IMG/VR virus record: IMGVR_UViG_3300047554_000428
Span: 1 to 34,475 of that record
DNA length: 34,475 nucleotides
Source of the DNA: a virus
Strand: one strand, 5' to 3'
Shown here: one piece after another, positions 1 through 34,475 of the stretch
Numbering within the stretch: the first letter of the stretch is position 1
Layout: each line of letters opens with the position of its first letter
The notes under the pieces: model-generated
What the model was told of the DNA's origin: nothing
The model's database searches: none
The model's input: only the letters and a program-made list of their open reading frames with translations
Made by a program: the position numbers and the translations under genes

Positions 1-127
1 TTCCACCGAAGCATACGACTGAGTACCAGGAATACCCATAAACGATAGTGGAATGTTGAAAGCGCGAGCCATTTCCTCAACAGCGAAGCGGCGAGACTCA
101 ATGAACTGTGCAGAGTCGTTATCAACC
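1..127. repeat. Terminal direct repeat, left copy (circular-assembly overlap)
   Basis: Bases 1-127 are identical to 34349-34475. The portal reading frame continues without a break when the copies are merged, so the repeat marks where a circular or circularly permuted genome was cut. An overlap of exactly 127 bases is typical of a k-mer assembly overlap and is probably not a biological terminal repeat. Confidence 0.95.
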
Positions 128-876
128 TGAGTTTTGTTGTATTTAGCGCCACGAGTCAAAACACCAGTACGGTGAGCTTTACGCCAACCCTTGTGACGTG
201 AATCAAAAGTCTCAGCCAACTCACGAGCCTGATCACGAGTCAAAGGTTCCTGCACTTCAATGATGCCTTGAGCGGTAGCACCAGAACCAAAGAAACCAGA
301 AGCATACTTTTGCAAAGCCGAAGCCAAACCAAGAGCATCCTTCAAACGAGTGATACGACCAGTACCAACCAAAGCACCAGGTTCTAGCAAATCAGGTATG
401 TGCAAAATCTCCTCAGAGTTCAACATACGCTTTTCGCCATCAACCCGATACATTTTGCGACCAATGCCGTTACGGGTCACCTCAACAGTTTTAGGGTCTA
501 AACAGACTAGGTTTACGACCTCACCTGCACGGTCACGGAATACACGTACATAAGCGTTGCCCTGTACAAGCATCGAGATAAGAACTTGCTGATAATGTGC
601 CTGACGAGTCGTATCAACATCAGGTTGGTTCACCCATTGCGGTTTAGGGCGATACGGGCTACGAACACCATCCCTACGGATAAAAGTATCAATAGGCAAA
701 GTAGAAATAGTGTCAGAAATTAGGTTGACAGCAGAGAAGAAAGCAACAATCTGCATCGAGGTCTTGTCATCGATAATGACACCAGCCTCGTTAGAAATCT
801 CAACATCTGCACCAGATCCCCAAATGGTTTGGAAACTAACAGCACGTTCCTCACCATTGACCAAACGACCTAGCAT
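1..876 (-). CDS. Portal protein, N-terminal 292 residues (continues at window end)
   Basis: HK97-type portal, the dodecameric ring at one capsid vertex through which DNA is packaged and to which the tail joins. The frame opens at ATG 876 (MLGRLVNGEERAV) with GAGG six bases upstream. It contains the family-typical stretch with SAVNLISDTISTLPIDTFIR, a QGNAYVRV-like segment and a PLTRDQARELAETFDSRHKG-like segment. It runs off base 1 in frame and resumes at 34348, giving 432 residues in all, near the usual 400-450. The start overlaps the stop of the preceding 45-aa gene by one base (TAATG), indicating translational coupling. The position after the large terminase is canonical. Confidence 0.95.
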   Translation of the reverse strand, partial: MLGRLVNGEERAVSFQTIWGSGADVEISNEAGVIIDDKTSMQIVAFFSAVNLISDTISTLPIDTFIRRDGVRSPYRPKPQWVNQPDVDTTRQAHYQQVLISMLVQGNAYVRVFRDRAGEVVNLVCLDPKTVEVTRNGIGRKMYRVDGEKRMLNSEEILHIPDLLEPGALVGTGRITRLKDALGLASALQKYASGFFGSGATAQGIIEVQEPLTRDQARELAETFDSRHKGWRKAHRTGVLTRGAKYNKTQVDNDSAQFIESRRFAVEEMARAFNIPLSFMGIPGTQSYASVE

Positions 877-1013
877 TACTTACCTCGCTCCAAAGCCAAA
901 CCAAACAACACCGCACCAACACCAGCAACAATGAGGCCAGCGGGCGGGAAAATAAACGCAACACCGAGTGCTACAAGTGCAACACCAGAGGCTTGAAGGA
1001 TCGTAGCAAACAT
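876..1013 (-). CDS. Small two-helix membrane protein (45 aa)
   Basis: A 45-residue ORF, ATG 1013 to TAA 876, filling the gap between large terminase and portal. AAGGGCGG lies just upstream of the start. The protein is almost wholly hydrophobic, with about two membrane segments (residues 3-20 and 24-41) separated by FPPAG and ending in the basic tail ERGK. Tiny membrane proteins occur at this position in some actinophages, but I know no function. The one-base overlap with the portal start supports real translation. Confidence 0.7.
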   Translation of the reverse strand: MFATILQASGVALVALGVAFIFPPAGLIVAGVGAVLFGLALERGK

Positions 1014-1023
1014 AAAACCGCCC

Positions 1024-2553
1024 TTAGATGAAAAACTCAGGTACGCCCTGTTCTTCTATTCTACCTGCTGTTGCTCTATCTAGGGCAATGACCGCTGCAA
1101 CCGCGGCATCGATGCGCCGTTTAGAGGCACGGTTCTCTTTAACGATACGAATACCCATACTGTCAGTCTTAGTGACCGCATTTGACAAGTGACGAGTCAA
1201 CAAAGCATCACCATCATGTGTTAAACGCTTCTCAGTCACATAATCGAAGAACTTTGCACACGAAACAACCATACGTTTCGCTGAAGTAGACGGATATTCC
1301 ACAATTGGCACACCTTTATCCGCTAAAACCTCCATAGAACGCTGCCAACGGTACGGGTCACACGCAACTTCCAAAGTTTTAGGGAACTTTGCACAAAAAG
1401 CAAGGATTTCATCCTCAACTTCAGCAATATTTACACGCCAATTGTCATCATCACGCAATTCATCCTTCTCCCAAGCACGAACCATGAACACATGAGGTAT
1501 CTCACCATCACTTTTAGCGACAGTACAACCAACAATTACAGTCGTGTCACCAGAAAACGACCCGTCAAAGCCCAAAATAATCTCATCATCAGGCGAAGGC
1601 ACATAATCGCCCTCACAAGACTCCCAAGCGTTAGTAGGCAACCAAGTATTCATACTCGAAACCCATTGATTCAAACGCTTAGTACGGAACTCAGGCTCCG
1701 GAGTACGGTTCACCGCTGAAGCAAAGTCATCCGCTGACACAATATCGCCAAACCCAGGATTAGCCATCTCCCAAGCCACAGGGTCACGATAGTCCAAATC
1801 CTCAGGTGCTTCCCACCAAGCCATAAAGAAAGCAGGATCAATGATCTCACCACGAGCAACCTTCTGCCCATACTGATACAACTTGTAAGCAATCGAATCC
1901 TCACCAGTCGTATCCGTCTTCACACCCGCCGTAGTAATCGACACCAACTGAGCAATCTTGCCACGGTTACCCATAGCCAACGAAAACACGTCATACAACT
2001 CACGAGTACGGTGAGCATGAAGCTCATCCATAATCACACGGCTCGGGTTCAAACCTTCCTTCGAATACGCTTCAGCCGAAACAACCTTAAACACGCTATT
2101 CGTAGACGGCACATAAATAGAATCACGGTAAACCGTACACAACTCAGAAAGCTCAGTAGCCTCCAACATACGCTTCGCCTCACCAAACACGATGCGAGCC
2201 TGTTCCTTCTCAGCAGCAACCGCAATAACCTCGCCACCATTAATACCCTCAGCAAGCAACGAATACAACCCAATCGCTGCCGAAGACAAGGCGCTCTTAC
2301 CGTTCTTCCTGGGAACCCCTATCAGGGCCGTTTGCGCCAACAACCCACCATTCTCATCACGCGCATACAAATGCTTCAACAACTCAGTCTGCCAAGAACG
2401 CATCACCAAAGGCTGACCAGCCTTACCAGCAATACCATCCTTACCAATCGACCCAAAAGTTTCAGCAAACTCAGAAGCAAACTCGCCATCACCACGAGCA
2501 ATAGCCTCAGCAGAAACAGGAGTCAACCAACGAGGCGGCCAACTAGAGGTCAT
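1024..2553 (-). CDS. terL: Terminase large subunit (ATPase and nuclease)
   Basis: Motor that cuts concatemeric DNA and pumps it into the prohead. Numbering from a TTG at 2562, the ATPase domain has a Walker A-like GVPRKNGKS (82-90), Walker B VIMDE (176-180) and coupling motif SITTAG (208-213). The RNase H-like nuclease domain has the expected acidic residues in FDGS (D333), CDPYRW (D402) and RRIDAAVA (D485). I prefer ATG 2553 as start (509 aa) because AGAGG sits nine bases upstream of it, but directly abuts the TTG at 2562. It overlaps the 39-aa gene upstream by about ten bases and is followed by the membrane protein and portal. Confidence 0.96.
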   Translation of the reverse strand: MTSSWPPRWLTPVSAEAIARGDGEFASEFAETFGSIGKDGIAGKAGQPLVMRSWQTELLKHLYARDENGGLLAQTALIGVPRKNGKSALSSAAIGLYSLLAEGINGGEVIAVAAEKEQARIVFGEAKRMLEATELSELCTVYRDSIYVPSTNSVFKVVSAEAYSKEGLNPSRVIMDELHAHRTRELYDVFSLAMGNRGKIAQLVSITTAGVKTDTTGEDSIAYKLYQYGQKVARGEIIDPAFFMAWWEAPEDLDYRDPVAWEMANPGFGDIVSADDFASAVNRTPEPEFRTKRLNQWVSSMNTWLPTNAWESCEGDYVPSPDDEIILGFDGSFSGDTTVIVGCTVAKSDGEIPHVFMVRAWEKDELRDDDNWRVNIAEVEDEILAFCAKFPKTLEVACDPYRWQRSMEVLADKGVPIVEYPSTSAKRMVVSCAKFFDYVTEKRLTHDGDALLTRHLSNAVTKTDSMGIRIVKENRASKRRIDAAVAAVIALDRATAGRIEEQGVPEFFI

Positions 2554-2662
2554 CAATGTCAACCTCTACAAAACGAGCCGAATCAAAATAACGGCGAGCA
2601 ACAACCAAATCAACAATACGAATGTAAAACTCACGCCCAAAACGGAAACGCCGTTTAGCCAC
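2543..2662 (-). CDS. Small basic protein between terminase subunits (39 aa)
   Basis: A GTG-started ORF of 39 residues beginning MAKRRFRFGREFYIRIVDLV and ending VEVDIDDL. AAGAAGG lies seven bases before the GTG, a strong ribosome site. Its start overlaps the end of the small terminase by eight bases and its end overlaps the start of the large terminase by about ten, a tight coupling pattern. The N-terminus is very basic and the C-terminus acidic. I recognise no family; a packaging accessory role is only a guess from position. Confidence 0.6.
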   Translation of the reverse strand: MAKRRFRFGREFYIRIVDLVVARRYFDSARFVEVDIDDL

Positions 2663-3095
2663 GATCAGCCTTCTTAGCCAACAACTCTTCCAACTTACTC
2701 TTCGTCTTAACCGACACCAAACCCAAACGAGTTCTATCAGCAGGAGTAAACCCAAGCAAAGACAAATTCTTCACAATCTGCCCCTCAATATCATTCAACT
2801 GCTTCACCATATGCCACTCAGAAGGATTATCCAAAATATACTGGCGCAACCACTCACGGCGATCCAACTGCTCACACACCATCTGCACCAACTGAGTATC
2901 CGTACGAATCGAAATCCACAACTCACCCGCGCCAAAAATACTGTCCCAAAACTGCTTACCCGCAACACCCAACGGGCGCAACGGCTCACAATACCCATAC
3001 TCCAAAGGCGCAATCGCATCATTCAACTGCAACGGCCTACGCCCAGGATTTCCCTGAGCCATCTTCAACTCAACAGGCTTCACAACATTCGGCAT
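2655..3095 (-). CDS. terS: Terminase small subunit (P27-like)
   Basis: DNA-recognition subunit of the packaging motor. The 146-residue protein has the P27-family hallmarks: an early QGNPGRRPL (residues 14-22), a helical middle with FWDSIF, QLVQMVCEQLDRREW, and a C-terminal LLGFTPADRTRLGL followed by SKLEELLAKKA. It is the first gene of the structural operon, and no other gene lies between it and the terminator at 3496. The ATG at 3095 has only a weak GGTGG nearby; a second ATG at residue 12 (MAQGNPG) is possible, so the true start is not certain. Confidence 0.9.
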   Translation of the reverse strand: MPNVVKPVELKMAQGNPGRRPLQLNDAIAPLEYGYCEPLRPLGVAGKQFWDSIFGAGELWISIRTDTQLVQMVCEQLDRREWLRQYILDNPSEWHMVKQLNDIEGQIVKNLSLLGFTPADRTRLGLVSVKTKSKLEELLAKKADRG

Positions 3096-3490
3096 ACCAC
3101 CAGTCTACAGAAAGTTCTGAAATGCGAGTATTTACACACAGTTGTGGGCGGGGTGTCCAGTTGGAACCAAATTGGATCTTTGCCCCTGCCCCCCCGTTCG
3201 GGGGTGGGGGTGGTTGCTTCCAGGCGTGGCTAGGCGGGCGCTAGGCGGGTTCGTGTCCCAGGTTAGGGGGGTTAGGTTGTTTCGGGGGGTTCGTGGCGTG
3301 TACGGGCGTTTTACGGCTTCGATTTTTTGCCGTTTTTTGGGTGGTTTTGCTGTGTGCCTTGTAGCGGGCTTGAGTGTCGGGGGGTGCTGTAGGGTAGCGG
3401 GTTCGAGTGTTAGGGCGTGTACGGGCCGCGTGTGGCTTCGTGTTTGGTTCGTGTTTGGTTAGGGGTTTGGGTTTGTTTTGTTTTGGGTAA
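3096..3490. other. GT-skewed intergenic region upstream of terS; candidate cos/pac site
   Basis: About 400 bases without a convincing gene. The plus strand is overwhelmingly G and T, the opposite of the A/C-rich plus strand of neighbouring genes. It contains a G/C hairpin CCCCCG-TT-CGGGGG near 3190, TTGG-AA-CCAA near 3170, and short direct repeats: CTAGGCGGG twice (about 3230-3248), GGCGTGTACGGGC twice (near 3294 and 3413) and TTCGTGTTTGGTT twice (near 3437). The position just ahead of the small terminase is where packaging sites usually lie, and the structural-operon promoter should be here too. No specific cut site or promoter can be assigned. Confidence 0.5.
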
Positions 3491-3495
3491 AAGAA

Positions 3496-3527
3496 AACCC
3501 CCTAGGCCGGTTAGGGCTTCGGGGGTT
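3496..3527 (-). terminator. Intrinsic terminator of the early operon
   Basis: Inverted repeat AACCCCC (3496-3502) and GGGGGTT (3521-3527), with an inner CCTA/TAGG pairing. On the minus strand it is followed by TTCTTTT. It lies just below the last early gene (stop at 3543) and would separate early transcription from the terminase operon. Confidence 0.8.
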
Positions 3528-3542
3528 GCTTAGTGTGTGGCT

Positions 3543-3833
3543 TTATTCGTTTAGGTCACTATGGGAACACTCGACACAATAGCTAGTGCAGTTTTCGCGG
3601 GCTTCAATAGCATCCACAGACACGCCACAACTAAGGCACGAAATAGCCGCGAGTTCACCGCCGTGAGTTAGGTTGCGTTTCCATTCACCGTAAACCGCTA
3701 GACGGGCTGAATAAGCGCCGGTGATCTGTTCCGTTTCTCTAACTAGGTTGATAGCTTCGAGGGCGCTGTTAGCCCATTCATAGGTAACGCCTTTAGCGTG
3801 TTGAATAAGGTAATACTTTTCTTCAGTAGTCAT
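3543..3833 (-). CDS. Zinc-ribbon-like small protein (96 aa)
   Basis: Last gene of the small-protein island. The first 60 residues are probably helical (YYLIQHAKGVTYEWANSALE). The C-terminus holds CLSC (C66, C69) and C82, C86, C89 in NCTSYCVEC, a probable zinc-binding ribbon. No family recognised. The start at 3833 is fixed by the repeated island leader (A-rich, AAAAGGAAAAAG before ATGACTAC). A terminator lies 16 bases beyond the stop. A role in host takeover is inference from position. Confidence 0.8.
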   Translation of the reverse strand: MTTEEKYYLIQHAKGVTYEWANSALEAINLVRETEQITGAYSARLAVYGEWKRNLTHGGELAAISCLSCGVSVDAIEARENCTSYCVECSHSDLNE

Positions 3834-3847
3834 TTTTCTTTTTCCTT

Positions 3848-3931
3848 TTATTTTCTGGCAATTGTCTTGAATGGTATGCCTAAGGCTACGAATAGCACCC
3901 AGGCAATGGCTGAAACGATTATTTTGCCCAA
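3848..3931 (-). CDS. Possible single-pass micro-membrane protein (27 aa)
   Basis: A short TTG-started ORF beginning one base after the stop of the gene at 3933. It encodes one hydrophobic helix (IIVSAIAWVLFVALGI) followed by PFKTIARK. It fills the only gap of more than 50 bases here and resembles the 50-aa membrane protein at 5686-5838 in being a hydrophobic helix with a basic end. The ribosome site is weak and the start is not ATG, so it may not be translated. Confidence 0.35.
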   Translation of the reverse strand: MGKIIVSAIAWVLFVALGIPFKTIARK

Positions 3932-3932
3932 T

Positions 3933-4394
3933 TTATAGCGCCCGTTTCCAGTTCACTAGCTTTTCGTGGGCGGGGTGCAGTTCTTCACGTTGCCCTAATA
4001 GTTCAATAAATAGGGCTTCGAACGGGCTAGACAATTCCCCGCCCGTGATAGCGGTACGAATGGCGCGAGCTGCCGTAATGTGGCCGTTTTCTTCAAGATA
4101 GGCGATAACGTCTAGCGCCCCGCGGTTCCATTCCTCGAGTTGTGCCTGTTTGATAGTTAGCAAAGTAGTTGTCACAGTTTCGTTTGCGTGTGGTTCCTGT
4201 TCGGGTTCACGCTCTAGCGTGTTCCAAACGTCATTGATTAGCTCGAAGTGTTCGCAATTGGTAGTGAAGTCTTCACATTTTGGGCAACGTTCATTTTCAA
4301 AAAATTCGGAATACGCTTCGCCCGCTTCTTCTTCAGTATTCACCCCGTGAATTAGTAGCGTTTGAACGATTACGTTCGCGGTGTAGGTAGTCAT
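3933..4394 (-). CDS. Hypothetical protein with a Cys-rich motif (153 aa)
   Basis: Starts with MTTYTANVIV after the repeated island leader. The N-terminal half carries CPKCEDFTTNCEHF (about residues 37-50), a potential metal site. The C-terminal half is predicted helical (EEWNRGALDVIAYLEENGH, then FEALFIELLGQREELHPAH). No recognised family. Transcribed with the flanking zinc proteins; a regulatory or anti-host role is plausible but not shown. Confidence 0.8.
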   Translation of the reverse strand: MTTYTANVIVQTLLIHGVNTEEEAGEAYSEFFENERCPKCEDFTTNCEHFELINDVWNTLEREPEQEPHANETVTTTLLTIKQAQLEEWNRGALDVIAYLEENGHITAARAIRTAITGGELSSPFEALFIELLGQREELHPAHEKLVNWKRAL

Positions 4395-4414
4395 TTTGTT
4401 TTTTCCTTTTCTGG

Positions 4415-5137
4415 CTAGTAAGTGGGTTCGAATTGTTCGCCTTCATAGGGGCTGCCACAATTTAGGCATTTATCATTTTCGATACGGTTCACGGGGATTC
4501 CGTCTCTATCTGCCACGTCAACCGCGCCGTAAATAGTTATTTGTGAAGTGTCTGAATCACATTCGGGATTAGTGCAGTATAGGCCACAGTCACCCGCGCC
4601 CCCTAACAGGTATGCCCAAGCCCATTCCACGTCACCTTCGTTTATTTCGAAAATTTGTGGGTGAGTGTAGCCGCCGCGAACATCCGCGCCGCCGTGTACC
4701 TGTAGCAAAACGAACGGTTTGTCAGCATAACTGAAAACGTAGCCTTGAAGCACGGTATCCAGAAAGTTTTCCCAATTGTAGGTGTTGAATCCGTTATCAT
4801 CTTTTATTTCGCCGCCGATAGCTTCAAGGGCTTCGAGTTGGTCATCAAGCGCCCAGGGTGAACGCTCTGAATCTTCGTTGAAAAAGTCAACTAGCGCCCG
4901 CTGTAATTCTTCAGCTAACGGGGTGAGTTCGATACGGCGTTTCAGATAGTCGAACGTATTTAGCGAAATACAGCCGTATTCATCTATTTCGCCCGTGGCA
5001 CGGTTTAGGAATAAGTCAACCCCTAGGGCTTGATTTTGCTGCCACGCGCGGCCATTAGTGCCACCTGAATCTAAAAAGTGTGTGCCCGTGTTTTCAAAAA
5101 ATAGGTCTATAAGTTTTTGTTCGGTTTTGGTAGTCAT
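4415..5137 (-). CDS. Conserved phage protein with DSGG and HGG motifs (240 aa)
   Basis: Largest protein of the island. It matches a widespread but uncharacterised phage family by its HFLDSGGTNGRAWQQNQ segment (residues 20-36), NWENFLD (121-127) and VLLQVHGGADVRGGYTHP (143-160). A C-terminal cysteine set (C184, C188, C193, then CLNC at C224/C227) may form a zinc site. The function of the family is unknown to me. The start follows the repeated leader; 20 bases separate its stop from the next gene. Confidence 0.85.
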   Translation of the reverse strand: MTTKTEQKLIDLFFENTGTHFLDSGGTNGRAWQQNQALGVDLFLNRATGEIDEYGCISLNTFDYLKRRIELTPLAEELQRALVDFFNEDSERSPWALDDQLEALEAIGGEIKDDNGFNTYNWENFLDTVLQGYVFSYADKPFVLLQVHGGADVRGGYTHPQIFEINEGDVEWAWAYLLGGAGDCGLYCTNPECDSDTSQITIYGAVDVADRDGIPVNRIENDKCLNCGSPYEGEQFEPTY

Positions 5138-5151
5138 TTTCTTTTTTTCCT

Positions 5152-5385
5152 TTACTTAGTTAGTTGTTTGAATAGTTTTCTAGCTTCGGTGAGTGTGTTG
5201 AACGATTCCCAAAAGTATTCGCCGGAAATGTTGCCTTGAACGTGGTACACGTCATCACGGTACAGCCGAACGGTATAAAAGTCTTCGCCCTTCGGGGTGA
5301 ATGTTTCCAAGTAGCCACAGGCGAACGAATAGGCGGTTAGGCTGCCGTTTTTGTTTCTAAACTTCGGGGTTTTGTAGGTAGTCAT
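5152..5385 (-). CDS. Hypothetical small protein (77 aa)
   Basis: Begins MTTYKTPKFRNKNGSLTAY after the repeated leader. The sequence suggests a small beta-rich fold with alternating hydrophobics (YTVRLYRDDVYHVQGN), then a helix ending FNTLTEARKLFKQL. No metal ligands beyond one cysteine. No family recognised. It sits between two zinc-type proteins in the same operon. Confidence 0.75.
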   Translation of the reverse strand: MTTYKTPKFRNKNGSLTAYSFACGYLETFTPKGEDFYTVRLYRDDVYHVQGNISGEYFWESFNTLTEARKLFKQLTK

Positions 5386-5397
5386 TTTTTCCCTTTT

Positions 5398-5685
5398 CTA
5401 TTGGTATTCGTTGCAATCGTGCTGTAAATCGTGGCCACATTCGAAAAATGAAGTGATAAAACGGCAGTTCGTACACGCTGCCACCGGCGTACCCGTGAAA
5501 CGGGCATTGTAAAAACTGATCCATTCGGGCGCGGGTTCGGCACATTCATCATCTTCAAAGTTTTCGATTTCAAGTTCGGTTCGACAATTCAAACATTCAG
5601 CCAATACGAAGTCGCTAAAGCCCTTCAAATAGGGTTCGCTGATTTTTTCTAAAAATTCGTGTTCGCAATTGATAACAGTATTCAT
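5398..5685 (-). CDS. Cysteine-rich zinc-ribbon-like protein (95 aa)
   Basis: Contains nine cysteines, including C7, a CLNC knuckle (residues 31-34), CTNC (71-74), and CGH with DC near the end, suggesting one or two zinc sites. Acidic overall in the middle (IENFEDDECAEPAPEW). It follows the 50-aa membrane protein with no intergenic base (TAA then ATG) and lacks the repeated leader, so it is probably translated by coupling. No known family recognised. Confidence 0.75.
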   Translation of the reverse strand: MNTVINCEHEFLEKISEPYLKGFSDFVLAECLNCRTELEIENFEDDECAEPAPEWISFYNARFTGTPVAACTNCRFITSFFECGHDLQHDCNEYQ

Positions 5686-5838
5686 TTACAGCACCGCCCT
5701 AAGAAACTTCACTAGGCCGACAACTAAGCCGGTAAAGAATACGCCGATACCGGCAACCGATAGCCACAAAGGTACGGTCATAGTCTCGACAATTTGAATA
5801 AACGCTAATACGGCAATAAACGCGCCCGCGGTTTTCAT
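5686..5838 (-). CDS. Small two-helix membrane protein (50 aa)
   Basis: ATG 5838 to TAA 5686; start and upstream stop overlap as TAATG, and the next gene begins directly after the stop. Two hydrophobic stretches, about residues 5-17 (GAFIAVLAFIQIV) and 24-42 (LWLSVAGIGVFFTGLVVGL), end in KFLRAVL. The packing with its neighbours argues that it is real. Function unknown; small early membrane proteins in phages are often involved in superinfection exclusion or host membrane effects, but nothing specific shows it here. Confidence 0.65.
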   Translation of the reverse strand: MKTAGAFIAVLAFIQIVETMTVPLWLSVAGIGVFFTGLVVGLVKFLRAVL

Positions 5839-6038
5839 TAGTTACCCCCCTTAGCACTTGGTTCTACCTGTTCGGGGTGAACCGCTAAAAAGTGTTTGAA
5901 GTATTCCAAACTTTTTTTGTTTTTCACCGTGATTTTTAGTGAACAACTAGGGCAAGTCATAAAAACGCGGTTTTGTTCATCCACGTTATACGCCGCCCAG
6001 GGGTAAACGTATCCGACAATTTTGGTTTTGGTAGTCAT
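5838..6038 (-). CDS. C2H2-like zinc finger protein (66 aa)
   Basis: First gene of the island downstream of the SOS-box region. It has CPSC (C29, C32), about 16 residues, then HFLAVH (H49, H54), the ligand order of a C2H2 finger, which suggests DNA binding. It begins MTTKTKIVGYVY after the repeated leader (AAAAGGGAAAAAAATG). Being promoter-proximal and finger-like, it could act as an early regulator; that is inference. Confidence 0.8.
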   Translation of the reverse strand: MTTKTKIVGYVYPWAAYNVDEQNRVFMTCPSCSLKITVKNKKSLEYFKHFLAVHPEQVEPSAKGGN

Positions 6039-6083
6039 TTTTTTCCCTTTTCTTGAGTGTCAACCATTCGGCTAACGTGTCAA

Positions 6084-6112
6084 GTCTGCCACGGCGTAGG
6101 GGATTGAGTCAA
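6084..6112 (-). promoter_or_regulatory. Candidate promoter of the zinc-protein island
   Basis: On the minus strand TTGACT (6112-6107), then about 18 bases and CAGACT, a fair match to an actinobacterial vegetative promoter. Two further TTGACA hexamers lie at 6083-6078 and 6063-6058. The first island gene starts at 6038. Hexamer matches only; the -10 element is poor. Confidence 0.3.
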
Positions 6113-6175
6113 CATTTTGCAAAACTTTTTTTCGGCGTGTTTGCTAGGCGTTTAGGGGGTGAGGCGGGCGCGGGC

Positions 6176-6193
6176 TTCGAACACCTGTTCGAA
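6176..6193. promoter_or_regulatory. LexA/SOS-box-like operator 1
   Basis: TTCGAACACCTGTTCGAA, an inverted repeat with 8-base arms and a 2-base centre. It contains CGAAC-N4-GTTCG, the core of the LexA box of Actinobacteria and other Gram-positives. It lies upstream of the zinc-protein island in a gene-free stretch. Confidence 0.75.
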
Positions 6194-6210
6194 TGAGTCA
6201 CCCCGCCTGG

Positions 6211-6228
6211 TTCGAACACTTGTTCGGA
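6211..6228. promoter_or_regulatory. LexA/SOS-box-like operator 2
   Basis: TTCGAACACTTGTTCGGA, again with the core CGAAC-N4-GTTCG, 35 bp centre to centre from operator 1. On the minus strand a -10-like TATATAGGAT (6256-6247) lies just upstream, so LexA bound here could block a promoter firing into the island. Confidence 0.72.
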
Positions 6229-6264
6229 TCGAGGTTTCGTGTCAGAATCCTATATAGGCTCTTT

Positions 6265-6378
6265 AACCAGATTTTAACCAGATTTTTGCTTAATGCGGTT
6301 TTAACCAGATTTTGACCAAATTTTCCCTATATGGCGTTTGAACCAAATTTTTTGTTAAAGGCGATCTGACCAAATTTT
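6265..6378. repeat. Iteron-like direct repeats (six 11-mers)
   Basis: Six same-direction copies of (A/G)ACCA(G/A)ATTTT: 6265-6275, 6276-6286, 6303-6313, 6314-6324, 6341-6351 and 6368-6378. Copies 1-2 and 3-4 are exactly contiguous. The last copy ends next to the stop of the HNH gene. Clustered A/T-rich direct repeats in an intergenic region suggest a replication origin with an initiator, or operators for a phage regulator; no initiator gene is recognised. Confidence 0.75.
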
Positions 6379-6705
6379 TTAAACTTTATTGCCACGTTTA
6401 CGATTGCATGAAGCGTGAGCTGCTCGCAACTCTGCCTGGTCACCGTGTTCGGCAGGATTCACGTGGTCTGCTTGCCAAGGATCGTCATGTTTTGCGCCCT
6501 CACCACAGATCCAACATACGAGGGCTGTGGCACGAACAAGGGCGGCACGTTTACGGTATGCGCCAGAGTATTGTCCGGTGTTTTTCTTTACTTCTGCCCG
6601 TTTGATGTTGTGTAGTTGTTCGACCAGATTTTGGTGATAGTCGCAACGGTTACCGCCTGTGGTGAGTTTGCCACAGTCGAGGCAAGGTTTAGGGAAACGG
6701 CTCAT
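6379..6705 (-). CDS. HNH endonuclease
   Basis: Metal-dependent DNA nuclease of 108 residues. An N-terminal zinc motif (CLDC, then CDYH) is followed by a basic linker and the HNH core: CWICG (about 69-73), the DH of WQADHVNP (about 85-90) and the final HASCNRKRG (about 97-105). Size and layout match free-standing phage HNH proteins, which nick DNA in packaging, recombination or homing. Here it lies beside the iteron region rather than next to the terminase, so a role at the origin or in DNA mobility is as likely as packaging. Four-base overlap with the FmdB-like gene. Confidence 0.88.
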   Translation of the reverse strand: MSRFPKPCLDCGKLTTGGNRCDYHQNLVEQLHNIKRAEVKKNTGQYSGAYRKRAALVRATALVCWICGEGAKHDDPWQADHVNPAEHGDQAELRAAHASCNRKRGNKV

Positions 6706-6881
6706 TTGTCTGTTCTATAGAATCCGTCACCTTTGAAAGTGACTGCTGGTGCAGAGTAGACGCGAATCATTTTGTGCCCGCAAATTTGGCAGTTATAGTT
6801 GGGCATATTTTCGCTAATAGACCAAGAGACGGTTATACGGCTATCAATACAGTCTTTGCACTCAAAATCATAAATCGGCAT
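6702..6881 (-). CDS. FmdB-like zinc-ribbon protein (59 aa)
   Basis: Matches the FmdB/putative regulatory zinc-ribbon family from its first residues: MPIYDFECKDC, a second knuckle CQICG, then the family ending SAPAVTFKGDGFYRTDK. The function of the family is poorly known (proposed regulator). An in-frame extension to 6965 exists but I reject it: family members begin at MPIY, and AAGGA lies eight bases before this ATG. The start overlaps the 33-aa membrane protein by 14 bases. Confidence 0.85.
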   Translation of the reverse strand: MPIYDFECKDCIDSRITVSWSISENMPNYNCQICGHKMIRVYSAPAVTFKGDGFYRTDK

Positions 6882-6969
6882 CGTCATCTTCCTTCTTGAC
6901 CACAACAGAAAGAACAATGAACCCAATAATGAACGATAAGACGAGAATCCCCGCCATCGACTCAAACAT
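6868..6969 (-). CDS. Single-pass micro-membrane protein (33 aa)
   Basis: ATG 6969 to TGA 6868. One strongly hydrophobic helix (AGILVLSFIIGFIVLSVVV) then the charged tail KKEDDDADL. AGGA is six bases upstream; it overlaps the upstream gene by eight bases and the FmdB gene by 14, the same tight packing as its neighbours. It explains the only gap between those genes. Function unknown. Confidence 0.6.
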   Translation of the reverse strand: MFESMAGILVLSFIIGFIVLSVVVKKEDDDADL

Positions 6970-7177
6970 TGCCAATCCTGTTCAAAAACTGTTTAATCAC
7001 TTTAGCTCCCTCAACCAGTTCTTGCTGTTGCAACTCCACAATATAGAACTCTAACTGGTTTATGAGTTCCTCCCTTGTAATGTCATAGTCGGGTTTGCGT
7101 AAACCTCGATCTCTGTGGATTTTGCACACTTTAGACTTAGAACCTGCACGAAGCCCACATACAACACAACGAGTCAT
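6962..7177 (-). CDS. Small Cys/His protein with helical tail (71 aa)
   Basis: N-terminal CVVCG (4-8) and CKIH (18-21) could bind one zinc ion. Residues 34-70 form a probable long helix (TREELINQLEFYIVELQQQELVEGAKVIKQFL). It starts directly after the metallophosphoesterase stop (TAA then ATG). No family recognised; a small DNA- or RNA-binding adaptor is possible. Confidence 0.75.
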   Translation of the reverse strand: MTRCVVCGLRAGSKSKVCKIHRDRGLRKPDYDITREELINQLEFYIVELQQQELVEGAKVIKQFLNRIGNV

Positions 7178-8341
7178 TTAAACCTTCCAAACAGTACCAG
7201 TAAACGGGATGCCTCTTTGTAACTCGAAACAAACAATGCCCGTTTGTGAATCTTCACCCGTGTTTAAACGCCACCAGTTAGATCCACCATCCATCGTACA
7301 AACTTGTACCCAAAAACGCGAACCGCCGTTATGTGACTGGCCGAGTTCTTGTACACGTAGGTGGTGGAAGTGTCCGGTGAGGAGAATGGTGGCTCCTGCT
7401 ACGGGTTGTTGCCCGAACGCTTGACTACGCCACCAGTTAGGTACAGCATCAGGTCTAGCAGCTTGGTGGCCGTGTACGAGACCTAAAACATGGTAGCCGT
7501 CACCGAAAACATCAATAGCTAACGATTCGTCATGTTCTTGTGGAATGTGTACGGTGATAGGTAGTTCGGTTTCTTGAGCTAAACGGTGTATTTGTTTAGC
7601 GATCATTACACCCCAGTCATCTCGCCCAGGTGCACCAACTTGTTGTTTGTTGATACGGAACTGGCAATGGTTAGATGCTATAGATGCGAACCAGATTTTG
7701 TTTGTGTGCTTAGATGCACGTTTAACCAAATCCCAGATGAGACTTATTCCCAAATCAACCTGATCCATGATAGATAAGTCGTTAGTGAATGTTTGTTGAG
7801 TGTCTGCTTTACTTGTGAAGCCTTCTACAATGTCACCGATGTCGCTGATGATGACGTGTTCGTATTTTTCTTTTTTCAGTCTGGCTTCGATACGGTCATA
7901 GGTTTCGAAGATGCGAGCTAATGCTTCTGCTTTGCCACCACGGTGATCGACTTTACCTAGTTGGAAGTCTGACACAGCAATAACGAAAGTTTTGTCTGTG
8001 TTTAGTTTCTTCTCTACAGGTTTCTTTACATTTCGTTTAGCGGTAGACCATAACAGTTTCAAATCAGCATCTGCTGTTATTCGTCTGAAGTTAAAACGAT
8101 ATGACGTTAACCAAGAACCGTCATACCGCTGCCATCGAGAAGTTCGTGGTGTGCCCACAACTTCAATTTCTGCAGGGTCGAAACCTGCATCTATAAGGAA
8201 CTGATCAAAGTCTGGTTTTTCGTCTGCTGGTATTCCTGGAGTGACTGCCCAACCTGTTTCGCCATCTATTTCTATTGCTGGCCGCCACCCCTTCGGCGCA
8301 TCAACTTTCTTCGATGGTTCTAAGGATTCAAGCAAGAGCAT
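7178..8341 (-). CDS. Calcineurin-like metallophosphoesterase
   Basis: 387 residues. The two-metal phosphoesterase signature begins near residue 121: SDFQ (D125, Q127 where most enzymes have H), ISDIGDIVEG (D170), SNHCQF (N224, H225), LVHGH (H290, H292) and LLTGHFHH (H324, H326). Family members include phosphatases and SbcD/Mre11-type nucleases; such proteins are common in actinophage replication regions. The N-terminal 110 residues are separate (WAVTPGIPADEKPDFDQFL) and unassigned. AGGAAAGG precedes the start, which overlaps the HTH gene by 22 bases. Nuclease versus phosphatase activity cannot be decided from sequence. Confidence 0.88.
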   Translation of the reverse strand: MLLLESLEPSKKVDAPKGWRPAIEIDGETGWAVTPGIPADEKPDFDQFLIDAGFDPAEIEVVGTPRTSRWQRYDGSWLTSYRFNFRRITADADLKLLWSTAKRNVKKPVEKKLNTDKTFVIAVSDFQLGKVDHRGGKAEALARIFETYDRIEARLKKEKYEHVIISDIGDIVEGFTSKADTQQTFTNDLSIMDQVDLGISLIWDLVKRASKHTNKIWFASIASNHCQFRINKQQVGAPGRDDWGVMIAKQIHRLAQETELPITVHIPQEHDESLAIDVFGDGYHVLGLVHGHQAARPDAVPNWWRSQAFGQQPVAGATILLTGHFHHLRVQELGQSHNGGSRFWVQVCTMDGGSNWWRLNTGEDSQTGIVCFELQRGIPFTGTVWKV

Positions 8342-8547
8342 AAACCTTTCCTGTGACTTGACACAGAAGTATCAGATAACATGATGCCTCGCTCGGTCAT
8401 TGTGCGAGCCAAGTATTTCGTTGGATACCCGTTCATGTCGTTTAGAGCGTTTAGAAAGATTTTCTTGTCTTTGTCATCGAGTTCGTTGATGATGCTTCTT
8501 ATTCGGCATGGGCGTACTTTTTGATAGGGTTGTAGATCTTCCAGCAT
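8320..8547 (-). CDS. Small helix-turn-helix-like protein (75 aa)
   Basis: Pattern typical of small actinophage DNA-binding proteins found beside metallophosphoesterase genes: LDDKDKKIFLNAL, then YPTKYLARTMTERGIMLSDT and VSSHRKGLCSC. The second and third segments read as helix-turn-recognition helix (residues about 40-66). Likely a sequence-specific binder or structural DNA protein; target unknown. Overlaps the next gene by 22 bases and follows the 68-aa gene after four bases. Confidence 0.72.
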   Translation of the reverse strand: MLEDLQPYQKVRPCRIRSIINELDDKDKKIFLNALNDMNGYPTKYLARTMTERGIMLSDTSVSSHRKGLCSCLNP

Positions 8548-8551
8548 AGTT

Positions 8552-8758
8552 CTACCCTATCGCTCCAGCGTGAAATTCATCTGTTAGCGCGGTTGCTAAG
8601 TCTTGTGCAGCAGGTTCGGGGTCAGCGCCCTCAGCTATGCAGTCCAAGATACAGGCAAGGTGTCGGCGTATAACATCAAGGTCATAACTCCAAACTAGAG
8701 GTGCGCTTAGTAGTTGAGAGGCTTCTTTGATGGTTTGATATTGGTCTTCGTATTTCAC
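8552..8758 (-). CDS. Small helical hypothetical protein (68 aa)
   Basis: GTG start at 8758, overlapping the stop of the preceding gene (GTGA). Predicted all-helical and acidic: YQTIKEASQLL, YDLDVIRRHLACILDCIAEG, AAQDLATALTDEF. No recognised family or metal site. It belongs to the continuous early run with four-base overlaps. Confidence 0.72.
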   Translation of the reverse strand: MKYEDQYQTIKEASQLLSAPLVWSYDLDVIRRHLACILDCIAEGADPEPAAQDLATALTDEFHAGAIG

Positions 8759-8925
8759 TTTTCCCCCTCGATAAGTTCGATAAGCGTAGGCGCATCAATT
8801 GTGCGGTCATCATCGGTTCTTGGGCATCGTTCAATCAATGCAAGAATCCGGCGCTGTGATTCTGTCCAGCCATTTAAGAAGCCAGATTCATAAGAATTTC
8901 TACATTCTTCTATCTCTAAGTTCAC
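8755..8925 (-). CDS. Small helical protein, paralogue-like set (56 aa)
   Basis: GTG 8925 (sharing GTGA with the upstream stop) to TGA 8755. Core motif SGFLNGWTESQRRILALIE, then LIELIEGEK at the end. This is the same layout as the gene at 8922-9122 (QGVQTGVRQEQERIIRLLE, then IAFIKGENK), so the two are probably diverged copies. Function unknown. It fills an otherwise empty 160-base interval, which supports its reality. Confidence 0.65.
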   Translation of the reverse strand: MNLEIEECRNSYESGFLNGWTESQRRILALIERCPRTDDDRTIDAPTLIELIEGEK

Positions 8926-9122
8926 TTGTTCTCTCCCTTGATAAAGGCGATAATCCCTAGTAAATAGTCAGCGGAAGCGCCAAGCAATAGCTGCTCGTGC
9001 CGAACTGCCTCAATCTCTAACAACCTAATAATGCGTTCCTGCTCCTGCCTTACCCCAGTCTGCACACCCTGATTAAAAGCATTAATCGAATTAGTCGCAA
9101 TAAGGTCGTTTAGGTCACTCAC
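8922..9122 (-). CDS. Small helical protein of the RIxxLLE type (66 aa)
   Basis: GTG start at 9122 within GTGA of the preceding stop. Contains AFNQGVQTGVRQEQERIIRLLEIEA in its first half and ends LLGIIAFIKGENK. Short proteins with a (Q/E)RIIxLLE segment and a C-terminal LIKGE are common in actinophage early regions and of unknown function. Likely a coiled-coil dimer. Confidence 0.72.
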   Translation of the reverse strand: MSDLNDLIATNSINAFNQGVQTGVRQEQERIIRLLEIEAVRHEQLLLGASADYLLGIIAFIKGENK

Positions 9123-9340
9123 TTCATACTCCCATAAATGTACTTACCAATATCACGATTAGCCCTCAACGCATCAGCATCACGAGCACCCTCAGCAAAC
9201 CGACCAGCATCAAACATAACCTTGTCCCGCTCCTTCTGATCCACCAAAGACCTACGAGGAGCCTTGTAACTCAAATCATTACGCTCTGCTTCCAAGCGCT
9301 GCCAAAACAACCAAGTCTGCTCATCCGTAAACTCAGGCAA
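9119..9340 (-). CDS. Small charged helical protein (73 aa)
   Basis: TTG start at 9340 supported by AAGGAG seven bases upstream. Highly charged and helical (WLFWQRLEAERNDLSYKAP, then QKERDKVMFDAGRFAEGARDADALRA). It overlaps the zinc protein upstream by eight bases and the next gene by four. No known family. Confidence 0.7.
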   Translation of the reverse strand: MPEFTDEQTWLFWQRLEAERNDLSYKAPRRSLVDQKERDKVMFDAGRFAEGARDADALRANRDIGKYIYGSMK

Positions 9341-9674
9341 TTTTCAACTCCTTCTTCACCCATTGCCAATACTCCTCCATATGAGCTTCCCTAGCCTCAT
9401 CCTCCGTTGCCTGAACTTTAGGCAACGACAAAACCTTATAGGTCGTAGCAACAGTCTGGTGATACTCAGAAAAATAATGCTTAGAACACTTACCCAAACA
9501 CTTATGCGGTCTCCCACAACCCTCATAATTACAAATACGCACACCAGCATCATTCAACGTCACCGGAATCTGAGGCTTAAACAAAGTACCCCTACGGAAC
9601 TGCCCATAATGTGCACGACAATAACCACGCCCAACAGTCGGCTTCTCACAATCAGCCATCACACAAACACTCAT
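9333..9674 (-). CDS. Tandem zinc-knuckle protein (113 aa)
   Basis: Two copies of a Cys/His module in tandem: CVMADCEKPTVGRGYCRAHY (about 4-23) and ICNYEGCGRPHKCLGKCSKH (about 47-66), each with C-x4-C, then C-x2-H spacing. This suggests two zinc sites and nucleic-acid binding. The C-terminus is helical (ATEDEAREAHMEEYWQWVKKEL). The ATG at 9674 overlaps the upstream TGA by one base; a GTG three bases earlier is the alternative. Function unknown. Confidence 0.75.
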   Translation of the reverse strand: MSVCVMADCEKPTVGRGYCRAHYGQFRRGTLFKPQIPVTLNDAGVRICNYEGCGRPHKCLGKCSKHYFSEYHQTVATTYKVLSLPKVQATEDEAREAHMEEYWQWVKKELKIA

Positions 9675-9865
9675 CACGCAACCTCAATCCTGTGACGCAA
9701 ATACTGAATAGTCTTCACAACAATCGCCGGAGACTCATCATGCTCCAACAACACACGATCAATAACCTCCAACACAAGCTCCCGCTCCGCTCTACGCGAC
9801 TCCACAGCAACCTCCTGCAAAGCAGCACTAAAACCAGAAGTAGAAACCTCCATCAACTCAGACAT
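9674..9865 (-). CDS. Small helical hypothetical protein (63 aa)
   Basis: ATG 9865 (MSELMEVSTSGFSAALQEVA); a TTG two codons earlier is less likely. Helical throughout, with RRAERELVLEVIDRVLLEHDES and IQYLRHRIEVA. It resembles the 8755 and 8922 proteins in size and in an E-R-x-x-V-L-x-V-I-like segment. Overlaps the preceding gene by eight bases. Confidence 0.68.
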   Translation of the reverse strand: MSELMEVSTSGFSAALQEVAVESRRAERELVLEVIDRVLLEHDESPAIVVKTIQYLRHRIEVA

Positions 9866-10028
9866 TCTCAACCCGCTTCATCAAATCAGTAACCTGTTTA
9901 GTAGGTTTCTTAATCTCCCCAAACAAAGCCAAAATTTCCTTCTTCAACTCAGCCCTCGCAATAGCACGAGAAGCCGTAGTAGCCTCAGACCAATCAGCTT
10001 TCAAACGATCATAAATAGGTGTAGCCAT
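9858..10028 (-). CDS. Small basic helical protein (56 aa)
   Basis: ATG 10028 to TGA 9858, filling a 160-base gap. Sequence MATPIYDRLKADWSE, then SRAIARAELKKEILALFGEI and VTDLMKRVENV: alternating lysine and hydrophobic residues of an amphipathic helix. The start overlaps the NrdH stop (TGATG). No family recognised. Confidence 0.65.
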   Translation of the reverse strand: MATPIYDRLKADWSEATTASRAIARAELKKEILALFGEIKKPTKQVTDLMKRVENV

Positions 10029-10291
10029 CAGTTATCTCCCTTCTCCTGGCTGTGAATAAAATCAGCCAAACCCTTAATCTTGCTCAAACGAAACCCCGAC
10101 CAAATTTTGATATCCGTAGTAACAATCGGAGCCGAAGTAAAACCAAGTGCCTGAAACTCAGCCAACTTCTCAGGCTCAGTAATAAGGTCTTTCACCTCAT
10201 AAATAATGCCGTGCCTATCCAACTCCTTCTTAGTCATCTGACATTGCACACAATTAGGAGTAGTCCAAACCGTCACAGGAATCCTAGCCAT
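10028..10291 (-). CDS. nrdH: NrdH-type glutaredoxin-like redoxin
   Basis: Thioredoxin-fold electron donor, usually for class Ib ribonucleotide reductase. MARIPVTVWTTPNCVQC places the CVQC active site at residues 14-17, exactly the NrdH form. FTSAPIVTT (cis-proline loop) and WSGFRLSKIKGL (the SGF-P-like binding segment) follow. At 87 residues it is slightly longer than usual. A longer in-frame start at 10321 is rejected because family members start just before VTVWTTP. No reductase is encoded, so it would serve the host enzyme to raise dNTP supply. Confidence 0.92.
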   Translation of the reverse strand: MARIPVTVWTTPNCVQCQMTKKELDRHGIIYEVKDLITEPEKLAEFQALGFTSAPIVTTDIKIWSGFRLSKIKGLADFIHSQEKGDN

Positions 10292-10577
10292 CACGACCCC
10301 AAACCAAAGCCCTACGACCAAACTGAGTCACAGAATCCCCAACAACTTGAACCAACCCCAAACGAGCCAACTCAGACCTACGAGACCGAATACCAGACTC
10401 AGAAGCATTAGGAGCCAAACGCTGACGAGCCCGCCAACGATAAGCCTCAATCAACTGCTCATCAGTCATAGGTTTACGCAACAAACCCAAAATAACCTGC
10501 TGAGTCTCCGAAACACGCACAACCGAACCAGCCGCCTCAACAGAAGTCAACGGATCAGTAGCTCTAACATTAGGCAT
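10284..10577 (-). CDS. Winged-helix DNA-binding-like protein (97 aa)
   Basis: Start ATG 10577 (MPNVRATDPLTSVEAA) chosen for AGGGAG six bases upstream. Contains TQQVILGLLRKPMTDEQLIE, then SESGIRSRRSELARLGLVQVV and a terminal GRRALVWG: the helix, recognition helix and wing pattern of small MarR/winged-helix domains seen in actinophages next to rusA. Probably a regulator or a DNA-structure binder. Overlaps nrdH by eight bases; a 76-base gap separates it from rusA. Confidence 0.78.
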   Translation of the reverse strand: MPNVRATDPLTSVEAAGSVVRVSETQQVILGLLRKPMTDEQLIEAYRWRARQRLAPNASESGIRSRRSELARLGLVQVVGDSVTQFGRRALVWGRDG

Positions 10578-10653
10578 CAAAATCTCCCTTCCTCGCCTAC
10601 AAAAAAACCGTAGCACCCAAAAGCACCACGGTCAAACACCAAAACCCCAAACG

Positions 10654-11055
10654 TTACAAAACCGTTACCCTAATCGAACAACCAGTCTCATCACCCTCAA
10701 CAACATACTCCTTAGAAGCCACCAACACACAAACCAAAGAATCATCAACCCAAACACCAGCCTGAGTCAAAGCATCCCCAACACTACGAACAAACTTATC
10801 CAAATCAGGAGGCGAACCAGGAAACACCCAACGAGGCTTCTTAGGTTTAGCAACCCAAAAAGTAACCTCCAAACAAACCGGAACATCAAACGCAACAAAA
10901 CCCTCAGGCTTCGCCAACTTAGCTGCAGAAACAATAGAAGACCTCCAAGCAGGTAAATACTTGGAGGCCTCCACAAAACGATTATTTCCCTTATACGACT
11001 TCGACCCCTGAGGTGCAGGGCGGCCAACAACCGTAAAAGAAAACTCGTCAACCAT
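10654..11055 (-). CDS. rusA: RusA-like Holliday junction resolvase
   Basis: 133 residues. Early FTVVGRPAPQGSKSY, then PPDLDKFVRSVGDALTQAGVWVDDS (residues 82-106), which carries the conserved aspartates D84, D86, D94, D104 and D105 of the RusA catalytic site. RusA homodimers cut four-way junctions; here it would resolve branched intermediates of recombination-dependent replication before packaging. The start shares TGATG with the SSB stop, placing the two in one translation unit. Confidence 0.93.
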   Translation of the reverse strand: MVDEFSFTVVGRPAPQGSKSYKGNNRFVEASKYLPAWRSSIVSAAKLAKPEGFVAFDVPVCLEVTFWVAKPKKPRWVFPGSPPDLDKFVRSVGDALTQAGVWVDDSLVCVLVASKEYVVEGDETGCSIRVTVL

Positions 11056-11420
11056 CAGAACGGCAATTCATCCGCCAACTCAGCAACAGACACAGGCTGA
11101 GAAGCACCACGACCAGCAGAACTCAACTCAAACCGTGCATCATTAATCGCCAACTCCGCCGAAACACCCTGCTTCCCAGTAGCCTTCGACAAAACAGGAT
11201 TCCCATCACGATCAACCCACTCACGAACACGAGCAGACAACACACCCGAAAACTTCCCAGGCACACCCTCACCATAAGCAAACGGCTCATCAAACCAAGC
11301 CGTAAACTTCCGCTCATAAGAAGAACCATCACGAGCCGTCAAAGTCTCAACAACCTCAACACCCTTACCATCATGAAACACACGGCCAACACGACCCTCA
11401 ACAACAACAAAAGCCATCAT
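11055..11420 (-). CDS. ssb: Single-stranded DNA-binding protein
   Basis: About 121 residues. OB-fold-like beta pattern (MAFVVVEGRVGRVF, RKFTAWFDEPFA, KFSGVLSARVREWVDRDG, VSAELAINDARFEL) with the acidic SSB C-terminal tip ADELPF, which in this family recruits replication and repair partners. It coats single strands during phage recombination and replication. ATG 11420 or 11417 is the start (GGA four bases before 11420); a TTG at 11429 is less likely. Coupled to rusA. Confidence 0.85.
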   Translation of the reverse strand: MMAFVVVEGRVGRVFHDGKGVEVVETLTARDGSSYERKFTAWFDEPFAYGEGVPGKFSGVLSARVREWVDRDGNPVLSKATGKQGVSAELAINDARFELSSAGRGASQPVSVAELADELPF

Positions 11421-11477
11421 CAAATCCAATCACTAAAAACAGGCTTACAAAACAACACTACACAAAAACACCGACAA

Positions 11478-11807
11478 TTACTCAATATGATTCGGATTCA
11501 CACAATCCCGATGCCCACACACACGCACACCAGGCAAAAACAACACACCATCACGCACAGGATTATCAAACCCATCAAAACCAAAACGCCAAGGCACACA
11601 CCGATCAGCACCAAACCCAACACTCAAAGCAGGCCTAGCACGACAAGACTCACACAACTCAAACGCCCTACGCCGACCAGAAGCCACAACCCAAGACCAA
11701 CCACACCTACGGCAAAACACACGCAACTCATCCACAATCAAAACATTACCAGCCAGAAGGCTCTTGAGGGTAGGGAAACGGCTTGCTAGAAACCGTCTCC
11801 AAACCAC
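11478..11807 (-). CDS. Zinc-ribbon protein with a CxxxxCVNPxHI nuclease-like motif
   Basis: Two cysteine pairs, CRRCGW and CESCR, flank a basic ASGRRRAFEL. Near the C-terminus lies CGHRDCVNPNHI, which resembles the zinc loop of His-Me finger (HNH/I-PpoI-like) nucleases. The middle (RCVPWRFGFDGFDNPVRDG) is a pattern seen in actinophage proteins of unknown role. The GTG at 11807 gives 109 aa, but a competing 22-codon frame covers the first 20 residues; starts at TTG 11741 or GTG 11735 would remove that conflict. DNA binding or nicking is inferred. Confidence 0.72.
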   Translation of the reverse strand: MVWRRFLASRFPTLKSLLAGNVLIVDELRVFCRRCGWSWVVASGRRRAFELCESCRARPALSVGFGADRCVPWRFGFDGFDNPVRDGVLFLPGVRVCGHRDCVNPNHIE

Positions 11808-11814
11808 CAGCCAT
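11746..11814 (-). CDS. Possible 22-aa leader peptide
   Basis: ATG 11814 to TAA 11746 in a different frame from the zinc protein. The peptide is MAGGLETVSSKPFPYPQEPS then GW, unusually rich in Pro and aromatic residues. The A of the ATG is six bases from a -10-like GACAGT, the geometry of leaderless transcripts common in Actinobacteria. It could be a leader whose stop allows re-initiation on the downstream gene. No homology evidence is available. Confidence 0.35.
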   Translation of the reverse strand: MAGGLETVSSKPFPYPQEPSGW

Positions 11815-11819
11815 ATAGG

Positions 11820-11847
11820 ACTGTCGGGCTTTTTACTAACGGGTCAA
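11820..11847 (-). promoter_or_regulatory. Candidate promoter for the SSB/RusA early operon
   Basis: Minus strand TTGACC (11847-11842), 16 bases, GACAGT (11825-11820). The predicted start falls on or beside the ATG at 11814, implying a leaderless message. Hexamer matches only. Confidence 0.4.
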
Positions 11848-11863
11848 TCCTTACGGGTATGAC

Positions 11864-12070
11864 TGTCTACGCCAAATGCTTGCCCAATTACAGCGGCGAT
11901 CAGGTAGACACGATTGAACGCATCAGACAAGCTCTGTTCTACTCTCAAGAACTCTCACCCGTTCTATTTCGGATGTGACAAACTGGCGGCCTCTAACGCC
12001 CAGATATCTCCGATTATGAATCGAGAGCCAGTTGACTTTACTTCAGTCTGACGGCCACTAGCCTCTGAAG
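11864..12070. ncRNA. Structured intergenic region; possible regulatory RNA or leader
   Basis: Gene-free stretch (11815-12101) dense in inverted repeats: TGTCTAC (11864-11870) with GTAGACA (11904-11910), supported inside by GCC/GGC; CTGGCG with CGCCCAG (11983-12003); TCTC-GATT with AATC-GAGA (12007-12026); AACTGGC (11981-11987) with GCCAGTT (12027-12033), which competes with the second hairpin; and CTTCAG (12041-12046) with CTGAAG (12065-12070), followed on the plus strand by GTTTTT. A minus-strand -10-like TATACT lies at 12084-12079. It may be a long 5' leader of the minus-strand operon or a plus-strand RNA ending at the last hairpin; strand undecided. Confidence 0.45.
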
Positions 12071-12101
12071 GTTTTTACAGTATAAAAAAATATTTCGTTA
12101 A

Positions 12102-12725
12102 CTATTTGGTAAGTCCAAGAATGTCGCGTACACCCAACATTTCTAAAGCCAAAGCAGCCTGTTGAGGCACAACACCATTACCCGCTGCCTTCAACTCTTC
12201 AATACGACTCAAACCACAATCTATAATCCAACCAGGCTCTAAACCCATCATCCACTCGGTAAACTCTGAGCTAAGTCGCTCATTTCCGTCTTTTCCATCT
12301 GGTTTGGTTGGAGCAGGTACAGATCTTCCTACAGTTGCTTCCCAACGGCGTATAGCAGGTTCAAATTTACCCCATTCGGTTTCAGTAACCTCACCACTAT
12401 TGAAAATGGCTCTGGCAACAGTATCAGTCTGTACTACACCGTCTCGTTGGTGCTCTGCTTGGCTGTCTTTGTAATCCCTACTCATAGGAGTTGGCAGATT
12501 ACTGATCTCTTCTGATTCCGAGGATGAAGATTCTAAACCTACTGTGAGGTGCTCCTGCATCGGCAGCTCGTAAACCAACCCATCGCGCATCATACCCGAG
12601 GTCGGCCAAACTTCCGAGAACAGCTCCCAATGCTCGCAAAGAAGGCTCGCCATTGGCTTCTCCCATACACCACGCACAGTATTCCAAATCAGAATGGGCT
12701 GTTGCGCTGAGGATTCCTCTAACAT
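12102..12725 (-). CDS. Cytosine-5 DNA methyltransferase, C-terminal part (target recognition, motifs IX-X)
   Basis: A separate frame, +1 relative to the N-terminal part. ATG 12725 gives 207 aa. It carries LFSEVWPTSGMMRDGLVYEL and SNLPTPMSRDYKD, the segment typical of phage C5-methyltransferases after motif VIII. These are followed by FEPAIRRWE, RLSSEFTEWMMGLEPGW and AAGNGVVPQQA (motif X). The first 227 bases overlap the N-terminal part out of frame. The two chains would have to associate, as in M.AquI and M.EcoHK31I, or be joined by a frameshift. A sequencing indel is the simpler alternative but does not explain the family-like sequence upstream in this frame. Confidence 0.8.
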   Translation of the reverse strand: MLEESSAQQPILIWNTVRGVWEKPMASLLCEHWELFSEVWPTSGMMRDGLVYELPMQEHLTVGLESSSSESEEISNLPTPMSRDYKDSQAEHQRDGVVQTDTVARAIFNSGEVTETEWGKFEPAIRRWEATVGRSVPAPTKPDGKDGNERLSSEFTEWMMGLEPGWIIDCGLSRIEELKAAGNGVVPQQAALALEMLGVRDILGLTK

Positions 12726-13059
12726 TCTCAATAACCACCAATCTAGGCTTCAACTCATCAATCGCTCTAGCAAACTCCGACCACAAACCAGAGCGAGTTC
12801 CGTCTTTCAAACCAGCACGTTTACCAGCCAAAGACAAATCCTGACACGGAAAACCACCAGTCAAAATATCTACAGGCTCAACCTGAGTAAAGTCAACCTG
12901 AGAAACATCCTTATAGTTAGGCACACCAGGAAAATGCTTCTCCAAAATCTTGCTAGGAGCATCATCCCACTCACAATGCCAAACAACCTCAGCACCAGTA
13001 ACCTCAGTTACCGCAAGATCTAAACCACCATAGCCACTAAAAAGGCTACCTATCTTCAT
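12499..13059 (-). CDS. Cytosine-5 DNA methyltransferase, catalytic N-terminal part (motifs I-VIII)
   Basis: Transfers methyl from S-adenosylmethionine to C5 of cytosine. Motif I FSGYGGLDLA (residues 7-16), motif IV GGFPCQDLS with the catalytic Cys (about residue 71), motif VI ENVRG (about 111-115) and motif VIII AGAPHSRFRIFILG near the end. The frame stops seven codons later (IRRDQ, TAA at 12499), so motifs IX and X are absent from this chain and are in the overlapping frame. At 186 aa it is about half the usual length. Likely role: protect phage DNA from host restriction. Overlaps the upstream gene by 14 bases. Confidence 0.88.
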   Translation of the reverse strand: MKIGSLFSGYGGLDLAVTEVTGAEVVWHCEWDDAPSKILEKHFPGVPNYKDVSQVDFTQVEPVDILTGGFPCQDLSLAGKRAGLKDGTRSGLWSEFARAIDELKPRLVVIENVRGILSATAHSDLEYCAWCMGEANGEPSLRALGAVLGSLADLGYDARWVGLRAADAGAPHSRFRIFILGIRRDQ

Positions 13060-13351
13060 CAGACAAGCCAGCGTAACGCATCAAATCGTGCATACGAACC
13101 GTAAACGCCTGAGTCAACTGCTCCAACGATTCCGGCTCACCAAAAGGTGCAGGATTCATCCCAGACAACTTCATAGCCTTACCAATGTTGCCCAACTGAA
13201 TCTCCTTATGAATAGCGTTCAACAAATCCAACGCCTCAAACCGATCCAAAGCAGTCGGCACACCACCAACATCCTTAGTAAACCAAGACTTCCCACCAAC
13301 CTCAACCACGGCAGGAACCTCAACACTATTCTTCTTCTTCTTGCCCCACAT
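13046..13351 (-). CDS. Hypothetical protein with basic N-terminus (101 aa)
   Basis: Starts MWGKKKKNSVEVP after GGGAGA. Central TALDRFEALDLLNAIHKEIQ and PESLEQLTQAFTVRMHDLMRYAGL are probable helices. No recognised family. The last 14 bases overlap the methyltransferase start, so it may help couple its translation. Confidence 0.75.
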   Translation of the reverse strand: MWGKKKKNSVEVPAVVEVGGKSWFTKDVGGVPTALDRFEALDLLNAIHKEIQLGNIGKAMKLSGMNPAPFGEPESLEQLTQAFTVRMHDLMRYAGLSDEDR

Positions 13352-13374
13352 AACATCTCCCTTCTAATGGAACA

Positions 13375-13698
13375 CTACAACGATACGGTTCGACCATACA
13401 AGTTGTCAAGACGAAACCATGAGCGTGTCTGATTATCCCACACAGGCACATCCTCAGGCACAGCCCACTTACTGATCTTCCAACCCTTAGCTCGAGCCTC
13501 ACCCGCATACAACACGTCAGACTCAATCAACCAATTCATTTCAGAACACAAAACAATAACGTTAGAAGGGCGATCCAAAACCTTTGAACCACCCATCCCA
13601 CGATTACCCCGATGCTGTGGACTCACAGCCTCAGTCTCACCACAATGCAAACAACCACCATCGCGTTCCAAAAACTTAGCCCACGTCTTTTGATTCAC
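13375..13698 (-). CDS. HNH endonuclease-like protein
   Basis: 107 residues from a GTG with AAGG seven bases upstream. FLERDGGCLHCG (9-20), then SPQHRGNRGMGG (26-37) with the HNH histidine, and PSNVIVLCSEMNWLIES (44-60) with the asparagine/histidine-equivalent part. The ending WKISKWAVPEDVPVWD, LDNLYGRTV is typical of this actinophage HNH subgroup. The canonical final histidine is not obvious, so catalysis is less certain than for the nuclease at 6379. Confidence 0.78.
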   Translation of the reverse strand: MNQKTWAKFLERDGGCLHCGETEAVSPQHRGNRGMGGSKVLDRPSNVIVLCSEMNWLIESDVLYAGEARAKGWKISKWAVPEDVPVWDNQTRSWFRLDNLYGRTVSL

Positions 13699-13810
13699 GC
13701 TCTAACCTTCTAACCTCAAACCAAAACAACAACCGCCACACAACATCAGAACGCTCAATAAAAGCAATACCAACAAGCAACAAGGTCAACCAGGTGAGCA
13801 ACGCAATCAT
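13676..13810 (-). CDS. Single-pass membrane protein (44 aa)
   Basis: ATG 13810 shares ATGA with the upstream stop; TAA at 13676, overlapping the HNH start by 23 bases. One N-terminal hydrophobic helix (MIALLTWLTLLLVGIAFIE), then WRLLFWFEVRRLERESKD, amphipathic and basic. It fills an otherwise empty 108-base gap. Function unknown. Confidence 0.6.
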   Translation of the reverse strand: MIALLTWLTLLLVGIAFIERSDVVWRLLFWFEVRRLERESKDVG

Positions 13811-14148
13811 TTCAAAACACGCAACTCCGCTTCCATCAACCGTGACTGTGTTTGAGTAGACAACTGTTGCAACTCCAAATGCTTCAACTTAGCCTTCACC
13901 CGATTCAACTCAGCTTTCGCCAAATCAGCTTCAAACCGTGCATCAGAGGCCTCCAACTTAGCAATAGCAGTACGGTCAGCCACAGAACCCTGAGTTTCAA
14001 TATAAACAGTCTGCAAACGAACCTCATACGCTCGCTCTGCCTCAGCCAACCGTACCTCAGCATCGTAAAGAGCTTGAACACCCTTAGCTGCTTCCTGCTG
14101 AATCTTCGCCAACTCCTGAATTATCAGGTTTGGTGTAAAGTCTCCCAT
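13807..14148 (-). CDS. Coiled-coil protein of the recombination cluster (113 aa)
   Basis: Start ATG 14148 (MGDFTPNLIIQELAKIQQEA) preceded by AAAGG eight bases away; a TTG at 14172 lacks such a site. Nearly all helical with long heptads (YDAEVRLAEAERAYEVRLQT, then AKAELNRVKAKLKHLELQQL). Similar coiled-coil proteins lie next to exonuclease/annealing genes in actinophages, without known function. It overlaps the next gene upstream by 65 bases. Confidence 0.75.
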   Translation of the reverse strand: MGDFTPNLIIQELAKIQQEAAKGVQALYDAEVRLAEAERAYEVRLQTVYIETQGSVADRTAIAKLEASDARFEADLAKAELNRVKAKLKHLELQQLSTQTQSRLMEAELRVLK

Positions 14149-14299
14149 TTGTGTACCTTTCAACCCTGTCAATCGTCAACTGGTGAATAGCCTCCGCCAT
14201 ATGCGGATTCAACCCTTTACGTGGATCATTCAACTCGTGATACAACTCACGAATCTCCTGAATACTACTTAGCAGAATCCTTTTTTGCTCGGAGTTCAC
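14084..14299 (-). CDS. Small helical protein (71 aa)
   Basis: GTG start at 14299 chosen because AAGGAG lies seven bases upstream; an ATG at 14329 has no ribosome site and overlaps the upstream gene further. Sequence VNSEQKRILLSSIQEIRELY, then LNPHMAEAIHQLTIDRVERY and an acidic, Gly/Ser-rich tail. It overlaps the ERF-like gene by 35 bases and the coiled-coil gene by 65, the deepest overlaps in the early region apart from the methyltransferase. No family recognised. Confidence 0.65.
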   Translation of the reverse strand: MNSEQKRILLSSIQEIRELYHELNDPRKGLNPHMAEAIHQLTIDRVERYTNGRLYTKPDNSGVGEDSAGSS

Positions 14300-14801
14300 T
14301 ACCCATCTCCTTAATCTTTGCAATGACATCGGCAGGTGCTTTTAGTCTAACCGCATCACCATACAAAGACAGAAGCCCCTCCAAATCTTCCTTCCACAAC
14401 AAATCTGAAGCCTTCGTCAACCAATCAACAGACGGTGCAGCAGGAGTCACACCAGTATTAGCTTTAGCCATCTCCTCCCTTGAGGCACGGCGGTCACCAG
14501 AATATCCAGCGTTAGCAAGGGCGCGGCCAATACTGCTCGTCTCCGCATTTTCCAAAGCCGAAGTAGAGTTCGCACCAGAACCACCATCAACCTCAAAAGC
14601 ATGACCAGTAGCCTTCGGAGTACCCCGATGCAACTCCTCCCAATCGAAATAAACAGAAGTCTTCACAACCCAAGTGCTCACCTGACGATCCTGCAACGTA
14701 GTCAAATTCTCTGTAATCACACGACCATCCGGATGATCCGAATAAAAGCGAGCCAAACGAGTCTTAACATCCTCATACTCAGCCAAATTAAAACGAGCCA
14801 T
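14265..14801 (-). CDS. ERF-like single-strand annealing/recombination protein
   Basis: 178 residues. The segment TSALENAETSSIGRALANAG (about 79-98), followed by YSGDRRASREEMAK, is the family hallmark of ERF/Sak-like annealing proteins and related actinophage genes. The N-terminus (ARFYSDHPDGRVITENL, then VVKTSVYFD) matches the same group; the C-terminus is a helical appendage (LLWKEDLEGLLSLYGDA). It would anneal single strands made by the adjacent YqaJ-type exonuclease. Start overlaps the previous stop (TAATG). Confidence 0.78.
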   Translation of the reverse strand: MARFNLAEYEDVKTRLARFYSDHPDGRVITENLTTLQDRQVSTWVVKTSVYFDWEELHRGTPKATGHAFEVDGGSGANSTSALENAETSSIGRALANAGYSGDRRASREEMAKANTGVTPAAPSVDWLTKASDLLWKEDLEGLLSLYGDAVRLKAPADVIAKIKEMGSELRAKKDSAK

Positions 14802-14983
14802 TAACCCAACCTCAATCCATCCAAAGCAGCCTGTTCCGAAGGCTTCTTCAAAAAGGTAAACACATACACGCGTTCACCAACCAACAACTTAACCATCTGA
14901 CGAGTATCCGACTGCAAAATCTCCAACACAGTACCCGTCTTACCCTGAATAGTAGCCTCTTGGCCCTCTTCAAACAACAACAT
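14801..14983 (-). CDS. Small beta-rich hypothetical protein (60 aa)
   Basis: MLLFEEGQEATIQGKTGTVLEIL, then VKLLVGERVYVFTFLKKPSEQ: a likely small beta-barrel of KOW/SH3 character, which often binds nucleic acid or protein. It lies between exonuclease and annealing protein, overlapping the stop of one and the start of the other by one base each. No exact family recognised. Confidence 0.72.
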   Translation of the reverse strand: MLLFEEGQEATIQGKTGTVLEILQSDTRQMVKLLVGERVYVFTFLKKPSEQAALDGLRLG

Positions 14984-15873
14984 TACTTCCCTTTCTTAAT
15001 CACAAGATGCGGAGCATTATTACCACGCTTCTGACGAGTAGCAACAACAAACTCTTCACCATCAACATCAATGAACCCAACACGAGCATCACCCATGCAA
15101 TCCAAGACCCGACTCTTCAACTCTGTCATCTTCACACCCAACTCGTCAAGTTCATGCGCCGTGTTTACCAAATCGATACCTAACTGTTGCGGCAACTCAA
15201 CACGATCATCAGACACATCAGGGTTCAACGAACGAATAGTCACATAAGTGTTCTCAGCGCCATCAAAAGCAGGGCGCTGATTCTTCTGCACCATGTCATA
15301 AAAAGCAACCACCTGCTTCATCATCGACATAGCCTCAAACTCATCAAACCAAACATCAAACTCGTTATAGTCACCAGCAGTCAACGCCACCACCTTCGCA
15401 TGACGTAACCCAAACATCCACAAATAAAACATCACCTGAGCACGGTAATGCAACGGCACACCATCAGACCAAAAATCACGCGAAGTCTTCACCTCAATCA
15501 GATGTAACTCACCCGACTCATCCTGGTAAAACCCATCAGGATTAGCGTGAAGAAACGGATACTTCTTATGAGCATAAGTAGCCGAGTCATACAACATCCA
15601 GTCCGTGTGCTGCTCCTGAAACAACTCCAACAACGGCTGCTCCAACAACGTACCCAAACGCATACGAAGATTAGGCTCCACACTAGACGGAATATCACCA
15701 CGCATCTTATAGAAACACGTCAACGGAGACTCCCAAGGATTCAACCCCAAAATAGTTCCCACCTGAGAACCACCAATAGCACCCTCACGAGCTTTAGCCC
15801 ATTCAGCAGACTGATTCACAAACTTGCCAACCAAATCAAGATCAGCGAACTGCACAGTACGAATATCTAACAT
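14983..15873 (-). CDS. YqaJ/lambda-type exonuclease (PD-(D/E)XK)
   Basis: 296 residues. IGGSQVGTILGLNPWESPLTCFYKMRG (33-59) is the YqaJ signature. The nuclease core is E79, D113 (HANPDGFY), E127 and K129 (LIEVKTS), then YRAQVMFYL (143-151). It degrades one strand from duplex ends to give 3' single strands for the annealing protein. First gene of the early minus-strand operon: AAGGGAG precedes the ATG, and whiB diverges 52 bases away. Confidence 0.93.
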   Translation of the reverse strand: MLDIRTVQFADLDLVGKFVNQSAEWAKAREGAIGGSQVGTILGLNPWESPLTCFYKMRGDIPSSVEPNLRMRLGTLLEQPLLELFQEQHTDWMLYDSATYAHKKYPFLHANPDGFYQDESGELHLIEVKTSRDFWSDGVPLHYRAQVMFYLWMFGLRHAKVVALTAGDYNEFDVWFDEFEAMSMMKQVVAFYDMVQKNQRPAFDGAENTYVTIRSLNPDVSDDRVELPQQLGIDLVNTAHELDELGVKMTELKSRVLDCMGDARVGFIDVDGEEFVVATRQKRGNNAPHLVIKKGK

Positions 15874-15925
15874 TTATCTCCCTTTTATATTGCTTTTTAG
15901 CACGTCAACAGTTTAGGGTAAACGT
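15874..15925. promoter_or_regulatory. Divergent promoter region between exonuclease and whiB
   Basis: 52 bases between two divergent starts. On the minus strand TTTACC, 17 bases, TAAAAA is the best-spaced pair; TTGACG also occurs but too near TATAAA. On the plus strand AGGG lies seven bases before the whiB ATG; its promoter must lie in or near the exonuclease start. Assignment is tentative. Confidence 0.4.
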
Positions 15926-16225
15926 ATGACAGTACACAAGATAGAACGCGCCTACAAAAAGCTACAATTTGCAATCCTTGAAGAAGGCGCACCAGAATGT
16001 ACTCAATACCCAGAAATATTCTTCCCAGAAGACAATGCCAACTATTACAGTCGCACAATCACATGGGAAACAGCATTTGCAAGAAAAATCTGCCAACAAT
16101 GCCCAGTTCTACAACTATGTGCAGAATACGCGCTCTTAGCGCACGAACCATACGGGGTATGGGGAGGAATGACCGCTGCAGAACGCAACGAACTACTAAA
16201 GAAAAGAAAACCTACTGTTTCTTAG
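15926..16225 (+). CDS. whiB: WhiB-family iron-sulfur transcriptional regulator
   Basis: 99 residues with the four cluster cysteines C25, C56, C59, C65 (CTQYPEIFFPED, then ICQQCPVLQLC), the GVWGG turn (77-81) and a basic end (AAERNELLKKRK). WhiB proteins carry a 4Fe-4S cluster, bind the principal sigma factor and occur only in Actinobacteria and their phages. It is the only gene on the plus strand, divergent from the early operon and convergent (14-base overlap) with the lysis genes. It could redirect host transcription or block superinfection, as the mycobacteriophage TM4 WhiB does. Confidence 0.95.
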   Translation: MTVHKIERAYKKLQFAILEEGAPECTQYPEIFFPEDNANYYSRTITWETAFARKICQQCPVLQLCAEYALLAHEPYGVWGGMTAAERNELLKKRKPTVS

Positions 16226-16505
16226 ACTGCTGCTCACGCAACTGTTGAACAGCTTTACGCATAGCAATCTCAACATCTTTAACCGTGGCACGACCAGTAG
16301 ACGTAATCTTGTAACCAATGTAACCAACAGCCACAACAACACCAGCAGACCAAATAGTGACAATACCAGTCCACACGTCACCAGTCATAGCACCACCAAC
16401 AGCACCAAAACCAACAACCATCAAGAACAAACCAAAAGCCCGCCAAACAAATGCGGCAATAACCTTAATGGTCTCCCACAAGGCTTTCCAAACAGGCTTA
16501 AACAT
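16212..16505 (-). CDS. Two-helix membrane protein, probable holin
   Basis: 97 residues: membrane segments about 13-38 (IKVIAAFVWRAFGLFLMVVGFGAVGG) and 46-67 (TGIVTIWSAGVVVAVGYIGYKI), then a charged helix ending QQLREQQSKKQ. Next to the endolysin with two bases between, a layout typical of lysis cassettes. A holin forms the membrane hole that lets the endolysin reach the wall. The protein at 17060 is a rival candidate. Confidence 0.65.
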   Translation of the reverse strand: MFKPVWKALWETIKVIAAFVWRAFGLFLMVVGFGAVGGAMTGDVWTGIVTIWSAGVVVAVGYIGYKITSTGRATVKDVEIAMRKAVQQLREQQSKKQ

Positions 16506-16507
16506 TT

Positions 16508-17059
16508 CTACTCCGGTTCCGGTAACGCTGCAGTATTCACAGCGTTCTTCTTAGCTTCCATATTAGCTTTACGGTTCTTAGAAGACTCATCAATCAACGG
16601 GAACATTGCACGTTTCTTAGCCAACGGCAACGTGTGAGGGCGTTTAGCTGGCCCCATAGAAGCGTGAAGGTGATTTGCACCAGACTTAGACAACGAAGAG
16701 CCTGTAGCCCCAATGTTGCCCAACGGTGACTGATAATTGCCTTCAACCTTTTCACCAATCTCAATAGATGGTTTACGGATCATGTGGTTGTATTCGATGT
16801 ACTCTTTACCGAACCCACAGTTGCAGTTATCAGGCAAGTTAACAACAACACTCCAACCGAGAGCATCACTCCAATAAACGTCAGAAACAACACCAGCATG
16901 AATACTGTAAATGACTTTATCTTCTGACCCATTAGTGAACCCCCAGTCTTCACCCAAATGAGGCTGTTTACGGTATGAAGCGAAGTTACCTAGTTCGTCA
17001 CGGCGTTCACGCCCAGGGCCTTTAATTGGTTCATAAAAACAAGTAATAGGTTTCTTCAT
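16508..17059 (-). CDS. Endolysin, M23 (LytM-like) metallopeptidase
   Basis: 183 residues. Zinc-peptidase motifs: HLGED (H34, D38), HAGVVSDVYW (54-63), YNHM (90-93), and GANHLHASMG with H130 and H132. M23 enzymes cut peptide cross-bridges of peptidoglycan. No signal peptide, so release depends on a holin. No separate wall-binding domain is obvious; the C-terminal 40 residues are basic and helical (KNRKANMEAKKNA) and may serve that role. Flanked by the two holin candidates. Confidence 0.9.
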   Translation of the reverse strand: MKKPITCFYEPIKGPGRERRDELGNFASYRKQPHLGEDWGFTNGSEDKVIYSIHAGVVSDVYWSDALGWSVVVNLPDNCNCGFGKEYIEYNHMIRKPSIEIGEKVEGNYQSPLGNIGATGSSLSKSGANHLHASMGPAKRPHTLPLAKKRAMFPLIDESSKNRKANMEAKKNAVNTAALPEPE

Positions 17060-17278
17060 TTAGACACCAAACACTTTCGAGAGTAGAGCACCAACAAGAC
17101 CTGATACTGAAGCTATACCAACCATCATCCAACGGAACTGTTCCAAAGTGCGGATACGTTTCTCGTGATCTAACACGTTACGTTCTGTCCAGGTAATGTG
17201 GTTCGGTAGGCGCTCGTTGAGGATTGTTACCTCACGGATAAGCTCTTGCGCCCAAGTAGGGACTTGTTCGTCAGACAC
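17060..17278 (-). CDS. Holin-like protein with C-terminal membrane helix (72 aa)
   Basis: An N-terminal helical part (WAQELIREVTILNERLP, then NVLDHEKRIRTLEQ) is followed by one membrane segment (FRWMMVGIASVSGLVGALLSKVF). Single-pass proteins of this build next to actinophage endolysins are annotated as holins or lysis regulators. It adjoins the endolysin with no gap, so the lysis block probably has two membrane proteins. Confidence 0.65.
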   Translation of the reverse strand: MSDEQVPTWAQELIREVTILNERLPNHITWTERNVLDHEKRIRTLEQFRWMMVGIASVSGLVGALLSKVFGV

Positions 17279-17315
17279 AGCGATCTCTCTCTAAATCGTT
17301 GCGTAGGCGATACGA

Positions 17316-17549
17316 CTATCCTACCAGAGCGTTGATCTGGTCTTCGGTTAGACCAAGGCCAGTCAAAGCAGCGATAGCATCAGCACGATCCTGAGCTTTC
17401 TTAGCGTTCTCAGCTTCAATAGCTGCTTGCTGTTCTGCAAAAGCCAAAGCATCAGCTTCACGCTGTGCGATTTCCTCAGCAGTTAGAGGGATGATTTCCT
17501 GTTCGCCTGTTTCACAGTTCACATCAATTTTGACTGGAGTTTCTGACAT
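17316..17549 (-). CDS. Small acidic coiled-coil protein (77 aa)
   Basis: KIDVNCETGEQEIIPLTAEE, then a long Ala/Glu helix and a C-terminal LTGLGLTEDQINALVG. Proteins of this pattern (a short 'tGe...LTaeEiaqrea' start and a GLTEDEI-type end) are common downstream of phage tail-tip genes. Possibly an assembly factor or fibre accessory; no firm function. Confidence 0.7.
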   Translation of the reverse strand: MSETPVKIDVNCETGEQEIIPLTAEEIAQREADALAFAEQQAAIEAENAKKAQDRADAIAALTGLGLTEDQINALVG

Positions 17550-17564
17550 TTGTTTTCCTAACTG

Positions 17565-18092
17565 TTAGCTGACGGTTGCGCCGCCAGAGCCTTTTAAAAT
17601 TCCGTAAAGTGAGACTGTGCTATTTTGAACGAACGTAGTTGTCGAAAGAGTCAATGACGTGATAGCAGCCGTGTTGTTCCAAAGCCCCGTCGAGATTGTC
17701 TGAATTGACGAGGTTGCATTATTCTCAGTCACCGAATCGTATGAAATCGACTTCGAATTGGCTGAAGTATAGTTTGGAATGTGGAGACTTGTATTGCTGA
17801 AGACATTTGCACTTCCGTCATTGGACTGAACACGCACAACAATATATGAAGACGTGCCTTCAATGACGGAACCAGCGCCTGACCCTGTACCGTATAGCAT
17901 CATGCCTGAATATCCCGTAGCAACACCGTTGAAAGTTAATCCAGCATCTCCCCAAGTGTTTCCAGTAGTGGTTCCAATGCGAACACTAGCCACTAGCAAT
18001 AGGTCAGTAAATGATTGCGGAATATTGCTGAATGTAAAAGCAGCCGCACCACCAGCCCCAACCGTAATTGTAGAAATCAAAGCCATAGTCAT
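17565..18092 (-). CDS. Tail-tip/receptor-binding candidate, paralogue A (175 aa)
   Basis: ATG 18092 shares ATGA with the preceding stop. Repetitive Ser/Thr/Gly-rich beta sequence with FTFSNIPQSFTDLLLVASVR, GLTFNGVATGYSG and a closing TVSLYGILKGSGG. The same plan (FSSI-like strand, then a FNG motif, then SLYG end) recurs in the next two genes. Placement between baseplate and lysis genes suggests a trimeric or pentameric tip protein that contacts the host; receptor unknown. Confidence 0.75.
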   Translation of the reverse strand: MTMALISTITVGAGGAAAFTFSNIPQSFTDLLLVASVRIGTTTGNTWGDAGLTFNGVATGYSGMMLYGTGSGAGSVIEGTSSYIVVRVQSNDGSANVFSNTSLHIPNYTSANSKSISYDSVTENNATSSIQTISTGLWNNTAAITSLTLSTTTFVQNSTVSLYGILKGSGGATVS

Positions 18093-18586
18093 GATGTAAC
18101 TCCATACAAACTCATGGTTGTGCCAGTAGCCCATTGATAATTAAGAGAGTTCAAAGTAAAAGAACTTACAGCAGCCGTATTAGTCCACCTAGCAACATTC
18201 ATGGTAACTCTTTGATTAGGATTACCGCCTCGAAGAAGCACAGTTTTATGTTTATCAGTTGCAGTAGCATCCAAAACATGAATTATTGCACTAGCCCTGT
18301 TTGTATCAAACAAAGCTGAAAGACAAGAAACATAAGCTAGTGATTGTTGAATATTGTATGCCTGTACCGCATTACCTGTACCATCAGCAGAAGTAGTGTA
18401 ATAGTTGTTACCAGTATCGCCGTTAAACCTAATACCGATTTGACTTGAAGAAGTTGTAGTGCCATTAATAACAATCATGTAGTCACGGTAACCTGATGCT
18501 ATTGAAGAAAAAGTTACAGTATAAGCACTACTGTTAGCCAAAGTAGTTGTTGCCAAAGGCACGATTGCTGAAATTCCTGCTGGCAT
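18089..18586 (-). CDS. Tail-tip/receptor-binding candidate, paralogue B (165 aa)
   Basis: Begins MPAGISAIVPLATTTLANSS. Shares with its neighbours VTFSSIASGYRDYMIVING, IGIRFNGDTGNNYY, and the SLYG ending. Between these lies NRASAIIHVLDATATDKHKT. Diverged enough from A and C that only the framework is shared, as expected for duplicated receptor-binding modules under diversifying selection. Confidence 0.75.
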   Translation of the reverse strand: MPAGISAIVPLATTTLANSSAYTVTFSSIASGYRDYMIVINGTTTSSSQIGIRFNGDTGNNYYTTSADGTGNAVQAYNIQQSLAYVSCLSALFDTNRASAIIHVLDATATDKHKTVLLRGGNPNQRVTMNVARWTNTAAVSSFTLNSLNYQWATGTTMSLYGVTS

Positions 18587-18589
18587 AGT

Positions 18590-19141
18590 TTACCCTTTAG
18601 CTCCGTACAAACTGAAACGACTATATCTTAGAAAGTTGCCTGTAGTATTTTGCAAACTTATTGAAGAAATTGCTGAGGTTGAGTACAACGCTCCCGACCC
18701 CATATTTACAGTATATTGGCTTTGTTGATCATACATTCCACCAAAATAACGCATAGTTTTATTAGTAGTGGTATTTCCATAATCTAAAAAGTCAAGAATG
18801 TAGCCTGAATAGTTATTTGAATAAGCAGAGTTACCAATGCTGGCAAGTCTTATACTGCTGCTATAAGGCGAAGTGTACGAATTAACACCGCTACCGTAAC
18901 CAAGTATTCTGTGGCTGCTATATCCAGATGAAGCACCATTCATTTTTACTTCAATGTCCATATTGACATAACCACCATCTTGCCTAGCAACCATACGGAG
19001 CTGAAGATGTTTATAGGTATTAGGGATAGAAGAAAAATTTATAGTAGCAGTTTCAGTAGTAAGAATGGTAGTAGCAATCTGCTCCATACCAAGAAGTTGC
19101 GCCCCACCAGAAGCCGCAAGAATACCTAAAGGAATAAGCAT
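18590..19141 (-). CDS. Tail-tip/receptor-binding candidate, paralogue C (183 aa)
   Basis: Starts MLIPLGILAASGGAQLLG, a start seen in many environmental phage tip proteins. ATINFSSIPNTYKHLQLRMV, a VKMNGASSGYSSHRILGYG segment and the end FSLYGAKG follow the shared plan; the middle is Tyr/Ser-rich (SYTSPYSSSIRL, then GNSAYSNNYSGY). Third of the tandem set; four bases separate it from B. Confidence 0.75.
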   Translation of the reverse strand: MLIPLGILAASGGAQLLGMEQIATTILTTETATINFSSIPNTYKHLQLRMVARQDGGYVNMDIEVKMNGASSGYSSHRILGYGSGVNSYTSPYSSSIRLASIGNSAYSNNYSGYILDFLDYGNTTTNKTMRYFGGMYDQQSQYTVNMGSGALYSTSAISSISLQNTTGNFLRYSRFSLYGAKG

Positions 19142-19143
19142 TA

Positions 19144-19698
19144 CTAAGCCGCCAAATCTCCAACAAGGTAATACGCTCCACCAAGTTTGGTAATCGTAGC
19201 ACCAGAGTATTGTTTATTAGTTTTCAACTTAGCATCAACCGAGTTAATAGTCACACCCGATCCAGCGAAAGTAATCTGACCAGCACCAGCCTGTACAAAG
19301 TTTACAGACTCACCATTAGCCAAAACATCAGGCACAGTAATAGTGATAGCGCTACCAGTAGAGCGAATAAAAGTGTTCTTGTCACCAGAAACCAAAGTAT
19401 AGTTGGCAGACTTGTCGTTAACAGTTGTAGTGACCTTAGCTGCATCAAGAGAAGCAATCTGAGATGAAGTGACAGTACCTGCCAAGAACTGTACCCAGGC
19501 AGAACCGTTATAGCCCTCCCAAGCAGTACCGTCAGCACGGTAGCTCACCATACCAGCAGATACCGCTGTACCAATACCAGTAGTGCGAGCAGTTGAAGAA
19601 GCAAAATACATAACGGACTGATCCATTAGGTAATTCATTACGTTAGAAGCAGTAAGAACTTCACCTGCTGTAAAAACTCTACGGCCCGAACCAGCCAT
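19144..19698 (-). CDS. Tail fibre-like protein with shared C-terminal domain (184 aa)
   Basis: The N-terminal half has the pattern MAGSGRRVFTAGEVLTASNV ... WEGYNGSAWV, common in phage tip proteins. The C-terminal half (93-184), beginning VNDKSANYTLVSGDKNTFIR and including GAGQITFAGSGVT, recurs with about 60% identity by eye in the protein at 31689-32174. Two genes thus share a terminal beta domain although one is in the tail block and one in the head block. Likely surface-exposed. Confidence 0.75.
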   Translation of the reverse strand: MAGSGRRVFTAGEVLTASNVMNYLMDQSVMYFASSTARTTGIGTAVSAGMVSYRADGTAWEGYNGSAWVQFLAGTVTSSQIASLDAAKVTTTVNDKSANYTLVSGDKNTFIRSTGSAITITVPDVLANGESVNFVQAGAGQITFAGSGVTINSVDAKLKTNKQYSGATITKLGGAYYLVGDLAA

Positions 19699-19710
19699 TA
19701 GTATCTCCTA

Positions 19711-20934
19711 TTATCTGATAGCACCTTCGTCTAGTCTACCAAATGCCACATCATCCAGTACGAATGGTGTTGAGTTTCGAGTAGATAGACCGAAAGTGAC
19801 TATGTGTTGTTGTTGTATATCGACGCGGTGTGCGATGCGAATGATTTGAGCATATTTAGTTATTGATGGAGAAATACCGTTAGGGGTAAACTCAACTTTT
19901 ACTGTGTCACCTAGTTCGCGGCTCAAAACTGCTGTCTGGTTAGACAAGGATAGGTTGTTCAAAATGATGTCTATTGAGTCGAAACGGTAGCTTGGCTCAG
20001 AGTTTTCGTTAACAAGGTATGCGGCAATGTCTTCAAGTTGAGCATCTGAGTTAACAAGCAACCCATCAAGAGTAAGGTTAAAAATACCGTATTGTGCTTG
20101 CGAAACAGTATCAGTAACAGTTACCTGAGTATTAGTAATAGCTGAAGTAGCAACAACCTCGTTAGCCAAATCCTCAGATCCATAAGCAATCTGAATTTGA
20201 GAATAGTTAATGTCAGCAGGATTATCAGAAATAGTCAAAGCATCCTGAGAGGTTGGAACATCGTTTCTATCTCTAAAGACCGCGTTACCTTCTTTATCAA
20301 CAAAGAACAAACCCTGCTCAGAACTCTCAACAAGCTGCAAATACTGTAAAACATTAGTGTTGTCTTCAATAACGTCAGCACCCAAGTATGAAGCACCAGT
20401 ATCAATGTTGCGTTTATCTGCTGGCCACTCAACAAACTCGCTATCCAAAATAGCGTTAATACGAGCACCAGAGAACTGTGCAGTAGCCGTACCCCCAGAA
20501 AGAGTTTGGTTATTTAGGTACACGAAACCGTCTGTGGCTTGCAAACTAGCAATTGACTTACCGAACGGCTGATACGACAAGTTCCAGTCATTGATGACTC
20601 CCTGGAATTGTTGCACGTCATTAGACGAAACTCGAACCAAACGTTTAGGAAGAGTTAGCCCATAAGCAGGTGAGTCTTCATAAGTAGGGTCAAAGAACCT
20701 ATCTTCGTTGTTGAAAGTGACAACAAGATCACCAGCAGAAATCTGCCCAATACGGCTGTCTTTACCACGAGTAATCTGGTAGCCAGTCACATAATCAGTA
20801 ATGTCGTAATAAGTAAATCCAGCCAAGGTATAGGTTGCGTTATTCAACTGACCCTTAACCGGATCATCCAAAATAAAAAAGTTACCAATCGGAAGAATCT
20901 GATCAGTACCAATCTCGATTTTCTCTACAGGCAT
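19711..20934 (-). CDS. Minor tail/baseplate protein (407 aa)
   Basis: Directly follows the tape measure, where siphoviruses encode distal tail and baseplate-hub proteins. TLAGFTYYDITDYVTGYQITRGKDSRIGQ (about 36-64), DLVVTFNNEDRFFDP, and a late VLSRELGDTVKVEF, AQIIRIAHRVD match a hub/Tal-like actinophage minor tail family whose first segment resembles distal tail domains. No lytic domain seen. It and the tip proteins downstream seem to form the whole baseplate. Overlaps the tape measure by one base. Confidence 0.82.
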   Translation of the reverse strand: MPVEKIEIGTDQILPIGNFFILDDPVKGQLNNATYTLAGFTYYDITDYVTGYQITRGKDSRIGQISAGDLVVTFNNEDRFFDPTYEDSPAYGLTLPKRLVRVSSNDVQQFQGVINDWNLSYQPFGKSIASLQATDGFVYLNNQTLSGGTATAQFSGARINAILDSEFVEWPADKRNIDTGASYLGADVIEDNTNVLQYLQLVESSEQGLFFVDKEGNAVFRDRNDVPTSQDALTISDNPADINYSQIQIAYGSEDLANEVVATSAITNTQVTVTDTVSQAQYGIFNLTLDGLLVNSDAQLEDIAAYLVNENSEPSYRFDSIDIILNNLSLSNQTAVLSRELGDTVKVEFTPNGISPSITKYAQIIRIAHRVDIQQQHIVTFGLSTRNSTPFVLDDVAFGRLDEGAIR

Positions 20935-23654
20935 TAGAACTTAATTCCGTTAGCGTTAGCGTACTTCTTCAACTCAGCATACACGGCCTGACCAACAGCA
21001 GTACCATCAGTACCCATACCAGCGTTCACATTAATCGTCACCGAAGAACCCCAAGCCGTAAACTTTGGTGAAGCAATCAACTTGTTAGCCAAAGCAGCAG
21101 CCTCAGGGCTTGCACCCTCAAAGTTCATCTTCTTAATGTCACCCAAACGCAAAGTCAACGCTTCAGCAATCGGTTCAACCTGCTTCAAAACAGGTGCTGT
21201 AGGCGCTTCCACAGGAACAACCAGGTTAGCCATCTGAGCGTTAAACGCGGTAGTAAACGCGGTAGCCAAAGCAGTAGCAGTATCAACCAGTTGCTGCTCT
21301 TCAGCCAACAAACCAGCCACCAAAGCGCTAGTGATCTCTTTACCAGAGTCCAACATCACCTTGGCAGTATCCTCAGCGATAACCGCGGTCACAGACTCCA
21401 ACTCAGCAAACGTACTGTTCAAAGCACGAACAGACTCAGAACCACCCTTGATAATCTCTTCAGCAGTCGCACCACCAGCATCAGCACCAGCATCAACAAT
21501 CTGCTTAAACAAGGTTGAATCCAAACCAAGTTCACGCAAAGCCTTCAACTGAGTAGCAAAACGCTTCGTCTTATCCAAAACGCTCTGCAAACCACCAACA
21601 AGACCCTGACCACTAGAAAACTCTTTAACAGTCTTCTTAGTAGCAATCGACAAATTGTCAATAATCTTAGTAGTGACAACCTCAACATCAATCTGTTGAA
21701 TCATCGAAGTCAAGTTAGCTACAGAAGTCAACGCCTGACGAACATCACCAACAATGCTCTCAGCCAAAGTACGCTTCGCAATCAACTCATCACGTTGACG
21801 AGCCAAACCAGCAAGAATAGTTTTCTCTTTAGCCGCATAAGCGCTCAGAGCACTCGCACCATCCGCAAGAATCGTGTTAGCACCCAAAGCCTTACGGATA
21901 CGCTCCTCAATGTCAGCAAACGTATCCAACACCTGACGTTCAAACTCGCCAATCTCACGAGTCAAAACCTCAGTAGGAATAAGAGACCGCATAGATTCTT
22001 TGATCTCGTCACGGAACGCTTTAAGGCTCTCTACAGCATCGTCATACTTCTGTTTCGCTTCGTCATAAACACGAGTAGCTTCATCATTGAACTTCTTGTT
22101 AGCATCAAAGATTTCCTTCATACCTGCATCGGTACGACTGAAACGAGCCTGAAGATCCTTGATTCCCTTTTCGCCAGATTTGATGACATCTAGGAAAACC
22201 TTTTCCCAACCCTCACCAGAACCAACAATTGATTGAATTAGAGCTTCAGAAGCACCAAGACCCTGTAGCTTAAGGCGAGCCTGTTGTTTACGAATCTCCT
22301 GAGAAACATCTTTGTAGAACTCTTTGATGTAATCAATTTGCTTCTTTTTAACGGTTTTACCGCCGCCACCGCCGCCACCTTCGTCATCATCAGCTTGAGC
22401 AGCCTTAGCTGCCCTACGAAGAGCAGCACGGTTACGCTCTGCAGCAGAAACCGCATCATTGTACTTATCAATAACCTGCTGATCAGTAATCTGAGCAATA
22501 CGGTCAATGATTTTTAGAACAGGAGATAGAACGGTTCTAAGAATTATTGAGTTATCAATAAACTCACGCAACCAAGAAAGAACATTGCCAGTCAAACTCT
22601 CTCGACCAACATTGCCACGAAGAGTGTCAAAAAATGCTGTAAACGCTTCAACAGCTTGGTTAACGCCCTCGCCCAACTGAGACAGCAAGTCAACAGCCAA
22701 TTCCAAAGCAACAGCAAATACCGCACCAATAAGGTTAAGCAAAGGCTCAAGAGCTTTAATCACAGTAGCTATAGCACCAGCAATAGTGCCAAACAGCTTA
22801 ATTAAAGGCGAAATAATTGGGGTGAGTGCCTCAATGATTTCATTGAACGCTTCAAAAACTACTGATAGTTGGCTAGTGCCATCCTTAAGCTCACCAGTAA
22901 GAATCTCAGTAATAGTAGTAATAGCAGGTTTGAGAGCCTCTCCCAAAGTTGACTGCATATTCGTGAACTCAGCATTTAGCTTCTGTTGTTCAACATAAAG
23001 AGTTCCAGCGCTATCCGCAAACGCACCCATAGCATCGCGTGAACGCAAGTACAACTGTTCCAAACGAACTTGCTGTTGAGCATTTAGCAGCTCTTGACCA
23101 GTAAGTTTGCCCAGACCCTTAGCAGCAACCAAAGCATTAACTTCATTCTGCTTAAGAGCAACACCAAACTTCTCAATCGGGTCATACTCACCACGGAACA
23201 AAGCCGTCATAGCGGTCAACGCTTCAGACGTGTCATAACCAAACGTGGTAGCCAAGTCTTGAGCAAGAACAGTCAACTTCTGAGTGTTCGATGAAACATC
23301 GCCCATCTCGAAACCAGCCTGTTTCAGAACCGATCCAAGATAAGTAACAGTACGAGCCGAATCAACCTGGCTCAAACCAAACTGAGAACTGGACTCAATA
23401 AAGCCCTTCATCTCAGCAGTCGAAGAACCAAATACTTTATTAACGGCAGCCATGTTGCGCTCAAGGTCACGAGCAGCAACAACAGAGTCAGTAAAGAAGT
23501 TGATAGTGCCATTCAAGGCTTTAAAAGCAGTAGTCGCAACAGCAGCCTGAATACCAATACGGCCAAGAGCACCAGCAAGAGTACCAAGACTCTTCTGAGC
23601 AGCAACAACACCAGCAGCGTTAAAAGTTGATACTAATGGAACAATAACAGCCAT
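20934..23654 (-). CDS. Tape measure protein (906 aa)
   Basis: Longest gene. A helical rod that sets tail length; about 1.5 angstrom per residue predicts a tail near 130-140 nm. N-terminal TMP signature (RDLERNMAAVNKVFGSSTAEMKGF, then GYDTSEALTAMTALFRGEYDPIEKFG), hydrophobic stretch about 285-325 (IAGAIATVIKALEPLLNLIGAVFAVAL), a Gly-rich hinge with DDEGGGGGGGK near residue 428, and long coiled coils after it. No clear peptidoglycan hydrolase motif. Follows the chaperones and the gp10-like gene. Confidence 0.95.
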   Translation of the reverse strand: MAVIVPLVSTFNAAGVVAAQKSLGTLAGALGRIGIQAAVATTAFKALNGTINFFTDSVVAARDLERNMAAVNKVFGSSTAEMKGFIESSSQFGLSQVDSARTVTYLGSVLKQAGFEMGDVSSNTQKLTVLAQDLATTFGYDTSEALTAMTALFRGEYDPIEKFGVALKQNEVNALVAAKGLGKLTGQELLNAQQQVRLEQLYLRSRDAMGAFADSAGTLYVEQQKLNAEFTNMQSTLGEALKPAITTITEILTGELKDGTSQLSVVFEAFNEIIEALTPIISPLIKLFGTIAGAIATVIKALEPLLNLIGAVFAVALELAVDLLSQLGEGVNQAVEAFTAFFDTLRGNVGRESLTGNVLSWLREFIDNSIILRTVLSPVLKIIDRIAQITDQQVIDKYNDAVSAAERNRAALRRAAKAAQADDDEGGGGGGGKTVKKKQIDYIKEFYKDVSQEIRKQQARLKLQGLGASEALIQSIVGSGEGWEKVFLDVIKSGEKGIKDLQARFSRTDAGMKEIFDANKKFNDEATRVYDEAKQKYDDAVESLKAFRDEIKESMRSLIPTEVLTREIGEFERQVLDTFADIEERIRKALGANTILADGASALSAYAAKEKTILAGLARQRDELIAKRTLAESIVGDVRQALTSVANLTSMIQQIDVEVVTTKIIDNLSIATKKTVKEFSSGQGLVGGLQSVLDKTKRFATQLKALRELGLDSTLFKQIVDAGADAGGATAEEIIKGGSESVRALNSTFAELESVTAVIAEDTAKVMLDSGKEITSALVAGLLAEEQQLVDTATALATAFTTAFNAQMANLVVPVEAPTAPVLKQVEPIAEALTLRLGDIKKMNFEGASPEAAALANKLIASPKFTAWGSSVTINVNAGMGTDGTAVGQAVYAELKKYANANGIKF

Positions 23655-24319
23655 TACTTGCTACCTGCTCTCAAATTTGCGTTGATTTGCGCCTCAGTAA
23701 TGCGAATCAAACGAATAAACTCCATATTCACCTGTGGTATAGCCTTCTCAGCACCAGCCCAAACCATACGAGAAGTATTACCCCTAATACCTCTAGGGCC
23801 AGACTGCAACTTGTCAACCATTGCTTGACCCTGCCCATTGACGCGGTGACGGCGCATCTTCTTCACATACTTCCCTGTAGCTGGCACATACTGGTTGTAA
23901 GGGTACTGGCGAGTCTTCTTACCATCCATACGACCACCCTTGTTAGCCAAGTCAGCCATCTGAGTAGCAGCAGAGTTAGTCCAAATCGAAACAATCGAAT
24001 TGTTCTTGCCACGCTTACGGATCTTCGTATTCACTTTGATAGTCGTGTTACGGGCACTCAAACGGTTGTTCCAAGTCAAACGACCAGGCTCAACAGCCTT
24101 CTTCATACCCTTGATTGGTGCACTACGAGGAATAGCGTTCTTAATCTCTTTGTTTACAGGCCGAGCAATCTCTTTAGCATTTGCACGAAAACGAGACACC
24201 AATTTAGGGTCAATTTTACGAAGCTCACGAGCAATGTAGGCAAAATCGTTCATCTGAATGTAAAGACCGCCACCCTTGGCAAAGTTGCCTTTATTGCCAA
24301 TATCAATCTTGTCAGCCAT
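23654..24319 (-). CDS. HK97 gp10-like/minor structural protein (221 aa)
   Basis: FAYIARELRKIDPKLVSRFRANAKEIARPVNKEIKNAIP (about 27-65) resembles the HK97 gp10/tail-completion type of small neck protein. The rest is very basic (KKTRQYPYNQYVP, KYVKKMRRHRVNG). In HK97 this class is encoded before the tail tube; here it lies between the chaperones and the tape measure, so it may be a different tail protein of similar fold. ATG 24319 or the ATG at residue 23 could be the start. Confidence 0.65.
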   Translation of the reverse strand: MADKIDIGNKGNFAKGGGLYIQMNDFAYIARELRKIDPKLVSRFRANAKEIARPVNKEIKNAIPRSAPIKGMKKAVEPGRLTWNNRLSARNTTIKVNTKIRKRGKNNSIVSIWTNSAATQMADLANKGGRMDGKKTRQYPYNQYVPATGKYVKKMRRHRVNGQGQAMVDKLQSGPRGIRGNTSRMVWAGAEKAIPQVNMEFIRLIRITEAQINANLRAGSK

Positions 24320-24362
24320 AACCCACCAATCTCTACACCTATTCTACCGTCTAAAAGCAAAT

Positions 24363-24386
24363 CCCCCCTCCTCGAAAGGAGAGGGG
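24363..24386 (-). terminator. Hairpin after tail chaperones (weak terminator)
   Basis: CCCCCCTCCT-CGAA-AGGAGAGGGG: ten pairs with one mismatch and a CGAA tetraloop, followed on the minus strand by ATTTGCTTTTA. It lies in the gap after the frameshifted chaperone stop. It could partly terminate or stabilise the abundant upstream message. Confidence 0.45.
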
Positions 24387-24391
24387 AAACG

Positions 24392-24795
24392 CTAGTTTCT
24401 AGGTGGCTGATTCCTCGCAATTAAGAACCTATACATAGTCCATAACATACGATCATCCAACTGCAACAGTTCACGCGGAGAAATACCAGTTTCGCAAGCT
24501 ATTCCCGCAATGTACCAATGAGCGGATGTTTCACCTAGACCCCTTATTTTGGGTCTATTTCACTCGCCCCAACTGTAACCACAGTCTCGATCCACTTGTC
24601 GAACTCAAGAGTCGTAGCCTTACGGCGAAACTCTGAGTGCCAAGCGAGGAAGAACAAGTGAGTGAGTCTAGTATCCTCAGCCAACTTTGTGACACTCAAA
24701 TTGAATTTGTCTTCGAAAGCTACCAAGTCACTTGCAGAACAAGTTACCTCGATAGGCTCTTTACCGATGTATTCAATGCGTAGGTTGATTTTCAA
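24392..24795 (-). CDS. Tail assembly chaperone, frameshifted long form (gpGT-like)
   Basis: Reading the first frame to the slippery site and then moving back one base gives a 134-aa protein: 83 residues plus 51. The extension begins IRGLGETSAHWYIAGIACET and continues ISPRELLQLDDRMLWTMYRF to a stop at 24392. This is the typical second domain of the siphovirus chaperone pair, in which G and GT proteins coat the tape measure and recruit the tail tube. The extension has no start of its own. Confidence 0.88.
24544..24795 (-). CDS. Tail assembly chaperone, short form (gpG-like)
   Basis: 83 residues (MKINLRIEYIGKEPIEVTCS ... GASEIDPK) ending at TAA 24544 just after the slip site. It has the position between tail tube and tape measure, the size and the SASDLVAFEDKF pattern of gpG proteins. 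It binds the tape measure during tail assembly and is absent from the virion. Confidence 0.88.
   Translation of the reverse strand: MKINLRIEYIGKEPIEVTCSASDLVAFEDKFNLSVTKLAEDTRLTHLFFLAWHSEFRRKATTLEFDKWIETVVTVGASEIDPK
24547..24553 (-). promoter_or_regulatory. Programmed -1 frameshift slippery site CCCAAAA
   Basis: Minus strand ...GAC-CCA-AAA-TAA: the X-XXY-YYZ heptamer C-CCA-AAA immediately before the zero-frame stop. A -1 slip opens a 51-codon frame with family-like sequence. GGGGTCTAGG just downstream could add a weak structure. Confidence 0.88.
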
Positions 24796-24808
24796 TTTTT
24801 ATCCTTTG

Positions 24809-25222
24809 TTAGGCTGTGGCCTTAGAAATTGCACCACTTGTAGGCCACGAGATCGAAACCGTAGATAGGTCACCTACAGCCCCCGAGACGGGGTTCCACG
24901 CGTTTACAAGAACGGTGGCCGTATACGCGGGTGTGGTTGCCGAAGCTGCAGTACCGTTACCAGCGATGATAACAGCGGTAGCAATCGAACCGATTAGAGG
25001 GAAGATGGTGGCTTCAACTGAAGCTGCTGCATAATCCTGGTGGAAGTCAATCGAGACTGAACCCGACTTTAGACCGCCGATAAGTTCGGTGTATCCTGCT
25101 GAACCGAAGTCGGTGACATCAACATCAGCGACAGTCATAGCCAATTCAGCACGAGCAACCGAAGACGAAAGGTCAACGCCGTTGATGCTGACCTTGTTTC
25201 CTGTGACAACATACTTGCCCAT
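24809..25222 (-). CDS. Major tail (tube) protein (137 aa)
   Basis: VSINGVDLSSSVARAELAMT, DVDVTDFGSAGYTELIGGLKSGSVSIDF and AYTATVLVNAWNPVSGAVGDLSTVSISWP match the lambda V/actinophage tube-protein pattern: a beta-sandwich that stacks as hexameric rings. It lies after the tail terminator and before the chaperones, the standard position. Likely one of the most abundant virion proteins. Confidence 0.9.
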   Translation of the reverse strand: MGKYVVTGNKVSINGVDLSSSVARAELAMTVADVDVTDFGSAGYTELIGGLKSGSVSIDFHQDYAAASVEATIFPLIGSIATAVIIAGNGTAASATTPAYTATVLVNAWNPVSGAVGDLSTVSISWPTSGAISKATA

Positions 25223-25233
25223 TTAGTATCCTT

Positions 25234-25647
25234 TTAGCTTGCATACACCACTACAGAAAACTCTGCAGCAATGTATTGGTTTTCGTTTACAGAGATTGAG
25301 CCGTATGAGCTAATCTCGGTCACTCGGCAGTCATTAGCAATCCCACCAAGAGTCCTATCTAATTCTACTACTTCCTTCACGCTGTACTTGCCTGAGCCAG
25401 CACAGTAAGCATCCAACTGCCTTTGAGCGCTACGCTCATCAGCTCGACCCACAATGACGGTGATAGTAAAACGGAACTGATCTAAGCCACGGTTCATAGA
25501 GATGTCGAAGGTGACTGGAATTGAGTCAGGTTCGACAATTGCTACAGGCGGGTTGATGACATCTGTAACATAGTTCTCTGTTCGCAAACCTGGAATGTTG
25601 GCCAGTCTCTGAGCCAACCCCATTCGCAAATCAGTTATAGAAGCCAT
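25234..25647 (-). CDS. Tail terminator/tail completion protein (137 aa)
   Basis: ITDLRMGLAQRLANIPGLRTENYVTDVINPPVAIV at the N-terminus, FRFTITVIVGRADERSAQRQLDAYCAGSG in the middle and YIAAEFSVVVYAS at the end follow the actinophage tail-terminator pattern. It caps the tail tube and joins it to the head. One-base overlap with the connector gene. Confidence 0.8.
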   Translation of the reverse strand: MASITDLRMGLAQRLANIPGLRTENYVTDVINPPVAIVEPDSIPVTFDISMNRGLDQFRFTITVIVGRADERSAQRQLDAYCAGSGKYSVKEVVELDRTLGGIANDCRVTEISSYGSISVNENQYIAAEFSVVVYAS

Positions 25648-26243
25648 TAGCCTACGTTCCTCATTTGACGGTAAGGCTCCAACAGGCTCTGTACGTCAGG
25701 GTCGAAACGTGAAACACGAATAGCACCCATGTCACCGAAACCAGCAACACCAAGAGGCGAGTCAGGTCTCTTGAACAAACGGATAGCCAAAAGAGTACAG
25801 GCGTACTTGACCGGAGTTGGTACAGCAGCCCAACCCCAAACACCAGTAACACGCACTAACGCTTGATCATTCAAGAAGTTGAAAGTCTTGTCACCCACAG
25901 CACGAATCTGAGTGTAAGGTCTGCCCATACCGTTGTAGCCGCCGTTGATAGGTTCCAACTGGTAATCGTTAGCTGTCCAAGCGGTGTAAGTGCCACCAAC
26001 CTCGTTAGTGGTTTCTAGGGTAGTCAAAGACTGAAGGTCATCAAGGTAAGTGATGTAAGCATCGTTAGCGGCAAAGTTGCGAGTAGCAGTCCCACCGTTA
26101 TAGAAGACACGACCACAATGCTCGTCAATGTCACGCGAAGCAGTCTCGATAGCGAACTCAATCATTTCATCATCAATACCGTCAAGTATGTTGATGGCTT
26201 TTTTGACAGTCGCTAGAGAAGCATAACCATTAGTTATAGCCAC
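25647..26243 (-). CDS. Head-tail connector (gp6-like adaptor, 198 aa)
   Basis: LATVKKAINILDGIDDEMIEFAIETASRDIDEHCGRVF (about 9-46) is the helical start of HK97 gp6/adaptor proteins, followed by YLDDLQSLTTLET and VKYACTLLAIRLFKRPDSP. It binds below the portal to retain packaged DNA. The sugar cassette separates it from the capsid gene, whereas these genes are usually adjacent. Confidence 0.85.
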   Translation of the reverse strand: MAITNGYASLATVKKAINILDGIDDEMIEFAIETASRDIDEHCGRVFYNGGTATRNFAANDAYITYLDDLQSLTTLETTNEVGGTYTAWTANDYQLEPINGGYNGMGRPYTQIRAVGDKTFNFLNDQALVRVTGVWGWAAVPTPVKYACTLLAIRLFKRPDSPLGVAGFGDMGAIRVSRFDPDVQSLLEPYRQMRNVG

Positions 26244-26257
26244 AGGATCTCCTAAAT

Positions 26258-26689
26258 CTACTTCTCTATTCTACCGCTTAGGCGCTGTTTCACGTTAGTA
26301 GACGAAATGCCCTGAGTGTAAGGCACATACATTAGCCCTATACCGCGTTCATCTAACCAGTCTTGAGTGAAACCCATCTGAGCGTAATAGTCGCGCCTAG
26401 CCCAATCTGAGCCGATAACAATAATGTCTGGTTTGACTATCTCAATAGCAACCCGAGAGTCACTACCCCCAAAATTAGGAATAACGTCATCGACAAAGCG
26501 ACAACCGCGCAAGACCTCGCACCGTTCTTCATAAGTCATCACCGGAGGCTTTCCTTTGTAGTTTGCAATGAACTGATCCGTGTTCAACGATACAGTCACA
26601 GAGCCAAGTTCTGCACAACGTTTCAGCAGGTTCACATGACCCGAATGAAACAGGTCGAAAGTTCCCCCCGTATAGATTCTCAATCCCAT
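26258..26689 (-). CDS. Cytidylyltransferase (TagD/GCT-like)
   Basis: 143 residues of nucleotidyl-transferase fold. GGTFDLFHSGHVNLLK has the HxGH signature (H15, H18), and GISSTNVKQRL (127-137) the ISSTxxK CTP-binding motif. Such enzymes make CDP-glycerol or related CDP-activated polyols for teichoic-acid-like polymers. The substrate cannot be fixed from sequence; ADP- or FAD-forming relatives exist. Last gene of a three-gene cassette with two glycosyltransferases, overlapping the upstream one by ten bases. Suggests the phage supplies an activated donor for decorating its capsid or the host wall. Confidence 0.88.
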   Translation of the reverse strand: MGLRIYTGGTFDLFHSGHVNLLKRCAELGSVTVSLNTDQFIANYKGKPPVMTYEERCEVLRGCRFVDDVIPNFGGSDSRVAIEIVKPDIIVIGSDWARRDYYAQMGFTQDWLDERGIGLMYVPYTQGISSTNVKQRLSGRIEK

Positions 26690-27327
26690 CGGTTCTCTCT
26701 TCTAACTCGCAAAGACCATTCGCCCTGTGTGTAATCCTGCTCTGCAGCTTTTCTTTCAAATAACAGTTGATTAGCATTGAAAGATCGCGCATTTGCGTTG
26801 ATATAGCCTGACTTGAGTGTCGAACTGTTCTCATGGTGCACAGTAGCAGGAATGTGGTTAATCGGTACTTCCTTTTGACGAACTCTACGCTCCAAGTCAT
26901 TGTCATCAAAGTAAAGCGGATAAAAGCGTTCATCATACAAGCCAACCTTTTCGACCATGCCTTCACCAAATACTACAGCCGACCACGGTGGTGTGATGTC
27001 TAAGAAGTTCAACGCTTGAGTATCAACGTTCTCAGCAATCTTCTGCAACGAACCAGGTTCAAACCAAGCATCATCATTAATCAACACCCAATACGGTGCA
27101 TACGGTGTCGATTTGACAATCAGATTCCAAGCCCCAACAAGCCCCAAGCCGTAAGGCACTTGAATATGCCACATACGTTGCACAGAAGCAGGTTTACGAG
27201 GCTTCCACACCTGTTTACCAGAATTATCAATAATGACCAGATGCTCTACCGGATAGTCGATAGAGCGCAACATACGCTCCGCTAAATCAAACCTGCTAAG
27301 GGTGGCGAACCCGAGTACAGGAATCAC
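26680..27327 (-). CDS. Glycosyltransferase family 2-like (GT-A fold, 215 aa)
   Basis: FATLSRFDLAERMLRSID (7-24), HLVIIDNSG (29-37), GLVGAWNLIVK (62-72) and the metal-binding INDDAWF (83-89, DxD-like) define the GT-A nucleotide-sugar site. A later FYPLYFDDNDLERRVRQK carries the catalytic acidic patch. It transfers a sugar from a nucleotide donor; the acceptor is unknown. Start overlaps the GT-B gene by four bases. Confidence 0.85.
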   Translation of the reverse strand: MIPVLGFATLSRFDLAERMLRSIDYPVEHLVIIDNSGKQVWKPRKPASVQRMWHIQVPYGLGLVGAWNLIVKSTPYAPYWVLINDDAWFEPGSLQKIAENVDTQALNFLDITPPWSAVVFGEGMVEKVGLYDERFYPLYFDDNDLERRVRQKEVPINHIPATVHHENSSTLKSGYINANARSFNANQLLFERKAAEQDYTQGEWSLRVRRENRWD

Positions 27328-28511
27328 TTGTCTTTAGCCAACAGACGGTCAATGACGGGACTCCAATACTTCGCCCACACATTTTCCACATCGAACTCTT
27401 TAGCGAACTCTACAGCCTTCACAGAGCGTTCACGAGGCGCATTGTAAGCCTGTTCCAAAGCCTCAACAATAGAAGGCACAAGCGGAATCTGCCAAACACT
27501 ATCCTGCCCTGAATCAAACATAGGCTGACCATCAACCAACCACGAATCCTCAGCAACAAGATCAGGAGTAGCCGCCCAATTCGACCCAATCACACGAGTA
27601 CCACACGCCTGAGCCTCAATCGTAGGAATACCAAAACCCTCACCATACGAAGTAGCCAACAACACATCCATACCCGTATACAAAGCAGCCAAATCCTGCT
27701 TCTCCATACCAAACTTGTAATCAACAAACGGCGGGAATAAAACAGCATCCTTTGGAATACCAAACGCTTGCAGAACCTTAATCAGATTCCAACCAACACC
27801 CGAACCAGTCGCATCCGTGTGCAAATACAAAACCGAATCAGGGTGACGTTGATGAAAAATACTAAACGCCAACAAGTTCTCACTAAACGCTTTACGGTGA
27901 ATCAACCCAGAAGATTTATTAGCAGCGTTCATACCCACAACAAACTTGTCACGAGTACCCATATAGTCACGAACATTCTGCCCCTGAATCATCTCAGACG
28001 GTTTAAAAATATTCGTATCAATAGCATGAGGTACATACTCACACTCAATGCCCTTCTTCTCCATCATACGAACACCATTCGGAGCCATAGCAATCGGAGT
28101 GACATTATCTTTACGCAACCAAGCCTCAACCTTCGGAGGCATCGTAATGTGATCAAGCGGAACCCAAGAACCAACATTAATGTTGTCCCAAGCCTTACCC
28201 TGCAAAACCCACACATCATACAAAGTGATCATTGCACTCGGCTTGCCCTTATGCTGACCCTTCCAATGAGCGTGACTCAACGGAGCAACATCATTCGAAT
28301 AAACATCTAAACCACGCGGATAATGAGGCACATCACCATACGGAGACTTATACACATCAATAGCCCCATCCAACCCATAGTTAGACAAAGCAGCAACATT
28401 AGCGCCTTCACGCTTCAACAAGTCAACAAGGTATCCAGCCTGTTGCCCGTAACCAGTAGCCCGACCAGGTGAGTTCGACCAAACCGACACGACACCATTA
28501 ATTTTTTTCAA
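27324..28511 (-). CDS. Glycosyltransferase family 4-like (GT-B fold, 395 aa)
   Basis: An N-terminal Rossmann domain with SPGRATGYGQQAGYLVDLLK (14-33), then a C-terminal domain with YGEGFGIPTIEAQACGTRVIGS (around 290-312), the GT4 donor-binding motif. YVPHAIDTNIFKP is also typical. It is read from a TTG (28511), with AAAGG 11 bases before it. First gene of the cassette, with a terminator upstream and a TTGACA box at 28560-28555, so it may have its own promoter. Product and acceptor unknown. Confidence 0.87.
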   Translation of the reverse strand: MKKINGVVSVWSNSPGRATGYGQQAGYLVDLLKREGANVAALSNYGLDGAIDVYKSPYGDVPHYPRGLDVYSNDVAPLSHAHWKGQHKGKPSAMITLYDVWVLQGKAWDNINVGSWVPLDHITMPPKVEAWLRKDNVTPIAMAPNGVRMMEKKGIECEYVPHAIDTNIFKPSEMIQGQNVRDYMGTRDKFVVGMNAANKSSGLIHRKAFSENLLAFSIFHQRHPDSVLYLHTDATGSGVGWNLIKVLQAFGIPKDAVLFPPFVDYKFGMEKQDLAALYTGMDVLLATSYGEGFGIPTIEAQACGTRVIGSNWAATPDLVAEDSWLVDGQPMFDSGQDSVWQIPLVPSIVEALEQAYNAPRERSVKAVEFAKEFDVENVWAKYWSPVIDRLLAKDK

Positions 28512-28589
28512 TTCGTTCTTGACCTTTCGTAGTAGGTGCTACTAGACTAGCAAATGTCAAAAGATGTGGTAGTCATTTGATTCCTAGAA

Positions 28590-28630
28590 AAAGAAACCCC
28601 CCGATCCTACGCAATCGGGGGGTTTCGCTT
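28590..28630 (-). terminator. Strong intrinsic terminator after the capsid gene
   Basis: AAACCCCCCGAT (28594-28605) pairs perfectly with ATCGGGGGGTTT (28614-28625); on the minus strand TTTCTTTTTC follows. It separates abundant capsid transcription from the sugar cassette. The plus strand also has a T-run, so it can act both ways. Confidence 0.92.
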
Positions 28631-28643
28631 TTTACTTCAGAGG

Positions 28644-29798
28644 TTAGCTTGCAGCGCCCTTGAAGTAGCCAATGTGCGATGCATGGCTTAGTGCACCGTC
28701 AAGCCTGATTAGACCGCGGTAAGTCACAACATCGGTGTTGAAAGCGTAGTCAGCTGACTGGTCTACGCGGATACCGCCAGCAACACGAACCTTGAATGAA
28801 GGTAGGTGTCCGAACAGTACCGACTTAGCGCCAGTAGCGACAGCAGCAACAGCAGGGTTCTCGTAAACCGAGTAGCCAAGTAGCGAACCAGGCTGACCTG
28901 CAACAGCAGAGTCTGACCAGATGTAAGCACCTGAACCATCCTTGAGCTTACGAGCAGTAGCGATACCAGTCTTTGACATCTGGAAGCCAAGACCTGGTAG
29001 AACGCGAGCACCGTCAGCGATACCGTATACAAGGTCGATTAGGTTCTCGTAGGTGAAAGCACCAGCAACGCCAGTTCCACCAGTAACAACCGAACCAGCT
29101 GCAGCAGCGAGCTTGGTGGTTAGTACAGAGTTAGCCTGTAGACCTAGTGAAGTACCTAGCTCCTGAGCAATGTATCCGGTGATGTCGAAACCTGCATCGC
29201 TTACAAGCTCCGAAGCCACGCTAACAAGCGCACCGTACTTCTCTGCACCAAGGGTGATGCTTGAGAAGGTTGGGTTTGACTCGGTGATTGCAGAACCAGC
29301 AGCAACAGAACCTGCAGATGAGGTAGCAGTTACGGTTGGGATAACAAGGTTCTCACCTGATGCGGTGTTGAATACCTCAGAAACGGTTAGCATTGGGCCA
29401 ACCAACTGAGCGATTTCAAATACGCGGTTGTAGAACGACTGACCTACGGTGTTAGCCGAAGGCACAAGAGCTGCACGGGTCTCACGAGCGAACTCGTGTC
29501 CACGAACTTCACCCATAGCGATTGCACGAAGCAAGTCAGCATCGGTGCGCTCGGTTGCTACTGATGCAGGTGCGAATGAACCTGCAGCTTCGGTAGCTGC
29601 CATTGCACGAGCTTCTACACGCTCTGCAGTTGCGATTGCGGTGTCGCGGGCTTCGATGTCAGCCTCGATACGCTCGATCTTCTGGATTTCTTCAGCAGAT
29701 AGTCCACGCTTTTCGCTCTCGGCAAGGTCAAGAACCTCACGCATCTGAGCAACAAGGTTGTTGCGAACTTCTGCCTGAGATTTGATGAACTCAGACAT
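28644..29798 (-). CDS. Major capsid protein, HK97 fold (384 aa)
   Basis: Residues about 1-100 form the helical, charged delta domain (RNNLVAQMREVLDLAESEKR, EIQKIERIEADIEARD) that scaffolds assembly and is cut off by the protease. The mature part contains TVSEVFNTASGENLVIPTVT, KYGALVSVASELVSDAGFDI and DVVTYRGLIRLDGALSHASH, typical of the family. GGAGAC precedes the ATG. An unusually complex leader (repeats, cloverleaf fold) lies upstream, bounded by its own terminators, so the gene is probably a separate highly expressed unit. Confidence 0.95.
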   Translation of the reverse strand: MSEFIKSQAEVRNNLVAQMREVLDLAESEKRGLSAEEIQKIERIEADIEARDTAIATAERVEARAMAATEAAGSFAPASVATERTDADLLRAIAMGEVRGHEFARETRAALVPSANTVGQSFYNRVFEIAQLVGPMLTVSEVFNTASGENLVIPTVTATSSAGSVAAGSAITESNPTFSSITLGAEKYGALVSVASELVSDAGFDITGYIAQELGTSLGLQANSVLTTKLAAAAGSVVTGGTGVAGAFTYENLIDLVYGIADGARVLPGLGFQMSKTGIATARKLKDGSGAYIWSDSAVAGQPGSLLGYSVYENPAVAAVATGAKSVLFGHLPSFKVRVAGGIRVDQSADYAFNTDVVTYRGLIRLDGALSHASHIGYFKGAAS

Positions 29799-29833
29799 AA
29801 TGTCTCCTTTAATAAACGGATTTAATGAACTCT

Positions 29834-30018
29834 GCCGTGGAACACAGAACAGACTAGAGGCCGTGGAACACAGAACCTACATAAATTCTACTAGATGTGT
29901 GCACAGAGGCTTGAATTAGCACTAGATGTAGTGTTTTTCGTGTGTTCGCGCGGTTTTTGGCAAATCTTCCCCTGAAACCTTGGCAAATCATCCCGTATTC
30001 GCGTGTTCGCGCGGAAAG
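29834..30018. repeat. Repeat cluster in the capsid-gene leader
   Basis: Four pairs of direct repeats in 185 bases: GCCGTGGAACACAGAAC at 29834-29850 and 29860-29876; ACTAGATGT at 29890-29898 and 29921-29929 (the second inside CACTA-GATG-TAGTG); TTGGCAAATC(T/A)TCCC near 29955 and 29982; and GTGTTCGCGCGG near 29942 and 30003. A -10-like TAGAAT lies between the first two sets on the minus strand. Probable operator array or promoter duplication for the capsid gene; no regulator assigned. Confidence 0.75.
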
Positions 30019-30019
30019 T

Positions 30020-30101
30020 GGGCTGCTAAGAATCGCACTTAGGCAACACCATACGGTGCACCTCTCGCTACTTTATTCACAATGGTCAAGTAGCACAGCC
30101 C
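30020..30101 (-). other. Cloverleaf-like, tRNA-like structured element
   Basis: Closing stem GGGCTG/CAGCCC encloses three hairpins (minus strand): GCTACTT/AAGTAGC, CACC-GTAT-GGTG and CTAAG-TGCGATT-CTTAG. The last has a 5-bp stem and 7-base loop with the T-arm G53-C61 pair and T54, C56, G57, A58 positions. A base T follows the 5' stem as at U8. No proper D arm or anticodon arm can be drawn, so this is not a standard tRNA; a degenerate or mimic structure is possible. Confidence 0.4.
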
Positions 30102-30142
30102 TAAGCCTAACCTCAGCCGTTTGACGGCACAACAACATTATA

Positions 30143-30179
30143 CAAAAAAGAACCCCCATAGGAGGGAGGCCTATGGGGG
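30143..30179 (-). terminator. Strong intrinsic terminator after protease/53-aa gene
   Basis: CCCCCATAGG (30153-30162) and CCTATGGGGG (30170-30179) form a perfect ten-pair stem; on the minus strand TTCTTTTTTG follows. It ends the portal-to-protease operon before the capsid leader. Confidence 0.92.
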
Positions 30180-30199
30180 ATAAGAAACGCCAGAACGAA

Positions 30200-30361
30200 T
30201 TAGCGAGTTTCTTTTGCCTCGACAACACGAACTTCTTTGGTCGGTTTGGTGTCGAAGTTTCTAATGTCTTTGATCAAGTCAGCAATCGCACCAGAATCAG
30301 GTGAACCAGCGACCTTATCAATAACTTTAATAGCAGCAGCAATTTCTTCAGGAGTAAACAT
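30200..30361 (-). CDS. Small hypothetical protein after the protease (53 aa)
   Basis: ATG 30361 overlaps the protease stop by one base (TAATG); TAA at 30200, 21 bases before the terminator stem. Sequence MFTPEEIAAAIKVIDKVAGS, then AIADLIKDIRNFDTKPTKEVR: short helices and a charged tail. Possibly a scaffold or capsid accessory by position; no family recognised. Confidence 0.65.
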   Translation of the reverse strand: MFTPEEIAAAIKVIDKVAGSPDSGAIADLIKDIRNFDTKPTKEVRVVEAKETR

Positions 30362-31686
30362 TACAAGCCTTTCACTAACAAGTTTAGTTTCTTTTTCTTC
30401 AAAGCAAGAATGTCACCATTAACCTCTTGCACTTCTTCAGTCTTAGTTAGTTTAGCGACAACTTCACTAATAAGAGCTGCTTGGTCAGGATCTAGTTCTT
30501 CACCAGACTCAAGTTTCATCAGACTGTCAGCCAACTGGTCAGCATCAATGTCACGCTTCTCACGAACAGAAACAGTACCAGCAGTTCCCTCGTAGGCAGG
30601 GTAAGACACCAATGAAATTTCGTGAACAGCGACATCTTCCAAAGTACGAGTGTTGCCGTCAGCAGACCAAGAATCTTTCTTCACTTGGAAACCAAAGCTC
30701 ATAGAGTCAATTACACCGGAACGAATCAACTCAGAAACGTCACGCCCGCGAGAAGTGTTAGCCATACGAGCCTCATAACCCAGACCCTTCTCATCTTCGA
30801 ACAAACGAAGTGAACCATTACGGTTAGATGCTAGAGGTTCCCCCGCGTTGTGGTTCCAGAGGAGCATGATACGGTTACGGCTCTGAAGTGAACGCTTGAA
30901 CGCCCCAGGCATAATGGTTTCAATGAAAGGTAGTGGGTGGCTTGGGCTGTTGAATAGGGCAGCATAGCCGCGAACAACTAGACCGTCACCGTCTTCACGA
31001 ATCTCAAACTCGGTGTGGTTGGTGCGGATTTCACGACCACCAATCGAGCGAGCTTCTTCCGACAGCCCTTCAAGACGAGCCTTAATAGACCATGCGGCTT
31101 TCACCCAACGGTCACGCGACTCATCGACTACAGATTCATTCATTCTTTCGCCTTTTCTATCTGCTTCAATCCTAGCAACAACTGATTGTGCATACGCTAA
31201 AGTGCGTTGTGCTGCTCTCTTTGACGGGCCTGATCCCCAAAGTAGGTGTGCCACAACACCAGCACTCGGATAGTTCTCTGAGTCTGGTTTTGCGTTAGGT
31301 GAGTCAAGGTCACCGAGGTGTCTAGCAATCCACGCTGCAATACGAATCCATTTGTCATCAGAAACGTTGCCTTGAGCCATTTCGCGGGCTTCACGAATAG
31401 TTCTGGCTACTAGACCGTCACCACCAAGACCCTGCTCATAGTATTCGAGTCCACGGCGAGCTGCTGCTCTCATGTATGCGGGTGCTGACTGGTTTACTGC
31501 ACGAGACTCTTCACGGAAGTCACCTTCGTAGGTTCCACCTGGTTCTATGTCTTCAGAGATTGATACAGCAATCATCTGGTCGATGGCATCTTGTTTGGTG
31601 TCGTGACAGGCTAGAACTTCACCGTCTTCTTTGACCACAGCCCATGATGAGCAGTCAGGTGATTCGTCAGTAATGTAGTAAGGCAT
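30361..31686 (-). CDS. Prohead protease (HK97-type) with N-terminal extension (441 aa)
   Basis: Cuts the capsid delta domain during maturation. The protease domain spans about 225-375: GLVVRGYAALFN, PGAFKRSL, LLWNHN (His279), SGVIDSMSFGF (Ser330) and VHEISLVSYPAY (His355/Glu356). The first 55 residues (CSSWAVVKEDGEVLACHDTK) and a second module at about 70-172 (AARRGLEYYEQGLGGDGLVA, then YPSAGVVAHLLWGSGPSKRA) are extra domains also found in other actinophage capsid proteases; their role is unknown. The acidic C-terminus (ADSLMKLESGEELDPDQAAL) may act in scaffolding. Confidence 0.92.
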   Translation of the reverse strand: MPYYITDESPDCSSWAVVKEDGEVLACHDTKQDAIDQMIAVSISEDIEPGGTYEGDFREESRAVNQSAPAYMRAAARRGLEYYEQGLGGDGLVARTIREAREMAQGNVSDDKWIRIAAWIARHLGDLDSPNAKPDSENYPSAGVVAHLLWGSGPSKRAAQRTLAYAQSVVARIEADRKGERMNESVVDESRDRWVKAAWSIKARLEGLSEEARSIGGREIRTNHTEFEIREDGDGLVVRGYAALFNSPSHPLPFIETIMPGAFKRSLQSRNRIMLLWNHNAGEPLASNRNGSLRLFEDEKGLGYEARMANTSRGRDVSELIRSGVIDSMSFGFQVKKDSWSADGNTRTLEDVAVHEISLVSYPAYEGTAGTVSVREKRDIDADQLADSLMKLESGEELDPDQAALISEVVAKLTKTEEVQEVNGDILALKKKKLNLLVKGL

Positions 31687-31688
31687 CG

Positions 31689-32174
31689 TTATCCTAGATT
31701 TCCAATGAGTCGGTATTGGCCAGAGGCAACACAGACTACGCTTGCTGCAGCGTATTGTTTAGCGGTTTTGGTTTTAGCATCAGCGCTTTGCAAAGTTACG
31801 CCAGAAGCAACAAAAGTGATTTGACCTGCACCATCTTGGATAAAGTCAATTCTTTCTCCAACAGCTAGTACGTTGGCTAACGTGATAGTTATAGCTGAGT
31901 TAGTTGAACGAATAATGGTGTTCTTATCGCCAGCAACAATTGTGTAGTTTGCTGATTTGTCACTTACTGTAACGGTGACTGCAGAGGCATTATGTGTGTG
32001 GCTTGTCGAGGCTTTGCCGTCAAGAGTAGTTTGTAGGTTAGTTACATCGCTGATGGCATGAGTGTGGCTCGTAGATGCCTTACCAGCCAATCCAGAAGCC
32101 AACTCAGAGCGTACAGCCTTAACCTCGGTAGCAATCCGAGTAGCAAGACTAGAGATCTGAGAGACAAGAGACAT
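31689..32174 (-). CDS. Mosaic fibre protein (161 aa)
   Basis: The N-terminus MSLVSQISSLATRIATEVKA repeats that of the next gene (MSLVTNVTNLATRVATEVKA). The middle THAISDVTNLQTTLDGKAST also occurs there. The C-terminal 92 residues (VSDKSANYTIVAGDKNTIIR onward) match the tail gene at 19144 at roughly 60%. So it combines an anchoring helix from one gene with a terminal beta domain from another. Its place between portal and protease suggests head or neck fibres. Confidence 0.75.
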   Translation of the reverse strand: MSLVSQISSLATRIATEVKAVRSELASGLAGKASTSHTHAISDVTNLQTTLDGKASTSHTHNASAVTVTVSDKSANYTIVAGDKNTIIRSTNSAITITLANVLAVGERIDFIQDGAGQITFVASGVTLQSADAKTKTAKQYAAASVVCVASGQYRLIGNLG

Positions 32175-32176
32175 AA

Positions 32177-32677
32177 CTAAACTAGACCAGCCTCAAAAGT
32201 AGTAACAAAGTTAGTAGTGGTGTCACCAACGTCAGTAGTTGATGCCTTACCATCAAGAGCAGTCTGCAAACCAGTCACATCACTAATTGCGTGAGTGTGA
32301 ACAGTAGCAGCCTTACCCGATAGTGCAGTAGTGATAGTTGATGCGTAGTTAGCATCGTCACCAAGAGCTGCAGCTAATTCGTTCAAAGTGTCTAGTGCTG
32401 CAGGAGCAGCATCTACAACAGCAGCCACAGCCGAAGTAATTGCTGTGTTGGTTTTTGACGATGACCAAACACTTGAACTGCTAGTGGTCGAATCGTTGAT
32501 TGACGGCTTATTTGATACAACGGTGTTTACTTCGTTGACTGCAGAAACAAGGCTTGTTTTGCTCGTAGTGTTTAGCGAACTCAAATCGGCAGCGTTGCCG
32601 TTGATTAGTGTTCTTAGAGCTTTGACCTCGGTAGCAACACGAGTCGCTAGATTGGTCACATTTGTTACTAATGACAT
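32177..32677 (-). CDS. Fibre-like coiled-coil protein (166 aa)
   Basis: Helical, Ala/Thr/Ser-rich protein with the shared N-terminal anchor and HTHAISDVTGLQTALDGKAS, a collar repeat found in many phage fibres. The C-terminus ends TTNFVTTFEAGLV and the gene before it ends ASLSLQFENGLI; that shared ending may be a docking peptide. No enzymatic domain. Confidence 0.72.
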   Translation of the reverse strand: MSLVTNVTNLATRVATEVKALRTLINGNAADLSSLNTTSKTSLVSAVNEVNTVVSNKPSINDSTTSSSSVWSSSKTNTAITSAVAAVVDAAPAALDTLNELAAALGDDANYASTITTALSGKAATVHTHAISDVTGLQTALDGKASTTDVGDTTTNFVTTFEAGLV

Positions 32678-33555
32678 TAGATTAATCCATTCTCAAATTG
32701 AAGCGACAGGGAGGCCATATCGTCATAGATAGGGTGAGGGGTTGAATCATTAGCGTGATTATCCACTAATGTTTGTGCATTGACAATGCTCTGGTTCTTC
32801 CAAAGACTTGTAGCAGAGTCATACACGAGTGCTTGCCCATTTGTCACATTTGTAATGCTGACATTGTGCAATTCTTCTAGTTCATAACCGTTATTGACGG
32901 TGACAAAAATTACGCCGTTCTGTGCACTTGAACGAACACATAAACCAATCATTACTGTATGGTTTGGAGCAGAAGGTTTGACAGTAGTTAGTTCTCCAGC
33001 AGTAGTTGGAGATAGCCAGACAATAGCGCCCTCAGTCAGATGTGACGTATCAATGTTTCGAACTAAACCAAAAGTAGTACAAAACGCTTTATTGCCACCA
33101 GTAGCAGTCTCAGTCATTACACCAAAGGTTTTAGACGAAGTGCCTTCGCCCATTGCTTGAGCGTAAGCCGCTGTGATGTTACCTCCATCAGAACCAACTA
33201 TGTAAACAGCTTTACCGTTTAGTAGCCCATTATTGGTCGATGATTTGACAAGTTGTACAGACTCTTGCCCAACCTGCAAAGTGACATTGCCACCCTTAAG
33301 ACCAAGATCCATAGTGCCATCAGAATCGTTCCACTTGAAACGACCAACACCACCAGTAGCATTGGCTAAAGTATTGAACTGTATAAAGTCAGGGCTAGAA
33401 ATAGACTGTACGCCCTGAATAGTAGGCTCAGTAACTAAAACATACTGATTCTGATTAACTGTCGCTGTAGCCGCACCAGCCACGTTAACAGTAGCCGCGT
33501 TATTAGCAGTTACCTCAACGACAGCAGTAGACGAAGTTACAGTAATAGTGCTCAA
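32677..33555 (-). CDS. Fibre/appendage-like structural protein (292 aa)
   Basis: Residues about 100-230 form a conserved phage appendage domain: LLNGKAVYIVGSDGGNITAA, GEGTSSKTFGVMTETATGG, FGLVRNIDTSHLTEGAIVWLSPT, KPSAPNHTVMIGLCVR and GVIFVTVNNGYELEELHNV. The N-terminus is a Thr/Val-rich strand region. The C-terminus ends LQFENGLI like its neighbour. Located in the head block, so a neck or head appendage is more likely than a tail-tip fibre. Confidence 0.78.
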   Translation of the reverse strand: MSTITVTSSTAVVEVTANNAATVNVAGAATATVNQNQYVLVTEPTIQGVQSISSPDFIQFNTLANATGGVGRFKWNDSDGTMDLGLKGGNVTLQVGQESVQLVKSSTNNGLLNGKAVYIVGSDGGNITAAYAQAMGEGTSSKTFGVMTETATGGNKAFCTTFGLVRNIDTSHLTEGAIVWLSPTTAGELTTVKPSAPNHTVMIGLCVRSSAQNGVIFVTVNNGYELEELHNVSITNVTNGQALVYDSATSLWKNQSIVNAQTLVDNHANDSTPHPIYDDMASLSLQFENGLI

Positions 33556-33926
33556 CGAGTCACCTCTGGATCAACCAGGAACAACCCCTCAACAAGTCGA
33601 GTCACATACCCTGCAGGGCTAACCAATTCCAAATCATAAACAAACTGTTCCGTAGGTGCACCAGCAGTAGCAACACCAGCAGTAGTAGCAGCAGAAGCCT
33701 CTAAATAGATAGTGCCCGCTGTACCACCAAGAGTGATACCAGAACCAGAAGTTAGCGACAGAACGGTTGCTGTAGCATTTACAGCCTCACGAACCTGCAT
33801 ACGAGCCGAATACCCCGTTAGGTTCACCGGAGTAGTCACAGTACCAGCAGTAGTAGTCCAAGTGAGCGTATAGTCCCAAGAAGCACCTTGGTACATTGTC
33901 AAATCAAGAGAAGCAGGTGCTTGCAT
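33552..33926 (-). CDS. BppU-N-like structural protein (124 aa)
   Basis: The pattern MYQGASWDYTLTWTT, VNLTGYSARMQVREA, ITLGGTAGTIYLEAS, FVYDLELVSPAGYVTRLVEG, then DPEVTR matches the small beta-sandwich that anchors baseplate or appendage fibres in many phages (BppU N-terminal-like). It overlaps the portal by one base and the appendage protein by four. Probably the docking base for the fibres encoded next. Confidence 0.78.
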   Translation of the reverse strand: MQAPASLDLTMYQGASWDYTLTWTTTAGTVTTPVNLTGYSARMQVREAVNATATVLSLTSGSGITLGGTAGTIYLEASAATTAGVATAGAPTEQFVYDLELVSPAGYVTRLVEGLFLVDPEVTR

Positions 33927-34475
33927 TAGCCCTCCGGTTGTAGAGTAGTCGGGATGCCACCATCGTGTTGTACAGGAGGCAAGTCAAGTTTCTTCAAGGT
34001 GTCTTCAGGGTCATAACCAGTCTGTACCATCTTGGTAGCCATGTTGACCTTAGCTTCCATAGCAGGAATACCCTGAGCAGTCAGATCAACCATTGCTAGA
34101 GATACACGGTGTGAATCGCCGCCCTCTACAGGAGGTAGGTCTTCAAAACGGCGAACCTCGTTGACCGAGTATGCGCCAAGGGTAGTCATAGTGCTGTAAG
34201 CCTGTACACGGCTGTTCACATCGCCACGGAGCAAACCGTCAATGTTGAACTTTAGGAAAGCCTCGTTAGGTAGCAGAGTGCTGTAAGACCATTCGAGTTT
34301 CTCAATGTATGGGCGAAGAGTGTGAGTGACGAACTGGATTGCGTTCTGTTCCACCGAAGCATACGACTGAGTACCAGGAATACCCATAAACGATAGTGGA
34401 ATGTTGAAAGCGCGAGCCATTTCCTCAACAGCGAAGCGGCGAGACTCAATGAACTGTGCAGAGTCGTTATCAACC
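33926..34475 (-). CDS. Portal protein, C-terminal part (joins to 1-876)
   Basis: Unique sequence 33926-34348 encodes the last 140 residues; 34349-34475 repeats bases 1-127. It contains the portal segments VEEMARAFNIPLSFMG (across the join), RPYIEKLEWSYSTLLPNEAF, LLRGDVNSRVQAYSTMTTLG and VNEVRRFEDLPPVEGGD. It ends GGIPTTLQPEG. Confidence 0.95.
   Translation of the reverse strand, partial: VDNDSAQFIESRRFAVEEMARAFNIPLSFMGIPGTQSYASVEQNAIQFVTHTLRPYIEKLEWSYSTLLPNEAFLKFNIDGLLRGDVNSRVQAYSTMTTLGAYSVNEVRRFEDLPPVEGGDSHRVSLAMVDLTAQGIPAMEAKVNMATKMVQTGYDPEDTLKKLDLPPVQHDGGIPTTLQPEG
34349..34475. repeat. Terminal direct repeat, right copy
   Basis: Exact copy of bases 1-127; see the left copy. Remove one copy when circularising. 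Confidence 0.95.

Follow-up and report, generated by a model that had tools for sequence, protein, structure and literature searches.

Overlapping phage genes likely encode the catalytic and recognition chains of one cytosine-5 DNA methyltransferase

We identified two overlapping genes, A and B, on the minus strand of a viral stretch of 34,475 nucleotides (IMG/VR virus record IMGVR_UViG_3300047554_000428, positions 1 to 34,475; hereafter the window). Comparison with relatives shows that this overlapping two-gene design is real and widespread and is not a sequencing error. A and B are likely two separately translated genes that jointly form one cytosine-5 DNA methyltransferase, although their expression, association and methylation activity are inferred. 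The features of both genes are collected in Table 1. Inspection of the open reading frames of the window showed that gene A starts with ATG and ends in ...AADAGAPHSRFRIFILGIRRDQ before its stop codon; in relatives, A ends shortly past GAPHxRFRVFIVAYP. The motifs expected of a C5-cytosine methyltransferase are all present, with motifs I, IV (PCQ), VI (ENV) and VIII every one on A, and with motifs IX and X and the recognition region located on B by alignment with a natural A-B fusion, L017. When the two frames were searched separately against profiles, A matched PF00145 in Pfam (E = 5e-40) over profile positions 1-165 of 324, its first half only, as well as TIGR00675 and the PHROGs family phrog_363. 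Gene B was assigned to phrog_1008 (E = 3e-48), a 'DNA methyltransferase' family separate from that of A, and alone had no Pfam match; a PDB sequence search with B as query likewise returned no match. Searches by tblastn found matches to A in 1556 phage records and to B in 572. The gene A match falls into two pieces in the Gordonia phages Sitar, Lennon, Sedona and Bibwit, where an HNH or a LAGLIDADG endonuclease is annotated at the break; this may be a homing insertion.

Table 1. Positions of genes A and B and of their features in the window
Feature	Position	Strand	Remarks
Gene A, catalytic chain	12499..13059	minus	186 aa; C5-cytosine methyltransferase motifs I-VIII
A motif I, FSGYGG	13024..13041	minus	AdoMet binding; from sequence and alignment A2
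A motif IV, GGFPCQ	12841..12858	minus	catalytic cysteine; P71 and C72 invariant in alignment A2
GGTGG, Shine-Dalgarno-like	12735..12739	minus	9 nt before ATG 12725, in the LVV codons of A
A motif VI, ENV	12721..12729	minus	invariant in alignment A2; its AAT-G is the ATG of B in frame +1
Dual-coding overlap	12499..12725	minus	227 nt (75.7 codons); frame 0 is the end of A, frame +1 the N-terminus of B
A motif VIII, GAPHSRFR	12532..12555	minus	within the overlap; alignment A2
Gene B, recognition chain	12102..12725	minus	207 aa from ATG 12725, stop 12102
B overlap segment, WPTSGMMRDGLVYELP	12561..12608	minus	+1 reading over the LADLGYDARWVGLRAAD region of A
B recognition module, LPTPMSRDYKDSQAEHQRDGVVQTDTVARAIFNSGEVTET	12375..12497	minus	putative; specificity inferred
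B motif IX-like segment, RLSSEFTEWMMGLEPGW	12228..12278	minus	conserved in alignment A6
B motif X, GNGVVPQQA	12156..12182	minus	nearly invariant in alignment A6

Gene B lies in frame +1 of A, in a reading frame that is already open upstream of 12731 and stays open down to the stop of B. We found the identical +1 layout in 96 non-redundant relatives, and in a locus set drawn mostly from IMG/VR the C-terminus was in frame +1 of A at 107 of the 124 loci where it could be identified. The relatives are not mutually independent, so these counts should not be read as probabilities. Three isolates, Leona (251 nt), Firecracker (209 nt) and Phanphagia (251 nt), are already annotated with two overlapping 'DNA methylase' genes. 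The annotated B start lies downstream in Abidatro gp41 (L001), PainterBoy gp86 (L166) and Kyee gp78 (L162), and most of the conserved N-terminus is thereby lost. Alternatively, a single-chain gene could have been broken by a recent indel or by an assembly error of one base, and single-frame relatives are indeed known, among them L017, which is closest to the window's A. However, the same split occurs in the 96 relatives and also in Arthrobacter and Mycobacterium phage isolates, selection acts on both frames, and the L017 fusion is derived since it sits in a clade of 31 rows that is otherwise all two-chain. These data leave almost no room for the indel explanation, and an error of sequencing or assembly is ruled out because independently assembled relatives share the layout.

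Both frames of the overlap are under selection, as shown by comparison. The window alone is only a weak single-sequence test, with a probability of about 0.08 that the overlap would contain no +1 stop, so the case for the overlap rests on the relatives. Across the 96 non-redundant loci, synonymous recoding of A predicted 251 stops in frame +1 of the overlap and we observed 0; frame +2 contained 324. The expectation is calibrated, as codons 1-120 held 666 stops in frame +1 against about 599 expected; codons 121-186 held 0 against 194. Synonymous differences in A amount to 0.611 upstream and 0.433 in the overlap, a ratio of 0.708 (bootstrap 95% CI 0.683-0.733), and four-fold columns fall from 0.661 to 0.440 (p about 1e-7). 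The synonymous profile of A is flat to about codon 105 and drops at codons 111-121, where B starts. The distribution of substitutions over the three codon positions of A is 21/14/65% in the A-only region, 33/18/49% in the overlap and 65/22/13% in the B-only region.

A further alternative is that the N-terminal similarity of B is merely a shadow of the conserved frame of A, with the true B start downstream and little overlap. Alternate-frame similarity is indeed partly automatic (GYDAxW read in frame +1 gives GMxRxG), and several annotators prefer a downstream start (Abidatro, PainterBoy, Kyee). However, a shadow cannot cut the synonymous rate of A, clear the +1 stops or raise substitution at the first codon position of A, which goes from 0.177 to 0.263 in the overlap. 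Nor would it account for W14 and W21 of B, which are nearly fixed at columns where A varies (A columns 125 and 132), or for the start and Shine-Dalgarno sequence of B conserved at A nt 334/352. We therefore consider the shadow explanation very improbable.

As controls for these comparisons we used frame +2 and the upstream codons, both taken from the genes under study. Streptococcal and marine phage C5-methyltransferases had been tried as non-overlapping controls for stop depletion and were dropped, both sets being depleted in +1 stops themselves; the streptococcal set also shows uneven divergence, probably due to recombination, which skews synonymous rates. The streptococcal phage enzymes (L163, L168-L247) are single-chain C5-methyltransferases with 0 stops in frame +1 of codons 61-180 against about 200 expected and normal counts outside these codons. 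Their +1 product turned up in 110 phage records, annotated there as the methyltransferase itself or without anything specific; it could be either another overlapping gene or a frame shadow.

The start of B appears to be written into A. In the window, ATG 12725 is the best start, and a TTG at 12731 is a second possibility; the choice remains unresolved. The relatives split into two start groups of 49 and 47, with the window in the latter. In the group of 49, a stop immediately ahead of A nt 352 closes the frame of B, and the start found at nt 352 is GTG (44) or ATG (5). Arg114 of ENVRG is AGG in 44/49 of this group (background 0.14), Ser118 is AGT in 44/49 (background 0.18), and together the two codons typically spell AGGGG-spacer-GTG. 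In the group of 47, the frame is open further upstream, AAT-G in ENV yields an ATG in 44/47, and Arg114 is mostly AGA. Val108 is GTG in 32/47 of this group versus 9/49 of the other, a synonymous choice favouring GGTGG. This comparative evidence suggests that the start codon and Shine-Dalgarno sequence of B are built into the VVIENVRG codons of A via synonymous choice, and since codon choice shifts along with the start position, it is strong evidence for internal initiation of B.

Programmed +1 frameshifting at the end of A would instead produce a single A-B polypeptide and leave the overlap segment of B untranslated. In its favour, the frame of B is always +1 relative to A and viable fusions exist, such as L017. 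However, the end of A is variable, with TAG (46), TGA (36) and TAA (14) as stop codons and varied codons preceding them, and the conserved slippery site that marks programmed +1 frameshifting was not found at the stop and preceding codons of A in the 96 loci. A conserved start, a Shine-Dalgarno sequence and constraint on the frame of B over the whole overlap are also not needed by a frameshift, which we regard as a very remote possibility. Rather, B is separately initiated, because its start and Shine-Dalgarno sequence are embedded in A and no conserved slippery site exists. Separate translation of both chains is supported by comparison only, with no experimental data.

The earlier note, made from the sequence alone, had placed motifs I-VIII in one frame with a stop at 12499 and the recognition domain and motif X in a second frame open upstream to ATG 12725. 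Both claims held on the minus strand, as did its claims that 76 codons are used twice and that both frames of the overlap look family-like, the N-terminus of B being conserved in relatives. Its statement that EVWPTSGMMRDGLVYELP normally follows motif VIII in single-chain phage enzymes failed, since in the single-frame relatives DillTech15, Derg, PFR1 and MidnightRain this segment likewise falls outside the frame of motif VIII, which it overlaps in frame +1, and it is absent from the L017 protein. The one-base indel which it had named as the simple alternative is excluded by the independently assembled relatives. Of the heterodimer it proposed, the two-chain dual-coding is supported by layout, stops, synonymous constraint, substitution phase and start with ribosome-binding site, while the physical heterodimer and its activity are inferred.

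Gene B of the window contains one putative target-recognition module followed by motifs IX-X. Across the family, B consists of an overlap segment (~70 aa), 1-6 modules and a C-terminal part reading WGKFEPAIRRWE...EWMMG...GNGVVPQQA. The B chains of relatives begin [M/V]..PIAxWNxxRGVWE...ELFSETWPTSGMMRNGxVYELP...ESSS and continue into LLPTP-type modules that start about at the stop of A; W40, G44 and G49 of the overlap segment are invariant in 40 aligned B chains. The modules, with a median of 41 aa, form recurring families whose combinations vary and which are reused across loci. We infer that each LLPTP unit recognises a target site, although there are no target-recognition data. At four loci (L056, L064, L071, L098), the recognition ORF stops and motifs IX-X go on in a third frame, giving three ORFs.

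The L017 protein is a natural one-frame fusion with the order A, LMPTP modules, IX/X, in which the N-terminal segment of B is left out of frame. Because this segment is omitted when A and B are fused, the N-terminus of B probably docks onto A, and we infer that the overlap segment serves for docking and becomes dispensable once the two chains are joined. The structural model of the L017 fusion matches M.HhaI and M.HaeIII, consistent with the C5-methyltransferase fold; the part homologous to the motif IX-like segment of B has a pLDDT of about 90 and the module region falls below 50. An AlphaFold model of B alone, from an alignment that left out four rows from isolate records, was moderate (mean pLDDT 68.7), with much of the C-terminal part good (blocks of ~86-92) and the rest weak. 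Its PDB matches were mostly C5-methyltransferases, none of them significant.

In the mechanism we propose, ribosomes would initiate B inside A, so that the opening 76 codons of B share their DNA with the final 76 of A, and the two chains would then associate, with the N-terminal segment of B probably docking onto A; this is inferred, without binding data. A would provide AdoMet binding and catalysis through motifs I-VIII, and B would provide the target-recognition module and motifs IX-X. A by itself should neither fold completely nor select a site, as the recognition module and motifs IX-X are on B. From the shuffling of modules we infer that swapping units of ~41 aa in B would alter specificity and leave the catalytic chain untouched. 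The neighbouring genes that we examined included no restriction enzyme, from which we infer that the methyltransferase most likely protects the phage genome from host restriction by marking it. The most likely reading is an orphan two-chain methyltransferase that guards phage DNA, its activity and assembly being inferred. The window also carries a WhiB-like regulator on the strand opposite to A/B (15926-16225, plus), which points to an actinobacterial host, and a glycosyltransferase-like gene (27324-28511, minus) adjoining the capsid gene.

We also examined 80 loci in actinobacterial genomes, most of which carry the TWPxSGMTRxG signature and LLPTP modules in frame +1, even where frame 0 has no stop before motif X. 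Substitutions in the module regions of such loci show the pattern of frame +1, whose third codon position receives 56% of them (56/23/21 over all such loci; 65/21/13 in Pseudonocardiaceae), whereas A and the C-terminus of the same single-ORF loci evolve in frame 0. Examples of a single long ORF with a module region evolving in frame +1 are L252, L254, L257, L277, L283 and similar loci. A bolder reading is that the family is fundamentally dual-frame and that actinobacterial and phage loci annotated as 'single-ORF' nest a +1 recognition protein inside the methylase gene, with frame 0 crossing the modules as a linker to motifs IX-X. We find this reading as hard to dismiss as to accept because module exchange with two-chain loci could contribute. 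The absence of frame-0 stops from these module regions is no proof, being partly circular, as the loci were classed by openness. If the nested reading is true, what databases annotate as the recognition region of these proteins would be a frame shadow.

Only a handful of natural C5-methyltransferases with two chains are known. The earlier note had named M.AquI and M.EcoHK31I as precedents. In M.AquI from Agmenellum quadruplicatum, the larger of two polypeptides carries motifs I-VIII and the smaller IX-X (PMC3404938), the same division that A and B show. However, the variable region of M.AquI is divided between its subunits whereas the phage modules lie wholly on B, and the phage family adds a 227-nt dually selected out-of-frame overlap and module arrays (the overlap of M.AquI was not compared). 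By analogy, A/B may work like M.AquI, as a known type in a new variant form. M.EcoHK31I also requires two polypeptides, but it divides the motifs differently, with only motif IX on the small subunit and the recognition domain, like motifs I-VIII and X, on the large one (PMC3404938). The second chain of M.EcoHK31I is encoded in an overlapping alternate frame. Artificially split M.SssI works best when its C-terminal fragment begins after motif VIII and before the recognition domain (PMC3404938), where the natural cut between A and B also falls. Multispecific phage C5-methyltransferases of the SPR, phi3T and SPbeta type hold arrays of recognition modules between motifs VIII and IX, comparable with the putative modules on the B chains of relatives, but these enzymes are single-chain while the array of B is on its own polypeptide. 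The modules of the multispecific Bacillus phage enzymes are roughly 40 aa.

Papers on the actinophage methylase family report inteins and an out-of-frame HNH insertion (PMC9957025, PMC11855218), and the A/B split is absent from both. The ShiLan domain (PMC11855218) resembles A/B in that an actinophage methylase gene holds a second protein in another frame, but there it is a mobile HNH endonuclease insertion whereas B is part of the methyltransferase itself. We found no description of the overlapping A/B pair in the literature searched, although coverage was incomplete.

The present family is large, occurs in phages, has both chains encoded in partly shared DNA, and conceals the translation start of one chain within a catalytic motif of the other. 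It also shows that where annotation rules disfavour overlaps, the recognition chain of phage genomes ends up truncated or misnamed. Because a constant catalytic chain is kept apart from a swappable recognition chain, direct tests become possible for the docking segment, for the module code and for what long overlaps cost.
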